Shown here one piece after another: positions 1 to 64,000 of a stretch of 64,000 bases of DNA. Within the stretch, counting starts at the first letter, position 1, and every line of letters starts with the position of its first letter. This DNA comes from Magnetococcales bacterium. GTDB lineage: Bacteria > Pseudomonadota > Magnetococcia > Magnetococcales > Magnetaquicoccaceae. The DNA lies in NCBI GenBank assembly GCA_011089965.1, contig JAANAU010000002.1:104682-168681 (forward strand). Reading direction: 5' to 3'. The translations under genes and the position numbers were made by a program. The notes under the pieces are model-generated. The model did no database searches and was not told the origin of the DNA. It saw only the letters and a list, made by a program, of their open reading frames with translations.

Positions 1-258
1 CCAACGCAGATGACCATCGGCAAAACGATCCGCCAGATCGCACAAGCGCCGCACAATATCCACGGTCACCTGACGGTGGGTGGCCGCCCGCACGGTGTAC
101 AACACATCGCCGCTGGCTGCGACATGTTTCAAGACTCCGGGTCTGGGCCGTTCATGATAGCGCCATTGTCCGTAATTCTTCCGGCTGACCGGATGCAGAA
201 ACTCATCCAAAGCATGGGGACCGTTTTCAATGGTTTTCCAGGTACGTTCAGTGGCCAT
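1..258 (-). CDS. dsrB: Dissimilatory sulfite reductase beta subunit, N-terminal part (runs off the left edge)
   Basis: The 86 codons present give a DsrB N-terminus with the family pattern IENGPH...FLHP...YGQWRYHE...GVLKHVA.SGD..YTVR. DsrB pairs with DsrA in the siroheme enzyme that interconverts sulfite and sulfide in the cytoplasm. The ATG at 258 has a good ribosome site (AAGGAG) about 9 nt upstream, and the gene follows dsrA by 61 nt in the same direction, the usual dsrAB order. The siroheme and ferredoxin parts lie outside the window. Whether the enzyme works in the reductive or the oxidative (rDsr) direction cannot be read from this fragment. Confidence 0.93.
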   Translation of the reverse strand, partial: MATERTWKTIENGPHALDEFLHPVSRKNYGQWRYHERPRPGVLKHVAASGDVLYTVRAATHRQVTVDIVRRLCDLADRFADGHLRW

Positions 259-319
259 GGGAACAACATCTCCTTCGCGAAAGATCCAACGATGAATACC
301 ATTCAGACACCTGCTCCGA

Positions 320-1564
320 TCAGGCCGCTTCCCGATCCGGATCCGCCGCATAGGGACCGGATTTGAAATACGGATTGTCACGGGGATGGGCAACCATCTC
401 CACAGTGGCCTCCAGTCCCACGGCATCCAGGAACTGCTGAATCCCCACCCGTTCGATACATTCGCCGATCCGTTCATGGTCCAGACCATTTTCCGACCAG
501 TAGTCGATCATGCGATCCACCAGTTCAATAAAGAGATCCACATCCTCATCGCTCTCCATCTTCATGAAGGGCACCATGACCGATCCCATCATGTTGCCCA
601 CCTTCAGATGGCCTTTGCCACCCACCAGCAAGGTGATGCCCCGATCATTTCCGGGGGAGAGCGCCTTGGGCATGACGTTCAGGCAGTGCATGCAGCGCAC
701 GCAGTTGCGATTGTCGATCACCATCTTCTGGCCTTGCAGGGTAATGGCCTGGGTCGGACAACGGGTGATGACATTGTTGACCAGATAATCCAGCCCTTTG
801 GCTGCAACAAACCTTTCCACTTCGGCATCATCGATCTGGATATCATCTCGCCAGGTGCCGATCACCGCATAGTCGCTGCGCTGAATGCTGTTCGTGCAAT
901 CATTGGGACAACCGGAAAATTTGAACTTGGCTTTATAGGGGAGTTGAGGCCGATGGGTGAGATCCGCGTAATAGGAGAGCACCTTCTCATGGACATGGAG
1001 CGTGTCATAACAGGCCTGTTCGCAACGGGCCGGCCCAATGCACGAGAGTCCGGTACGCACCGTGGCTCCGGCCCCTCCCAGATCCCACCCTTTTTGATTC
1101 AACGCATCAAAGCAGGCCTGCACATGTTCCGCCTTGATCCCTTGCAGTTGCAGATTGCCGGTCTGGCCATGCATGGAGATCAACCCGGAACCATATTTCT
1201 CCCAGATATCGCATACTTCACGCAGCGCCTTGGTACTGTAGTGCAGTCCGGGAGCAGGTTGAACCCGCATGGTATGAAACTCGGTTGCCTCGGGAAACCT
1301 GTCGCTGATCATGCTGTAACGACTGATGATCCCGGCCCCATACCCATGCACCCCCACCACACCCCCTTTCCAATACCCCATGCGCGTCTCATAGGAGTAG
1401 TTGAGTTGATCAAGCACGCCGCGCACCATGCTCTTGCCAGTACGCTGCGCACTCTCCTTGAACCCTTTGACAAAGCTCGGCCACGGGCCGCTCTCCAACT
1501 CATCGAGCATGGGAGTTGGATTCAACGCCATGACTGGCATCTTAGATTGTTCTTGCTCACGCAT
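320..1564 (-). CDS. dsrA: Dissimilatory sulfite reductase alpha subunit
   Basis: About 414 residues, the normal DsrA length. The family N-terminus LLDELE-like (MLDELESGPWPSFV) is followed by the siroheme/4Fe-4S cysteines: C.GPARC in the middle of the protein and FSGCPNDC about 40 residues later. An inserted ferredoxin domain follows, with CPTQAI and NCVRCMHCLNVMP. The ATG at 1564 has GGAG 8 nt upstream; in-frame ATG and GTG codons at 1570 and 1573 are less well placed. With dsrB downstream it forms the catalytic core of sulfite reductase. No dsrEFH, dsrC or dsrMKJOP gene lies in the visible DNA, so direction of catalysis is undecided. The upstream 290 bp is shared with the divergent hemerythrin gene. 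Confidence 0.96.
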   Translation of the reverse strand: MREQEQSKMPVMALNPTPMLDELESGPWPSFVKGFKESAQRTGKSMVRGVLDQLNYSYETRMGYWKGGVVGVHGYGAGIISRYSMISDRFPEATEFHTMRVQPAPGLHYSTKALREVCDIWEKYGSGLISMHGQTGNLQLQGIKAEHVQACFDALNQKGWDLGGAGATVRTGLSCIGPARCEQACYDTLHVHEKVLSYYADLTHRPQLPYKAKFKFSGCPNDCTNSIQRSDYAVIGTWRDDIQIDDAEVERFVAAKGLDYLVNNVITRCPTQAITLQGQKMVIDNRNCVRCMHCLNVMPKALSPGNDRGITLLVGGKGHLKVGNMMGSVMVPFMKMESDEDVDLFIELVDRMIDYWSENGLDHERIGECIERVGIQQFLDAVGLEATVEMVAHPRDNPYFKSGPYAADPDREAA

Positions 1565-1857
1565 CAGCATCACTCCATGGGTGTCAGTTGATAACCAGAG
1601 ACAATATTTATATTGATTTTTATTTTAAACTGCTGCCAACAGCGGGTTACATTTTAAAATAGATCTAACAGTATATCAGAAAGTTCCAATATTCAAGCAT
1701 CAATTTTATTGATATCACATTCAACCAGACTCGGTCAGCCGCATTGCCAGCAGGACAAAAATGTGCTTGCATTGCCATCCATTTCAGATTATCCATATTT
1801 ATATCTGACACAGACAGGATATGTTTATCCTCTTTTCATCCCTAAGGAAATGCCGCC
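1565..1857. promoter_or_regulatory. Divergent AT-rich intergenic region between dsrA and hemerythrin
   Basis: This 293-bp stretch separates two divergently transcribed genes and must carry both promoters. It is clearly more AT-rich than the flanking genes. It contains a 5-5-5 palindrome, ATCAATTTTATTGAT, at 1699-1713. The arm order is the reverse of an FNR box, so no regulator is assigned. No ORF or RNA gene is visible. Confidence 0.4.
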
Positions 1858-2304
1858 ATGTGGAAACCGGAATACAGCGTTGGCGTTGGCCCCATCGACG
1901 ATCAGCATCAACGATTGTTTCATCTGTTCGGACTGCTGATGGACTCCATCCACTCCGGGGAGACCGAATCGACTTTGGATCGCATTTTCGTACAGCTGCG
2001 CGGTTATGTGACCAGCCACTTTCGTTTCGAGGAACGACTGATGCGCAAGGCCGGCTATCCGGCACTGGAAGAGCATGAAGGGTTGCATGACAAGATCCGC
2101 GAAAACCTGTGCGAGTTTCGTTCCCAGTTCAACAAGGCCAGAGATGAGACCACCCGCAACCAGGTGGTGGATGCCGTGGTGGTATTCATGAATCAATGGC
2201 TGGTGGGACACATCCTGGGAGAAGATCAAAAATATATGCCGCACATGGACAATCCGGAGGTCCAGAAACTGGCCAGCGCATATTATCATGATGAAAAAGG
2301 GTGA
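1858..2304 (+). CDS. Bacteriohemerythrin
   Basis: A 148-residue single-domain hemerythrin. The non-heme di-iron ligand pattern is visible in order: DDQH near residue 17, HFRFEE near 65, H...H in EEHEGLHDK, and HILGEDQ near the C-terminus. Such proteins bind O2 reversibly and are used as oxygen carriers or sensors in microaerobes. The start has AAGGAA 8 nt upstream. It lacks a signal peptide, so it is cytoplasmic. Its position opposite dsrA suggests, as inference, oxygen handling near the oxygen-sensitive sulfite reductase. Confidence 0.93.
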   Translation: MWKPEYSVGVGPIDDQHQRLFHLFGLLMDSIHSGETESTLDRIFVQLRGYVTSHFRFEERLMRKAGYPALEEHEGLHDKIRENLCEFRSQFNKARDETTRNQVVDAVVVFMNQWLVGHILGEDQKYMPHMDNPEVQKLASAYYHDEKG

Positions 2305-2616
2305 TTTATTTTCAGTAACAACATCTTAAATCGTCAAACACCTCGCCTGCCACACTCAAAACATCCCCTCCGAGCACGCCTCCAGAGTGCAAGCCATGGC
2401 ACCCGAATGCAGAATCAGTTGCATTATGGGCACAAATATGGCACGATAGGATTATTTCTGTTAATGATTATTTACTCTGTCAATCCATTGACAGAGTATT
2501 GTGATGACCATTGATCCCAAGTCAATTCGGGCGATTCGACTGACAGGTGTTGTCCGTTGGTGGAGGTGATTTCTGAAGTTTCATACCCGTAGCAACCCAT
2601 AATCAAGAGGTGCCAA
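2305..2616. other. 312-bp intergenic region upstream of the SHP cytochrome
   Basis: No convincing gene is seen. The notable content is the perfect inverted repeat at 2473-2498. A TTGAT...GTCAA element at 2510-2524 has only loose FNR-box similarity, with one mismatch and 5-nt spacing. The region probably holds the cytochrome promoter. Confidence 0.4.
2473..2498. promoter_or_regulatory. Perfect 12-bp inverted repeat, probable operator or hairpin
   Basis: Arms TACTCTGTCAAT and ATTGACAGAGTA are exact reverse complements separated by two bases (CC). The repeat lies about 120 bp before the SHP cytochrome start and has no T-run behind it. It therefore looks more like a dimeric regulator site than a terminator. 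Confidence 0.5.
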
Positions 2617-3072
2617 ATGAAGAAAACATCTTTAATTACCTTTGCGCTGTGCGCACTGATCGGATTCTCTGCCCACGCAGACAAAGACGATCAGGGCAAT
2701 CTGACCGCCGAGGAGAGAGAGAGTGTGGCAAACCTTCTCGCCAGAGAGTATGCAGCCTTGGCACAACAGTCGGATCCGAAAGCCATTCTGTCCGCAGAAG
2801 CCGGACGCGCTTTTTACCTCAAAAAGGTCACTGTGGAAGGCAAAGAGGCCTCCTGCGCCAGTTGTCACACGGACAATCCCAAAGAGACCGGCAAACATAC
2901 GGAGACCGGCAAACCGATCAAACCCCTGGCCATTCGTGCCAATCCGGAACGGTTCACCAATCGTGACAAGACCGAGTCCAATTTCGCCAAGCACTGCCGT
3001 GAACTGTATGGCAAGGACTGTTCTCCCAAAGACAAAGGCGATTACCTGATGTATCTTCTGACCCTGAAGTAA
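2617..3072 (+). CDS. SHP-type (DUF1924) monoheme cytochrome c, periplasmic
   Basis: 151 residues with a Sec signal peptide (MKKTSLITFALCALIGFSAHA) and a single heme site CASCH near residue 86. The heme site is followed by the SHP/DUF1924 signature TGK.I.PLA...NP.RFT and a C-terminal CREL...DCS..DKGDYL. Sphaeroides heme proteins are oxygen- and NO-binding class I cytochromes, often reduced by a DHC diheme/cytochrome b pair. Here no DHC is adjacent, and the next gene downstream is the large membrane redox fusion. GAGG lies 6 nt before the ATG. Expression may be governed by the inverted repeat upstream. Confidence 0.85.
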   Translation: MKKTSLITFALCALIGFSAHADKDDQGNLTAEERESVANLLAREYAALAQQSDPKAILSAEAGRAFYLKKVTVEGKEASCASCHTDNPKETGKHTETGKPIKPLAIRANPERFTNRDKTESNFAKHCRELYGKDCSPKDKGDYLMYLLTLK

Positions 3073-3092
3073 CGTCAACCTTCCTTTGCAAA

Positions 3093-3142
3093 ATCTCCAG
3101 ACATCGGTCATGGCAGGCGCATCCGGATGTCTGGAGATCTTT
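3093..3142 (+). terminator. Hairpin between SHP cytochrome and the redox fusion gene
   Basis: ATCTCCAGACATC (3093-3105) and GATGTCTGGAGAT (3126-3138) form a perfect 13-bp stem with a 20-nt loop, followed only by CTTT. It is a weak Rho-independent terminator or an attenuator/mRNA-end hairpin. It lies 26 nt before the next start codon. Confidence 0.5.
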
Positions 3143-3167
3143 CCCCACGATGGAATCGTGACTGTGC

Positions 3168-6100
3168 ATGGTTGAGCATCATCACATCGCAATCATCGGT
3201 GCCGGACCTGCCGGCATGTCGGCTGCTGCACATGCTGCCGAACTCGGCATTGATCATATCCTGCTCGATTCCGCCCCACACATTGCCAATACCATTCATC
3301 GCTATCAAAGCCGAAAACGGGTGATGGATGAACCGGCACGCCTGCCGTTGCGCAGTACGCTGCGCTTTGCCACCGGCCTGCGCGAACAGATTCTGGAAAA
3401 CTGGCAACACGACCTCACCGCCCAACAGGTTCAAGTACGCACCGGGACAACCGTCACCGGAATCCGTGGACAACGGGGAGATTTCCAGATCCGGTTGTCA
3501 ACAGGTGCCATGCTGACCGCTGCCCATGTGGTCCTCGCCATCGGCATACAAGGCAACATCCGCCGGTTGACCATACCGGGTGCCGAGTTGCCGGAGGTGC
3601 AATACGAACTGGAAGAGCCGGATGCCTTCCAGCATCAGACCATCGTGGTGATCGGTGACGGCGATGCCGGTGTGGAGAACGCGCTGGCACTGGCGCACCA
3701 GAACCGGGTGATTCTCCTCAATCGCAAAGAAGAGTTCAGCAATTGCACGCTGGCCAATCTGGATCTGCTGATGGAGGCGGTGACCGCACAAAAAGTCGAA
3801 ACGCGCATCAGCACCACCACACAACGCATCGTCGCACTCTCCCAGGATCCATTCCCCGTGGCCCTGGAGGTGGTCACCCCACAAGGGCACGAACAGATCA
3901 AGTGTCATCGCATCATCGTCCGCATTGGTGCCACGCCACCCCGTCAGTTGGTGGAAAGCTTCGGTGTCCGCTTTCCCAATGCCGACCCGGTGGCAGTGCC
4001 GCAGTTGTCCGACACCTACGAATCGAACGTCCCGGGACTGTACATCATCGGCGCACTGGCCGGATATCCTTTGATCAAGCAGGCGATGAATCAGGGATAC
4101 GAGGTCATCGAATATATTCTTGGCAATACCATCGAACCGGCGGACGAGGGGTTGTTGTGGGAGAAATTCTCTGGCATTCCGGGTGTGGAGTCGGTGCGTG
4201 CCGGGATTGCGCTGCTCCAGAACCATCAACCGCTGTTGACGGATCTCACCACCCTGCAACTGCGCGAATTCATGCTCGACAGCACCATCCAGGTCCATCC
4301 ACCCGGCGAGGTGGTCTTTGAACAAAACGACTACAGCAACAGTTTTTTCAGCATTCTGCAAGGTCGTGTCAGCATCAACATCACCAAAGAGGATGGCACC
4401 AAGGCGGTTTTCACACTCTCCCAGGGCCACTTCTTTGGCGAAATGGGACTCTTGTCCGGTCGCCGTCGGACCGCCACGGTGATCACGGAAGAGCAGTGCG
4501 TGCTGGTGGAGACGCCGCGTCGTTCCATGCTCAAGTTGCTGAGCGTGGTCGAAAGCGTACAACGCAAACTCGACGAGGTGTCACTCCGGCGCATCGTCCA
4601 ACAATTGGACAGCTCGCTGGCACCCAACGAACTGGAGTATCTCGTTCAGGATGCGCAGTTCAAACCGTTTGCCATTGGAGAGGTGATCTTTCGTGAAGGC
4701 GATACGGCAGACGGACTCTATCTGATCCGGCGCGGCTCGGTATCAGTCTCCCGGCAGGTCTCGGGAAAAGAGGTGGTATTGGCCTATCTGTCTGCCGGCA
4801 ACTATTTCGGGGAGATGGCCCTGGTCTCCGATGCCCCGCGCTCGGCCACGATCACGGCAGCAGCCCCCACGGAAGTGATCCTGCTGACAGCGGAACGATT
4901 CAAGGCGGTGATCGCACGCAACGCCTCGATGCGCAACAAGGTGGAAACGCGCTATCTGGATCATGTCGGCAACACGGAATCGATGACCTCGTCCGAATCC
5001 AGCGGCTGGATGAACTTCCTGTTCGACCAGGGTGTGGGCAATGCGACCAATCTGTTGCTGATCAACTATGCCCTCTGCATCCGCTGCGACAACTGCGCCG
5101 TGGCCTGTGCCAACGTGCATGACGGCATCTCACGTTTGCATCGTGAATCCGGCATGACCTACGAACAGATGCATCTGCCCACCTCCTGCCGCCATTGCGA
5201 ACACCCCTATTGCATGAAGAACTGTCCGCCGGATGCGATCCATCGTTCCATCAACGGCGAGGTTTTCATCAGCGACCGCTGCATCCATTGCGGCAATTGC
5301 CAACGCCACTGTCCCTATGGCGTGATCCAGGCCGCCACCAGAAAACCGTTCCGCCCCCCCGGCATCTGGCAGATCCTTTCAGGAGGCCAGGAAAAAACGG
5401 TCGATCCTCCGACACAGGAGGAGAACACCGAAGAGTCGAAGATGTACGTCAAGTGCGACATGTGCAAGGAGATCCTCGGCGGGGCGGCCTGCATTCGCGC
5501 ATGTCCGACAGGTGCTGCCATGCGGGTCACTCCGGAACGCTACTTCGAGGATCTGACCAGTTGGGCCACCGAAAGCATGAGTGCGATGCAAGCGCGCTCC
5601 TTCCTCCACTACAAGAATTTCCGTTATCTCCTTTTTTCCGGTCTGCTGGTGGCACTGGCCACCACCGCGTATCTGACCGTCGATCCTGGGGGATCGGGAC
5701 ACCATGGCGGAACCTGGCTCGGTTATGTGCTGGGCAGCATCTCCATGCTGCTGCTCTTGTTGCATATCGGATATGGCCTGCGCAAACGGCTTGCTCCCAG
5801 AGTTCCGAACCGACGGAGCATGCGCACGGTCAACATGGCGGCCACACCTCCCTTGCGCACACAGGAACGCCGCAGAGCGCGTACCAAAGAGTCCTGGCGT
5901 TTCGGCGGAACATTGCAGGGGTGGCTGTCTGCCCATGTCTATCTGGGCATCGCACTGCTCATCCTGGCCTCCCTGCATGCCGGTTTCCATGTCGGATGGA
6001 ACGTGCATACGCTGGTGTATGTCATGTTGTGGCTGGTGGCCCTTTCCGGGGGTTACGGAACCTTTGTATACCTGTATTATCCCAAACGGATCACCAAAAA

Positions 6101-6524
6101 CTTGAACAATTCCACTCTGGATGGCGTTCTGAAAGAGATTCAGCAACTCGACGCAACGATCAGGCAACGCGCCCTGGATCTGCCGGATGCCGTCCATGCG
6201 GTGATTGCCCAGTCACGACTCAAGACACGCATCGGCGGAAATCTCTGGCAACAGATCAGCGGCATCCAGAAGCACTGCCCAACCGCAGCTGCGGTAGACC
6301 ATCTGAAACAGGCCGGGCTGGATCCCGCTCTGGAGGATCGGAAAAAACAGGTCCGCGAGTTGTATTATCTCTGCCTCAAGAAGAAAATGCTCGTTGCCAG
6401 GGCCAGGAGAGATGTGGCGATGCGCGCCCGCATGCAGTTCTGGCTCTATCTCCATACGCCGTTGTCCATCGCACTGCTGGCCGCGCTTTTTGTCCATATC
6501 TGGGCCATATACTTCTATTGGTGA
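3168..6524 (+). CDS. Five-part fusion: FAD/NAD(P) oxidoreductase, two cyclic-nucleotide-binding domains, 4Fe-4S ferredoxin, membrane domain
   Basis: 1118 residues. Residues 1-330 are a thioredoxin-reductase-like flavoprotein with GAGPAG near 11 and a second dinucleotide fold (VVIGDGDAG) near 160. Residues about 355-470 and 490-600 are two CNB/CAP-like domains, each with an FGEM.L phosphate-binding cassette. Residues about 630-780 carry HybA/DmsB-like 4Fe-4S clusters (CIRCDNCAVAC, CRHC.HPYCMKNCP, CIHCGNCQRHCP, CDMC). Residues about 815-1118 contain five predicted membrane helices with several helix-embedded histidines, reminiscent of b-heme membrane cytochromes. The domain order suggests ligand-gated electron flow between NAD(P)H or FAD, Fe-S centres and the quinone pool. 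That is inference; I know no characterised enzyme with this layout. No strong ribosome site is seen at the ATG. Confidence 0.88.
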   Translation: MVEHHHIAIIGAGPAGMSAAAHAAELGIDHILLDSAPHIANTIHRYQSRKRVMDEPARLPLRSTLRFATGLREQILENWQHDLTAQQVQVRTGTTVTGIRGQRGDFQIRLSTGAMLTAAHVVLAIGIQGNIRRLTIPGAELPEVQYELEEPDAFQHQTIVVIGDGDAGVENALALAHQNRVILLNRKEEFSNCTLANLDLLMEAVTAQKVETRISTTTQRIVALSQDPFPVALEVVTPQGHEQIKCHRIIVRIGATPPRQLVESFGVRFPNADPVAVPQLSDTYESNVPGLYIIGALAGYPLIKQAMNQGYEVIEYILGNTIEPADEGLLWEKFSGIPGVESVRAGIALLQNHQPLLTDLTTLQLREFMLDSTIQVHPPGEVVFEQNDYSNSFFSILQGRVSINITKEDGTKAVFTLSQGHFFGEMGLLSGRRRTATVITEEQCVLVETPRRSMLKLLSVVESVQRKLDEVSLRRIVQQLDSSLAPNELEYLVQDAQFKPFAIGEVIFREGDTADGLYLIRRGSVSVSRQVSGKEVVLAYLSAGNYFGEMALVSDAPRSATITAAAPTEVILLTAERFKAVIARNASMRNKVETRYLDHVGNTESMTSSESSGWMNFLFDQGVGNATNLLLINYALCIRCDNCAVACANVHDGISRLHRESGMTYEQMHLPTSCRHCEHPYCMKNCPPDAIHRSINGEVFISDRCIHCGNCQRHCPYGVIQAATRKPFRPPGIWQILSGGQEKTVDPPTQEENTEESKMYVKCDMCKEILGGAACIRACPTGAAMRVTPERYFEDLTSWATESMSAMQARSFLHYKNFRYLLFSGLLVALATTAYLTVDPGGSGHHGGTWLGYVLGSISMLLLLLHIGYGLRKRLAPRVPNRRSMRTVNMAATPPLRTQERRRARTKESWRFGGTLQGWLSAHVYLGIALLILASLHAGFHVGWNVHTLVYVMLWLVALSGGYGTFVYLYYPKRITKNLNNSTLDGVLKEIQQLDATIRQRALDLPDAVHAVIAQSRLKTRIGGNLWQQISGIQKHCPTAAAVDHLKQAGLDPALEDRKKQVRELYYLCLKKKMLVARARRDVAMRARMQFWLYLHTPLSIALLAALFVHIWAIYFYW

Positions 6525-6570
6525 GCCGGACGATACCAGCATTAAAGCATCTCGAAAATTATAATAAAAA

Positions 6571-6921
6571 TCATTTATTTCCCAGATCGGCTGGGCGCAG
6601 CAATTGGATGACACACATCACCAAATCCACGAACACGGTATGATGCAACTGCCCCGCCACCACAGCGAACAGGGACTCGTGTGCCGTGAACAGTTTGCCA
6701 GGACGCGCATAGCTGATGCGTTGCAACCCACCGAATGCAAAACCTTCCTGACGCAACTCTACCGCCAACAGGTCTGCATAGGGATTACTGGTGATCTGAC
6801 TCAAGACCCAATCGCCACGTCCCGCATAAGCCAGTATCACGGCTGGACGGTACTTGCTGCGACTCAGATCCGAAAACGGAAATGGCAACAAGATCACTTG
6901 ACCGGTTGCAAATGTCCCCAT
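6571..6921 (-). CDS. PemK/MazF-like growth-inhibitor toxin
   Basis: 116 residues starting MGTFATGQVILLPFPFSDL, with the MazF/PemK core F.FSDLS.SK.RPAVIL and a C-terminal hydrophobic tail. MazF-type toxins are usually mRNA endoribonucleases. The start at 6921 lies inside the 3' end of the upstream antitoxin gene (28-nt overlap), typical of a toxin-antitoxin operon with the antitoxin first. An upstream in-frame ATG at 6948 is possible but would lie deeper in the antitoxin. Enzymatic activity is inferred from family only. Confidence 0.78.
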   Translation of the reverse strand: MGTFATGQVILLPFPFSDLSRSKYRPAVILAYAGRGDWVLSQITSNPYADLLAVELRQEGFAFGGLQRISYARPGKLFTAHESLFAVVAGQLHHTVFVDLVMCVIQLLRPADLGNK

Positions 6922-7115
6922 GCTGCATCCTCTTCTGGCCGATCCCAATCTTGAGACAATGCCGTCTCGGCAAAATGGAGCAATGCCCTGGAACCCTCGT
7001 CAGGCACAGACTCCAACACGGTGACGATCGCCCGGCAAGGAGCGGATAACCGTACCGGCTCCAACAGACGCACCTGCCCATGAACATCGATGTGCGCTTC
7101 ATACGTCTGCATCAT
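6894..7115 (-). CDS. Antitoxin of the MazF-like pair
   Basis: 73 residues: an N-terminal AbrB/DUF2281-like strand region (MMQTYEAHIDVHGQVRLLEP) and a C-terminal acidic tail with DWDRPEEDAAW, the kind of segment that docks on a MazF partner. AAGGAG lies 7 nt before the ATG at 7115. It overlaps the toxin by 28 nt. Such antitoxins normally bind their own promoter, and 206 bp of non-coding DNA upstream is available for this. Confidence 0.75.
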   Translation of the reverse strand: MMQTYEAHIDVHGQVRLLEPVRLSAPCRAIVTVLESVPDEGSRALLHFAETALSQDWDRPEEDAAWGHLQPVK

Positions 7116-7321
7116 GACTCCTCTCCTTCCCGATCCATACATTGACCATGCCGTAGCGCGTCCAGCCATCTGCTTGCATTGTCATGATACGGCATCCGGA
7201 TCCAAAAAAACAATCAACCGGTCATGCCCCACATTGAGCACCGGATTTCGACTGTTCCAGGTTCACTTGACGAACACGGAGAAAGGTTGTATTCAACCTC
7301 ATATGCCTTGAAACCACGCCG

Positions 7322-8974
7322 ATGAGCGCCCCCATGATCTCATGCCTGCTGATCCACACTGCGCGCAATCCGGACAGTTCCCCCCTCTCCCGGGAGAGTC
7401 GCCTCCTGGGGGCAACGCTGCGCATCGGACGGGACTCACGGTGCGAAATCCATCTGGCCGATCCGCGCGTGAGCCTGATTCATGCCACAGTGCAACGCAA
7501 CGCAGAAGGGGTGCCGTGCATCCAGGCGGAAGAGAACCAGACCATGCGCGTCCAGGGGGAGTTGGCAGAGCATGCCCTCCTCTCTCCCGGAACAGCGCTT
7601 GACATCGGCCCCTGTCGGTTGCATGTTGAACCGAACACGGCTGGCCATGACCTGGTGTTGTCGGTGGAGATGCCACAGCCGGATCCGGACTTGACCAAGG
7701 GGCGTGATACGCCACCGTTCACCCTGGCTGCTTTGCGCCTGAGCAAACGCAAAGCAGGACTCCTGCTGGCATTGGGAATTCTGCTCCTGTTTTTTCTGCT
7801 GCCCGTTCTTCCAGGCCTGCTCCAGACATCCAACACGTGGCTCTCCGGAATCTCGGCCACCCTGACGGCCACCTGGAATCCCAGACCCCTGTCCGGCGGG
7901 CACGCACTGTTCGGTGCCAAATGTTCAACCTGCCATCCACGTCCTTTTCAGCCCGTTGCCGATGAGACCTGTCTGGAGTGTCATCGCCAGATGCTTGTTC
8001 ATCTGGCGAACGACAAACTCCAGACATCCCTGTTCAAGGAGTTGCGCTGCACCCACTGCCATCTCGATCACAAGGGCAAAGAGGGTCTGCTCTCGTCCGG
8101 TGCCAAGCAATGTGTCATGTGTCATGGGCAGATCGAAACCGTCCATGCCAAATCCTCTCTCAGCGACATCCATGATTTCGATACGGATCACCCCCCGTTC
8201 CGCATCACCCTGCCACACAAGACCGGCTTGTTGCGCGTCAAACAGGAGGAGATGCCGCACCATCAAGCCGAACAGGGGCTGAAGATGTCCCACAAGATCC
8301 ACCTGGACAAAAAGGGGGTCTCCAGTCCGCTGGGCAATGTGGTCATGGCATGTACGGATTGTCACAAACTGGCCGAGTCCGGACGACACTTCCAGCCCAT
8401 GACCATGAAGGAGAGCTGCCAGCAATCCCGTTGTCACAAGATGTTCTTCGACGAACCGGTCGAAGGAAAGGTACCGCACGGATCCGTACGCGATCTGATG
8501 CAAACCGCGCGCGAATTTTATCTCCAGTGGCTCACCAACCCGTCCCTTGATCTGGCGCGCGTCTGCGGCCCTGGGGAAGAGAGCGCGGCAGCGCCACTCC
8601 GTCACACCCTGGATTGCGCCAATCGCCTGGCAAAGAAAAACATCTCGGTATTCTTCAAAAAAAAACTCAACTGCGACATGTGTCATGTCACGGAACCAAC
8701 CGATCAGCCCGATATTCCGTGGAAGATTGCCCCACTGCGCATCCAGCGCGACTGGCAACCGGGTGCCATCTTCCCCCACTCCCGACACAACACCCTTGCC
8801 TGTACGGAGTGTCATGACAAATCAAACGCCAAAACCAGCGCAGACATTGCCATGCCGGATATCGCCAAATGTCGCACCTGTCATGTCGGGGATCGTACCG
8901 TTGTTGACAAGATCCGCACCGGATGCCGTCAGTGCCACCTGTTCCACTGGAAGCCGACACCTCCAAAAACCTGA
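7322..8974 (+). CDS. FHA domain fused through one membrane helix to a decaheme-like cytochrome c
   Basis: 550 residues. Residues about 20-100 are a forkhead-associated domain (IGRDSRCEIHLADPRVSLIHA). A single membrane helix lies at about 145-168 (GLLLALGILLLFFLLPVLPG). From about residue 199 there are nine CXXCH heme sites (CSTCH, CLECH, CTHCH, CVMCH, CTDCH, CDMCH, CTECH, CRTCH, CRQCH) and one CX4CH (CQQSRCH). Topology would place the phosphothreonine-binding FHA in the cytoplasm and the hemes in the periplasm. The role is probably electron transfer under protein-phosphorylation control, which is inference. The ribosome site at 7322 is weak; an alternative ATG is at 7334. The gene stands alone and converges on xerD. 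Confidence 0.88.
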   Translation: MSAPMISCLLIHTARNPDSSPLSRESRLLGATLRIGRDSRCEIHLADPRVSLIHATVQRNAEGVPCIQAEENQTMRVQGELAEHALLSPGTALDIGPCRLHVEPNTAGHDLVLSVEMPQPDPDLTKGRDTPPFTLAALRLSKRKAGLLLALGILLLFFLLPVLPGLLQTSNTWLSGISATLTATWNPRPLSGGHALFGAKCSTCHPRPFQPVADETCLECHRQMLVHLANDKLQTSLFKELRCTHCHLDHKGKEGLLSSGAKQCVMCHGQIETVHAKSSLSDIHDFDTDHPPFRITLPHKTGLLRVKQEEMPHHQAEQGLKMSHKIHLDKKGVSSPLGNVVMACTDCHKLAESGRHFQPMTMKESCQQSRCHKMFFDEPVEGKVPHGSVRDLMQTAREFYLQWLTNPSLDLARVCGPGEESAAAPLRHTLDCANRLAKKNISVFFKKKLNCDMCHVTEPTDQPDIPWKIAPLRIQRDWQPGAIFPHSRHNTLACTECHDKSNAKTSADIAMPDIAKCRTCHVGDRTVVDKIRTGCRQCHLFHWKPTPPKT

Positions 8975-8992
8975 GCCTCCATGATCACTCCC

Positions 8993-9895
8993 CTACCCAT
9001 GCCCGGAACGGGGATGGAAACGGGCGTGAACCTGTTTCAAACGGTCATTGGCCACATGGGTGTAGATTTCGGTGGTGGCCACATCCGCATGTCCGAGCAA
9101 CATCTGGACAGCGCGCAGATCTGCGCCGTGCTTGACCAGATGGGTGGCAAAGGAGTGGCGCAGACCGTGGGGTGAGATCTCCCGCATGATCCCGGCCAAG
9201 GCGGCATGGCGACGGATGGCATACCAGAAATTCTGCCGGGTCATGGCGGCACCGCGCGCGGTCACAAACAAGGCCGGAGTCGGTTTGCACCCCTGCATCA
9301 AGACAGGACGGGCCAATTGGAGATAACGATCAATCATGCCCAGGGCACGGGTGCCAATCAACGTGATCCGCTCTTTGTCCCCCTTGCCGACCACCCGGAA
9401 AAAACCCTGTTCGGAATTCAGATCCTGGGTGCCGATTTGCACCAGTTCCGAAACGCGCATGCCGGTGGCATACAAGGTTTCCAGCATGGCCGCATCCCGC
9501 AACCCCAAGGGCGTGGAGAGATCCGGAGCAGCCAGAAGATCATTCACCTCCTGCTCGCTCAACACCTTGGGCAAGGGACGCCGCCGTTTGGGCGCTTGCA
9601 GCAGACGGGCCGGATCCGAGGGACGAATCGCCCGCTCGACCAAATGACGAAACAGACGCTTGACCGCTGACAATTTGCGCGCAACAGAGGTGGCTGCCAA
9701 TCCCTGACCATGCAGCGCCTCCAGCCAGCAGGCCAGATCCTCCGGTTCGGCACGCTCCAACCCCTGACCCCGTGCAGCCAAAAATCCCGCCAGAGACTCC
9801 AGGTCTTGTCGATAGGCCTCCAGCGTATTGCGCGCCAGACCGTGTTCCACCAGCAATTCATCCAGAAACGCCCCGATATGACCCAGATCACTCAT
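8993..9895 (-). CDS. xerD: Site-specific tyrosine recombinase XerD
   Basis: 300 residues, the usual XerD size. All catalytic residues fit the E. coli numbering within one position: R147, K171, H243, R246, H269 and nucleophile Y278 (TTEIYTH). The C-terminus RLKQVHARFHPR is typical of XerD. It resolves chromosome dimers at dif together with XerC. It overlaps the upstream methyltransferase gene by ATGA and is probably translated with it. Confidence 0.93.
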   Translation of the reverse strand: MSDLGHIGAFLDELLVEHGLARNTLEAYRQDLESLAGFLAARGQGLERAEPEDLACWLEALHGQGLAATSVARKLSAVKRLFRHLVERAIRPSDPARLLQAPKRRRPLPKVLSEQEVNDLLAAPDLSTPLGLRDAAMLETLYATGMRVSELVQIGTQDLNSEQGFFRVVGKGDKERITLIGTRALGMIDRYLQLARPVLMQGCKPTPALFVTARGAAMTRQNFWYAIRRHAALAGIMREISPHGLRHSFATHLVKHGADLRAVQMLLGHADVATTEIYTHVANDRLKQVHARFHPRSGHG

Positions 9896-10644
9896 GCCCG
9901 CTGCTCCTCATCCGGCTGGGAACGGTGATTACCCACCGGAATCGGCACAGGCCGCGCCCGCACCGCCCGACGGTTGCCCGCATCGATCTTGGGAACCGCA
10001 TAGACCACCTTTTCCGCCTCGCACAGGATCACGCCCCCCAACGGGGCAAACCAACGCTGCCCGGCCTTTTCCCAGGCCGCAGCCGCCCCCAACCACCGTT
10101 GCCCGGCAAACGGGGGAATGAACAGGGCATAACAGGATTGACACGGCAGAAACAACGACTCCTCCAGGGCATGACGCAACTGCCCCGGGGAAAAAGGACG
10201 ACCATAGCCAAACGGGGTGACATCGCGCCGCGCCCACAACCCGCCCCGGTTCGGCACCACGACCAACACCCGCCCCCCCGGCACCAACACCCGCCAGGTC
10301 TCCCGCAAAGTGGCACGCAGGGAGTACACCCCCTCCAACAGATGGGTCATGATGACCCGATCAAAATATTCCGAAGAGAACGGCAAGGCATCGGGCCGCA
10401 CCTGGGCCATGCGATTGTTGCCGCCCACTGGCCAGCGGACCACCCCCATCTCGGCTGGAGAGGCACCAAACCACTCCCCTCCGCAGGAGCGCCACCCCTC
10501 CAGATAGGGTTGCGGAAATCCGCATCCCAAGGTACGGTTCCCCGGATTCTGTCGCAACCAGCGATCCATGGCCTCCCCGATCAAACGGGCCGAGGTCTGT
10601 CCCAAAGGGGTGGCATACCAGGTTTGCAAACGCAAAGCGTCCAA
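9892..10644 (-). CDS. SAM-dependent methyltransferase, type 11 domain
   Basis: About 250 residues. The fold is recognisable from the central region (DALPFSSEYFDRVIMTHLLE and VLVPGGRVLVVVPN), the acidic loop and post-II motif of class I methyltransferases. The glycine-rich motif I is weak (LGCGFPQ). A TTG at 10644 preceded by AGGGG at a 6-nt gap is the best start; a TTG at 10665 is an alternative. It overlaps xerD by 4 nt. Substrate unknown. It is divergent from the glyoxalase II-like gene. Confidence 0.75.
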   Translation of the reverse strand: MDALRLQTWYATPLGQTSARLIGEAMDRWLRQNPGNRTLGCGFPQPYLEGWRSCGGEWFGASPAEMGVVRWPVGGNNRMAQVRPDALPFSSEYFDRVIMTHLLEGVYSLRATLRETWRVLVPGGRVLVVVPNRGGLWARRDVTPFGYGRPFSPGQLRHALEESLFLPCQSCYALFIPPFAGQRWLGAAAAWEKAGQRWFAPLGGVILCEAEKVVYAVPKIDAGNRRAVRARPVPIPVGNHRSQPDEEQRA

Positions 10645-10682
10645 GTGTATCCCCTGCCGGTTCAAGTCAAGGAGAGTTGATT

Positions 10683-11453
10683 ATGCCCCAAACCAACCCA
10701 TGCGTCGAGCCTGTCCTGGCAGGAAAGGACAACCTCATCTGGATGATCGCCCTCTCCACCAACCGTTGGGCTGCCGTCGATCCCGGCGAGGCGGCACCGG
10801 TCATGGCCTTTCTGGATTCTCGCGCTGCCTCCCTGTCCCACATCCTGATCACCCATCACCATGCCGATCATATCGGCGGTGTGGAGAGTTTGCGCCAAAG
10901 ATATGGAGCAGTGGTGATCGGTGCGCACGCCGATCAGGCCAGGCTGCCCAAGCTGGATCGTGCGGTCCTGGATGGGGATCACCTCATTCTGGACGACCAG
11001 CTTGCAGCCAGCGTGCTGGAAGTTCCGGGACACACCTTAGGCCATGTGGTCTATCGAATCGGAGACGCCCTTTTTTCCGGGGACACCTTGTTCGGATTCG
11101 GCTGCGGACGGCTCTTCGAGGGCACGCCCGCCATGATGTGGCACTCCCTGATGCGCCTTCGCGCCCTGCCCGATGAGACACGTCTGTTTGCCGGACACGA
11201 ATATACCCTGCTCAACCTGGATTTCCTCCTCTCCTTGCAACCAGGGGATCCGGATCTGCTCGCCTTGCGCGCCGGTTTCATCACCCGCACCGATGCAGGC
11301 GGCTACACCCTGCCCCATCCGTTGTCCCTTGAAAAACGATTCAATCCCTTCCTGCGCGCCGACCAGCCAGATCTGGCCGCCCGTCTGCACCTGTCTGAAA
11401 CCGATCCGGTCGCCATCTTTGCCCAGGTACGCTCACTCAGAAACAGCTATTAA
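10683..11453 (+). CDS. gloB: Hydroxyacylglutathione hydrolase (glyoxalase II)
   Basis: 256 residues with the metallo-beta-lactamase zinc motif THHHADHIGG, the GHTLGH site, FSGDTLF and the glyoxalase II signature CGRLFEGT followed by GHEYT. The C-terminal HAGH substrate-binding part (NPFLRAD) is present. The enzyme hydrolyses S-lactoylglutathione in methylglyoxal detoxification. AAGGAG lies 9 nt before the ATG at 10683, in preference to the TTG six bases upstream. Confidence 0.9.
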   Translation: MPQTNPCVEPVLAGKDNLIWMIALSTNRWAAVDPGEAAPVMAFLDSRAASLSHILITHHHADHIGGVESLRQRYGAVVIGAHADQARLPKLDRAVLDGDHLILDDQLAASVLEVPGHTLGHVVYRIGDALFSGDTLFGFGCGRLFEGTPAMMWHSLMRLRALPDETRLFAGHEYTLLNLDFLLSLQPGDPDLLALRAGFITRTDAGGYTLPHPLSLEKRFNPFLRADQPDLAARLHLSETDPVAIFAQVRSLRNSY

Positions 11454-11605
11454 TTTAAATTATCTATTGAACAAAAATTTTAAGGTTGCATCCAGTCTCA
11501 GAGACACCTATAAACATGACATCAAAAAAATGACAACCATTTGAAACAACTATCAATCTTGCAATATCAATTCCAGAATTGAACAGATCTGGAAAAGGAA
11601 CAGGC

Positions 11606-13426
11606 ATGGGCATTTCCGAGATCTTTCGCAATTTCAGCATTGCCACCAAAATCGCTGTCGGCTTTGGCGTGGTCGGCGTGCTGTTTCTGGGAGTGGTGGC
11701 CCAATACCACACCACCCTGATCCAATCGCTGACCAGCTATCACGACGATGTCCTGGAGCGGGTGGAGGTGGAGAAGAGCAATGCCATGCAACTCAACGTA
11801 CTCATGCTCCAGGCCCGCCGCGCGGAAAAAGATTTCCTGCTGCGCAAAGAAGAGAAGTATCGGGATGGAGTCAACAAAATTATCGGCTCCATGCAACAGA
11901 TCCTGGATGGCATGCTCCAGAAGGCCACACAAAATCAGGATGCCGAAAGCGCACGCCTGGATACGGAAATCAAAAAACGGGCTGCGGAATACCTGAACGG
12001 TTTTCAATCCGTTGCCGCCAAAGAGATCGAAAAGGGGCTGGATGCCAAATCCGGTCTGCAAGGAAGATTCCGTCAGGCCGCTCATGCCATGGAGAGCCAG
12101 ATCCGGCGATACGATACGGACAAGAGCCAGCTGGCCCTGTTGTCCAGGCATTATCTGGAGTTGCGCAAGGATGAAAAGGATTATCTATTGCGCAGCGAGG
12201 ATAAATATGTGGCCAATGTCCATGCACGCCTGAAAGAGATGGAGCGTCTGATTGCCGATTCTGCCATACCGGACAGCGACAAAAAGAGTCTGACCGAGGC
12301 CATGCAAGCCTATGACAAGGCATTTGCCGCCATGGTCACCAAAGATCAGGAAATCGATGCTGCCACGGAAAAGATGCGTGCAGCCACCCATGCCATCGAG
12401 CCATTGATCGCGGATCTGGTCAAAGAGGCCAGCACGGACATGGAAAAAACCGCAGACGAAACCTATGCCACGGCCCAACGCAACGCCCGTCTGGCACTCG
12501 TGGTCAGCATCTGCATTCTGGGAATCGGGGGATTTCTGGCCTGGCTGATCGGACGGGCAATCTCCAGACCGATCAAAGCCTTGCAACAGATGACAGACCG
12601 GTTTGGCCACGGCGATCTCACGGTCACCACATCCATCCGTCAGCAAGACGAGATCGGCCAGATGGCCATGAGCCTGACCGCCACGGTGGATCGCCTGAAC
12701 GAAGTCCTGCAACAGGTCAAATTGGCCTCGACCGAAGTGGCCAATGGCAGCCAGCAACTTTCGGATGCTGCCCAGGGACTCTCCCAATCTTCATCCGAAC
12801 AGGCATCGGCCATCCAACAAACCTCGGCAGCCATGGAACTGATGAGCGGCAGCATCCGCCAGAACAACGACAATGCCCAGGTCACGGAGACCATCTCCCG
12901 TCAGTTGGCGAAAGATGCGGTGGAAACGGGTGAAGCGGTCCTGAATGCGGTCAACGCCATGCACGAGATTGCCACCAAAATCTCGATCATCGAAGAGATT
13001 TCCCGCCAAACCAATCTGTTGGCGCTCAATGCCGCCATCGAGGCGGCCCGCGCGGGCGATCATGGCAAAGGATTTGCCGTGGTGGCGGCTGAGGTGCGCA
13101 AACTCGCGGAACGAAGCCAAGGTGCTGCCGGAGAGATCGGGGGACTTTCTTCATCCAGCGTCTCTTTGGCCGAACGGGCGGGGAGCATGCTGAAACATCT
13201 GGTGCCCGAGATTCAACGCACTGCCCAACTGGTACAGGAGATCTCCACAGCCAGTCGCGAGCAGAGCCAGAGTGCCGATCAGATCAATCGCGCCATTCAA
13301 TCCATGGACCAGACCATCCAACGTAATGCCGGCACCTCGGAAGAGATGGCTGCCACCTCCGAAGAGCTGTCGGCCCAGGCCGACACGCTGCAAAGTGCTG
13401 TGGGCTTTTTCAAAATTTCAGAATGA
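11606..13426 (+). CDS. Methyl-accepting chemotaxis protein with HBM-like sensor
   Basis: 606 residues. Membrane helix 1 lies at about 15-38 and a long all-helical periplasmic domain at 40-295 with two related [13 protein letters not shown] and [12 protein letters not shown] elements, the pattern of helical bimodular (HBM) sensors. Helix 2 lies at about 300-320, followed by HAMP and a cytoplasmic signalling hairpin with [17 protein letters not shown] near 470. The start is chosen at the ATG with AAGGAA just upstream. It heads a four-gene plus-strand group with a second receptor, cheW and a STAS protein. The ligand is unknown; HBM domains often sense organic acids. Confidence 0.92.
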
Positions 13427-13585
13427 TGAAATTTTAAACATCCCACCTAAATCAATGTTAACCTGCTCTACTTCCAGAAAAAAGATTGCACTCCCCCCTG
13501 CAATCCATTATGTTCTTTGCAGAACAGAGGGCATTCATACTGCGCAACTCTTGCAAGGTTTTATTCATTTGGGAGGGATGACATC

Positions 13586-15649
13586 ATGAAAGATTTGAAA
13601 CTGGGCATCAAACTGGGCGCAGGCTTTGGCCTGGTGCTGCTGTTGACCGTTTTTGTCGCATTCAGCGGCCACAACGGATTGACCGGGTTGGCTGACCGGA
13701 TCGACAAAAACAATGAGATGGCAGAACTGTTGGAGGCCATCAGCAAGGCAGGCATTGCAGAGAAAAACTTCATTATCCGCAAAGATTTCAAACATGCGGA
13801 TGAAAACCAAAAAGCCATTGAAAGTTTGAAAAAAGAGGCGCTCACTGCCAAGGACAAGTTCAATGATCCGGCTGACAAGGGCGAAATGGATGCCATTCTG
13901 GGCTTGGCCGAGAACTACACCAAAGCCTTTGCCCAGTATGTAGCCATGGAGAAGAAACGCCAGGAATCACTGACCCGCATTCGCGACATTGCCGACAATG
14001 TGGTGCGCGTGGAAGTGACCAAGATGCAGGAAGACCAGGCCAAAAAACTGCGTGAGCAGATCGCCGAGCAGGCCACCATCAATGCTGCGGACAAGGCCGC
14101 CCAGGAAGCCCACATCGCCAAGATCCAGGATCGGGCGATCAAGGTCGCCAGGGCATCACAAATGCTGATCGACTTCAAGGATGCCCGCATTGGCGAAAAA
14201 GAGATCTTCATCACCATGGGCAAGGAGGAGCGATTCCTGAAACGCAATCAGGAGAGTTCGGATGCGGCCTTGAAGAATGCCCAGGAACTGCTGCCCACCT
14301 TCAAGCAACAAGCCAATATCGATCAGGTCAAAAAAATCATTGCCGGTCTCGAGCAATATCAAAAAGAGATGGCCACCATCATCGAGGCACTGAACGCCCA
14401 GAACAAGGCCGAGCAGGAGACCATTGCCGCTCGTACCAAGGCTGAAGAGAGGGTGGACCAGGTGGTGGCCGGACAAAAGAAGAAGGCCGAAGCCCAGATC
14501 GCCTCTGCCACAACCTTGATCACATCTGCCAGCACCGGAGCGCTCCTGCTTGGACTGGTGATCGCCTATTTGCTGACGCGCCTGATCGTGAGTGCTTTGG
14601 TCCAGGGTGTGGTGTTTGCCCAAACCATTGCCCGAGGGGATCTTACCGCCTCCTTGAATGTGGACCAAAAGGATGAGATCGGCCAATTGGCCACGGCCTT
14701 GAAAGAGATGGCTGCCAAATTGCGCGAGGTGATCGGCGAGGTCTCCATTGCGGCATCGCAGGTCTCTTCCGGCAGCAACGAAATCTCCAATGCCGCCCAG
14801 AACCTCTCCCAGGGCGCCACCGAACAGGCGGCCTCGATTGAAGAGACCTCTTCGGCCATGGAAGAGATGACATCCAACATCCAACAAAACACCGACAACG
14901 CCAACACCACCCAGACCATTGCCCAAAAGGCCTCCAAGGATGCTGCCGAAGGGGGCGTGGCCGTCGGACAGGCGGTGACCGCCATGAAGGAGATCGCCTC
15001 CAAGATCGGCATCATCGAAGAGATCGCCCGCCAGACCAATCTTTTGGCCCTGAACGCCGCCATCGAGGCGGCCCGCGCCGGCGAGCATGGCAAAGGGTTT
15101 GCCGTGGTGGCTGCCGAGGTGCGCAAACTGGCCGAACGCAGCCAAACCGCTGCCGGCGAGATCAGCCATCTTTCGGCTTCCAGCGTGGATGTGGCCGAAC
15201 GGGCCGGGGGCATCATCAACAAGCTGGTTCCGGACATCCAGAAAACGGCGGAATTGATCCAGGAGATCGCCGCAGCCAGCCAGGAGCAAAACCAGGGGGC
15301 CGGACAGATCAACCAGGCGATCCAACAATTGGATCAGGTGATCCAACAAAACGCCGGCTCCTCCGAAGAGATGGCGGCCACGGCAGAAGAGCTGTCTGCC
15401 CAGGCCGACATCATGAGCCAATCGATTTCATTCTTCAACATCGGCCACCAGGCCACTCCGGTGGCTGGACGGAGCCACAAACCGGCAGCTCCCAAGAGTC
15501 AAAAACTACCGGCTGCCAAAACCACCGCGCATCTCCCGAAAAAGCCTGCCGCCAAGGCACTGCCCGCACCTGCTGGCAGCAAGGCGGGTGGCGTGAATCT
15601 GAACATGGGATCCGGGCATGCATCGGACGACGAATTCGAGACCTTCTAA
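13586..15649 (+). CDS. Methyl-accepting chemotaxis protein with HBM-like sensor and C-terminal pentapeptide-like tail
   Basis: 687 residues. Helix 1 lies at about 10-28, a helical sensor rich in KKR/E at 30-310, and helix 2 near 315-335. HAMP follows, then a signalling hairpin [17 protein letters not shown] near 485 almost identical to the preceding receptor. After the signalling domain comes a 60-residue Ala/Pro/Lys linker ending DDEFETF, which resembles the NWETF tether used by CheR/CheB. GGGAGGG precedes the ATG at 13586. The shared signalling region suggests duplication followed by sensor divergence. Confidence 0.92.
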
Positions 15650-15667
15650 CCACAAGGAGCGCAAGCC

Positions 15668-16180
15668 ATGGCCGTTGCCGGACTCACCGAGGTGACCCAA
15701 TTTCTGACCTTTCATCTGGATCGTGAGGTGTTTGCCATCGACATCTCCCGCATCAAGGAGGTGCTGGAGTTTTCCTCTGTCACCAAAATCCCCAGAACTC
15801 CGGATTTCATGTGCGGAGTGATCAATCTGCGCGGCAGCGTGGTGCCGGTGGTGGATCTGCGTCTGAAATTCGGCATGTCCAAAAGCGAAAAGACGGTCAA
15901 CACCTGCATCATCATCATCGATGTAGCCCAGGAGGAAGGGACCACCGTGATCGGTGCCATGGCCGACTCGGTGAAGGAGGTGGTGGAGCTGGACCCCAAT
16001 CAGATCGAACCTGCACCCAAAATCGGCACTGGCTTGCGCACGGACTTCATCCGTGGTATGGGTAAGCAGGGCAACCACTTTGTCATCCTGCTCGATACCG
16101 ACAAGGTCTTTTCGGCCACCGAGCTGTCGATGTTGCAAGATGTCGGCAAGGCTGGGGCCAAGACCGAAAAGGCTGCCTGA
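15668..16180 (+). CDS. cheW: Chemotaxis coupling protein CheW
   Basis: 170 residues, a single CheW domain. Visible landmarks are FHLDREVFAIDISRIKEV, FMCGVINLRGSVVPVVDLR and VKEVVELDPNQIEPAP. CheW bridges chemoreceptors to the kinase CheA at the inner membrane. AAGGAG lies 8 nt before the ATG, and the gene begins 18 nt after the second receptor, so it is in the same operon. No cheA is present in the window. Confidence 0.94.
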   Translation: MAVAGLTEVTQFLTFHLDREVFAIDISRIKEVLEFSSVTKIPRTPDFMCGVINLRGSVVPVVDLRLKFGMSKSEKTVNTCIIIIDVAQEEGTTVIGAMADSVKEVVELDPNQIEPAPKIGTGLRTDFIRGMGKQGNHFVILLDTDKVFSATELSMLQDVGKAGAKTEKAA

Positions 16181-16234
16181 TCCCTTACACATCCAGCGCC
16201 GGGATGGCCCCATCCCGGCGTTGACCTTGACGAT

Positions 16235-16543
16235 ATGGTCACCATGCCCATCCACACCCATGACGATGCCGGGGTCATCACCATCACCCTGGATGACAAA
16301 TTCGTATTCAGCGATCATCGCGCGTTTCGCGCCACCTATCATGATCGACCGCCAGGCAGTCGCTATGTGGTGGATTTCCGTCGTGTGACCTACATGGACA
16401 GCTCGGCCTTGGGCATGTTGCTGTTGCTCAAAGAAGAAGGGGCTGCCGGAGACCGCAGTCGCATCAAGCTGATCAACTGCAACGATCAGGTGCGCAAAAT
16501 CCTGGATGTGGCCAATTTTGTGCAAATGTTCACCATGGAGTGA
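16235..16543 (+). CDS. STAS-domain anti-sigma-factor antagonist-like protein
   Basis: 102 residues, with the STAS fold motif DFRRVTYMDSSALGMLLLLKE; the DSSALG serine is the usual phosphorylation site. Such proteins control partner switching, or act as adaptors near chemosensory clusters. It follows cheW by about 55 nt. The last 14 nt overlap the convergent EcfT-like gene. Confidence 0.85.
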   Translation: MVTMPIHTHDDAGVITITLDDKFVFSDHRAFRATYHDRPPGSRYVVDFRRVTYMDSSALGMLLLLKEEGAAGDRSRIKLINCNDQVRKILDVANFVQMFTME

Positions 16544-17264
16544 TCCACAACACTCCTGGCAGCAGAACCAGCCACTCCCACCAGCGTACCGGCTGCGCCC
16601 TGCCATGAGCAGCCAACGGCAACCCGCGACCAAAACCGCGTACCCGCAATCCCTCTTCGCGTGCGCGCAACTCCCATAGCAATATCATCAGCAGGCTGCT
16701 GCCCGCACAGGCCAACCGGTGCCAGCGGGCAGACCACCCCTTCCGGACCGTACCCAAACGCCACTCCAACCCCAAACGCACCCGCACCGCCTGCTCCTGG
16801 AAACGCGCCAGAGTGGTCAAACAAAATCCCAGAATCGCCAACCCGCGCCGAACCGGTATGCGCACCCGCTCCAACCAGCCCAAGCAATCATCCAGGGCTG
16901 CCACCAGCTCCATGGGAGTGGTTACCCGCGCCAGCCACCAGGCCGCAAGCGCCATAGTCAGCAATCGGACCGACTGCTGCATCCCCAAGGCCACCCCCTC
17001 ATACGTCAAATATGGCCACAAGGTCCAGAGATACTCTCCAGGAGTCATGAGGCCATGCAGCAGCCACATGGTCACCAACAGCCAACGCAAACGCCACAAA
17101 CCCACACCCAGAAAAGACCAGGAGAGACCACTCCACTTCACCGCCACACCCACCCAGCCCGCAGCCAGCCACCACGACCAGGCGCTCAACCGGGCCGACA
17201 TCAACACCGGCATCAACAACCCGAAACTCAGCAGCGCCAAACGGGCATCCAGCCGTCGGCTCAC
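16530..17264 (-). CDS. EcfT/CbiQ-like membrane transport component
   Basis: 244 residues with about five hydrophobic helices and the EcfT pattern ARVTTPMELVAALDDCLGWL...RIPVRRGLAILGF....ARFQEQAVRV, ending with EEGLRVRGFGRG, similar to the ARG coupling motifs of T-components. These proteins join a substrate-binding S-component to ABC ATPases in vitamin or metal uptake. No ATPase or S gene is adjacent. The GTG start overlaps the fimV-like stop by 4 nt. It stands where truA follows fimV in Pseudomonas. Confidence 0.65.
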   Translation of the reverse strand: MSRRLDARLALLSFGLLMPVLMSARLSAWSWWLAAGWVGVAVKWSGLSWSFLGVGLWRLRWLLVTMWLLHGLMTPGEYLWTLWPYLTYEGVALGMQQSVRLLTMALAAWWLARVTTPMELVAALDDCLGWLERVRIPVRRGLAILGFCLTTLARFQEQAVRVRLGLEWRLGTVRKGWSARWHRLACAGSSLLMILLWELRAREEGLRVRGFGRGLPLAAHGRAQPVRWWEWLVLLPGVLWITPW

Positions 17265-18640
17265 CGCTCCACCCGCCGGTCGCTGGTGGTCTGGGTCGCA
17301 TCATTGAGATCAAACGGGATGAACTCCCAGGAGTGGGAGGGTGCGGAAACCGGAGAAGAGGTTGGCTTGGGTTCTTTGGGCACAAACAGCTCCTCAACCA
17401 CCTGCTCGAAATCGAAAGGCACAACCTCGATCTCCTCTGGCTGAGGTGCGGCACTCTCCTGACTGGCCGCTGTTGGCAAAGCGTCGGCCCACTCCTCGGC
17501 AGCCTGCGTAAAGGCCCAGAAATCCGGAGAAACATCCTCGACCCTCGCAGGGGTTGCCGGGGCTACAGGGGGTGAGGTCAGCTCCTCTGTCAGCCAGCCT
17601 CCCTGCCCCTCTTCCGGGTCTGAAAAGGCCCGGAACTCAGACAATTCCGACTCGGTTTCCAGGGACAATTCGGCAAAGTCAGACTCGGAGAGTTCAACGT
17701 GGTCGCGTTGTGGTGATGCAGGCGCAGGCGCAGGCTCAGGTTCAGGTTCAGATGCAGGTTCAGGTTCAGGTTCAGGTGCCACGGGTGGCACAGCAGCCAT
17801 CTCACCGATTGGGTCAGGCATGAATCCCGGTACAGGCTCCGGCGCATCCGGCACCACAAACGCGGCCAATACGGGGGCTGCGGTTGGCTCGGGCACAGGC
17901 AGGGTCTCAACCTCTGGCTCACGCTCTTCAGGCAAGGTGACCACCGGTTCACGCCGTTCAGGCCGTGCAACCACCTCATCCTCTTCGGAACCATCCTCTT
18001 CCGGGCGACCACGGCGCGCCCAGCGCAGCAGCATCAGCACCAAAAGCGCACACCCACCCGCCACTGCCGCCAGCATCTCTCTGGAGAGTCCCGCCACCCA
18101 CACGCGGCCACGCTCCCACACACCTGCAATGGGCTGAACACGCCCCGGCTCCACCACGCTCTGCAACGGGGTGTTGACCGCATCCGCCACTCCGCTTTGC
18201 ACCGGAAAGACCGGGTTGTGGCCCGTGGTGGGAAAGGCATCCAATACCACGGCATAATTGCGGACAAAAGTGGTATCGGAACGTTTGATGCGTACCAGAA
18301 GATTAAAAAACGGCTCGGTTTCCAGGCGCGTACCGGTGATCTGGATCCGGCCCGCACGCCCGGCTCCTCCAGGTGTGGCGGATGATGGATTTTCCACCAG
18401 GCGGGCGCTCAGACGGGTACGCGTCTCGCCCCCCTGGGAAAAATCGGAGTTCAACCCCACCAGCACCTCTACCTGCGGCTCGGCCTCGCCCGGCTCCAGG
18501 GTATAGGGAATCTCGGCAGAAAAGGGGGCGTTCAGAACGCTGTGCACCTGCAAAGGACCGGTCATGGTCAAGGCATGCACCGGACCGGTCATGGCCCAAC
18601 AGGTCAACCCCAGCACAGCGATCCGCAAGCAACGCGCCAC
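17261..18640 (-). CDS. FimV-like peptidoglycan/polarity protein
   Basis: 459 residues. A signal peptide ending PVHA is followed by the FimV N-terminal domain (GPLQVHSVLNAPFSAEIPY ... VGLNSDFS..G.TRTRL ... IQITGTRLETEPFFNLLVRI ... RNYAVVLDAFP). A membrane helix lies near 185-205, followed by a long acidic Pro/Glu-rich cytoplasmic tail. FimV proteins organise type IV pili and polar complexes. The C-terminal TPR/FimV motif is not evident. GGAGG lies before the GTG start. It is downstream of asd, as in Pseudomonas, which supports the assignment. Confidence 0.78.
   Translation of the reverse strand: MARCLRIAVLGLTCWAMTGPVHALTMTGPLQVHSVLNAPFSAEIPYTLEPGEAEPQVEVLVGLNSDFSQGGETRTRLSARLVENPSSATPGGAGRAGRIQITGTRLETEPFFNLLVRIKRSDTTFVRNYAVVLDAFPTTGHNPVFPVQSGVADAVNTPLQSVVEPGRVQPIAGVWERGRVWVAGLSREMLAAVAGGCALLVLMLLRWARRGRPEEDGSEEDEVVARPERREPVVTLPEEREPEVETLPVPEPTAAPVLAAFVVPDAPEPVPGFMPDPIGEMAAVPPVAPEPEPEPASEPEPEPAPAPASPQRDHVELSESDFAELSLETESELSEFRAFSDPEEGQGGWLTEELTSPPVAPATPARVEDVSPDFWAFTQAAEEWADALPTAASQESAAPQPEEIEVVPFDFEQVVEELFVPKEPKPTSSPVSAPSHSWEFIPFDLNDATQTTSDRRVER
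17718..17778. repeat. Hexanucleotide-type tandem repeat inside the fimV-like gene
   Basis: Repeated CAGGTT/CAGGCG units encode alternating Pro-Glu/Pro-Ala in the cytoplasmic tail. Multiples of six keep the frame, so slippage would change tail length only. Confidence 0.75.
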
Positions 18641-18669
18641 GCCTCCCCCTCCGTTATGTCAATACATGC

Positions 18670-19689
18670 TCAGGACAGATGATCACGAATCAACACTTCC
18701 GCGATCTGCACGGCATTGAGTGCCGCCCCTTTGCGCAGGTTGTCCGAAACCACCCACATCTGCAACCCATGCTCCACCGTAAAATCACGCCGAATGCGCG
18801 AGACAAAGGTGGCATCGCGACCCGCAGCCTCCCGGGGCGTGATATAGGTCAGCGTGGCCGGATCATCAACCACCTCCACACCCGGCGCACGCGCCAGGAT
18901 GGCCCGGGCCTCTTCCGGAGAGAGGGGACGTTCGGTCTCAATGGTCACGGATTCGGAATGGGCATTGAAGACCGGCACCCGCACGGTCGTGGCCGTGACC
19001 TTGATGTTGGGATCCAGGATCTTGTGGGTCTCATTGACCATCTTCATCTCTTCCTTGGTATAGCCATTTTCCAGGAAAGAGTCGATCTGCGGGATCAGGT
19101 TGAAGGCAATCGGCTTGGTGAACTTTTTCGGCGGGATATCGCGACCTGGCAGATAAAAGGCGCGAGTCTGTTCCAGCAACTCATCCATGGCCGCCTTGCC
19201 AGCCCCGGAGACCGACTGATAGGTCGAAACCACCACCCGTTTGATGGTGGCCGCATCGTGAATCGGCTTCAGGGCGACCACCATCTGGATGGTCGAACAG
19301 TTGGGATTGGAGATGATCCCTTTTTTCTTGTAGTCGGCAATGGCATGAGCATTGACCTCCGGGACCACAAGCGGAATATCCGGATCCATGCGAAAATAGG
19401 AGGTATTGTCCACCACCACGCAACCCGCCGCTGCCGCCCTTGGGGCATGCACAGCCGAAACCGATCCACCCGGCGAGAACAGACCCACCTGCACCCCGGT
19501 GAAATCAAAGGTGGCCAGATCCTTGACCACCAACTCCTGACCGCGAAACTCAACGCGGCTGCCTGCACTCCGCTCCGATGCGAGCAGATGCAGTTCTCCC
19601 ACCGGAAAATTCCGCTCCTCCAGAATGGAGAGCATCTCTCGACCCACATTGCCGGTAGCCCCGGCGATGGCAACATTGAATACGCCCAT
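18670..19689 (-). CDS. asd: Aspartate-semialdehyde dehydrogenase
   Basis: 339 residues from ATG 19689. The NADP-binding motif is VAIAGATGNVGREML, the catalytic cysteine is in SNPNCSTIQ near residue 130, and the substrate region is TYQSVSGAGKAAMDEL. It makes aspartate semialdehyde for lysine, threonine, methionine and diaminopimelate synthesis. It lies between leuB and the fimV-like gene on the same strand. An ATG at 19701 is a second possible start. Confidence 0.96.
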   Translation of the reverse strand: MGVFNVAIAGATGNVGREMLSILEERNFPVGELHLLASERSAGSRVEFRGQELVVKDLATFDFTGVQVGLFSPGGSVSAVHAPRAAAAGCVVVDNTSYFRMDPDIPLVVPEVNAHAIADYKKKGIISNPNCSTIQMVVALKPIHDAATIKRVVVSTYQSVSGAGKAAMDELLEQTRAFYLPGRDIPPKKFTKPIAFNLIPQIDSFLENGYTKEEMKMVNETHKILDPNIKVTATTVRVPVFNAHSESVTIETERPLSPEEARAILARAPGVEVVDDPATLTYITPREAAGRDATFVSRIRRDFTVEHGLQMWVVSDNLRKGAALNAVQIAEVLIRDHLS

Positions 19690-19772
19690 GATCGATGACA
19701 TCCTGTCTTGAATAAATGTTGAACCGCAACTTTCCTGAAAAACCACCCATCCTGGACCGCCAGGATCACCAC

Positions 19773-20849
19773 TCAATCGTGCAACGCCGCCACCACCGCA
19801 TCCCCCATGGCGACCGTACCGATCCGGGTCATCCCCTCTTCCCAGATGTCGGCAGTACGCAACCCCTGATCCAATACCCGATGGACCGCCCGTTCGATCC
19901 GATCCGCCAGAGCAGGCAACTCCAGGGTATAACGAAACATCATGGCCACAGAGAGGATCATGGCCAACGGGTTGGCCACCCCTTGCCCGGCAATGTCCGG
20001 GGCCGAGCCATGAATCGGTTCATACAACGCGCTCTGCTCACCCAGCGAAGCCGAAGGCAGCATGCCGATGGAACCGGTCAACATGCTGGCCTCATCCGAA
20101 AGGATGTCGCCAAACATGTTGGTGGTCAGGATCACATCGAACTGACGGGGGTTGCGGATCAGTTGCATGGCCGCGTTGTCCACATACATATGGGAGAGCG
20201 CCACATCCGGATAGTCCGGGGCCATGGCGGTCACGGTCTTGCGCCACAACTCGGTACATTCGAGCACATTGGCCTTGTCCACGGAGCAGAGCCGTTTCTG
20301 GCGCTTGCGGGCGATCTCAAAGGCCCGACGGGCCACACGCTGGATCTCATCCGTGTAATAGACCAGGCTGTTCAACCCTTTCTGGCGTCCGTCCGGCAGG
20401 GTCTCGACCCCGCGCGGCTCTCCGAAATAGATCCCGGAAGAGAGTTCGCGCACCACCATGATGTCGATGCCCGAGACCACTTCGGCTTTCAAGGTTGAAG
20501 CATTGGCCAGTTGGGGAAAGACCTGGGCCGGACGCAGATTGCAATAGAGATCCAATGCCTTGCGAATCCCCAACAGCCCGCGTTCGGGCCGCACCGCATA
20601 GTCCAGAGACTCCCATTTGGTGCCACCCACCGCACCCAGCAGCACGGCGTCTGCGGCCTTGGCAGCCGTCACGGTCGGCTCGGGCAGAGGGGTTCCGGTC
20701 TGGTCATAGGCCGTACCGCCGATCAACCCTTCGTGCATTTCAAAGGAGACCAGGCCACGCCCCTGCATCCAATCCAACACCTTGACCGCTTCGGCCATGA
20801 TCTCTTGACCAATGCCATCACCTGGCAATAAATAGATGGTTTTCTTCAC
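19773..20849 (-). CDS. leuB: 3-isopropylmalate dehydrogenase
   Basis: 358 residues starting GTG ([17 protein letters not shown]), with GAGGAAG upstream at proper distance. An in-frame TTG at 20870 would overlap leuD. The NAD/Mg motif [31 protein letters not shown] and [12 protein letters not shown] are the LeuB signature. Third step of leucine synthesis. Clustered with leuC and leuD. Confidence 0.97.
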
Positions 20850-20866
20850 CGATTTCTTCCTCGATC

Positions 20867-21508
20867 TCAAGCGGGAAACACCCAGGGAGCGGTCTGACGC
20901 CGTTGCGCCTCAAAGGCTTCGATGGCGGCCTGATGCTCCAATGTCAGGCCGATGTCATCCAGTCCATGGATGAGACAGTGCTTGCGGAACGGATCCACAG
21001 CAAACGGATGGATGGTGCCATCCGGTGTGATCACGCTCTGCTCCATAAGATCCACAGTCAGCTGATAACCGGCCCGTGCCGCCACCTCCAGAAACAGCCG
21101 GTCCACGATACCGGCATCCAGCACCACAGGCAGGATGCCATTTTTGAAACAGTTATTGAAAAAGATGTCGGCAAAGCCCGGGGCAATGATCACCCGGAAG
21201 CCATACCCCAGCAATGCCCAGGGGGCATGTTCACGACTGGAGCCGCAGCCGAAATTCTCCCGCGCCAGAAGGATCGTGGCCCCCTGGTATTGGGGCTGGT
21301 TAAGCACGAATTCCGGATTCAACGGGCGCTGATCGCAGGGCTGGCCCGGTTCGCCGCGATCCAGATAGCGCCACTCATCAAAGAGATTCGGCCCGAATCC
21401 GGTGCGACGGATGGATTTCAAGAATTGTTTCGGAATGATGGCATCGGTATCCACATTGGCCCGATCCAGGGGTGCCACCAGGGCGGTCAGACGGTTGAAA
21501 GGTTCCAT
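20867..21508 (-). CDS. leuD: 3-isopropylmalate dehydratase small subunit
   Basis: 213 residues. The motifs [14 protein letters not shown] and [15 protein letters not shown] are diagnostic of LeuD. It forms the isomerase with LeuC. The ATG at 21508 has AAAGGAAA upstream. It ends 17 nt before the leuB start. Confidence 0.97.
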
Positions 21509-21543
21509 GTTCGCCGATTTCCTTTGATCTCGATAGTCTGCAA

Positions 21544-22962
21544 TCAGCCGTTCGCCCAGGGAGAGGTACGGATGTCCACAAAATGACCGGCAATGGCGGC
21601 TGCCGCTGCCATGGCCGGACTCACCAGATGGGTGCGACCGCCTGGCCCCTGGCGCCCCTCGAAATTGCGGTTGGAGGTGGATGCGCACCGTTCACCGGGT
21701 TGCAGGATGTCATCGTTCATGGCCAGGCACATGGAACAGCCCGGTGCCCGCCACTCGAAACCCGCATCCAGGAAGATCCGGTCCAGCCCTTCGGCCTCGG
21801 CCTGCTGACGCACCAGGCCGGTTCCCGGGACCACCATGGCCAGCTTCACGCTTGCGGCCTTGCGCCGCCCTTGCACCAAAGCAGCCGCTGCCCGCAGATC
21901 CTCGATGCGGCCATTGGTGCAGGAACCGATAAAGATCTTGTCCACGGCAATGGCGGTCAAAGGGGTTCCAGGGGTCAGTCCCATGTAGGCCAGCGCCTTT
22001 TCAATGGAGCTGCGCCGCACGGCATTGCTCTCTTGTGCCGGGTCTGGAATCTGGCCGGTCACAGGCAGGGTCATCTCCGGAGAGGTGCCCCAGGTGACCT
22101 GAGGGGCGATGTCGGCAGCGGCAAAGGTCAACTCGCGATCAAAGCGGGCGCCCGGATCCGAGTGGAGTTCCTGCCAGGCGACCACGGCCTGGTCCCAGTT
22201 TGCCCCTTGAGGTGCCATGGGACGATCCTTGAGATAGGCGATGGTCTGATCATCGACCGCCACCATGCCTGCCCTGGCTCCGGCTTCGATGGCCATGTTG
22301 CACAGGGTCATGCGACCTTCCATGGTGAGGGCGCGGATGGCGGAACCGGCAAACTCGATGACAAATCCCGTGCCGCCAGCAGTCCCGATGGCACCGATGA
22401 TGAAAAGGATCACATCCTTGGCTGTCGTTCCGGCGGGCAGTTCCCCGTCCACGGTGATGCGCATGGTGCGCGGCTCTTTTTGCGGCAGGGTCTGGGTGGC
22501 CAGCACATGTTCCACTTCGGAAGTGCCGATCCCGAAGGCCAGGGCACCAAAAGCGCCATGGGTGGCGGTATGGGAATCGCCGCACACCACGATGCAACCA
22601 GGCAGAGTGATCCCTTGTTCCGGGGCCATGACATGCACCACCCCCTGACGGGGATCGCCCAGACCAAACTCGGTGATTCCGAACTCGGTGCAGTTGGCAT
22701 CCAGGGTCTCCACCTGCAAACGGGAGATGGGATCGCGAATCCCCAACTCCAGATCCCGCGTCGGTACATTGTGATCCGGCACGGCAAAGGTCTGACCAGG
22801 ACGAAAGACCCGACGCCCGGCCAGCCGCAACCCCTCGAACGCCTGGGGACTGGTCACCTCATGGACCAGATGACGATCCACATACAACAGGCAGGTGCCG
22901 TCCGGCTCGGAACGGATCACATGGGCATTCCAGATCTTGTGAAACAGGGTTTGCGGTGACAT
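21544..22962 (-). CDS. leuC: 3-isopropylmalate dehydratase large subunit
   Basis: 472 residues. The aconitase-family 4Fe-4S cysteines are in FIGSCTNGR and GCSMCLAMN, and [20 protein letters not shown] is present. The ATG at 22962 has GGAG 8 nt upstream. It is the first gene of the leuC-leuD-leuB-asd-fimV-like-ecfT-like run. The 195-bp gap to rimO upstream carries the presumed leu promoter, with an AT-rich patch near 23080-23100. Confidence 0.97.
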
Positions 22963-23157
22963 CAAGGGATCTCCATCCAAGGATCAGGCCAGGGGCACAA
23001 TGGAAATCGACAGATTAGCGAACACCAGGCCGGACAACAAGGCATTTTGAGGGGCAACGCGCAGAATCGGCACCGGCCATATTATTAAAATGAACGGATT
23101 TCAGATACATGCCACCCCCATTTCACCAAATAACCCCATGCCACCGCCGAAACACGC

Positions 23158-24525
23158 CTACCGCACCGGCACCCCGGCCACCCGCGCCCGCAGGTCATAA
23201 TCGGTGGAGCCGGTGATCACCACCGGGACCAGAGACCCCACCCTGGCCGGGGGACGCCCTTCGAGACGGGTGATGCCATCCACCTCCAGGGCCTGACCCC
23301 GGGTGCGGCCTATGGCGCGTCCCTGCTCGATGCCATCGACCAGAACCAGGGCAGAACGCCCAACCTGGGCAGCGAGTTTTTCCCGGCTGATGGTCTGCTG
23401 CATCTCCATCAACATGGCCCGCCGCGCCTGGGCCACCTCTGCCGGGATCTTGTCCGGCAGATGATAGGCCGCGGCCTCGCGCTCGTCCGAATAGGCAAAA
23501 ATCCCGACATGATCAAAACGGGTCGCAGCCATGAACTGCTGCAACTGTGCAAACTCGGCATCGCTCTCCCCTGGAAATCCGACGATGAAAACCGACCGCA
23601 ACACCGCCTCCGGCATGCGTTGCCGAATGCGCCCGACCAGACGTTCCAGATCGTCCGGACGCTCGGCCCGCTGCATGCGCTTCAACACCTCCGCATGGGC
23701 ATGCTGCAAGGGGAGATCAAAATAGGGCAACACCTTGTCCGAGGCCGCCACATGATCCAACAATGAATCGGTGATCATGGTGGGATAGAGATACATCAAC
23801 CGGATCCAGCGCACCCCGGGGATCGGCTCCAGGCGGGCCAGAAGATCGACCAGACTCAGACGCGGGAGCAGATCGCGACCATACAGGGTGGTATCCTGGG
23901 AAACGATGATCAACTCCCGCACCCCACCCGCAGCCAAAGCTTCGGCCTCGGCCACGATCTCCTCCAGAGGTCGGGAGCGAAACGGCCCGCGCAATTGCGG
24001 GATGATACAAAAGGTACAAGGATTGTTGCACCCTTCGGCGATCTTCAGATAGGCGGTATGGGGAGGGGTTGTCAACAGACGCGGGGCCACCTCGGAACGG
24101 GTGGTGAAATCGGCTTCCGGCATGGGAGCAATGGGGATGGCCAGCCGCTCCAGAAGATGATCATGCCCGGTGGTCCCGGCCAACAGATCGATTTGCGGGA
24201 TCTCGGCCTGCAACTGCGCACCATACCGCTGCGCCAGACAACCGGCCACGATCAGCCGTTTGCCCGGATGGGCTGCCTTGAGTGCCGCCATCTCGGCAAT
24301 GGCCTGGCGTGATTCGGCCTCGGCATCGGCCTTGAATCCACAGGTGTTGACCACCAACAGATCGGCCTGGGCCGGATCCGTGGTCGGTTCGTAGCCCGCC
24401 TCCAGAAAACGTCCCAACAACCGTTCGGCATCGACCACGTTCTTGGGACATCCCAAGGCAATCAATCCCACCTGAGGAGCGCGTCTTTTTTTGAGCCGCT
24501 CTTTCCAGCCACTGCCCAACCCCAT
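23158..24525 (-). CDS. rimO: Ribosomal protein S12 methylthiotransferase RimO
   Basis: 455 residues with the three RimO parts: an N-terminal UPF0004 domain with cluster cysteines (LGCPKN, NTCGFKADAE, GCLAQRY), a radical-SAM CNNPCTFC motif near the middle, and a TRAM domain at the end. It adds a methylthio group to an aspartate of S12. Its ATG overlaps the yajQ stop by one base (TAATG). Confidence 0.95.
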   Translation of the reverse strand: MGLGSGWKERLKKRRAPQVGLIALGCPKNVVDAERLLGRFLEAGYEPTTDPAQADLLVVNTCGFKADAEAESRQAIAEMAALKAAHPGKRLIVAGCLAQRYGAQLQAEIPQIDLLAGTTGHDHLLERLAIPIAPMPEADFTTRSEVAPRLLTTPPHTAYLKIAEGCNNPCTFCIIPQLRGPFRSRPLEEIVAEAEALAAGGVRELIIVSQDTTLYGRDLLPRLSLVDLLARLEPIPGVRWIRLMYLYPTMITDSLLDHVAASDKVLPYFDLPLQHAHAEVLKRMQRAERPDDLERLVGRIRQRMPEAVLRSVFIVGFPGESDAEFAQLQQFMAATRFDHVGIFAYSDEREAAAYHLPDKIPAEVAQARRAMLMEMQQTISREKLAAQVGRSALVLVDGIEQGRAIGRTRGQALEVDGITRLEGRPPARVGSLVPVVITGSTDYDLRARVAGVPVR

Positions 24526-25010
24526 TACTCCCGAAAATTGGTGAACTGCAACGGCAACTCGTAGCCTGCCGCCTTGATGCTGGCAATCGCCTCCTGAAGA
24601 TCATCCCGTTTCTTGCCGGTCACCCGCACCTGATCCCCCTGAATGGCAGCCTGCACCTTGAGTTTGCTGGTCTTGATCCCGGCCACGATCTTTTTGGCCA
24701 ACTCCGCATCCACGCCCTGACGCACCGTGATCTGCTGGCGCTTCATCCCGCCAGAGGCCGCCTCCACCGTGCCATAATCCAACACCTTGATATCCACCTT
24801 GCGGCGCACCAGTTTCTCTTTCAGGACATCCAACACCTGACCCAGTTTGTAATCATCGTCGGCCAACACCTTGAGGACCGCCTCCTCGCGCTCCACCTTG
24901 CATTTGGAGCCACGAAAGTCATAGCGGGTGGCGATCTCCTTGGTCACCTGGTTGACCGCGTTGTCCACCTCCTGCAAATCCACTTCAGAGACCACATCAA
25001 AAGAGGGCAT
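24525..25010 (-). CDS. YajQ-family nucleotide-binding protein
   Basis: 161 residues with the family start [21 protein letters not shown], the motif [10 protein letters not shown], and a C-terminus [16 protein letters not shown]. Some YajQ members bind c-di-GMP or act as RNA or transcription co-regulators, which is relevant given the c-di-GMP genes at 30-36 kb. GGAG precedes the ATG. It sits in a lolA-yajQ-rimO run. Confidence 0.94.
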
Positions 25011-25024
25011 GGCTTGTTCTCCCG

Positions 25025-25753
25025 TCACTTCTGTGCGTTCTTCTCGTTATGTTCAATGACATCCACCCCCTTGGGCACCTCGAACCGGAACCGCTCTGCC
25101 GACAGATCCCCATTGGCACGCCAACCGGTAAAGGTGATGCGGGAGCGGTGTTTCAGGGTGTCTTCCACTACAAAATCAAGAATTTCATCCTTCTTTGGAT
25201 GCAAGGTGATGGCGATCCAGCGGATGGATCCCTCGTGAATCGGTTTGAGGACCACTGCCGTACTGCCGGCAGTTGGACCCGGGATCACCTCCCAGGAAAA
25301 GATCTCTTCGAGCTTTTTGCCAGAAGTCAGAAATCCTGCCGGAGTCTTGTCCAGACGGGCTGCCGAAGAGCGGGTCACCTGCTTGAGATCCGGCTCATAA
25401 AACCAGACCGTACGCCCATCCGAAACAATCACCTGGGGATAAGGGGCAGTATAATCCCAACGGAACTTGCCCGGACGACTGGCGGCAAACCGACCCCGGC
25501 TCTCTTTGGGTTCCGGGGCATCGGCATCCAGGATGCGCTGTTCAAAACCGGCCTCCACACTCACCAGATGATCCATGAAGGCTTGCAGACGCCGCACCTC
25601 CAACGGGGGCTGCTGACCTCCGGAAGCCACAGGGGGAGCCGCTTCAACACCCGCAGCCACCCATCCCAACAGCAACACCAACCCCACTCCCAACCGTCGG
25701 CACACCTGAAACCGCTGCCGCCGCGCAGCCATCACATGATTGATCATTGGCAT
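25025..25753 (-). CDS. lolA: Outer-membrane lipoprotein carrier protein LolA
   Basis: 242 residues. The signal peptide ends near VEAAP. The LolA core is recognisable: [55 protein letters not shown] and a WI.ITLHPK C-terminal part. It carries lipoproteins across the periplasm. No clear ribosome site; start codons at 25753, 25747 and 25732 are all possible. Confidence 0.9.
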
Positions 25754-25836
25754 GAATATCGCATAAGTTTGCTGTGGATAAGGAACGACATGGGATCGTC
25801 AACGCTTCAACACTTCCTTGGGTAGTCGCTGCGCAC

Positions 25837-26292
25837 ATGGATATGACCGCCTTTTCGGATACCCATACCAGCCTGGAGGTTCTGACCCGTTCGGAACCGG
25901 CACCTCCTGCAACCCTGACCCACCCGGATCTGGCCACACTCCTGTATGACCTGGGCTTGTGGCTCTTTCAGACCATGCCGGTCGAGGCGGTAGCTTACTG
26001 GAATCCGCGCCTGCGCAAAAGCCATTTACACATCCTGACCACCAGCACCGAACGTCCGACACTCGAAGCAGCGGTCCACAGACTGATGCAAGGCACTGTA
26101 CCGCGCATTCGTCACTGGCGTCAACAACAATGGTATTTTCATCTCTGGATGGGCACACCACTGGATGGCTGGGATCGGCTGCTGATCGTCGAAAAGAGCG
26201 GACAACTCTCTTCAGACGAGTGCAATCTGTTGATCCAGGAGGCAGCCCGCACCCTGCGCCACGGGTTGCGCCACATCTCTCATCCAGACTGA
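25837..26292 (+). CDS. Hypothetical protein
   Basis: About 151 residues from ATG 25837 (an in-frame GTG at 25774 exists). It is soluble, with no signal peptide or cysteine motif. The run LLYDLGLWLFQTMPVEAVAYWN and the W/H-rich middle look like a GAF-like or small sensor fold, but I cannot assign it. It is divergent from lolA and overlaps the convergent hypothetical gene by 13 nt. Confidence 0.55.
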   Translation: MDMTAFSDTHTSLEVLTRSEPAPPATLTHPDLATLLYDLGLWLFQTMPVEAVAYWNPRLRKSHLHILTTSTERPTLEAAVHRLMQGTVPRIRHWRQQQWYFHLWMGTPLDGWDRLLIVEKSGQLSSDECNLLIQEAARTLRHGLRHISHPD

Positions 26293-26837
26293 CCACTCAC
26301 CTGGGATCCAGAGGAACGCAACAACTCCCGCGCCTGCTGAAACACCTCCGAAGAATAGAAACCGGCCCTCCGCTCGGCCCGGATCTGTTCCACGAACCGA
26401 TCCATATCCCCGGGTGCAGCATGGAGGCTCGACAAGGCACCACCTGCCAACCGTCCGGGTGGCGAAAGCTCCACCCGACAGGCTGGCGCCTGCCAATGAC
26501 AACGCCGCTCCTCAAGACGATTCCAGCTCATGGACGGTTGCGGCAGGGGCATCTGCACCCGAACACCGGAACGATCATAATGACGGCTGGTTTGCACAAC
26601 CGCAACCGCAGCCGCCGGGGCATCGGCCACCGCCCCCCGCGTCCACAGCCGGGCCAACCATTGACCGCGCTGCGAAAAAGCCACCCGGAAGGCCTCCAAA
26701 GGCCAACGGCTCACCTGTCGCAGGTTCTGCGCCCCATCCTTGCCCTGGCCAACCGATGCCCCACTCTGCTCTGCCAGACGCTGCCACTGCTCTCCGAGCC
26801 ACAGCCACGAGGCACGCATCACCTCTTCCAGTGTCAT
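26280..26837 (-). CDS. Hypothetical protein
   Basis: About 185 residues, Arg/Gln/Trp-rich, no signal peptide and no recognised motif. The N-terminus (TLEEVMRASWLWLGEQWQRL) is helical and resembles short phasin-like helices only superficially. The opposite strand also has a long open frame here, so the strand choice rests on start position and amino-acid composition. Confidence 0.5.
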   Translation of the reverse strand: MTLEEVMRASWLWLGEQWQRLAEQSGASVGQGKDGAQNLRQVSRWPLEAFRVAFSQRGQWLARLWTRGAVADAPAAAVAVVQTSRHYDRSGVRVQMPLPQPSMSWNRLEERRCHWQAPACRVELSPPGRLAGGALSSLHAAPGDMDRFVEQIRAERRAGFYSSEVFQQARELLRSSGSQVSGQSG

Positions 26838-27193
26838 TCCCGCATGATTCCCGTGCTGATGGTCCGGTTTCTTCCGAACAGACCGCTCCCGAATGGGAGT
26901 TTGGTTTCAATAACGTTCAAACTCCAACGCGTCAAGTGTCGAAGTTTTTTTTTTCTGCCGACTCTTTCTCTCCATCCCAAGGATTTCAGGATTGACACCC
27001 AGCCCCTGATTCATTCATGCTGGACGTTCGTTAATATAAGCTGACCCACAGGGCGTGTGCAATGACTCGGCTGGCACACGAACGATAAACTTCAGAACAC
27101 AGGGCACCAGGACTCGTCAGCACGGTGCTTTTGTCGTAAGATGCATGATGCTTTCATCCATCCACCCGTGCCGCAAGGAGTGCGCAGATCATC
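26838..27193. other. 356-bp non-coding region
   Basis: No gene found. It contains a run of eleven T near 26944 and a 7-bp stem CGTGTGC/GCACACG with a 13-nt loop near 27053-27080. The promoter for the downstream MBL/FAD/CNB unit is presumably here. Confidence 0.4.
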
Positions 27194-28144
27194 ATGACCA
27201 CCCGTTTTGCCGAGCTGCCTGCGGGCATCACCCGCATCGATGTCGAATATACCCGTCCGGGTTTTGCCGCTGCCTGGCTGATCCGTGAAGGGCAAGAGGC
27301 CGCGTTCGTGGAGACCGGTCCTTTGCCCTCGGTCCCGATTCTCCTGGAGGCGTTATCCCGGCATGGCCTGGGTCTGGAAGCGGTTCGGGCCGTCATCGTG
27401 ACCCACGTCCATCTCGACCATGCGGGCGCTGCCGGCGAACTGATGCGTCATCTGCCCAATGCCACACTTTATCTGCATGCCCAGGGGGTCAAACATCTGG
27501 TCGATCCCACGCGGCTGGTGGATGGGGCCAAGGTGGTCTATGGCGAAGAGAAGTTCCTCGCCACCCTGGGTGGAGCCACACCGGTCGATCCCGCCCGCAT
27601 CCACACCCCAACGGATGGAACCACCCTGGATCTGGCCGGTCGCCGGTTGACCTTCATCGAAACCCCTGGCCACTCCCTCAACCACTTCTGCATCCTGGAT
27701 CACGGCAGCAACGGCCTGTTCACCGGGGATGCCTTCGGACTCTCCTACCGGGAGTTCGACGGTGGCCAAAGACCTCTGATCATCCCGGCCACCACCCCCA
27801 CCCAGTTTGACATCGAACACTCCCGCCTCTCCATTCAACGCCTGGCCGCACTGCGTCCCGACTGGCTCTATCTGACCCACTTCGGTCCGCTCCCGTTTGA
27901 TCCGGCCCTGGCTGCGGATCTGGATGAGCAACTGGTGGCCTATCGGGAGCTGGCCGAACAGTCCGATCCCCCAGCCGGAAGTGCGACCTATATTCCCGCA
28001 TTGCTGGATCTGACCCAGACTCTGGGACAAAAAATCGGCCTGCCCGCCACCACCGAATGGTCCATTCTGGCCATGGATCTCGACCTGAATGCCCAGGGAC
28101 TGGCGATCTGGCGTGAACGAATGTCACGACGGACGGCAGGGTGA
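27194..28144 (+). CDS. Metallo-beta-lactamase-fold hydrolase
   Basis: 316 residues. Zinc ligands are in THVHLDHAGAAG near 74, TPGHSLNHFC near 160, FTGDAFG and the final LTHFG. It is a single-domain MBL hydrolase without a signal peptide, so cytoplasmic; substrate unknown. AAGGAG lies 13 nt upstream, rather distant. The stop overlaps the next start by one base (TGATG), the start of a four-gene co-directional unit. Confidence 0.88.
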   Translation: MTTRFAELPAGITRIDVEYTRPGFAAAWLIREGQEAAFVETGPLPSVPILLEALSRHGLGLEAVRAVIVTHVHLDHAGAAGELMRHLPNATLYLHAQGVKHLVDPTRLVDGAKVVYGEEKFLATLGGATPVDPARIHTPTDGTTLDLAGRRLTFIETPGHSLNHFCILDHGSNGLFTGDAFGLSYREFDGGQRPLIIPATTPTQFDIEHSRLSIQRLAALRPDWLYLTHFGPLPFDPALAADLDEQLVAYRELAEQSDPPAGSATYIPALLDLTQTLGQKIGLPATTEWSILAMDLDLNAQGLAIWRERMSRRTAG

Positions 28145-29535
28145 TGGAGCTGACATCCGGAGCACGGGTGGCCGTGGTCGGTGGCGGACCATCCGGCTCC
28201 CTGAGCGCCTATTTTCTGCTGGATCTGGCGCGCCAGACCGGCATCACCTTGCAACTCGATCTGTTCGAGCCGCGCGATTTCACCCAGACCGGACCACCGG
28301 GCTGCAACATGTGCGGCGGGGTGATCTCCGAATCCTTGATGCAAAAAATGGCCGCCGAAGGGATCGTACTCCCCAAAGAGCTGTTACTTGATGCCATCGA
28401 CTCCTATGTCTTGCACACCGACTCCGGAGCTGCCACCATCCACCCCTTTCACGCCGAGATGCGCATTGCCTCGATTTTTCGCGGGGCCGGCCCTTTGGGT
28501 GCCGAAAGCCAACACCCACTCCCCTGGAGCAGCTTTGATCAACACCTGCTGGAGATGGCCAGGCAATCCGGTGCCAACGTGCTGCGCCGCCGCGTACGCC
28601 ATTTGGATCGCACCCCAGAAGGCCATCCCCGGGTTTTTCTGCACCCGGCCAAAGGGGACTCCTCAGACTCCACCGAACCGTTTGGCACCTATGACCTGTT
28701 GATCGGCTGCGTCGGGTTGAACGGCTCGGGAGTGCGGATGTTCGAAGAGATGCGATTCGGCTATCGCCCCCCCAGAAACGACCGCGCCTGGGTGGGCGAA
28801 CTCTATATGGGGGCAAAAGAGGTCCATCGCCGTCTGGGCCATGCCATGCATATCTTTCTGCTCGACATCCCGGGCATGAAATTTGCTGCCATGACCCCCA
28901 AAGGCCATTACGCAACGTTCATCATTCTGGGCCACGGGGTCAATGAAGAGGTGGTCAAACGGGTCTTTCAATCCCCACGGGTCAGATCCCTCTTTCCGGA
29001 AGGGTGGGAAACCCCGGTGCGCCCCTGCCACTGCCAGCCACGCATCAACCTTGGTCCGCCGGTCAATCCCTTTGCCGACCGTGTGGTTCTGGTGGGTGAT
29101 TGCGCCACCTCGCGACTCTACAAGGATGGCATCGGTGCTGCATACCGCATGGCCAAAGCGTGTGCGTTCACCGCAATCACACGCGGCATCTCGGCCCAGG
29201 CGTTCCGGGAGGGGTATTGGCCGGTCTGCCGGCAGATGGATCGGGACAATGCCCTGGGCCATCTGCTCTTTTCCATGGATGGAATCATGCGTTATTTCTC
29301 CCCGCTGCGTCGCGCCATGATCACCGTGATCCGGGAGGAGCAGTCCAGACCCCAGGATCCGCGCCGTCTCAGTTCGGCCATGTGGGACACCTTCACCGGC
29401 AGCGCCCCCTATCGCCAGATCTTCCAGCAGGCCTTTCATCCGGTCATCCTCTGGCGTCTGTTCGTTGCCATGCTGCGCGCGCTCGTGCCGGGACAACAAA
29501 CCGATGCCATTGTTTCCACCACGATTCGGGAGTAA
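28144..29535 (+). CDS. FAD-dependent oxidoreductase, geranylgeranyl-reductase-like
   Basis: 463 residues. The N-terminal dinucleotide fold VAVVGGGPSGSLSAYF is followed by a Cys-rich loop GCNMCGGVIS, WSSFDQHLLEMAR, and the FAD-pyrophosphate motif VVLVGDCATSRLYKDGIGAAYRMAK. This combination is typical of the geranylgeranyl-reductase/PHBH-like flavoprotein group, which reduces isoprenoid double bonds in archaea and plants; other members act on quinones or lipids. Substrate here unknown. It overlaps the MBL gene by one base and is followed by the cyclic-nucleotide-binding gene after 9 nt. Confidence 0.85.
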   Translation: MELTSGARVAVVGGGPSGSLSAYFLLDLARQTGITLQLDLFEPRDFTQTGPPGCNMCGGVISESLMQKMAAEGIVLPKELLLDAIDSYVLHTDSGAATIHPFHAEMRIASIFRGAGPLGAESQHPLPWSSFDQHLLEMARQSGANVLRRRVRHLDRTPEGHPRVFLHPAKGDSSDSTEPFGTYDLLIGCVGLNGSGVRMFEEMRFGYRPPRNDRAWVGELYMGAKEVHRRLGHAMHIFLLDIPGMKFAAMTPKGHYATFIILGHGVNEEVVKRVFQSPRVRSLFPEGWETPVRPCHCQPRINLGPPVNPFADRVVLVGDCATSRLYKDGIGAAYRMAKACAFTAITRGISAQAFREGYWPVCRQMDRDNALGHLLFSMDGIMRYFSPLRRAMITVIREEQSRPQDPRRLSSAMWDTFTGSAPYRQIFQQAFHPVILWRLFVAMLRALVPGQQTDAIVSTTIRE

Positions 29536-29544
29536 CGTGCCACC

Positions 29545-29949
29545 ATGCTGTTCGACTCGGAAAAACCCACCATCGGCATCGAGTATGCAGATGGCGAGAC
29601 GATCTTACGGGAAGGAGAGATCGGAGACCACCTCTATGTAATCCTGGAAGGACGTGTTGAGGTCGTGGTCGATGACGGAGGAGAGCGACCCTTCCAATTG
29701 GCCATTCTGGAAAAAGATGGTTTTTTCGGAGAGATGTCGCTTTTTTCGGATCTGCCGCGCGTGGCCTCGGTGCGCGCCTTGGGACCGGTACGGCTCATGA
29801 CCCTGGACAAACGGGGACTGTTGCGCTGGCTGGCGGACGATCCCTCCTTAAGTCTGCGCATCATGCTCAAGATGGTGGAACGGGTGCGACTGCTGGTCTC
29901 TGAAGTGGTCCATCTGCGCAAACTCCTGCGAGACAACCGACTGCTCTGA
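29545..29949 (+). CDS. Cyclic-nucleotide-binding domain protein
   Basis: 134 residues, one CNB domain and a C-terminal helix. The motifs are DGETILREGEIGDHLYVILEGRVEV and the phosphate cassette FFGEMSLFSDLPRVASV. No DNA-binding domain, so not a CRP-like regulator on its own. It lies between the flavoprotein and the membrane protein and may convey a nucleotide signal to them. Confidence 0.88.
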   Translation: MLFDSEKPTIGIEYADGETILREGEIGDHLYVILEGRVEVVVDDGGERPFQLAILEKDGFFGEMSLFSDLPRVASVRALGPVRLMTLDKRGLLRWLADDPSLSLRIMLKMVERVRLLVSEVVHLRKLLRDNRLL

Positions 29950-29955
29950 TTTCCT

Positions 29956-30534
29956 ATGGTACGCCATTTCATCTTTTTCGTCCTGTTTCGCCCGGAAGGA
30001 CTCTTCACCCGGTTGCGCGCCTATGATCTGCTGCCCTGGGCCATCTTCCTGCAAGTGGTGCGCTGGCAATCCACGGCCCTGACCACCATGGTCACGCTGT
30101 ACCATGAAAAAAGCCCCATGCTTCTCCCCGTACCGTTCGGCATCGATCCCGATTCCTACCGTTTTTTTGAAATCTTTGCCTATGGCCCCTACGGCCTGCT
30201 CATGATCACCATCATGGCCTATGTGATCTGGGTCCATGGTGCCCCGCATGCAACCATCACACCGTTGACCATGCGCAAAGCATGGACATTGCTAGGTTTC
30301 TGCTTTTTCGGTCCCTGGCTGCCCAGCTTGTGTGTGGACAGTTTCCTGATCATGCTCGGCTTTGGCGGACCCGAAGTGATCATCCCCTGGCACGTGACCA
30401 TCGTGGCCGCAGAAAGCTTCTTCACGGCAGCCGGACTGCGCACCATCCACGGCCTGCCCACCCAACGCGCCCTGGCTTTGGGAGGCGTGACCGGAGCACT
30501 GTTCCTGGTCCTGGCCGGATCGGTGATCCGTTGA
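29956..30534 (+). CDS. Hypothetical multi-pass membrane protein
   Basis: 192 residues with about five hydrophobic helices (RWQSTALTTMVTLY, GLLMITIMAYVIWVHG, LLGFCFFGPWLP, DSFLIMLGFGG and a C-terminal ALALGGVTGALFLVLAGSVI). It starts FFVLFRPEGLFTRL, vaguely Yip1-like. It begins 6 nt after the CNB gene and is the last member of the unit. No known function. Confidence 0.75.
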   Translation: MVRHFIFFVLFRPEGLFTRLRAYDLLPWAIFLQVVRWQSTALTTMVTLYHEKSPMLLPVPFGIDPDSYRFFEIFAYGPYGLLMITIMAYVIWVHGAPHATITPLTMRKAWTLLGFCFFGPWLPSLCVDSFLIMLGFGGPEVIIPWHVTIVAAESFFTAAGLRTIHGLPTQRALALGGVTGALFLVLAGSVIR

Positions 30535-30660
30535 AGAGAACCGGTTCAAAAAAGGATTGACCCGGGCTTTCAGGTTTGCGAAACTCTTCGAGAAGGTTGG
30601 ATTTTTCTTGCAAATCGAGCAGACACGGGCGCGGAGATTCCAGGGGGGGGCCGGTCAATC

Positions 30661-33600
30661 ATGCGATTCTTGGAGTCTCTCTCTTTTCAGGTGAAACTGC
30701 TGTTGATCCTGTTGATCCCTCTGGGCGGCATCCTGGGGGTGGGCCTGGTCGGCATTCAGGAAAAACGCACCTTGATCGAACAGATGGAACAGATGAACCG
30801 CCTGTCCGGTCTGGTGGTCGAGATCAGCAATCTGGTCCATGAGCTGCAAAAAGAACGCGGATTGACCGCCGGTTTCCTGGGTAGCCGCGGACAAAACTTC
30901 AAGAATGAACTCATCCGACAAAGACCGCACACCGATCAGGCTTTTCAGCAGGTCACCCGCCGGATCCCGGCCATCGATTACGCCGACCCGGACCTGCATG
31001 GCGACCCCAGCGACCTCTTGAACACCCCCATCTCCCAGTTTCAACAACTTCAACCGCTGCGGCAACGGGTGGATCTGTTCACAACCCCCGGCGAAGAGGC
31101 GTTTCAATTCTTCACCCAGTTGAATCAAGAACTGCTCACCGCCATCAACCGGCTCTCCGGTCTGTCCGCAACGGTCGAAATCGCCACGCTCACCGCCAAC
31201 TACAACACCTTTCTGCAAGGCAAGGAGCGGGCCGGACAAGAGCGGGCCGTCATCATCGACACCTTGACTGCCGGTCGCTTCGGTCCGGGCATGTACCGCC
31301 GCTTCAGCGCCCTGGTCTCGGAACAGGAGACCCTGTTCGCCATCTTCCAAACCCTGGCCGCACCTGAAGAACGCGCCCTGTTCGAGAGCATCAACCACCA
31401 TCCGTCCACCCGCAGGATGACGCACATGCGGGAACAGATCTTCCAAAGCGGTCATGCCAGCGCATTGTACATCCTGCTGGGACAGTTGTACCAGCATATG
31501 GCCTTGCGCGGTGCCTATCATTCGGTCAAAAACCTGTTGATTCGCGGATCCCTGTACGGTCAGGATGACGCAACGTTCGATCCCGAGTATCAACAACTCC
31601 ACTACAAAACGCAATTTTTCAATAATTACCACGCGATCCGCCAGATCATCGAACAGATCCGCGCCCTGACCCCGACAGAACTCACCACGAGCCAACGCCA
31701 GGACGTGGAGATCATCTGGGACAACATCGCAGCCTATCACCGCAGCGTGGATGTGATCATTCACCTGCAACGACAAGGCAAACACCTGCACGAGATCGAT
31801 ATGGATGCAGATTCCGGGGTCAAAATCGATGACCGTCCGGCAGACCTGGCCATTCGCCGACTCATGGAATCCACCAGAGTGGGCCGGTTCCAACTCGAAC
31901 CCAATGACTGGTTTCAAACCGTTTCCAGCCGGATCGATCAATTGAAAGAGCTGGAAAACCGCCTGGCCATCCGGCTGAAACAACGCGGCATGCAGATGGA
32001 ACAGGAGGCCAAAGGTGCCCTCCTGGGTTACCGGTTGTTCACCCTGACGATCATCCTCTTTTCATTGATCTTTGGCACCACTCTGCTCCGACAGTTGCGC
32101 AACAAGACCGACCGCATTCTGGATCTGAATCGTCAGATCTCCTCCGGCGATCTGACCGCACGCATTGCCATCCCGAACAACGGCTCTCTGGATGAACTCG
32201 ACCAGATCGCCAACTCCATGAACCAGATGGTGACCGGCCTGGACCAGACCACACGTCTCAACCAACAGACCATGCGCGCCCTGGCCGATTCAGAACAACG
32301 GGTGCGCTCCATGCTGGATACGGCCCCGGATGCCATTCTCTCCCTCAATGCCACCGGACGGATCGAATCGGTCAATCCTGCCGGCGAACAACTCTTCGGA
32401 TACTACCCCGGCACGCTGGCAGGCTGCTCCATCGAAGAGCTGGTCCCGGATCTGCTGGACGAACTGCACCACTGTGAACAACAGTGGCAGACCCCCTCTG
32501 TATCCACAGGATATGCCAACCACCTGACCCTGGAAAAAGATGGCATCTGCCGGGATGAGGGGGCCTTTCCCCTGGAGATCTCTCTGAGCGGCTATGAGAC
32601 CGGCAACACCCAGCGCCACTACACCCTGATTCTCAAAGACATCACGGAACGACGCCAGGTCAAGGCCGCCCTGGATCGTGCCTACAGCGAACTGGAAGAG
32701 CGGGTGCGCGAACGCACCAAAGAACTGGAACGCACCAACCAACAACTCTTTGCCGAAATCGATGAGCGCGTCCGCGCAGAACAAGGATTGATGCTGGCAG
32801 CCAAGGTGTTCGAGACCGCCACCGAAGGGATTCTGATCACGGACGCAGCCGGTCGCATCATCAAATGCAACCAGGCATTCTCGACCATTTCCGGCTATAC
32901 CCAGGAAGAGGTGTATGGACGCAATCCGAGCATGTTGAGTTCCGGACGGCATGACGAAGCCTTCTACACCCAGATGTGGACCGGCATTCACGAACACGGT
33001 GCCTGGTCCGGAGAGATCTGGAATCGCCGCAAAGGGGGGGAAATCTATCCGCAACGACTCTCCATCACCTCGGTCTGGAACAACGCCAATGCCTTGACCC
33101 ATTATGTCGGCATCTTTTCCGACATTACCGAAATCAAGGAGACGGAGAAGCGGCTGGAACAGATGGCCTATTTCGATGCCCTGACTCAACTGCCCAACCG
33201 GGTACTGTTCCGGGATCGATTGCAGCATGAACTGGACAAAAAGAGCCGCAACGACCTGAAACTGGCGGTCATGTTCATTGATCTGGACCGGTTCAAACAT
33301 GTCAACGACTCTTTGGGTCACTCTGCCGGGGATCAACTGCTGGTGGAGGTGGCCGAGCGGATCCGGGTCTGTTTACGCAAATATGATACGGTGGCGCGCC
33401 TGGGCGGTGATGAATTCGCAGCGATCATCACCGGCTTGAAAGATGGCCGGGATGCGGCACCGGTGGCACGCAAGATCATCGATCATTTGAAAACCGTCTT
33501 CCATCTGGGAGGACATGAGGTGTTCATCGGTGCCAGTATCGGCATCAGCATCTTTCCGGTGGATGGGGAAGAGATCGAAACCCTGACCAAACATGCCGAT

Positions 33601-34461
33601 ATCGCCATGTACAAGGCCAAAGAGAGCGGACGGGGGGTCTTCAAATTCTACGAAGAGGCGATCAATGCCGGAGTCCAAAACCATCTGCAATTGGAAAGCG
33701 CCATACGCGCAGCCTTGCGCAATGGAGAGTTCACGGCCCATTACCAGCCCAAGGTCTCTTTGGAAAACGGTCGCATCATCGGTATGGAATCCCTGGTCCG
33801 CTGGATACCGCCCAATGGACCGATGATCTCCCCTGCCCGCTTCATCCCGGTGGCGGAAGAGACCGGTTTGATCCTGCCTCTGGGTGCTTTGATGTTGCGG
33901 GAGTCGTGTCGTCAGGCCGCCTTGTGGCGCACCCGGGGGCACGAGATCCGCATGGCGGTCAATCTCTCGGCCATGCAGTTCCAGAAAAGCGATCTGGTGG
34001 ATGAGGTGCGCGCCGTGCTGGAGGTGACCGGTCTGCCGGCAGAGGCTTTGGAGCTGGAGATCACCGAAAGCATGGTGATGGGCAACGTGGAAAAGTCGAT
34101 TGAACGGATGGTCAGCCTCAAGGAGTTGGGGCTGACGTTGGCCGTGGACGACTTTGGCACCGGCTACTCCTCCTTGAATTATTTGAAGCGGTTTCCCATC
34201 GACACCCTCAAAATCGATCAAAGCTTTGTTCGCGACCTGGACCAGACCCGGGAAGGATTGGCCATCGTGTTGGCGATCATCTCCATGGGCAAGGCCTTGA
34301 ATCTGGAGATCGTGGCCGAAGGGGTGGAAACCCAGCAACAAATGTTATTGCTCAAAGAAAAAGGATGCCATGAGCTGCAAGGGTACTATTTCAGCAGGCC
34401 GCTGGCTGCGACAGGCATCGATGAACTGTTTGCCCAGGGACGGGTATTGGAAGAATTTTGA
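30661..34461 (+). CDS. NIT-sensor, HAMP, PAS-PAS, GGDEF-EAL c-di-GMP enzyme
   Basis: 1266 residues. Helix 1 lies at 12-30 and a periplasmic NIT nitrate/nitrite-sensing domain follows (LVHELQKERGLTAGFLGS). Helix 2 lies at about 460-480, then HAMP, PAS near 545 and PAS near 720. The GGDEF domain has RLGGDEF near 912 and an I-site RKYD five residues before it. The EAL domain has ESLVRW near 1042 (Ser for Ala), NLSAMQF, ELEITES, DDFGTGYSSL and LKIDQSF. Both catalytic halves look intact, so cyclase or phosphodiesterase activity is possible. The ribosome site is weak. Confidence 0.9.
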   Translation: MRFLESLSFQVKLLLILLIPLGGILGVGLVGIQEKRTLIEQMEQMNRLSGLVVEISNLVHELQKERGLTAGFLGSRGQNFKNELIRQRPHTDQAFQQVTRRIPAIDYADPDLHGDPSDLLNTPISQFQQLQPLRQRVDLFTTPGEEAFQFFTQLNQELLTAINRLSGLSATVEIATLTANYNTFLQGKERAGQERAVIIDTLTAGRFGPGMYRRFSALVSEQETLFAIFQTLAAPEERALFESINHHPSTRRMTHMREQIFQSGHASALYILLGQLYQHMALRGAYHSVKNLLIRGSLYGQDDATFDPEYQQLHYKTQFFNNYHAIRQIIEQIRALTPTELTTSQRQDVEIIWDNIAAYHRSVDVIIHLQRQGKHLHEIDMDADSGVKIDDRPADLAIRRLMESTRVGRFQLEPNDWFQTVSSRIDQLKELENRLAIRLKQRGMQMEQEAKGALLGYRLFTLTIILFSLIFGTTLLRQLRNKTDRILDLNRQISSGDLTARIAIPNNGSLDELDQIANSMNQMVTGLDQTTRLNQQTMRALADSEQRVRSMLDTAPDAILSLNATGRIESVNPAGEQLFGYYPGTLAGCSIEELVPDLLDELHHCEQQWQTPSVSTGYANHLTLEKDGICRDEGAFPLEISLSGYETGNTQRHYTLILKDITERRQVKAALDRAYSELEERVRERTKELERTNQQLFAEIDERVRAEQGLMLAAKVFETATEGILITDAAGRIIKCNQAFSTISGYTQEEVYGRNPSMLSSGRHDEAFYTQMWTGIHEHGAWSGEIWNRRKGGEIYPQRLSITSVWNNANALTHYVGIFSDITEIKETEKRLEQMAYFDALTQLPNRVLFRDRLQHELDKKSRNDLKLAVMFIDLDRFKHVNDSLGHSAGDQLLVEVAERIRVCLRKYDTVARLGGDEFAAIITGLKDGRDAAPVARKIIDHLKTVFHLGGHEVFIGASIGISIFPVDGEEIETLTKHADIAMYKAKESGRGVFKFYEEAINAGVQNHLQLESAIRAALRNGEFTAHYQPKVSLENGRIIGMESLVRWIPPNGPMISPARFIPVAEETGLILPLGALMLRESCRQAALWRTRGHEIRMAVNLSAMQFQKSDLVDEVRAVLEVTGLPAEALELEITESMVMGNVEKSIERMVSLKELGLTLAVDDFGTGYSSLNYLKRFPIDTLKIDQSFVRDLDQTREGLAIVLAIISMGKALNLEIVAEGVETQQQMLLLKEKGCHELQGYYFSRPLAATGIDELFAQGRVLEEF

Positions 34462-34586
34462 AGTCATTCGATACAACAATTCTGCCTCTTGCTGTTTTTA
34501 CTTAATAAACGTTTTGAAACATGCAAGAGTTACCTCCGGGTTCAGACCTTCCTATTGACGACCATCCCGCTACAGAGACCGACATC

Positions 34587-35909
34587 ATGGAACAGATTGA
34601 ATTTCGCAAACAACCCCGCATCCTGGTTGCCGATGATTCCCGCTCTGCCCGCGAATTGATCCGTAATTTTTTGGAACAGCGCGGCTACGCCGTAACCCTG
34701 GTCGCCGATGGCAAGGAGGCAGTACGCAAATTCCGCGAAACCCCGCATGATCTGGTGTTGATGGATGCCAACATGCCGGTGGTGGATGGATATCGGGCCT
34801 GCACCGAAATCCGTCGCTCCCACCAGGGTGATGAGACCGGCATCATCATGATCACAGGCCAGGAGGATGACGAATCCGTGGAAAAGGCCTTTTCCGCCGG
34901 AGCGGAAGAGTACATCACCAAACCGATCCACTGGGTGGTACTGGAAAAAAGGATCCGCCTCTCTTTGGAAAACCGCCTGGCACGAGAGGAGATCCAGGAG
35001 GCACGCGCGCGCATGGAGGCCATTGTCAGCAGTGCCCCGGATGCGATCATCGTCATCAACGACCAGGGTCTGATCGAGTCGACCAACCTGGTCGCAGCAC
35101 GCATGTTCGGTTACCCCCTGGCAGAGATGGTTGGACAGAACGTCTCCATGCTGATGCCCTCTCCCTATCGGGAACAACACGACCAGTATCTGGCCAACTA
35201 TCGCACCAGTCGCAAGCCCAACGTTCTGGGTTTGACCCGGGAGTTGGTGGCCATCCGCCGCAGTGGAGCCATCTTTCCCATGGAGTTGACCATCAGCGAG
35301 GTGCGTCTGAAAAATCGTTATCTGTTCACAGCCATTTTGCGCGACATCACGGAACGCAAACAGGCGGAAGAGAAGATCTTCTATCAGGCCAACTACGACG
35401 CCTTGACCGGCCTGGCCAACCGGGCGCTCTTCATGTCCACTCTGGAAGAGACCCTCAAAAACGCCAAACAGGCCTCTTATGGTGTAGCCCTGCTGTTCAT
35501 TGATCTGGACCGGTTCAAATGGGTGAACGATACCCTGGGCCACGCTGCCGGAGATGCCTTGCTGAAAATGGCTGCCGAACGGATCCGGGAACCGATGCAA
35601 CCTGCGGATACCGTGGCCCGTCTGGGCGGAGACGAGTTTACCGCCATTCTCAAGAACTGCTCCCCGGAACGCGCCCTGGAGACAGCCCGCACCATTTTGC
35701 ACCGAATGAACGACAGTTTTACCCTGGAGGGGGAAGAAACCTTCATTTCCGGATCGTTAGGTGTTGCATTTTATCCGCAGGACTCGCAAAATCTAAACGA
35801 TTTGCTGAAACATGCCGATGAGGCCATGTACCGCTCCAAAAGGGCGGGACGAAATGCGTGTCATTTTTACTCTGGAGAGTCGTTTGCGCTGCCCCGCAAG
35901 TATGCCTAG
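34587..35909 (+). CDS. Response regulator-PAS(FixL-like)-GGDEF diguanylate cyclase
   Basis: About 440 residues: a receiver domain (VADDSRSARELI, phospho-acceptor LVLMDANMP, K in YITKP), a PAS domain of the FixL kind near 145-260, and GGDEF near 280-440 with RLGGDEF. In the PAS, a His in QHDQY is followed 20 residues later by Arg in LTREL, the same spacing as the proximal His and distal Arg of FixL heme PAS. The I-site is degenerate (QPAD). An in-frame ATG at 34521 is an alternative start. It follows the NIT-GGDEF-EAL gene on the same strand. Confidence 0.88.
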   Translation: MEQIEFRKQPRILVADDSRSARELIRNFLEQRGYAVTLVADGKEAVRKFRETPHDLVLMDANMPVVDGYRACTEIRRSHQGDETGIIMITGQEDDESVEKAFSAGAEEYITKPIHWVVLEKRIRLSLENRLAREEIQEARARMEAIVSSAPDAIIVINDQGLIESTNLVAARMFGYPLAEMVGQNVSMLMPSPYREQHDQYLANYRTSRKPNVLGLTRELVAIRRSGAIFPMELTISEVRLKNRYLFTAILRDITERKQAEEKIFYQANYDALTGLANRALFMSTLEETLKNAKQASYGVALLFIDLDRFKWVNDTLGHAAGDALLKMAAERIREPMQPADTVARLGGDEFTAILKNCSPERALETARTILHRMNDSFTLEGEETFISGSLGVAFYPQDSQNLNDLLKHADEAMYRSKRAGRNACHFYSGESFALPRKYA

Positions 35910-35942
35910 ACCGGGTGCGGCCAGAAACACAGGAGGATGGGC

Positions 35943-38312
35943 GTGGGGATGTTGGGACAACTCCGCTTCAAGGTGTTGGTACTGCTGATCAGTGCCCTGG
36001 TGGTGATCATGGTTTTGAGTGGCAGCGCGACCTGGGACAAGCTCACGCAATCCCGTGAGGCTGCATTGCATGTGGAACTGGCGGAGTTGGCGGTTTTGAC
36101 GGCCAACATCATTCACGAAGGTCAGAAGGAGCGCGGTCTGACCTCCGGTTATCTTTCCAGCGGCAAGAAACGGTTTCGTACGGAAGTCGAGACCCAGCGC
36201 ACCGGCACGGATCGCGCTCTGGCTGCCTGGCGGGAGTGGCATGAACGCAAAACCTGGCAACATTTCGCCCCCAAACTTGTGGGGCTGGTGGAGAAGGCCG
36301 GCGGCAGCACCACACGCTTGAACGCCATTCGCCAGGAGGCAGACAGTGAAAAAGGGTCGGCCAATGAGGTGGTGCCGAAATACACCATTGAGCTGGCCAT
36401 TCTGTTGGGTTTGATCACGGATCTGCCGGCCAATTCCCGGGATGTGCAACTGGCTGCCCGCACCCAATCCTATGCGCAACTGGTGGCAGGCAAGGAGTTT
36501 GCCGGTCAGGAGCGTGCCTTGATGATGGCCGTGTTCACGGCAGATCGCTTTGATCCGCCCAAATTGACCCGGTATGCGGCTTTGGTGGGGGGACAGGCGG
36601 TCTATTTCAAAAATGCATTGGATCTGGCAACTTCCGAGCAATCGGATCGCTTCAATGGCTGGTTGACCTCTCCCATTGAAGAAGAGGTACAAAAGATTCG
36701 CAAGCAGGTGTTTGACAAGGCGTCGAGCGGCGGTTTTGGCATGGATCCGGCGGCATGGTTTCAGGCCTCGACCAAACGGATCGATCTGATCAAGGGGCTG
36801 GAGGATCATCTGGCCAAGGATTTGGACAATTTGGCACGCTCCATCCACCAGCAGGCCACGCTGGCGTTATGGATCTATCTGGGTGCGACTTTGGTCATTG
36901 TTGGCAGTTTGCTGGCGGTCGTGATTGTGGGCATGCGGTCGGTGGGACAGCGCATGCAAACCACGTTGAACACCCTGGAGCGGCTTGGTCATGGGGATCT
37001 CACCGGCAGACTGGATGTCGGGGCCACCCGGGATGAGTTGACAGCGATTGCCGATGGCATCAACACCATGGCCCAGGCCATGGCCGAGAACCTGCGCACC
37101 GTACATCGCGAGGCCGAGACCGTGGAAGGGGTGGCAGCCCGTTTTGTGGCGCTGCGTCAGGATCTGAATCGGGAGTCAACAGCCACCCATACCATTTCCG
37201 GCGAGGTGGTGGAAGAAAACAACCGGTTGGACGATCAACTGGAACATCTCAAGGGGGATATTGATGGGGCGGTAGAGCGGATTGATGAGGTCTCGAAGGC
37301 TGCCAGCTTGTTGGCGGAGCAGGTGGCAACGAGCGCCTCTGCGACGGAGTTGGCTTCCACCAATGTCAATGCCATGGCTGCTGCTGCCGAAGAGATGACC
37401 GCCAATCTGGCAGAGGTGAACGTGCATCTGGGCGAGGTGGCGGCATCGGTGATGCGTGTGGCCAGCCGTGTGAACGATGTCAATCAACTTTCAGACCGCA
37501 TCCGGGAGCGGTGCAATGTGGCCGAGGAGATCTCGGAGCGGGCAGATCGTTCCTCCGGGGAGACGCTGACATCGATTGAAGGGTTGGCGGCCTCATCGGA
37601 TGAGATCGTGGAAGTGGTCAAACTGATCCATTCCATTGCGGATCAGACGCATATGTTGGCATTGAATGCGGCCATCGAGGCGGCTGGCGCTGGTGAGAGC
37701 GGGAAGGGTTTTGCCGTGGTGGCGGGTGAGGTCAAGGAGTTGGCGCGCCAGACGGCAGATGCCACCCGACTGATCGAAGAGAAGACCAGCGACATTCAGG
37801 ATCGGACCCGGCGGGTCGTGGATGCCATTCGCGACATGGGGCGTCTGATTGATCAGATCAATGACGGGAATGAAGCGATTGCCGAGGCTGTGGATCAACA
37901 GCGGCAGGCGGTCAGTGAGATCGGACGTTCCATGGAGCAGGTCTCGGAGTCCACGCATCAGGTGACGCGCAACTCAAGTGAGTTGGGGATTGCCTCGGAC
38001 GAAGTGGCCAAGCGGGCGTTGGAAGCGGCCAATGGCACGGAAAATGTGGCGCACTCGGCCACGGTCATGGCAGCTCAGGCCGAACAGGTGGCCTCCGACA
38101 GTGCCAAGGCGCGGGAACGGGCCGAGTCCATGCGTTTGGTAGCAGAAGAGATGTTCCGGGCATCGACCCAGGTACAGAAAATGATGTTGCAGGCCATGGA
38201 TCATGTGGATGAGTTGCATGACACCATCCAACGTTCTGCCCAGTTGACCGACGATTTGAATCAGAGCAGTCAGTCACTGCGGCATGCGCGTGCGGGTTGG
38301 ACTGTGGATTGA
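35943..38312 (+). CDS. Methyl-accepting chemotaxis protein with NIT sensor
   Basis: About 789 residues from a GTG with AGGAGG 6 nt upstream (ATG 35937 abuts the ribosome site; ATG 35949 is also in frame). Helix 1 lies near 10-30 and a NIT domain with [19 protein letters not shown] follows. A second helix lies near 310-330, then HAMP and a signalling tip [21 protein letters not shown] near 565. NIT domains are proposed to sense nitrate or nitrite, so this receptor may direct taxis in nitrate gradients, which is inference. The sensor is of the same class as the c-di-GMP enzyme two genes upstream. Confidence 0.9.
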
Positions 38313-38320
38313 CTCTTTTT

Positions 38321-38926
38321 TTATCCGGCCTGACGACGTTTCTGCCAGAAAAGATAGCCGGCCAAAAGCAACAGGGCAAACAGCACAGCTCCTCCCACCA
38401 CCCACAGGGTATGCTGTTTGACCCACTCCTGATTTTCACCGATCACAAATCCCAAGACCAACAACACCAGATTCCACAAGGTCGCCCCAACCAGCGTATA
38501 CAGGATGAATGGCGACAAACGCATGCGCCCCACCCCGGCTGGCATGGAGATGAGATGCCGTACACCCGGCAGAAAACGACCGGTCAGAATGGAGATCTCA
38601 CCATGTTTGGCAAAGAAGTTCTCGGTCTGGACCAGATGGTGTTCGGTAATCAACAAATAACGTCCAAAACGGGCAATAAAGGGACGCCCCAACCACAAGG
38701 CCAGATAGTAACTGCCCAATGAACCAACAATACTGCCCAAACTGGAGGCGAGCATCGATCCGCTCCAGGTCAATTTCTGAGTGGAAACCAGATAACCTGC
38801 CGGGATCATCACCAGTTCAGACGGCACCGGCAAAATCGAACTCTCCGCAGCCATCAGAATGAAAATGGCAAAATAGTCCAATTGCCCCATCAATTCGAGC
38901 AACAGATTGGTCAAGCGTTCGCCCAT
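38321..38926 (-). CDS. DedA/SNARE-associated family membrane protein
   Basis: About 201 residues with five to six hydrophobic helices and the DedA signature: FILMAAESSILPVPSELVMIPAG, LGSIVGSLGSYYLALWLGRP and the conserved arginine in GRFLPGVRHLISMPAG. DedA proteins are inner-membrane flippase-like proteins for lipid carriers or phospholipids. Convergent with the NIT receptor, leaving 8 bp. The tRNA-Gln gene lies just upstream on the same strand. Confidence 0.9.
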   Translation of the reverse strand: MGERLTNLLLELMGQLDYFAIFILMAAESSILPVPSELVMIPAGYLVSTQKLTWSGSMLASSLGSIVGSLGSYYLALWLGRPFIARFGRYLLITEHHLVQTENFFAKHGEISILTGRFLPGVRHLISMPAGVGRMRLSPFILYTLVGATLWNLVLLVLGFVIGENQEWVKQHTLWVVGGAVLFALLLLAGYLFWQKRRQAG

Positions 38927-39011
38927 GAACAAAATGCTCCAAGCAAATCGATCTGTGAACGGGATGCGGGCAGGGTCAAAGCCCAGAACAGAACTCAAGC
39001 AGGTATCAAAC

Positions 39012-39085
39012 TGGCTGGCGGACTAGGATTCGAACCTAGACTGGAGGAGTCAGAATCCTCTATCCTACCGTTAGACGATCCGCCA
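39012..39085 (-). tRNA. tRNA-Gln (anticodon CTG)
   Basis: A full cloverleaf can be folded: a 7-bp acceptor stem TGGCGGA/TCCGCCA, an anticodon stem GAGGA/TCCTC with loop TTCTGAC, a T-arm with GGTTCGAATCC, discriminator G and an encoded CCA. The anticodon CTG lies at 39051-39053 (complement). The U-A first pair and CTG/TTG anticodon are typical of tRNA-Gln. It lies 85 bp upstream of the DedA gene. Confidence 0.95.
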
Positions 39086-39187
39086 ATGGTGATGAACACC
39101 CACAATGATCGCTGGTTTACTCTTCCAAGTCAAGAGAAATTTCCAGGTTCCGATCATGCACCAACACCATGCCGCTCTTCAGGCTCG

Positions 39188-39821
39188 GGCACTGGGCTTC
39201 GACCATTCGCAAGATCCCATTATGACGTGAAGTTGGTCGACCAACCCCGTGGCTCATCCCATGATCAAGTTGCTTTTTTCATCCGCAGGATCGCTTCCAC
39301 CGTCAGAGGCACCTTCCGAATCCCAAGTTGACTGCTGGAACCTTACCTGTTGTCCAATGACGACGAAAAAAAATATAACTTGTCGTATGAACATCCAACG
39401 TCCTTTGCAGCCCTTCCGTCGTTTTGGCATAGGCCGTACAACATCAAAGTCTCTTTTTGACCAGCAAAGCGCTTCTTTCACTCGGAGATCGTAGATCGTA
39501 TTCTTGTGCGAACCGACAACACGTCCTGTTGCCCTCAATCCCCTGCCCTCATCGCGCATCCTGATTACCAACGATACTTTACTGATCGGCTTTTTCAGAT
39601 CCGCCATGGGCGTCCCATGGGTCTCGGAGAACCGGATGCTCAGGCTAGACAGCGCAGCAATACACGATTCCCGTTATGCACGGTGGCATACCGCTTATCA
39701 ATGACGACCTCGACAAGCTGGCACGACGAACAAATAATGGTTTCGTTAGCGTTCATTGTGCTGGTTTACAGCCTCTTCCAGCATCGGTCAAGGGCGGTCA
39801 GAACAGTCGAAGCCCAGTGCC
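39188..39821. mobile_element. Decayed IS1-family-like insertion sequence
   Basis: The element is bounded by inverted repeats with identical 16-nt cores: GGCACTGGGCTTCGAC at 39188-39203 and its reverse complement at 39806-39821. It encloses a broken transposase on the minus strand. No target duplication survives. At 634 bp it is shorter than intact relatives, so an internal deletion is likely. The right end lies 18 bp downstream of the stop of the neighbouring membrane gene, and the left end lies 100 bp from the tRNA gene. Confidence 0.8.
39400..39756 (-). pseudogene. IS1-like transposase, frameshifted and truncated
   Basis: Three reading frames must be joined. ATG 39756 to a stop at 39640 gives a zinc-ribbon half (ICSSCQ...LLRCLA). 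The next frame gives FSETHGTPM...VIRMRDEGRGLRATGRVVGSHKNTI, the helix-turn-helix of IS1-type transposases. A third frame near 39475 gives RFAGQKETLMLYGLCQN. The catalytic DDE region is not recognisable. Clearly non-functional. Confidence 0.8.
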
Positions 39822-39839
39822 GAATCACCAAACAGTCTC

Positions 39840-41567
39840 TTATCCCTTCTGAAGTCGACAGCCGGTGTCGATTTCAGACAACCCGATCCGAATCAACAGA
39901 TAGGATTGATTCTCCCACACAATCTTTTGTCGCTCACGGAAAACCTCTGCCAGGAACATTGGAAAATCATTTTTTTGCACAACAAGGAGATCCGGATGAA
40001 CCGCATGCAGAATGCACTCAAACAAATCCCTGACTTGCACCTCCCAGTCCTGATCCGATTGCGGATGCGTGTTCAATTGCCGGAAACGATGCATCATCTT
40101 TTCCGTATCATACCAAGCCAATGCAGCACGCTGGTTGGATTGCAGAAAAATGCCACCATCTTTCCAGGCATGCCCAACAGAACGCAAAGCACCGTACCGT
40201 ATGGCCAAAGGATCAACACCAACCGGCAAAATCCGGACATCTTGATGCGTAAGCTTGCGCAGAGCGTCAATCATCTCCTGTTTTTCAACAACCTCTTGCG
40301 GGGTCTTATGCCACCAATGCACACCCTGCCACTTCATGGCCAATAACAATACCACCAACACAAGAGAGAGACTCCCCGCTTTGCCTGGAGTCATGCGTTG
40401 CATCACGCTGTGCAGCCCAACCACTCTCTGACGATAATCCAAAAAAGCCAACGACCATACAATGAATATGATCTGAATCGGAACGAGAAATCGCACCCCG
40501 CGCATGAACTGGAAAAGCCTGGTATCGATCAGTGGAATTACTACAGTAATCAACACCATGCCAATCAACCAAACAAGAATGATACGAAAATTGTTCCGGT
40601 GAGCCACATCCGCACGACGCCATAGGGTTCTCCCTGCCAAAAAAGCAAGAGGCAAAATTCCAAAAGTTGTGAATTTAAACAATAGCGCACCATAAGCAGG
40701 CCAAGGATTCAAGAAATCCTTGTTGAAGCGGTATTGTATCAAATGCACCATTGCTTCTGGATCAGCCTGATACGAGGCATTATAAACAGACAAATAATCC
40801 ATGGCAAACGGGATCGTTGGCAGAACAAACGCCAATCCGATCACACAACCATGACGCAACAGGAACACATGGCGTCTCTCCAGAAGAGCAGGAACCAAAA
40901 ACCCCGCCCATAAACTACAGGCAATCACTGGCGCACTGACAGGATGGGTGTAGGTCAAAGCCCCACAGGCTGCCATGATCCATTTGTGGGCAGAAGGGGT
41001 ATGTTTCCAATAAATGGCCGCAGCAAACACATAACCCAACAGGGCGGAAAAGGTGACACGGGGCAAGGCATCCCGATACAACCCCCAAAATTCCCCAAAA
41101 CTGGTATTGAGTCGTACAGCAAGCAAACATGCCAACAAAGCAGCCAGCAGACGATCCTGAAACAACACCCTCCCAAAGAGATACCAGCCTGCCAAATATA
41201 GCAGGTAATGCACACCGAGCATGGAGGTGAACGCATTACCATAGGATCCGGTCGCGTCCGCCAGCCAACGCAAAATCGGAATATGGATGGTTTGATAAAA
41301 TTGAAAATTTCCCAGGTCACTGAGCAGAGTATCGGACGCAAATTTTTTCGGATGGTCGATGGCCGCAGCAAACGCCGCCAGATTGGCCGCATCTCCGGTC
41401 AGATTGATGACCTCTGCCTGATTCGCTCTCCTGAAATCTTGATACAGAAATGAAAAAAGCATAAACAGGACAACAATGAGCCAGTCACGACCATCCCATC
41501 GGAATCGTATGGCAGAGGCCGCTTCCCGATCAAACACACCGGATGAACCACTCTGGTAATCACTCAT
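39840..41567 (-). CDS. Large multi-pass membrane protein of the polysaccharide locus
   Basis: 575 residues with about ten or more hydrophobic helices starting at residue 28 (DWLIVVLFMLFSFLYQDF) and a soluble C-terminal part from about 430. The residues after helix 1 (GDAANLAAFAAAIDHP..FASD) and the overall pattern recall GT-C-type or O-antigen-associated membrane proteins, but no motif is decisive. It is the last gene of the minus-strand operon, 84 nt after the epimerase. It may be a glycan polymerase, glycosyltransferase or sensor; undecided. Confidence 0.72.
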   Translation of the reverse strand: MSDYQSGSSGVFDREAASAIRFRWDGRDWLIVVLFMLFSFLYQDFRRANQAEVINLTGDAANLAAFAAAIDHPKKFASDTLLSDLGNFQFYQTIHIPILRWLADATGSYGNAFTSMLGVHYLLYLAGWYLFGRVLFQDRLLAALLACLLAVRLNTSFGEFWGLYRDALPRVTFSALLGYVFAAAIYWKHTPSAHKWIMAACGALTYTHPVSAPVIACSLWAGFLVPALLERRHVFLLRHGCVIGLAFVLPTIPFAMDYLSVYNASYQADPEAMVHLIQYRFNKDFLNPWPAYGALLFKFTTFGILPLAFLAGRTLWRRADVAHRNNFRIILVWLIGMVLITVVIPLIDTRLFQFMRGVRFLVPIQIIFIVWSLAFLDYRQRVVGLHSVMQRMTPGKAGSLSLVLVVLLLAMKWQGVHWWHKTPQEVVEKQEMIDALRKLTHQDVRILPVGVDPLAIRYGALRSVGHAWKDGGIFLQSNQRAALAWYDTEKMMHRFRQLNTHPQSDQDWEVQVRDLFECILHAVHPDLLVVQKNDFPMFLAEVFRERQKIVWENQSYLLIRIGLSEIDTGCRLQKG

Positions 41568-41651
41568 AAAATCCTCAATAATGATTCAAGCTCACCCGCA
41601 ACGCTCACGTACACTCCCGGTCCCATGGAACGGACCACACCCGGTCTTCAC

Positions 41652-42755
41652 TCATTCCCCCAGCAGCGTCTTGAGGATACGTTCGCTGGCGTCACCATGG
41701 CCATAAATGTCACAAGAGGATGGATCCACCGGCAGATCCTGCATGGCCACCACGGCTTGACAGATGGTGTGCGCATCGAATCCAGTCACCTGATTGCACC
41801 CGATTTCCACCAATTCCGTCCACTCGGTCTCTGCGCGCACGGTCACGCAACCCTTGCCCATGAAAAAGGCCTCTTTCTGGAGTCCGCCACTGTCGGTGAT
41901 CACCACTCCGGCATGATCAAGCAGGTCGATCATCTCCAGATAACCGACCGGTTCGATGACCCGGAGTCCAGACCCTTCCCAATTCAGGCCAATGCGCTGC
42001 AAGGCGTTGCGGGTACGCGGATGAAGCGGCATGAGCATCGGTCGCGAACTGGCCAAATCCAGCAACACATCGAAAACCTGTCGAAGCCGTTCATCGTTAT
42101 CGGTGAGTTCAGCACGATGCAAGGTACAAAGCCTGTATCCATCCCCGACTCCCTGACGAAGATGTGCAGCCCGGTCGCGGGCATGGGGTGCGAAATGACG
42201 TATGGTATCAAACATCACATCGCCGCAGTGACGAATGACCATCCCGGCACGCAGGTGCAACCCTTCGTCATGCAGATGCCTGACAGCAGTCGGGGTGGGA
42301 CAAAGCAACCAGGTCGCAACGTGATCGGTCAGGATGCGATTGATCTCTTCGGGCATCATGCGGTTGAAAGAGCGCAACCCGGCCTCGACATGTGCAACCG
42401 GCAGATGCAATTTGACCGCAGCGAGTGCGCCTGCAAGCGTGGTGTTGGTATCACCGTATACCAGAACCAGATCAGGACGCTCTTCAAGCAAAACCGATTC
42501 AATGCGTTCCAGCATGCGCCCGGTCATGGCACCATGTCCGAGACCGTGAATGCTCAAGGCGTGATCAGGTGCCGGTATCTCCATCTCGCGAAAGAAAATT
42601 TCGGACATGTTGACATCATGATGCTGCCCGCTGTGTACGATCACCTCACGGATTGCCCTTCCGGAATGCGACCGGTTATGCGCGACTATCGCCCGGGAAA
42701 CGGCTGCGGCTTTGATGAATTGAGGCCGCGCACCGACAATGGTGACCATTTTCAT
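41652..42755 (-). CDS. UDP-N-acetylglucosamine 2-epimerase family (WbpI/WecB-like)
   Basis: 367 residues with the non-hydrolysing epimerase signature: VGARPQFIKAAAVSRAI, VHSGQHHDVNMSE, YGDTNTTLAGALAA, HVEAGLRSFNRMMPEEINR, LHPRTRNAL and VITDSGGLQKEAFFMGKGCVTVR. The adjacent WbpB-WbpD and WbpE-type genes argue that the substrate is a UDP-2,3-diacetamido-glucuronic acid (WbpI role) instead of UDP-GlcNAc. The ATG overlaps the upstream stop (ATGA). Confidence 0.9.
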   Translation of the reverse strand: MKMVTIVGARPQFIKAAAVSRAIVAHNRSHSGRAIREVIVHSGQHHDVNMSEIFFREMEIPAPDHALSIHGLGHGAMTGRMLERIESVLLEERPDLVLVYGDTNTTLAGALAAVKLHLPVAHVEAGLRSFNRMMPEEINRILTDHVATWLLCPTPTAVRHLHDEGLHLRAGMVIRHCGDVMFDTIRHFAPHARDRAAHLRQGVGDGYRLCTLHRAELTDNDERLRQVFDVLLDLASSRPMLMPLHPRTRNALQRIGLNWEGSGLRVIEPVGYLEMIDLLDHAGVVITDSGGLQKEAFFMGKGCVTVRAETEWTELVEIGCNQVTGFDAHTICQAVVAMQDLPVDPSSCDIYGHGDASERILKTLLGE

Positions 42756-44296
42756 GCGTTCTGAGACTCCGCAACAGCAGTCAAAAGGGCATTGGCAATC
42801 TGATCGATCTCCTGGACCGTCAAATCCGGATGCATTGGCAAATGCAGTATCCGTCTGCTGAGCGCTTCGGCTACCGGGAAACGACCTGGTTGATGCCCCT
42901 GATCCGCATAGGCGGTTTGAAATGGCAACGGTTTCGGATAATAGACTGCAGTGGGAATGCGCAAAGCACGCAAGCGGTTTTCAACCGCATCCCGCGCATG
43001 AATCTGGACGCCGTACTGTGCCCAGGCGCTTTCCAAACCTGTCGGGACAAACGGAATCGTCACATGACCGGAGAGACGTGCATCATAAAGCGCCGCCACC
43101 TGACGACGCGCGACCAACTCTTGAGGAAATGCCGCAAGTTTGACTTGGAGTATGGCAGCTTGCAGGGTATCCAAACGCGAATTGACGCCAATCCGGACAT
43201 TGTCGTATTTGTCCGTGCCTTTGCCATGCAGACGCAAGGACAGAATTTTTTCTGCCAAAGCCGCATCATGGGTAAACACCGCACCACCATCACCATAACA
43301 GCCCAAAGGCTTGGCGGGAAAAAAACTGGTGGCCGTCACATCCGCCAGGGTACACGCCATGACCCCATGATACGTGGAACCGAATCCCTGGGCAGAATCG
43401 GCCAACAGGATCAGATCATGACGCGCGCAGATCCCACGCAGTGCCGGGTAATCGGCTGGCAGACCGAACAGATCCACCGGCATCACGCAGCGCGGATGCA
43501 AACCTCCTTCGGTCCGACATCGGAGGATTTCCATCTCCAAAGCTGCCGGATCCATCGTGTAAGTCCTGGGATCGATATCCACGAATCGTGGCTCGGCACC
43601 CAACAGCGATACCGTCTCCGCACTGGCCATAAAGGTAAATGCCGGCACAAAAACGGCATCTCCAGGACCAACCCCCAATGCCATCATGGCCAACTGAAGG
43701 GCATCGGTCCCACTGGCACACGTCACACAATGCTGCATGCCGGAAAATTGCGCCAGGGAACGTTCAAGCGTCTTGACCTCTGGCCCAAGAATGTAATTCC
43801 CATGATGAAGTACCCGGTGCATCCCCTGTTCCAACTCCGGGCGCAGGCGATCCTGCTGGGCAGCCAAATCAGCAAAGACCAAAGGAGAAGGCTCCCTGGG
43901 ACGAATCAAAAAAAGGTCAGGGGTCATGGCTTGAGAATGCTGGTTCAGAAGCGCAGGATCAGATGTCAGCAGCACGGCATCTTTCGGCAGACGCTGCATG
44001 ATCATGCCCATCCGTTCCGCATCGGGATCCGCCACACCGAACAGCGGCCCCTCACCTGACAAGGCGGCAAGCCACTGGAATGAACGGGTCTTCTCCTGCA
44101 GAATGGCACCCGCAACCGTTTTGCCTCCCACGATGAGCGTCAAGGTCTCAAACAACCAACGGCTGTCGCCAACATACGCCCAGATCCGGTGCCGGTCCGC
44201 AAGCCCCTGTTCGACCGCTCTTTGTGTCTGGTCATGTCCGAAACGTTCCGGCAGACAAAGATCCAGAATGAGTGCGGCGTCGAGTACGATATCCAT
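42752..44296 (-). CDS. PIN-like domain fused to a DegT/WbpE-type sugar aminotransferase
   Basis: 514 residues. Residues about 140-514 are a PLP-dependent DegT/DnrJ/EryC1/StrS aminotransferase: CASGTDALQLAMMALGVGPGDAVFVPAFTFMASAE, the aspartate in LLADSAQGFGS, the PLP lysine in SFFPAKPLGCYGDGGA, and N.RLDTLQAAIL. Residues 1-135 look like a PIN domain (IVLDAALILDLCLPE at the start, VLLTSDPALL near the end). WbpE relatives transfer an amino group to C3 of a UDP-3-keto-hexuronate. The extra domain is unusual; its acidic nuclease set may be incomplete. Confidence 0.85.
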   Translation of the reverse strand: MDIVLDAALILDLCLPERFGHDQTQRAVEQGLADRHRIWAYVGDSRWLFETLTLIVGGKTVAGAILQEKTRSFQWLAALSGEGPLFGVADPDAERMGMIMQRLPKDAVLLTSDPALLNQHSQAMTPDLFLIRPREPSPLVFADLAAQQDRLRPELEQGMHRVLHHGNYILGPEVKTLERSLAQFSGMQHCVTCASGTDALQLAMMALGVGPGDAVFVPAFTFMASAETVSLLGAEPRFVDIDPRTYTMDPAALEMEILRCRTEGGLHPRCVMPVDLFGLPADYPALRGICARHDLILLADSAQGFGSTYHGVMACTLADVTATSFFPAKPLGCYGDGGAVFTHDAALAEKILSLRLHGKGTDKYDNVRIGVNSRLDTLQAAILQVKLAAFPQELVARRQVAALYDARLSGHVTIPFVPTGLESAWAQYGVQIHARDAVENRLRALRIPTAVYYPKPLPFQTAYADQGHQPGRFPVAEALSRRILHLPMHPDLTVQEIDQIANALLTAVAESQNA

Positions 44297-44381
44297 GTCG
44301 CAACGAATCTCCTCTTGGACAGATATGATTTGCAGTGACTCGCACCGTGCGGGTGCAGCCAGCCTCGTGATCGGATCAAGG

Positions 44382-46001
44382 TCAAGGATCAGTCACCAGG
44401 CGAACACGCTCCCCTTCCAGGATGTACCGTTCACCAGTCACCGGACAAACAGCCGCAGCTTCACCCGAAACTGGGAGTGCGAGCTTTTCGCCATGCCGAC
44501 TCATCCAACCGATCCGTCGGGCAGGATTGCCGGCCATCACCGCAAACGCCGGGACATCCCGCGTCACAACAGCACCCGCAGCGATGAAACTCCATTCGCC
44601 CAGACGGTGACCACAAACAATGGTCGCATTGGCACCGATGGTACAACCGCGCCCCACATGAGTTGCTGCAAATGCGTGCTTGCGCGATACATAGGCGCGC
44701 GGATTGGTCACATTGGTAAAAACCATGCTCGGACCACAAAACACCTCATCCTCCAGGATCACCCCTTCGTAAATCGAAACGTTGTTTTGGATCTTGCAGC
44801 CATTGCCCACGATGACGCGCGGTCCGATCACGACGTTCTGACCGATATTGACCCCTCTGCCAATGCGACTGTCCGGCAGAATATGGGAAAAATGCCAGAT
44901 TTTGCTGCCACTTCCGACCTCGACCCGCTCGTCCAGTTGCGCCGTGGGGTGCAGGAAATAATCACGCTGCAGTTCGGATCCGGCATGCAATAATTCCATC
45001 TTGCCGTTCTCCAGTGAGTTCTGGCAGGCATTGAGCACAGTCAAAACCCGCAATCCCTCCGCTGCATCGGTTCGCGGCGTCTGGCGCTTGGCAACACACT
45101 CCAGAAAGTGCAGGCATTCCGCCCTCAAGGGTTCATCTTCCTCCAATGAAACCGGATGCCCTTTATCCGGAACCGCCATGGGAATCTGGTTGTTCCATTG
45201 CACGCTGTGCGAATAGATGACCAATTTGTTCGTCCACGGCGCCGTATCATCGAAGACCGCCATCTGGCGTTCTCCAACCACGACCAGTTTCTGCTCCTTG
45301 AAAGGATGCAACCACGAAACAAAAACATGAGCCTGAACACCACAGGGAAAACTCAGCAGCGACATCGTTGTATCGGCAATGTGACGGTGCAGGAAATTCC
45401 CTCCATGGGCAATGACGCGATCCGGCATCTCGCGGACCAGACCCAGAATGATCGAAATATCATGCGGGGCAAAAGACCAGAGAACATTCTCCTCACGTCG
45501 CAATTTGCCCATATTCAGACGGTTGGAATAAATATAACGCAACTGCCCCAATTCACCGGCATCGACCATCTCCTTGAGCCTCAAAACTGCCGGGTGATAC
45601 CAGAGCAGGTGACCCACCATGAGAATCCGTCCCTGTTCCACTGCCAGACGGTGCAATTCAACCCCTTCGGTTGCCGAGAGGCATAACGGCTTTTCCACAA
45701 ACAGATCTTTGCCAGCGAGTAGAGCCTCCCGCACCATCTGGGCATGGGTGGAGGCAGGCGTGGCGATCACAACCGCATGAATCGCTGGATCGTTCAGCAC
45801 TTCACTATAGGCCAAAGTACTGCGCACCCCGGAGTATTGAGCCGTCAACCCATTCAAATGATCCTGATCCGCATCGCAGATCATCCGCAAAGCTCCAATG
45901 CGATGAAAATTGCGCACCAGATTTTTTCCCCAGTACCCTGTTCCCACCACCGCAACGTTTGGAAGAGAGTTGGCCGTGAAATCGACCCGATTGACTTGCA
46001 T
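44382..46001 (-). CDS. Fusion of WbpB-like NAD-dependent sugar oxidase and WbpD-like N-acetyltransferase
   Basis: About 539 residues. Residues 1-340 are a Gfo/Idh/MocA oxidoreductase (VAVVGTGYWGKNLVRNF, VVIATPASTHAQMVREALLAGKDLFVEKPLC). Residues about 350-539 are a left-handed beta-helix acyltransferase (HILPDSRIGRGVNIGQNVVIGP, NNVSIYEGV, GANATIVCGH, IAAGAVVTRDVP, GNPAR). WbpB oxidises C3 of UDP-GlcNAcA and WbpD acetylates the C3 amine, so both flank the aminotransferase step encoded next door. An in-frame ATG at 46043 could add 14 residues. Confidence 0.93.
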   Translation of the reverse strand: MQVNRVDFTANSLPNVAVVGTGYWGKNLVRNFHRIGALRMICDADQDHLNGLTAQYSGVRSTLAYSEVLNDPAIHAVVIATPASTHAQMVREALLAGKDLFVEKPLCLSATEGVELHRLAVEQGRILMVGHLLWYHPAVLRLKEMVDAGELGQLRYIYSNRLNMGKLRREENVLWSFAPHDISIILGLVREMPDRVIAHGGNFLHRHIADTTMSLLSFPCGVQAHVFVSWLHPFKEQKLVVVGERQMAVFDDTAPWTNKLVIYSHSVQWNNQIPMAVPDKGHPVSLEEDEPLRAECLHFLECVAKRQTPRTDAAEGLRVLTVLNACQNSLENGKMELLHAGSELQRDYFLHPTAQLDERVEVGSGSKIWHFSHILPDSRIGRGVNIGQNVVIGPRVIVGNGCKIQNNVSIYEGVILEDEVFCGPSMVFTNVTNPRAYVSRKHAFAATHVGRGCTIGANATIVCGHRLGEWSFIAAGAVVTRDVPAFAVMAGNPARRIGWMSRHGEKLALPVSGEAAAVCPVTGERYILEGERVRLVTDP

Positions 46002-46049
46002 GACCTCAATTGACCTCTTGATCAAGAACAAAAACACAATCATCCATTT

Positions 46050-47489
46050 TCAATGAAATACATGCCTCAGAATGTAATCCTTCAACATGTCGACACCTGC
46101 GTAGGCATAACGCCTCACCTGATCGACTGAACGGACCGAACGTAACGCCCGCCAGATTTGCACCGGACGAAAATAGAATTCATTCATGGCGCTATGGCAT
46201 AACTGTTTCATTTCATTGTCTCCCATGGTTGTCCAGGGGCGTCCCATGAAGTCGTTCACCTCTTTTGGCTGGCTCAAATAATCGGCCCAAAAATCGTTTT
46301 GGGTATGAGGCAGATAGTGCTTGCGGTACAATTCGGTCTCCGGAAAGGCAACCAGAGTATTGAAGATAGCAAAGTCCAATGGCAATCGCTTGGCAAAATC
46401 GATGGTCTGACGGGCAGTTTCCGGAGTTTCTCCCGGAGCACCGATCAGGAAATAACCGAAAGTGCTGATCCCCAACTCCGCTGTCTTTTTGATGATCCGT
46501 TCAGCCCGTTCGATCTTGACCGGCTTTCTCAACCCCTGCAAAATCTCTTCATTGCCCGATTCCACCCCATAAAAAATGCGATAACAGCCCGCCTCGCGCA
46601 GCGCCTCCAGCAACTCCTCGTTCATCATCTTCAAAGTACTACGCACATTCCAAACCATCTTCTTGTGCAGCCCCTTGGTGATCAATAATTGACAAATATC
46701 GAAAACCCGCTGCTTCTCTACCGTAAAACTTGAGTCAAAAATATCCACCTCACGAATGCCATGCTGTTCATAACACTGCTCAAATTCTGCCACTACGTTT
46801 TCAGCACTACGGGCGCGCCAACGGGTCTGAGCCGCCTCACAGAAGATGCAAGGATACGGACATCCGCGACTGGAATTGAAAACCGTGTAGTTGCGGTAGG
46901 TGCTGATGAAATTGAAATAGACTTCGTTGGGGACCAGATGACGCGCCGGAAATGGTGTGGCATCCAGATCCATGTTCTTGGGTGCTGGCCCGGAATAGTG
47001 AATCCGGTCTCCCTCGCGCCACACGAGACCAAGCAGCCCAACCAGTGATTCGTTGGCCTTGAGTCGACGTATGAACTCCGGCAATACCATTTCCGCTTCA
47101 CCGACACAGCCATAATCGACCACAGGACAGTGTCGCAAGGTCTCTTCCGGAAAAATCGACATGTGTACGCCACCGAAAAGAATCCTGACCTCCGGCAGAA
47201 GCTCCTTGAAGAACACCGCAAACGATTTGGCCTGATGAAAATGGGAGGTATAGACAGACAAGGCAATGATATCCGGACAAAACCTTTTCAGGGCAACGCT
47301 CAATGCCGACTCGTCCATACGCATACCGACCATGTCGTAATAGACGATCTCCACCCCGATCTGCTCCAGCACTGCGGCCACATACAACAACTGAATATTC
47401 GGCATGTGACCGAAATGTTTCATGACCGTCTTGTTGCCCGGTTCATTGGCGATACGGTTCACATTGTAATGCACAAGGGCGATTTTCAT
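46050..47489 (-). CDS. B12-binding-domain radical SAM protein
   Basis: 479 residues. The N-terminal cobalamin-binding-like domain (IALSVYTSHFHQAKSF, LFGGVHMSIFPEE) is followed by the radical-SAM motif CPYPCIFCE near 220 and FGYFLIGAPGETPETA. Such enzymes methylate or rearrange unactivated carbons in natural products and lipids; hopanoid and polysaccharide loci often have one. Substrate not inferable. Its ATG overlaps the stop of the upstream glycosyltransferase gene (ATGA), so it belongs to the operon. Confidence 0.88.
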   Translation of the reverse strand: MKIALVHYNVNRIANEPGNKTVMKHFGHMPNIQLLYVAAVLEQIGVEIVYYDMVGMRMDESALSVALKRFCPDIIALSVYTSHFHQAKSFAVFFKELLPEVRILFGGVHMSIFPEETLRHCPVVDYGCVGEAEMVLPEFIRRLKANESLVGLLGLVWREGDRIHYSGPAPKNMDLDATPFPARHLVPNEVYFNFISTYRNYTVFNSSRGCPYPCIFCEAAQTRWRARSAENVVAEFEQCYEQHGIREVDIFDSSFTVEKQRVFDICQLLITKGLHKKMVWNVRSTLKMMNEELLEALREAGCYRIFYGVESGNEEILQGLRKPVKIERAERIIKKTAELGISTFGYFLIGAPGETPETARQTIDFAKRLPLDFAIFNTLVAFPETELYRKHYLPHTQNDFWADYLSQPKEVNDFMGRPWTTMGDNEMKQLCHSAMNEFYFRPVQIWRALRSVRSVDQVRRYAYAGVDMLKDYILRHVFH

Positions 47490-48616
47490 GGCAATAACGG
47501 TGCGCCTCCCTTCAAGGCTTCATCAGATCCTTTCATGGACTCTTTCCCTGAACGCATTTGGACCACACTCCCTTCCATGTCCGTCAAACGCCTGTTCAAG
47601 ATACGATTTTGACGCACGATTTCAGAAAAATAATAGTGACTTTGCTTGATCACAAGAGAAAACAGAAAAATGATCAGACCAATGAACGCAAACATGCCTC
47701 CGGTCAACAAGGTTTGCGGATATTCCAGGAAACCCTCTTGCAGACCTAATGTAACAGCCTGACTGATGGAATGCACATCCGGCCAGACATCGACGGCCTT
47801 GGCCAGAACCCGAAATCCAAACCAGCCGCACATGTAAAAACCCGTGAGCAGAAACAATAACCCCATGAGCATGAAAATGATCGATGGACGAAACAACCAA
47901 CCCATCTGCAAATAGATCTGAATGCTTTGCAGAATGCGCATTTTGGAGACCCGTGAAATCCCGGCGGCCTGCAATTTTTCGATGCGCCATTCCAGAACAG
48001 CCGGCAGTTCAACCACCCGCAACTGATGGATGGAGGCCTTCAGGATGGTCTCCAACTGGATCTCCATACCATTGGCCGACAAAAGCAGATCATCGAGAAT
48101 CTCCCGCCGGTAGGCCCGCACCACGCAGGTAATGGTATGCACAGGATATGGACACATCCTGGCCAGGAAATGATTGCCCCACCGACTAAGAAACAAACGA
48201 TAACCCGGTACATTGCGCACAACCCCACCCGGGGCATAAGGCGAAGCCAGCACGATGTCGGCTTTCCGGGCAAACAGTGTATCATAAAGCTGCCAAATAT
48301 AATCAGGATGATAACTCAAATCCGCATCCCAGGTAAGAACCGTGGCCCCTCGCGCCAAGGCAAAACCGGTACGCAATGCACGACCTTGACCATAATTGCT
48401 CGGATGATGCGCAACCCGTATGCGTTGGTCTGCACGGGCAGCCTCATCCAACAAAGCAGCCGTACCATCCTGACTGCCATCATTGACCAGAATCAACTCC
48501 CAGGCAAGATCAGGTCGCATCTCCAACACCTGCACAACCTGGACAATGGTGGCATGCATGATCGCATCCTCATTGTAAGCCGCAATAACCATGGTAAGAT
48601 CGATGGAACGCATCAT
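47486..48616 (-). CDS. Family 2 glycosyltransferase with C-terminal membrane helices
   Basis: 376 residues. The GT-A core has MVIAAYNEDAI, ELILVNDGSQDGT and VLTWDADLSYHPDYI (DXD-like DAD). From about residue 240 two or more membrane helices follow, as in polyprenyl-phosphate sugar transferases (DPM/ArnC-like). Probably loads a sugar on undecaprenyl phosphate or a lipid-linked glycan. Overlaps asnB by ATGA. Confidence 0.88.
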   Translation of the reverse strand: MMRSIDLTMVIAAYNEDAIMHATIVQVVQVLEMRPDLAWELILVNDGSQDGTAALLDEAARADQRIRVAHHPSNYGQGRALRTGFALARGATVLTWDADLSYHPDYIWQLYDTLFARKADIVLASPYAPGGVVRNVPGYRLFLSRWGNHFLARMCPYPVHTITCVVRAYRREILDDLLLSANGMEIQLETILKASIHQLRVVELPAVLEWRIEKLQAAGISRVSKMRILQSIQIYLQMGWLFRPSIIFMLMGLLFLLTGFYMCGWFGFRVLAKAVDVWPDVHSISQAVTLGLQEGFLEYPQTLLTGGMFAFIGLIIFLFSLVIKQSHYYFSEIVRQNRILNRRLTDMEGSVVQMRSGKESMKGSDEALKGGAPLLP

Positions 48617-50538
48617 GAAACTATCCGTTTACTGGCATAATAGCCGTCAAAAAATTGCTGAAACCAGATCTCCAGGCTCAACACCCCCCAGACCTGACGA
48701 TCAAAACGGAAGTTCTTGGCTTCAAGCAGACGGGTCAAAGCGTGACGGTCAAAGATACCCCGCCCAAGACATCTCTCGGATAAAAGCGTATCCAGCACGA
48801 ACTCACGAATCTGGCCAGCATGCCACCATTCGTTCAGAGGAACGGGGAAGCCCATCTTGTCCTTGCGCTGCATAACAGAAGGTGGCAACAGATTACGCAC
48901 CGCATGGCGGAAGATGTACTTCAGTTCCCCATTTTTGTACTTGATGCGGGGGGGTATGGTCGCGGCCATGGCCGCCAGCCGGGTATCCAGCAAAGGAACC
49001 CGCGACTCCAAAGAGACAGCCATGCTCACCCGGTCCTCAACCTGAAGAAGGGCGGGCAACAAGGTCACCTGATCAAAGGCGGTCATCTTGTTGAGATAAG
49101 AGCCGGTTGCCGCCCGATGGAAAATGTCCCGAAACGCACCAAAAATGGTTTCCGGGTCGTATTGACTCACCAGATCGGCATGCAGGAGGGTGGACAAGAG
49201 ATGACAACGGTCCACCAGTCGGAAATAACGACGATCCATGGCAGCGAACAAACCCTCCTGCCAGAATGATTGCAACATGGGAACATACTGTCGCAACAAA
49301 GGCAGGTTGGTGATAATCGACTCCAGGGTCAGGATGTGCCTTCCCTCTTCCCGGGTCTCAAAAATCTCTCCTTTGAGACATTGTTCCAAATAGGCCACCA
49401 GATACCGAGCATACCCCCCGAACAGTTCATCCCCACCCAAGCCGCTCAAAATAACCGTGACGTGTTCACGGGCAGCCTTGGAAACCAGATATTGTGGAAA
49501 CAGTCCAGGGCCAGCAGCAGGTTCATCCATGGCATGGATCAACCCGGGAAGAAGATCCACGAACTGCTTGGCCGTCGGAGTCACGACATGCAGATCAATA
49601 CTATACTGATCAGCAATAGCCTGGGCGTGATGGCTTTCATCATAGGACGGAGTCTCGGTGAAGCGACCGTGAAAGGCGTGCAACCCTTCTGCCAGATGCA
49701 TTGCAGAAAGTGACGTCACCACCCCGGAGTCCAATCCTCCGGAAAGATAACACCCCACCGGCACATCGCTCACCAATTGCTGGCGAACCGAATCCTGCAA
49801 CAACAAAATCAAATGATCAACCGCATAATCTTCGCTGTAACGGTCATTGATCGTATAGTCCACCGTCCAGTATCGCTGGATGCGGGGTTGCTCCCATCCA
49901 TGCCGCCACTCCAACGTATGCCCCGGGGGCACGGCATGTATCCCCTGAAAGAGGCTGGAACCTTCCAGACAGAATTGAAAGGTCAGATATTCAAAAAGGG
50001 CCGTTTGATTGAGTTGCACGGACAATGCCGGATGGAAAAACAGTGCCTTGATCTCAGAGGCAAAGAGCAACTCCCCCTCCGAAGTGACCGTATAATATAA
50101 AGGTTTAATACCGAACGGATCTCTTGCACACAACAAATATCTCTCTTGTTTGTTATACAAAGCAAAGGCAAACATCCCATTCAGCCGATGCAAACCAGAC
50201 GATCCATGGGCTTCCAGAAGTTTTAATAAAACTTCTGTATCTGAAAAAGTACGAAATCTGACACCTTTTATCAATAACTGCTGCCGCAACTTCTGATAAT
50301 TATAAATTTCGCCGTTGTAAACCAGAACCAGATTACCGTCATTTGAAAGCATGGGTTGATGCCCATGTTCCAGATCAATGATCGCCAAACGACGATGGCC
50401 GAACACATGGTATTCATCCCCGTCCTGACCCTCTCCATCCGGCCCCCGATGAGCCATGGATCGCATCATATCGGTCAAAATGCGGACTTTCTCTGGACTC
50501 TGGCAGTTTGTGCCGATGATACCGCCAATTCCACACAT
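48613..50538 (-). CDS. asnB: Glutamine-hydrolysing asparagine synthase-type amidotransferase
   Basis: 641 residues from ATG 50538 with Cys2 as nucleophile (MCGIGGIIG). A class II glutaminase domain with AHRGPDGEG and YNGEIYN is followed by the PP-loop SGGLDSGVVTSL near 266 and LSGLGGDELFGGYARY. GGAAGGA precedes the ATG. Family members in polysaccharide loci often amidate uronic acids instead of making asparagine, and this one is the first gene of a uronic-acid operon. Amidation of the diacetamido-uronate is a reasonable inference. Confidence 0.92.
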   Translation of the reverse strand: MCGIGGIIGTNCQSPEKVRILTDMMRSMAHRGPDGEGQDGDEYHVFGHRRLAIIDLEHGHQPMLSNDGNLVLVYNGEIYNYQKLRQQLLIKGVRFRTFSDTEVLLKLLEAHGSSGLHRLNGMFAFALYNKQERYLLCARDPFGIKPLYYTVTSEGELLFASEIKALFFHPALSVQLNQTALFEYLTFQFCLEGSSLFQGIHAVPPGHTLEWRHGWEQPRIQRYWTVDYTINDRYSEDYAVDHLILLLQDSVRQQLVSDVPVGCYLSGGLDSGVVTSLSAMHLAEGLHAFHGRFTETPSYDESHHAQAIADQYSIDLHVVTPTAKQFVDLLPGLIHAMDEPAAGPGLFPQYLVSKAAREHVTVILSGLGGDELFGGYARYLVAYLEQCLKGEIFETREEGRHILTLESIITNLPLLRQYVPMLQSFWQEGLFAAMDRRYFRLVDRCHLLSTLLHADLVSQYDPETIFGAFRDIFHRAATGSYLNKMTAFDQVTLLPALLQVEDRVSMAVSLESRVPLLDTRLAAMAATIPPRIKYKNGELKYIFRHAVRNLLPPSVMQRKDKMGFPVPLNEWWHAGQIREFVLDTLLSERCLGRGIFDRHALTRLLEAKNFRFDRQVWGVLSLEIWFQQFFDGYYASKRIVS

Positions 50539-51241
50539 ACCGTCCTTCCTCGCACAAGCCATGATTGCCAATTAATGCACATCAGGATAAGAACACACGA
50601 CTTTCGAAAAATATGCAAGGGGAATTCAAGCAATGATTCAACCCCCTCCTCTGGAGCAAGCCAAACCGATCAACATCACCATCATTCCGTTTGCCAAACA
50701 GTCGCATGGTGCAACATGGAGAAATCAGACACGTCACATCAGAGTGTTTTTTCTTTTATTTTATCAGTTTATCAGCAAGACACAACATGGGCGACCAGTT
50801 TTCGATAACCGGAAGGCTTGACGATTTCATACAAATTGGCGACATTATGCTCGATTCCAAATCACCCGTGTCACAGGGCGATTGATCTTTTAAACCGCGA
50901 CCATCACGGGATGCGTCAATTTTATTAAAGGGGTCCAGGGGGTGTGTCCGAGATGTTCCAGTAGTCTCATTGACTGAGAGGTGTCAATCCAGAAAATTGT
51001 CCGTTCGTCTGGTAGCCTGATCCACTTTTGACCGGGTGACCGGTGGTTTTGGTTTAAAAATATTAAACCCCTGGAGGATGAATCCCCCAGACCCCCTCTT
51101 TTCTTTCAATCATTAGGATGTTTATGCCCGGCTGAAAAGACGCCGGACAGCCTCTGATGCACATCCCGGCATGAGCGCCCCAACGCGTCCCGGGATGGAT
51201 CCAATGCCTTTCGACGCAACGGGGCGGAAAATGGGAGAGTC
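50539..51241. other. 703-bp intergenic region with promoters and a MITE-like repeat
   Basis: No convincing gene. It must hold the promoter of the leftward asnB operon and that of the rightward methyltransferase. The repeat at 50888-51059 occupies the middle. Between 51061 and 51110 a G/C-rich CCCCTGG...CCCCCAGACCCCC segment is of the same kind as the hairpins found near 55400. Confidence 0.5.
50888..51059. repeat. MITE-like intergenic repeat, copy 1
   Basis: Imperfect terminal inverted repeats TTTTAAACCGCGACCA (left) and TTTTAAACCAAAACCA (right, reverse complement), matching at 13 of 16. Internal blocks ACGGGATGCG (50906-50915) and AGGGGTCCAG (50929-50938), 13 nt apart, recur with the same spacing in the copy at 55341-55494. 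No coding capacity. Confidence 0.6.
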
Positions 51242-52012
51242 ATGAACCCAATGAACGACTCGATTGCAACAAATACTGGCCGCTTATACGCTTCAATCTG
51301 GGATCGTTTTTCAAAAGAGGAGTGGGAACGATTTTCCAATGATCATTTTCATCGATGGTCCCCCCTGCCATTGCCTTCAGGATTTCTGAAAGATCAGATC
51401 TGTCTGGATGCTGGCTGCGGCAGCGGTCGGGCCGTGCGATCCATGCTTCTGGAAGGTGCTGCCAAGGTCTATGCAATCGACATGGGGGAAGGGTGCATTC
51501 GCAATACAACAGAACGAAATGCCGAATATGCAGACCGATTGGATGCCCGTCTCGCTTCGGTATTGAACATCCCCTTCGAGGATAACACCTTCGATTTTGT
51601 CCACTGCGATGGGGTATTGCATCACACCACAGATCCACAGGGCGGATTCCGGGAACTGCATCGCGTTCTGAAACCAGGCGGAAAAATGGTCATGGCCGTG
51701 TACGGAAAAGGGGGTCTGATGAATCTGGCCATCTATACCTCCCGACTCTTTCGCCATTTGATTCCGGAAGCGGTTACCTGGAAATTATGTCACCTCATCA
51801 GCAACAATCCGGTTACCTGGTATGCGATCATGGACTGCATGTATGTTCCGATCCGTGCAAACTACCGCGACCACGAAATCCGCGCCTGGTTCGACGCCCT
51901 GGGCTATCGTGATGTGATCCGACTCGACTCGACTTGGGGAGCCTATGGCATGGGACGCTGGATGAATGGTGAAGGCTATCTGAAATTCCTGGCTGAAAAA
52001 CCTAAAACGTAA
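51242..52012 (+). CDS. Class I SAM-dependent methyltransferase
   Basis: 256 residues. Motif I CLDAGCGSGRAVR, the post-I acidic AIDMGEG, DFVHCDGVLHHTTDP and the HRVLKPGGKMVMAVYG segment mark a UbiE/type 11 methyltransferase. GGGAGAG precedes the ATG. It lies beside the polysaccharide operon and probably modifies a glycan or lipid carrier; substrate unknown. Confidence 0.87.
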   Translation: MNPMNDSIATNTGRLYASIWDRFSKEEWERFSNDHFHRWSPLPLPSGFLKDQICLDAGCGSGRAVRSMLLEGAAKVYAIDMGEGCIRNTTERNAEYADRLDARLASVLNIPFEDNTFDFVHCDGVLHHTTDPQGGFRELHRVLKPGGKMVMAVYGKGGLMNLAIYTSRLFRHLIPEAVTWKLCHLISNNPVTWYAIMDCMYVPIRANYRDHEIRAWFDALGYRDVIRLDSTWGAYGMGRWMNGEGYLKFLAEKPKT

Positions 52013-52070
52013 AACCCGGAGTTCGCTCGATCTTCCAACCCACGCCCGGCAAACTCCGTGAAGGCCATTC

Positions 52071-52952
52071 ATGATCGATTCCACATCTGCCGTCATCCCC
52101 TGGCACTGCCCTTCCTGCTCCAGACCCCACCAGCAGAGGCAGTTCGATTTCTCACTGTCCTGGAAAGATACTCCATTCGATATTTTTCGCTGCATATGCG
52201 GCATGCTCTACTCCTCGTATGCACTGCGACATGAAGCACCCGACATCTACGATCTGAATTATTACAATAGCGAACGATACCGCAATACAAATGCCCGACA
52301 GGCCTATATTCAGCACATCGCAGCACATATGGAACAGGCATTGACAAACCATCCGGTTGCAGGTCGCAAACTCCTGGATATCGGCTGCGCCACCGGTGAT
52401 TTCGTCTCCTGGGCATCTGCTGCGGGATGGGAAGCCGAAGGGGTCGACATCTCGGAAGATGCGGTCGCCGAGGGATGCGCCCGGGGACTCCCTTTACGAC
52501 AACAGGATCTGACCGGATTGCCGACAGAAGGTCATCGATATGATGTGGTGACAGCCTGGGATCTTCTGGAGCATCTGCCAGACATGTCCCTGCTGCTGTC
52601 CGTGGCCCGATCCATTTTGACCCCCCAGGGTGTTCTGGTACTCAAAACCGTCAGTTCAGAATCGATTATCGAATCATTGGCACGCCTGTTGTTGCGCGCC
52701 AGTGCCGGTCGGCTGCAAACCCCGCTCCAACGGATCTATGTTCCTGGTCATCTTTACTATTTCACACCCCAGGCCCTGCAACAGTTCCTGCACAGGCACC
52801 AATGGGAGATCCTTTTGTTGAACCAGGCCGACACGCCGTCCAGCGCCCTGTCATCCTCCCGAATCACACAACTGGGACTGGATACGGTTTTCAGCGTGCA
52901 AAAAAGGCTGGCACGCTGCTATGAACTGGTCGTCGCCTGTCGACCAAAATAA
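52071..52952 (+). CDS. Class I methyltransferase with N-terminal zinc-ribbon-like segment
   Basis: 293 residues. Four cysteines near the N-terminus (CPSC and CICG) suggest a zinc ribbon. The methyltransferase core is LLDIGCATGDFVSWA, AEGVDISEDAV, DVVTAWDLLEHLPD and SILTPQGVLVLKTV. This architecture is common in sugar or glycan methyltransferases. Follows the preceding methyltransferase by 58 nt on the same strand. Confidence 0.86.
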   Translation: MIDSTSAVIPWHCPSCSRPHQQRQFDFSLSWKDTPFDIFRCICGMLYSSYALRHEAPDIYDLNYYNSERYRNTNARQAYIQHIAAHMEQALTNHPVAGRKLLDIGCATGDFVSWASAAGWEAEGVDISEDAVAEGCARGLPLRQQDLTGLPTEGHRYDVVTAWDLLEHLPDMSLLLSVARSILTPQGVLVLKTVSSESIIESLARLLLRASAGRLQTPLQRIYVPGHLYYFTPQALQQFLHRHQWEILLLNQADTPSSALSSSRITQLGLDTVFSVQKRLARCYELVVACRPK

Positions 52953-53040
52953 TATAAGTGATGTTTTTGTGATTCCTGCGTGATCCATGCTGCAAGGCAT
53001 TACTCTCAAATACTCATACCATCCACAAGAACAAATAAAA

Positions 53041-53877
53041 TCAACGCCCAGCCAACGGATCCACACTGGTCAGAAACCGCTCAATCCCCTGCTCCACCAC
53101 GCGTCCACCCTTGCTGACACTGGTATTATGACCCCCGGTGGTCTCCAAGAAATTCTTGGGAGCACGGAGTGCATCAAACAAAATACGACCATGATGCACC
53201 GGAATCACCTCATCATCGCGGCTGTGAATGATCAATACCGGCATGCGCACCAGGCCAATCCGCGCCAGATTGTCAAAATGGATCCGACTCAACCACTGAA
53301 TCGGCAAATAAGGATACAACTCCTGCCCCACGGCGGGAATCGACTGAAAAGTGCCTTCGAGAATCAACGCGCGCGCCGGATGGCGGACCGCAAGCCATGT
53401 GGCCGCCCCACCCCCGAGCGAGTGCCCATAATAAATGATCTTCTGCGCAGAAACACCCAACACCTCGGTCAGGTAACGATAAGCCGCCTCCGAGTCGGCA
53501 TACACCTCCAACTCTCCCGGCTCCCCCGTACTCTCTCCATACCCGCGATAATCAAACAACAATATGCCCAAACCCAATCGTCGAAACAGCTCGGCATGCC
53601 CGCGCAAACCCGAAATCACACTGGCATTGCCATGAAAGAACAATACAACCGGTTTCTCCGGATCCCCCGGAATCCACCAACCGTGGATGCGGTGCCCCTG
53701 ACTGTCAAACACCACCTCGCCAAAACGCATCCCCCACTGTTCCGGCGTGGCATCCAACCCCTGACGTGGATGAAACACCATGCCAGACTGCGCCCAGTAC
53801 AGATGACCCGCCACCCCGCCATAACCCACCAAACCAACCAGGACCACTCCAACCAGCAGCTCACGCAGCACAGTCAC
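53041..53877 (-). CDS. Membrane-anchored alpha/beta hydrolase
   Basis: 278 residues from a GTG that overlaps the Nudix stop (GTGA). An N-terminal helix (LLVGVVLVGLVGYGGVAGHL) anchors it. The alpha/beta-hydrolase set is VVLFFHGNAS, the nucleophile GHSLGGG, the acid in HSRDDEV and the His in TTGGHNTS. It resembles BEM46/YfhR-type hydrolases of unknown substrate. Co-translated with the Nudix gene. Confidence 0.87.
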   Translation of the reverse strand: MTVLRELLVGVVLVGLVGYGGVAGHLYWAQSGMVFHPRQGLDATPEQWGMRFGEVVFDSQGHRIHGWWIPGDPEKPVVLFFHGNASVISGLRGHAELFRRLGLGILLFDYRGYGESTGEPGELEVYADSEAAYRYLTEVLGVSAQKIIYYGHSLGGGAATWLAVRHPARALILEGTFQSIPAVGQELYPYLPIQWLSRIHFDNLARIGLVRMPVLIIHSRDDEVIPVHHGRILFDALRAPKNFLETTGGHNTSVSKGGRVVEQGIERFLTSVDPLAGR

Positions 53878-54299
53878 GACTCCATACGCGCCAGAAACCC
53901 GGGAACCTGAAGCATCAATTTCTGCAATTGCCCCTCCCGTGTCCGGTTGACCGCCTCTTCCAAAGAGAGCCAGACCCGCTCCCGGGTGTTCTCCAACCAC
54001 TGATCACGCACCTTCTCCACCCGCATCACAAACACCTCAGCCACACAGGTTCCCCCCCATTTCTCATATTCAAACATCCCAATCGAGTCGGAGAACACCA
54101 CTCCCTCAATTCCGGCCTCCTCCAACGCCTCCTTGGCCGCAGAAACCGCCGGAGTCAAATTCGGCTCCACGATCCCCTTGGGAATGACCCAACGCTGTCC
54201 GGTGCGCGATGAAATCATCAACACCTGCAACTCCACACCACTGCCGCGCACCGGAATGACTGCGGATTGCCTATAATAATAATCCGGATATGGACTCAT
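53874..54299 (-). CDS. Nudix hydrolase
   Basis: 141 residues from an ATG with AAGGAG 8 nt upstream. The Nudix box is recognisable as a variant: PKGIVEPN....SAAKEALEEAGIEG (Lys replaces the usual Arg of REXXEE). The N-terminus resembles diadenosine/diphosphoinositol polyphosphate hydrolases (QRWVIPKG). It lies divergently next to polyphosphate kinase 2, so phosphate-rich substrates are plausible. Confidence 0.82.
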   Translation of the reverse strand: MSPYPDYYYRQSAVIPVRGSGVELQVLMISSRTGQRWVIPKGIVEPNLTPAVSAAKEALEEAGIEGVVFSDSIGMFEYEKWGGTCVAEVFVMRVEKVRDQWLENTRERVWLSLEEAVNRTREGQLQKLMLQVPGFLARMES

Positions 54300-54471
54300 C
54301 TCACCATCTCCTTGCAACACACACAATAACCACTCCCCCACCGCAAACATAGCAGCATTTGTCCAATCATGCCAACAGCGCGCACACCAACTCGACAAAA
54401 CCCTGGCAGCGCGACTACCATGATACCCTCTTTTCTTCTTCCCACGCTGTACCCTTTGCGGAGATGCCATC

Positions 54472-55329
54472 ATGACTGACCAGGACACCCCCTCGCCCGA
54501 TACCCCCCCTGCCCCAACGCATACTCCAGACCCGATCTCCTTTGAAGAGTTGATTCGGGGTCGTGAAGCAGAAATCGCCAAACTGCTGCGCGAACAGGAT
54601 TACCTCAATGTCCTCACCCCGTTGCAGCAGGAGTTGGTCAAACTGCAACAGTGGGTGATCACAAATAAACGTAAAATCCTGGTCATCTTTGAAGGACGCG
54701 ATGCAGCAGGCAAGGGGGGAACCATCAAACGGTTTACCGAATTCTTAAGCCCACGCATCTGCCGCGTCGTAGCCTTGGAAAAACCCACCGACATCGAAAA
54801 AACGCAGTGGTATTTCCAACGCTATCTCACCCATCTGCCCCATGGGGGTGAGATCGTCTTCTTTGACCGCAGCTGGTACAACCGTCCGGGTGTGGAACGG
54901 GTCATGGGCTTCTGCACTCCGGAACAGGTGGAAGAGTTCCACCGTCAACTCCCCTGTATCGAACGCATGCTGACCGAATCCGGCATGCATCTGATCAAAT
55001 TCTGGTTCTCGGTGGAACGGACTTCCCAGGAAAAACGGTTCGCCTCCCGGGAAACCGACCCTCTGAAGGTCTGGAAACTCAGCCCCGTGGATCAGGAAGC
55101 CCTGGATCACTGGGATCACTACTCCTTGGCCCGCGACGACATGCTGCGCCTGACCAACTTCCCGGAAGCGCCCTGGACCGTGATCCGCTCCGACAGCAAA
55201 AAATTGGCACGTATCAACAGCATCCGCTATTTACTCAACCGGTTTGATTACGACCACAAGGATCCATCCCTGCTCACTCTGGATCCCGGCATCGTATTGA
55301 CCGTGGACGACGAAATCGGACGTCCGTAA
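54472..55329 (+). CDS. ppk2: Polyphosphate kinase 2
   Basis: 285 residues. The PPK2 signature is complete: Walker A FEGRDAAGKGGTIKRF, the lid FDRSWYNRPGVERVMGF, FWFSVERTSQEKRFASR, and WDHYSLARDDML. PPK2 uses polyphosphate to phosphorylate NDPs (or the reverse). GGAG lies 8 nt before the ATG. About 20 residues of Pro/Thr-rich N-terminus precede the domain. It is upstream of the NTase-kinase fusion, separated by the repeat. Confidence 0.95.
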   Translation: MTDQDTPSPDTPPAPTHTPDPISFEELIRGREAEIAKLLREQDYLNVLTPLQQELVKLQQWVITNKRKILVIFEGRDAAGKGGTIKRFTEFLSPRICRVVALEKPTDIEKTQWYFQRYLTHLPHGGEIVFFDRSWYNRPGVERVMGFCTPEQVEEFHRQLPCIERMLTESGMHLIKFWFSVERTSQEKRFASRETDPLKVWKLSPVDQEALDHWDHYSLARDDMLRLTNFPEAPWTVIRSDSKKLARINSIRYLLNRFDYDHKDPSLLTLDPGIVLTVDDEIGRP

Positions 55330-55340
55330 CGATTCGCATA

Positions 55341-55494
55341 CCAAACCGCACCTGTTACGGGATGCGCAGTTAATATCACAGGGGTCCAGAGGCCTATGGC
55401 CCCTGGTGGGATCCAAGGGCAACGCCCTTGGTGGGGTTTGGGGCAACGCCCCAACAAAGCAAATGACACATTCCAAAATGGTTTTGGTTTAAAA
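55341..55494. repeat. MITE-like intergenic repeat, copy 2
   Basis: Shares with copy 1 the left block AAACCGC, ACGGGATGCG (55357-55366), AGGGGTCCAG (55380-55389) with the same 13-nt spacing, and the right end TGGTTTTGGTTTAAAA (55479-55494). The left terminus is less well preserved. Its right end is 12 nt before the start of the next gene. Confidence 0.6.
55413..55454. terminator. Two adjacent perfect hairpins downstream of ppk2
   Basis: CCAAGGGC-AAC-GCCCTTGG (55413-55431) and TTGGGGC-AAC-GCCCCAA (55438-55454) share the loop AAC and have 8- and 7-bp stems. They lie inside repeat copy 2. No U-run follows, so they may be REP-like mRNA-end structures and not strict Rho-independent terminators. 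Confidence 0.5.
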
Positions 55495-55506
55495 AAGAGG
55501 TGATGC

Positions 55507-57942
55507 ATGGGCGTTATCAAAAAAGTATTGTATCGCGGTCAATTGCTCGGCAAACCGCGCCATCGTCACCTCTTTCTCGACATGGAAGAGAACATCCATA
55601 TCCACTACCGGGATCTGCGCATCGAAATGAGTCGGGCAGAATTCGAAGAATTCAGCGAAATCTTCCGCCGTCAATCCACGGAACTCCAAACCATCATCCA
55701 TGAAAAAAATTATCAAGACGGCAAACTGGCCAATGCCAACCAGGAGGATGTACGCATCTGGACCGAGTCGCAACTGAAAAACGATGTCGCCTATCACCCG
55801 CGACGGGTCTCCATCGAAGCATGCAGCGATGGCTATCATCTCCATTTACGCAACTACAAATTCCTGCTCGATGAAGAGGATTTTCGTCAACTGCTGCGTC
55901 AGATGCAACGCATGGATCCCGACATTCCCCATGCTGCCACCTTCTCCGAAGTGTTGGAACTGCTGGAAGCCAATGAACTGGATTTCTTCCTGGAATCAGG
56001 CAATGCCCCAGCTGCCACCATGATGTTGCGCGTGGCAGCCCACCATCTGCCCAAGGTACGCGATATCTTCAAACTGATCGGCTTCACCCAGGAGAACACT
56101 CCGGAAGGCGTTCGCTACACCGGTGCCAAACTCACGGTCCTGGTGCAAGGAGAAAAAAAAGAGTCCAGCCTCGACTTTCGCGCCCTGCGCGGACTTCAGG
56201 AGACCATGCGACTGGTGGAATTCTTGAGCCATGCCGGACCCGGCATGGAGGCCAATCTGTTGAATCGCATCAAGTGTCAGGTTCTCGATCTCTATTATGC
56301 TCTGGCTGCCAGAGAGTCGACCCATGTCGAATGCGACCCCCAGTTCTGGCTCTACTCTGTCAGTGCAGGACGGGTGATCTTTCCACACACCCCACGCTCC
56401 GTGGGTCCGGATGCTGCCAAAACCCTGTACCGGGCATGGAGCCATCTGTTGAACCGTCTGGAGTTGTCCTTCATAAAACCCACCAAGATCCCGTTATCCC
56501 CCACCGAACAAACCGCCCTGCGCACCCGCATCGACGCCACCTTGCAACGGGAACTCTGGACCCAACCGGCTGTGGAACGGATCCATCTGATGGGTTCCGC
56601 CCTGCGCGCAGAAATGGGATTCTACCTGGCCCCGTTTGTCCATGGCCCCAATGCCAAACTCGGCTCAGACGTGGATATCCTGATAGAAATCCATCCGGAA
56701 CGGGAAGCTGAACTGCCCGCCACCTGGCATCTGATCAATCCGGAGTCCGCTGCCAGCGGGTGTGCCGTCTATCACATCACGCAACTCCCCCTGGCCCTGG
56801 ATACCCACTCCTGGAGTCAACTCCACCCGCATATACCGTTCATGCATCATCTGATCGATGCCTATGTCTATTTTCCCTCCCGAGGTAACCGCGCAGCCAA
56901 GGATGCCTTCTTGAAAAAATTCGGTGCCCGGGTGGTCTATGATCGACACAAGGATGGCGCACCCATTGGTTCCGGAGAACTGGCCGAACTGACCCGCCAG
57001 GTGCGCTCCTGTTATACCCTGCCAGACGCCCTGTTGGAACCTTTGAAAGTCTCCACGGAAAATCTGCTCTACAAACTCTTTCACTCTGGCGGAGATGGCA
57101 TTCTCAAGCTTTTCAAGGTGGCGGGCAACTATCATGGCACACGGATCGCAGAACATACAGCCTATGAAAACACTTTGATTCAGGAACTGGTGGCCCGTGG
57201 CGTACCCACTGCGCGCATCTTCCCGGCGCAGACCGACCACCCGCCCACGCTTCTGGGTTTTCCGGCACTCTTGTTTGAACGCCTGCCCGGCACACCCCAA
57301 TCCAAACCCGAATATCCACTGGCAGCCATTGGGTCAGCCTTGGCCCATCTGCATCAAGTGCAGATCAACGCCCCCATGGATCTTGCCACCGCCTTTACCT
57401 TTGAGGAGTCCTGCCTCATCTGGCTCCCCTATTTCGCCACCTACCAGAACCATCCCAATCTCCCGGAACCACTCAAACCAGCCTTTGCCGATCTGGCCAC
57501 ACGGATCGAGCCGTTTCTGGACCCCTCCTTCCGCTCCAGCCTGTATGCCGACTGCCATCTGGTCCACAATCATGGCGATGTCACCCCGAAAAATGTCATC
57601 CTGACTCCTGACGGCCTGGCCCATTTTTTTGATTTCAATAATTGCTATCACGGCCCCAGACTGTTGGATCTGATCGATGGTGGATTTGAATTCTCGCTGG
57701 CAGACAAATACATTCAACTGGCAGACTTCACCCGCTTTGACACCCTGCTGGCCCACTACTCGGCCAACTCCCCGCTGAATGCCGCCGAGACCAAAACCTT
57801 GCCGCAATGGATCCACCTTCTTGGAACCATAAAATTCATTAAAGAGGTGCGCGTGTTGCTGGAGCGCCCCCACGAAGCGTTGCGACGCCAACGCGCGCTG
57901 GCCATTGCCGAATTTTTGGCCAAACGTCCACCATCCCCATGA
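55507..57942 (+). CDS. Nucleotidyltransferase fused to an aminoglycoside-phosphotransferase-like kinase
   Basis: 811 residues. Residues 1-140 hold two related short blocks (IHIHYRDLRIEMSRAEFEEF near 30-49 and YHLHLRNYKFLLDEEDFRQL near 109-128). Residues about 355-490 are a nucleotidyltransferase with GSALRAEMG and GSDVDILIEI. Residues about 520-800 are an APH/choline-kinase-like domain: VHNHGDVTPKNVIL (HGDxxxxN) and HFFDFNN (DFG-like Asp). No characterised homologue comes to mind. Preceding the ATG is AGAGGTG. The stop overlaps the metalloprotease ATG (ATGA). Confidence 0.85.
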   Translation: MGVIKKVLYRGQLLGKPRHRHLFLDMEENIHIHYRDLRIEMSRAEFEEFSEIFRRQSTELQTIIHEKNYQDGKLANANQEDVRIWTESQLKNDVAYHPRRVSIEACSDGYHLHLRNYKFLLDEEDFRQLLRQMQRMDPDIPHAATFSEVLELLEANELDFFLESGNAPAATMMLRVAAHHLPKVRDIFKLIGFTQENTPEGVRYTGAKLTVLVQGEKKESSLDFRALRGLQETMRLVEFLSHAGPGMEANLLNRIKCQVLDLYYALAARESTHVECDPQFWLYSVSAGRVIFPHTPRSVGPDAAKTLYRAWSHLLNRLELSFIKPTKIPLSPTEQTALRTRIDATLQRELWTQPAVERIHLMGSALRAEMGFYLAPFVHGPNAKLGSDVDILIEIHPEREAELPATWHLINPESAASGCAVYHITQLPLALDTHSWSQLHPHIPFMHHLIDAYVYFPSRGNRAAKDAFLKKFGARVVYDRHKDGAPIGSGELAELTRQVRSCYTLPDALLEPLKVSTENLLYKLFHSGGDGILKLFKVAGNYHGTRIAEHTAYENTLIQELVARGVPTARIFPAQTDHPPTLLGFPALLFERLPGTPQSKPEYPLAAIGSALAHLHQVQINAPMDLATAFTFEESCLIWLPYFATYQNHPNLPEPLKPAFADLATRIEPFLDPSFRSSLYADCHLVHNHGDVTPKNVILTPDGLAHFFDFNNCYHGPRLLDLIDGGFEFSLADKYIQLADFTRFDTLLAHYSANSPLNAAETKTLPQWIHLLGTIKFIKEVRVLLERPHEALRRQRALAIAEFLAKRPPSP

Positions 57943-59042
57943 TGACCCGGGTACGGATCGGGCTGGCCGCTCTGGTGCTTGGATCCACCCCTCTGCACGC
58001 CATGCCCGTTGACACCCGTATCGGCATTCGATTCGTCGTGGATCATGCCCTGGAGAACCACACAGCAAAACAATCCTCCATCCAGACACAACTGTCCGAA
58101 CATGTCCACACTTTGAATCGCTTCTTGCGTGAAAGCGCAGTCTGGATACAGGCCGACATCGTCCACATTGACTTCCGTCACATCCAGAGTGTAGAGGCTG
58201 TGGAGATTCTCAACGATATGCGCGCCGAGCGTCATGGATTTGAGGGGTTGTTCCACCATGCTGACCGCTGGGGGGCTGATGTCACGGTGGCCGTGGTCAA
58301 GAAACTCACCCTGCGCGGACAACCCGGTTGTGGTCGTGCCTGGGCGGTCAACAAAACGCTCTCTGCCCTCGCAACCACGGCCAACAGCCTGATGGTCTAT
58401 CATCCCATCTGCGGAGCACACACCCTGGCCCATGAACTGGGCCACCTCATGGGGTTGAACCATGGCCATCTGGTGGATCGCTGCCAGCCCAACCAGGGCC
58501 ATGCCTCAGCCATCACCCGCTATGCCAACGGCTTTGCCGTGGGCAACTGCGATGGTCAACCCCAACCCGGCGAATTCGGTACGATCATGGTGGGAGGCTG
58601 GATGAAACAGATCATGGGGAACGACAAAGCCAGCCTGCCCCTCTTTTCCAACCCGCGCTTGCAGGATGCCCGCTGCGGTCTCTCCGGTATCTGCGGTGAC
58701 CCCGAATACAGCGATGAAGCCCGCGCCCTGAATGAACACGCCCGCCACTTTGCAGGACATGAAGAGCCGGATGTGGATACCTTGCCATTTCCGGATCCAG
58801 GTGTGCGCCAGTGCATTCGAGAGCAATACCAGGGCGTGGAAATTGACACGTTGCAACAACTGCATTGCCCGGATCGCGGCATCCTCGATCTGACCGGTGT
58901 GGAACGTCTGACGGCACTGCACCATCTGGATCTGTCCGGCAACAATCCCATCCCCTGCGCTGCACTCACACAACACATGCAAACTCTCGATTCCGTGAAA
59001 CTCGTCGCTCCGAACCACTGTTTACCTGTCATGCCAAAGTGA
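57939..59042 (+). CDS. Secreted zinc metalloprotease, metzincin type
   Basis: 367 residues with a signal peptide ending PLHA. The extended zinc motif HELGHLMGLNH near residue 170 matches HExxHxxGxxH of metzincins, and MVGG in GTIMVGGW may be the Met-turn. Cysteine pairs suggest disulfides. The last 60 residues (GVERLTALHHLDLSGNNPI) look like one or two leucine-rich repeats. The GTIMVGG region resembles that in M12/M43-like secreted peptidases. It is translationally coupled to the NTase-kinase gene. Confidence 0.85.
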   Translation: MMTRVRIGLAALVLGSTPLHAMPVDTRIGIRFVVDHALENHTAKQSSIQTQLSEHVHTLNRFLRESAVWIQADIVHIDFRHIQSVEAVEILNDMRAERHGFEGLFHHADRWGADVTVAVVKKLTLRGQPGCGRAWAVNKTLSALATTANSLMVYHPICGAHTLAHELGHLMGLNHGHLVDRCQPNQGHASAITRYANGFAVGNCDGQPQPGEFGTIMVGGWMKQIMGNDKASLPLFSNPRLQDARCGLSGICGDPEYSDEARALNEHARHFAGHEEPDVDTLPFPDPGVRQCIREQYQGVEIDTLQQLHCPDRGILDLTGVERLTALHHLDLSGNNPIPCAALTQHMQTLDSVKLVAPNHCLPVMPK

Positions 59043-59056
59043 TCCCTGGGCCAATA

Positions 59057-59072
59057 TGTTTCACGTGAAACA
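59057..59072. other. parS: parS centromere-like site
   Basis: TGTTTCACGTGAAACA is an exact palindrome and identical to the 16-bp parS consensus bound by chromosomal ParB. It lies in the 154-bp gap between the metalloprotease and dacB. Such sites cluster near the replication origin, so this segment may be origin-proximal. No parA or parB gene is in view. Confidence 0.88.
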
Positions 59073-59196
59073 TTGCAATCAATATTTAATGCGAGTTAAA
59101 TGCGATTCCGCTTCCGGGATCGCTCCGGAAGCAGATGCAGAGGTCGCGGAACTGGATCCGTCTGACGATTGATGAACTGCCACCGGAAGATTGCGT

Positions 59197-60813
59197 ATGT
59201 CCAGATTGATCTATCTGTTGATTCTGTTGTTTCTGTGGAATCCCGCCTGGTCCCATGCGGCTCCGACTGCACAAACCGGAACGCCCCAGAACAAGAAATC
59301 CACACAAAAATGGAATCAAAATTCCACAAACAACAACGCCAAACCTGCCAATCGGGGTATCAAAACCGCTCAGGGAAACAATAAAAAACTGACCGGAAAA
59401 CCAAGGCGCGCCCACCGCCCGCCAGGAGCCAACCAGACCGCAGCCCTCCCCCAAACTCCCAGACCGTTGGATGAAAGCTCGCGCATCGGCTATCTGCTGA
59501 TGGATATGCAATCCGGCGCAATCCTGGAGACCCAACACGATACCGAGCCGTTCATTCCCGCATCCGTGGCCAAGGTGCCATCAACGTTGGCGGCACTGCA
59601 TATTCTGGGTCCGGATCACCGTTTCGTCACCTCCTTGCAAAGCGCAGCGCCTGTCGTCAATGGCGTGGTGCAAGGGGATCTGATCCTGGTGGGCGGTGGC
59701 GATCCCTCCTTCAACATGGCTGGATTGACAGAGCTGGCCCATCAGTTGCGCAACCGTGGCATTCATCGCATTGCCGGACGTTTTCTCTTTGATGAGTCCG
59801 CCCTGGTTCCGCAAGCCAGTATCAGCCAGGAACAAAACGACGAAGAGACCTATAATTCCGGACTCAGCGCCCTGACCCTGGATCCCAGCCGGATCCGGAT
59901 GCGCTGGATGATCGACCGTCAAGGTCGCCTGCTGACCCAGACCACTCCCAATCTCAATCATATTTCCTATGTATTGGGACCAGCCTCGACCAAAGGGCCG
60001 TCCCTGATTTTTCTCGGTGGGGATCGCAAGGAACAGTGGCAACTCAATCCACGCAATGCCCGCTCTGGTTGGGACTGGGTGCCCATCAAAAAACCCGGAC
60101 GCTTAAGCGCCCTGGCCTTGCAAGAGTTCAGTCATCAGCTTGGCATCACCTTGCCAGAACCCGAACCCGGAGCGGCCCCGGCCCATGCCACGCTCCTGGC
60201 CAGCCACTCCAGTGCCCCGTTGCAGGAGTTGGCCCGCTATGCCCTGGAGCACAGCAACAACCTATGGACCGAAATGATCGGAGGCATGGCAGCCAGAAAG
60301 CTGTCCGGACAACCGCAAACCACGGCCAGCGCCGCCAAAATCCTCAGTGAATGGACCTTCAAACAACTGCCTCAGGTCGATTGGTCGAACTTCTATCTGG
60401 CCAACAGCAGCGGCCTCTCCTCTCAAAGCCGCATCACCCCCAGACAGATGGCCGCCATCTTGTTGCTGGCCAACTCTGTCCCCATCGGTGATCGTCCGTA
60501 TGCTGCCCTGCTCCCGGTCTCCGGCTGGAAAGGCACTCTGGCCGGGCGTTTCACCGGACCAAACTCCAAATACCGCGTGTGGGCCAAAACCGGAACCGTG
60601 CTTTACGGCAAGGCATTGGCCGGCTACCTCTACACCAAACAGAACCGCCGCCTGGTCTTTGCAATCTTTGTCAGCGATGTCGAGCAACGCAAAATCCTGG
60701 ATGCCAACAAGGGACAAAACGGCTATGGCGAACTCAACCGAGGGAAAATCTGGAACCAGCGCGCTGTGACGCATATCAATGCCCTGGTGGAGCGGTGGCT
60801 GCGCACCCACTGA
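59197..60813 (+). CDS. dacB: D-alanyl-D-alanine carboxypeptidase/endopeptidase, PBP4 type
   Basis: 538 residues from ATG 59197, with GGAAG 7 nt upstream. A signal peptide (MSRLIYLLILLFLWNPAWSHA) is followed by a 60-residue basic Asn/Lys linker. The PBP4 serine-hydrolase motifs are SVAK near 126, SNN near 352 and AKTGTV near 466, with the large insertion domain typical of S13 peptidases. It trims peptidoglycan crosslinks in the periplasm. Confidence 0.93.
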   Translation: MSRLIYLLILLFLWNPAWSHAAPTAQTGTPQNKKSTQKWNQNSTNNNAKPANRGIKTAQGNNKKLTGKPRRAHRPPGANQTAALPQTPRPLDESSRIGYLLMDMQSGAILETQHDTEPFIPASVAKVPSTLAALHILGPDHRFVTSLQSAAPVVNGVVQGDLILVGGGDPSFNMAGLTELAHQLRNRGIHRIAGRFLFDESALVPQASISQEQNDEETYNSGLSALTLDPSRIRMRWMIDRQGRLLTQTTPNLNHISYVLGPASTKGPSLIFLGGDRKEQWQLNPRNARSGWDWVPIKKPGRLSALALQEFSHQLGITLPEPEPGAAPAHATLLASHSSAPLQELARYALEHSNNLWTEMIGGMAARKLSGQPQTTASAAKILSEWTFKQLPQVDWSNFYLANSSGLSSQSRITPRQMAAILLLANSVPIGDRPYAALLPVSGWKGTLAGRFTGPNSKYRVWAKTGTVLYGKALAGYLYTKQNRRLVFAIFVSDVEQRKILDANKGQNGYGELNRGKIWNQRAVTHINALVERWLRTH

Positions 60814-60906
60814 GGATGGCCGGGATCAAACACGTGGCGTAAATCTTGCAATACCCCAGTTCAAACGTCTCACCCCACCATTCTCCACGCATCAGGGAAT
60901 CGTGAC

Positions 60907-62616
60907 ATGAATCTGGAGTATTTCGGTTTACACACATTTCCGTTCTCACCCACACCAGACACAGAGCGGTTCTTCAGTGGGGGTGGCCGTGAGGAGCTGA
61001 TTCAGGGCGCGCTCTCTGCCATTCTGGCTGGCGAGGGGTTCATCCAGGTGCTTGGGGCATCCGGTGCTGGCAAGACCATGCTGTGCCGCATGCTGTGCCA
61101 ACGTCTGCCGCACAACTTCCGCGCAGCCTTGCTGCTCAATCCCACTCTGCCGCCGGACGATCTGATCCCAGCCATCCTGAGTGAATACCGGATTCCGATC
61201 ATCCACCGGTCAGATCGACTGGCAGCGCGCCATACGCTCTTGAATCATCTGATGGCGCTGCACCGCAAGGGCGAGAGTGCCTTGCTGTTGATCGATGAGG
61301 CCCATTGCCTTCCTTTGACCACCCTGGAAGAGTTGCGCCTGCTGGGCAATCTGGAGACCGGTCATGACAAACTGCTACAGATCGTCCTGTTCGCTCAACC
61401 GCAAATGGAACGGCTGTTACAGGAGGAGAGCGCCCGTCCCCTCCAGGAACGCATGACCACCCGCATGGTTGTTGCCCCCTGGTCAGCACAGGAGACAGCA
61501 CGCTATCTTCAATTTCGTCTGCACGCTGCCGGATTCCAACCTGCACAACTCTTTACGACATCTGCCACCCGATTGCTCCATATTCTTGCTCAAGGCAGTC
61601 TGCACACGCTGCATCGTTTGGCCCACCAGGCCATGCATCAGGCCCAGCAACGTTCCTCCAGGCTGGTGACCCCCTGGCATGTCCTGCACGCCATTACCCA
61701 TGGTCAGCCCCGCATCCAACCAAAACGCGGACGTACCCTGCTGGCCACGGCTGGAATCGTGGCACTCCTGGCAGCCACTCTCCCTTGGATACCCTGGGAT
61801 GCACACCATGGTTGGACACCCTGGGATGCACAACATAGTGTGGAGCGTATACCCGCATCTCACACGCTCCCAGCTCAGACCAATACAAACACGACCGGAA
61901 TCAGGGACACCACACCAGGTACGACCGATATCAAGGTTGCCACACCAGGTACGACCGATATCAAGGTTGCCACACCCACTCCCGCAACTCTTGCCACACC
62001 GCATCCTGCGGAACAGATGACACCACGCCCCATGACGGCTGCCTCTTCAGAACCGGTCTCACCACGACCGTTGGTGAGTGCGCATGCAGAACCTGTTGCA
62101 ACGCCTCTCCCCTTGCCCAAAGAGGAACCTTCTGAAGAAGAAAAACCGATCCTCGTTCCGGATGAACTGCTGTTTCTGGCCGACGCCTCGACGACACCGC
62201 TCTCCCAAGAGGCCAAAGGATCTTCAGTCACCCCCCCAAAAACACCCTATCTCAAGACCAATGACCCGCTGGCCGAGATCATTCGCGCCTCCCACCGTTG
62301 GCTGGATCAGGGACCAGAGAACCATTTCACGATTCAATTGATTCTGTTGCGCCAGGAAAAAGGATTGGAGACTTTGATCAACCAATTGGCCGCCGTGCAA
62401 CCTCCCTTGGGAAGGACCGATCTCAAGGTGTTTCGCCTCAAGGATGACGCTTTGCTGGTCTACTTGAACGAATGCTCCTCCCTGGTTGAGTGTGAAGCAC
62501 TGAAGAATCGCCTGCCAGTGGCCTTGCGTTCCAACAACCCCAGTGTACGCTCCCTGGCCAGACTCAAGACCACGGTCCGCAAACTGGCTCTGGCCACTGC
62601 GGATCGTACCGGTTGA
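60907..62616 (+). CDS. ExeA/GspA-like AAA ATPase with membrane helix and periplasmic tail
   Basis: 569 residues. N-terminal ExeA-type start MNLEYFGLHTFPFSPTPDTERFF, Walker A GASGAGKTML, Walker B LLLIDEAHCL, then a membrane helix near 280-300 (LLATAGIVALLAATLPW). A Pro/Thr-rich linker contains a repeated TPGTTDIKVA. The C-terminal region has SPOR-like features (FTIQLILLRQEKGLETLINQLA). ExeA proteins help assemble type II secretion or pilus outer-membrane rings through peptidoglycan binding. The next gene encodes a GspE-like ATPase, which supports that role. Confidence 0.9.
   Translation: MNLEYFGLHTFPFSPTPDTERFFSGGGREELIQGALSAILAGEGFIQVLGASGAGKTMLCRMLCQRLPHNFRAALLLNPTLPPDDLIPAILSEYRIPIIHRSDRLAARHTLLNHLMALHRKGESALLLIDEAHCLPLTTLEELRLLGNLETGHDKLLQIVLFAQPQMERLLQEESARPLQERMTTRMVVAPWSAQETARYLQFRLHAAGFQPAQLFTTSATRLLHILAQGSLHTLHRLAHQAMHQAQQRSSRLVTPWHVLHAITHGQPRIQPKRGRTLLATAGIVALLAATLPWIPWDAHHGWTPWDAQHSVERIPASHTLPAQTNTNTTGIRDTTPGTTDIKVATPGTTDIKVATPTPATLATPHPAEQMTPRPMTAASSEPVSPRPLVSAHAEPVATPLPLPKEEPSEEEKPILVPDELLFLADASTTPLSQEAKGSSVTPPKTPYLKTNDPLAEIIRASHRWLDQGPENHFTIQLILLRQEKGLETLINQLAAVQPPLGRTDLKVFRLKDDALLVYLNECSSLVECEALKNRLPVALRSNNPSVRSLARLKTTVRKLALATADRTG
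61911..61970. repeat. 30-bp perfect tandem repeat, two copies
   Basis: Two identical 30-bp units (61911-61940 and 61941-61970) lie in the linker of the ExeA-like gene and encode TPGTTDIKVA twice. A second, imperfect repeat lies at about 61786-61834 (ACCCTGGGATGCACA occurs twice). Confidence 0.9.
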
Positions 62617-62640
62617 GCCACGACAGGCCACAGACCCGAC

Positions 62641-64000
62641 ATGACCAACCCCACGGCATTACCCAAACCACGGCGACGGCTGGGTGAGATCCTGCTGGCT
62701 GCGGATCTCATCACCCCGGATCTGCTGACCATTGCCCTGTCCGAACAGAAAAAAACCGGGGAGTTGTTGGGACGCATCCTGGTACGTCTGGGTTTTGTCC
62801 CGGAGACGTTGATGCGCGATCTGCTCAGCCACATCCTGAGGCAGCAGACCGTCAATCTGGACCGCATCACCCTGGATCCAAAAATTCTGGGCCTGGTTCC
62901 CAAAAAGCTCATCGAGCGCCACCACATCATTCCAGTCCACTGGGATCGCAAAAGCACCACCTTGACCGTGGCGATGTCCGATACGCAAGACATCGCCATC
63001 ATCGACAAGATCCAAGCCAATATTCATACCGACATTCGCATCCGTACCGTACTGGCCAGCCAATCCGAGATTGATCGCGCACTCCAACGGGCCTATGGTG
63101 CCGAACTGTCTCTCAACCGCATTCTGGATGAGCTGTCAAACGGCAGTACAGATCTGCATGCGTTATCACCGGATCAGGTGGAACGACTGGAATCCAGCCA
63201 CGACCTGACAAACGCCCTGTTCACCCATGCTGTCCATGCCGGAGCCACAGAAATCCATATTGAACCGGAACCTGGCCGGATTCGTCTGCGTTATCGCATG
63301 GATGGCGTGATCACGCCGATCCGGGATCTGCATCGGGATCTCCTTCCGGCCCTGATGGCCTGCATCCACTCGCGAACCAGCCATAACAATAGCAGTTTCA
63401 TTATAAACATTTCGACCCATCCATACATCTTTCAACTCTCCACTCAAATGACCGAGTACGGAGAGAAAGGAGTGGTCCGGATACGTCCACAACATCCACA
63501 ACCCTGGTCACTGGAGGAGTTGGGACTCTCCAGAGCGACTCAGGAGACGCTCTGGACCATGCTGACCAGACCCGGTGGAGTGGTTCTGGTCACCGGACCA
63601 ACAGAAAGCGGCAAAACGACCACTCTGCAAACCATGCTCCGGTTGCTGGATCATGACCAGATGCAGATTGTCACACCGACAACCCTTTCTGCGGGATCAA
63701 CCTCCTGGCTGAATGGAATCGATGCATGGCGTCCGGATCTGGTATTGCTGGATGACCTGGCAACGGCCAGGCAGGCACGATTGGCTCTGCATGCTGCCAT
63801 GAACGGCCACAAAGTATTGGTGGGTCTATGCGCCCCTTCGACCATCGGCGCTCTGCAACGTTTGCGCTTTCTGGGTATCCGGAGTGAACTGCTGGCTGGC
63901 AACATGGTCGGCATGATCCATCAACGTCTGGTGCGCTGTCTCTGTCCCCACTGTAAACGTGTACACCCTCCGGATCCGGAAACTCAGCGCCTGCTGGCAT
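62641..64000 (+). CDS. Divergent GspE/PilB-like secretion ATPase (runs off the right edge)
   Basis: 453 codons visible. Residues 1-160 are a GspE/MshE N-terminal domain. GATEIHIEP near 201 and RLRYRMDGVI follow. Walker A at 318-327 reads TGPTESGKTT. Walker B near 371 is LLDDLATA in place of LVGE-RD, and the region normally holding LHTN reads LCAPS. A CLCPHC near 433 is the start of the zinc motif. The AERRLPQDGR arginine-aspartate box seems absent. ATP hydrolysis may therefore be altered. The start codon has a poor ribosome site. It is downstream of the ExeA-like gene by 24 nt. Confidence 0.88.
   Translation, partial: MTNPTALPKPRRRLGEILLAADLITPDLLTIALSEQKKTGELLGRILVRLGFVPETLMRDLLSHILRQQTVNLDRITLDPKILGLVPKKLIERHHIIPVHWDRKSTTLTVAMSDTQDIAIIDKIQANIHTDIRIRTVLASQSEIDRALQRAYGAELSLNRILDELSNGSTDLHALSPDQVERLESSHDLTNALFTHAVHAGATEIHIEPEPGRIRLRYRMDGVITPIRDLHRDLLPALMACIHSRTSHNNSSFIINISTHPYIFQLSTQMTEYGEKGVVRIRPQHPQPWSLEELGLSRATQETLWTMLTRPGGVVLVTGPTESGKTTTLQTMLRLLDHDQMQIVTPTTLSAGSTSWLNGIDAWRPDLVLLDDLATARQARLALHAAMNGHKVLVGLCAPSTIGALQRLRFLGIRSELLAGNMVGMIHQRLVRCLCPHCKRVHPPDPETQRLLA

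Follow-up and report, generated by a model that had tools for sequence, protein, structure and literature searches.

The core gene of the window (i.e., the whole 64,000-nucleotide stretch of Magnetococcales DNA analyzed here) encodes a kinase-nucleotidyltransferase fusion, which is a conserved family that is apparently new to the literature. Most likely, the core protein modifies an exported protein or makes an activated group for it, by a chemistry that we infer, while the metzincin protease encoded next to it acts outside the cell. The features of the core gene and of the two genes that adjoin it are as follows.

54472..55329, + strand: polyphosphate kinase 2 (ppk2; TIGR03707, 1.4e-105), which adjoins the core gene in Magnetococcales only
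55507..57942, + strand: core gene, kinase-nucleotidyltransferase of 811 aa (open reading frame call and full-length family)
55573..55671, + strand: first ENIHIHYR block, residues 23-55 (internal repeat, E 4.9e-9; ENIHIH invariant)
55801..55917, + strand: second block, residues 99-137 (DGYHLHLRNYKFLLDEEDF; internal repeat, with the same two-block layout in viral proteins)
55936..56199, + strand: predicted degenerate nucleotidyltransferase-like fold without GS or DxD, residues 144-231 (fold match to ANT(2'')-Ia)
56488..56958, + strand: Pol-beta-type nucleotidyltransferase, residues 328-484 (G363 S364, D388, D390, D451)
56968..57939, + strand: APH-type kinase, residues 488-811 (K534, H689 G690 D691, N696, D709)
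57939..59042, + strand: exported metzincin protease (HELGHLMGLNH; Pfam Reprolysin_5, 2.7e-7), overlapping the core stop codon by ATGA

The core protein and its family

The open reading frame at 55507-57942 of the forward strand is real and encodes 811 residues. From the N- to the C-terminus, the protein consists of a double ENIHIHYR block, a degenerate nucleotidyltransferase-like domain, a Pol-beta-type nucleotidyltransferase and an APH kinase. The structure models had a mean pLDDT of 84.5 for the whole chain and 89.9 for residues 136-488, and residues 1-135 were poorly modeled.

The kinase domain matched Pfam APH over residues 527-724 (E 3.9e-17; 63.3 bits against a cut-off of 23.2). Its catalytic residues (i.e., Lys, HGD and Asp) are found in all 43 aligned family members and N696 in 42 of them. 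By fold, the kinase model is nearest to the homoserine kinase 2ppq (Z 27.0), followed by N-acetylhexosamine 1-kinase (Z 24.9) and choline kinases (Z about 22), and it has the fold and the catalytic Lys, HGD...N and Asp in common with these ThrB/APH-fold kinases (2ppq, NahK and choline kinase). The NCBIfam homoserine kinase model matched at 2.2e-8, with 33.5 bits against a cut-off of 271, which does not place the core protein in that family. Unlike ThrB, the core kinase is fused to 487 further residues and lies in a gene context unlike that of threonine synthesis.

Motif, profile and predicted fold all assign residues 328-484 to the Pol-beta-type nucleotidyltransferase superfamily, and the domain looks active. 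G363 S364 and D388 D390 (i.e., GS and DxD) are present in 43 of 43 sequences, while the third carboxylate, D451, on a strand predicted at residues 448-455, is D in 40 and E in 3 of the 43. NTP_transf_2 matched this region in 35 of the 43 family members (best 7.4e-5); Pfam searched with the window protein alone gave no nucleotidyltransferase match. The model fits the ANT(4')/LinB/poly(A) polymerase folds, with a modest Z of 8.3 against ANT(4')-IIb, and GS, DxD, the third carboxylate and the fold are shared with the NTP_transf_2 enzymes ANT(4'), ANT(6) and LinB. The core differs from these enzymes in that the Ser of GS and the first Asp of DxD lie 24 residues apart, with a strongly conserved insertion (Y373, P376, F377 and K384 are invariant), and in that its nucleotidyltransferase is preceded by a degenerate nucleotidyltransferase-like domain. 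As modeled, this preceding domain (residues 144-231), which was absent from the sequence-only reading, is a further nucleotidyltransferase-like fold without catalytic residues: it matched ANT(2'')-Ia over 85 residues at 2.7 A with a modest Z of 8.4 (VIA-align), and the family alignment contains no conserved carboxylate pair within it.

Apart from one Asn-to-Ser and three Asp-to-Glu replacements, the catalytic residues of both domains are unchanged across the 43 aligned members, and the two sites are intact in every one. The earlier description of a nucleotidyltransferase and an APH-like kinase joined in a single chain, with the catalytic residues of both kept, is borne out across the 43 sequences, and loss of DxD or HGD, which had been named beforehand as grounds for refuting it, was not found, as 43 of 43 keep both.

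The pairing of these two activities also suits a second-ranked and possible explanation, in which the core protein turns X into phospho-X and then into nucleotide-linked X, a soluble activated donor, and never touches an exoprotein. X would be an amino alcohol or a sugar, and other enzymes would decorate the surface, like LicA plus LicC. The best fits of the kinase, to small-molecule kinases, are in favor of it, as is the NCBIfam homoserine kinase match, though this is far under its cut-off. A kinase plus a nucleotidyltransferase is, moreover, the usual logic for such donors, and in the Lic-1 pathway the two yield an activated donor (PMC10434233). Lic-1 (i.e., the LicA kinase, LicC and LicD) likewise has a kinase and a nucleotidyl step that feed surface decoration, but the core is one chain in a different gene context, and no LicB or LicC homologues were seen among the clustered neighbor genes of the core. 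Against donor synthesis, known donor-making nucleotidyltransferases mostly have a GT-A-like fold and not a Pol-beta one. Nor did the neighborhoods give a conserved transferase partner, the partners being an exported protease and, in loci outside Magnetococcales, an exporter and a repeat protein.

The two halves of the N-terminal block matched each other, profile against profile, at E 4.9e-9, and none of 31 control windows did better than 1e-3. The duplication in what had been called a novel N-terminal double block is thus real; its uniqueness is not, as viral proteins also carry the block. The viral scan found it in 17 loci, some of them from one virus. The viral proteins have the double block as in the core, alone or (often) with a ParB-like domain, but without the kinase or nucleotidyltransferase. 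In many of the 17 loci, the block occurs in a module alongside genes for a capsid protein, a GT9-type glycosyltransferase and a methyltransferase, possibly a virion-modification cassette, and this gene context fits a surface-protein-modifying role for the N-terminal block. The module of capsid, GT9-type glycosyltransferase, methyltransferase and ENIHIHYR genes recurs in the viral contigs L144, L145 and L147-L151, where the ENIHIHYR proteins mostly have the ParB-like domain. A Pfam scan of 59 viral-module proteins found DUF6686 in six (best 4.7e-5), which are probably the block-bearing proteins, the matches being unnamed in the scan table. DUF6686 matched the window protein at 0.14, a phage search with the N-terminal block gave no match, and one viral protein had a LicD-like structural match (E 1.8e-3).

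The earlier reading had suggested an undescribed modifying system, and no named full-length homologue was found. Literature searches nowhere found the fusion described. Searches of PDB sequences and of PHROGs with the core protein gave no matches, PADLOC models gave none at E 1 for the core, ppk2 or the metzincin, and the plasmid search gave matches to the kinase domain only. Among 398 sampled genomes, the middle plus nucleotidyltransferase part was found in no other architecture.

The core family is kept in more than 40 genomes. The scan of species genomes gave 43 loci, 8 from Magnetococcales and 35 from others (L060 being from Hydrogenedentota), and with the window included 44 loci were studied (9 from Magnetococcales and 35 others). 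A full-length core, 58-73% identical to that of the window, is present in 10 of the 11 genomes of the window's Magnetococcales genus; the one assembly that has none is 57% complete. The other searched genomes of the order had no full-length core and gave weak kinase-domain matches only. Outside Magnetococcales the distribution is patchy, and the hosts include Gallionella, Sulfuricella, Methylobacter, Desulfonatronum, Thiohalocapsa and Oceanospirillum. In the tree, the Magnetococcales cores cluster, and elsewhere bacterial families intermix (e.g., a Geobacter assembly next to a Gallionellaceae one), a pattern that points to horizontal transfer or to errors in binning. The interpretation of the split core at L059 as separate genes was dropped, as the break falls at a run of A, which suggests a frameshift.

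A stand-alone enzyme for drug or toxin modification, defense or a toxin-antitoxin function would agree with this patchiness and with the antibiotic-modifying enzymes that both catalytic superfamilies include. The lack of a PADLOC match, the strongly conserved N-terminus, the secretion-linked context and the presence in 10 of 11 genus members argue against such an enzyme, which we regard as very unlikely.

The adjoining metzincin and ppk2 genes

The ATGA coupling between the core and the metalloprotease gene, noted in the sequence-only reading, lies at 57939-57942, and the neighborhood survey found the association kept across the family. Of the 40 loci whose sequence continues for 400 bp or more beyond the core, 25 have the metzincin adjoining it, including a split copy (L038), a degenerate copy (L043) and a copy on the opposite strand (L048). 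HExxHxxGxxH is found in 20 of 22 metzincin copies, the other two being truncated. Within Magnetococcales, all 10 core-bearing genomes have the metzincin, vs. 1 of the 36 that lack the core, although these genomes share ancestry and are not independent. Judged by its neighborhoods, the metzincin is a conserved partner of the core. A metzincin relative (54%) is encoded at G026:C111:74805-75551, in a Magnetococcales genome that yielded no core gene.

The window metzincin has an apparent Sec signal. A metzincin domain and a Sec signal are likewise found in Mep72 of Pseudomonas aeruginosa biofilms (PMC4334185), but the partner of Mep72 is BamI and that of the window metzincin is the kinase-nucleotidyltransferase. 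The NCBIfam Mep72 model matched at 4.9e-14, with 51.8 bits against a cut-off of 645, which leaves the window protease outside that family. After the metzincin, genes for a D-Ala-D-Ala carboxypeptidase and an AAA/SPOR-domain ATPase occupy positions 59191-62616 of the window, and the same order is found in L019 and L022.

On the other side of the core, ppk2 is found upstream in 8 of the 9 Magnetococcales loci and as a fragment in the ninth (L023), which is the evidence for a polyphosphate-linked modifying system that includes ppk2, as the sequence-only reading suggested. Upstream of the core in the 35 loci outside Magnetococcales, ppk2 was never found, and in the window a gap of 177 bp separates its end from the core start. 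A role for ppk2 as a system component is unsupported by these neighborhoods, and we give a polyphosphate-linked system the lowest probability of all the explanations weighed here. The gene was rejected as a family-wide partner on the count of 0 of 35 and is probably outside the system.

Type I secretion genes and repeat exoproteins

Outside Magnetococcales, the core is linked to type I secretion system (T1SS) genes and repeat exoproteins. A repeat exoprotein is encoded within about 10 kb of the core in 17 of the 35 loci and an HlyD and/or T1SS ABC gene near it in 12, so that 21 have one or both; the link was not seen in Magnetococcales. This linkage, absent from the earlier reading, would supply a candidate target. 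With 23 matches in 33 Mb, an HlyD gene of any kind would be expected by chance within 10 kb about 1.4% of the time. In each of 10 non-Magnetococcales genomes with the core, there is one close HlyD orthologue (46-100% identity; in pieces in one genome), and the remaining HlyD matches in these genomes are at 33% or less. A T1SS near L026, whose HlyD is 33% identical to the linked subfamily, was left uncounted.

The gene order in L028, L030 and L034 is TolC, LuxR-type regulator, ABC transporter, HlyD and core, then the repeat protein. In L040, L043, L053, L057 and L059, HlyD and the core flank the gene for the repeat protein, and in L051, which is from Oceanospirillum multiglobuliferum ATCC 33336, the core is first in the T1SS gene order. 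L044 has HlyD only, at which its contig ends. Three further loci have a TolC homologue, two of them with LapG and LapD-type genes. In L039 and L052, the core stands beside TolC, LapG-like and LapD-type genes and genes for huge ATP-grasp/Mur-ligase proteins (up to 2256 aa).

In the 17 loci, the exoproteins have a conserved N-terminus in 8; the rest have, or some have as well, an RTX-like C-terminus ending in IDKIEW or similar. Their repeats include APVSTT, TTP, NPTTPV and APHTST, and Ser plus Thr make up 27-45% of the Pro-rich ones. The exoproteins of L025, L027 and L045 have acidic DS or DK repeats and are not Ser/Thr/Pro-rich; the one that adjoins the core in L025 (L025:1-819) has long DSDSDS repeats and is dentin phosphoprotein-like. 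The deepest relatives (L055, L056 and L060) have no T1SS or exoprotein neighbors, and their contigs are short. Several loci without the link begin within 700 bp of the core, and such contig starts perhaps reflect assemblies breaking in repeats.

Mur-ligase, PGA_cap or ATP-grasp genes for polymer synthesis near the core in L025, L029, L031, L039 and L052 would agree with a core that serves an extracellular polymer (i.e., a poly-amino-acid or a capsule) instead of an exoprotein. This is unlikely, given that these are 5 of the 44 loci and that three of them (L025, L029 and L031) also carry an exoprotein. A cytoplasmic enzyme encoded with the genes for an exporter and its substrate, as the core would be outside Magnetococcales, is also found among T1SS substrate modifiers in HlyC and the RTX toxins; HlyC is an acyltransferase, and no sequence relation to the core is suggested.

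In Magnetococcales, no T1SS was seen beside the core, and the search for the linked HlyD turned up no close orthologue, the best matches being at 36-39% and occurring also in genera without the core. The genomes of the window's genus have many HlyD genes, none of them above 36-39% identity to the linked subfamily. At the end of contig C70 (L100:7465-8148, minus strand), the window's genome encodes an exoprotein that combines APSSTTQ repeats with the shared C-terminus and that has close relatives (69-81%) in three further genomes of the genus. The exoprotein N-terminal region was sought in the window's genome and not found. Magnetococcales genera without the core also encode low-complexity exoproteins with a related C-terminus, so this tail is a general T1SS feature. 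Since no T1SS lies beside the core and the tail occurs without the core, the substrate in the window's own organism, where the exporter link is unseen, is a guess based on the family at large. The window's genome also has an open-ended repeat protein of 1682 aa with an RTX-like C-terminus (L102:2-5050), a probable T1SS adhesin.

Proposed function of the core protein

As the likeliest function, we tentatively propose that the core protein is a cytoplasmic two-step modifier of the exported repeat protein. The N-terminal double block, perhaps with the degenerate nucleotidyltransferase-like domain, would recognize the acceptor. The APH kinase would phosphorylate a hydroxyl, either of Ser/Thr in the exoprotein repeats or of a small carrier group, and the nucleotidyltransferase would next add a nucleotide or hand on the activated phospho-group. 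The modified protein would exit via the T1SS, and the exported metzincin may then trim or free it outside the cell. In this scheme we infer the exoprotein as the acceptor, the step order, the group added and the roles of the N-terminal block and the protease.

We counted in favor of an exoprotein modifier the intact active sites, the T1SS/exoprotein linkage, the metzincin partnership, the viral modules and the C70 repeat protein. Counted against it were the lack of a T1SS beside the Magnetococcales core and of a close HlyD orthologue there, the low-complexity exoproteins that have the C-terminus in Magnetococcales lacking the core, the acidic exoproteins, the bare surroundings of the deepest relatives and the small-molecule-like kinase fold. 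More specifically, a new system in which the single-chain enzyme puts a phosphate- or nucleotide-linked group on the Ser/Thr-rich, mucin-like repeats of T1SS matrix proteins, with a dedicated metzincin, is a doubtful though conceivable extension. To our knowledge, such protein decoration by a kinase and a nucleotidyltransferase has no described precedent.

The exoprotein-modifier reading names a candidate substrate for mass spectrometry. If true, it would mean that the mucin-like repeat proteins secreted by bacteria have a dedicated enzyme for their decoration, which works by kinase plus nucleotidyltransferase chemistry, and it would assign a function to the N-terminal block that the core has in common with viral modules resembling surface-modification modules. 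It would also explain why, in iron-oxidizing, methane-oxidizing and magnetotactic groups, a cytoplasmic enzyme is so consistently paired with an exported protease.
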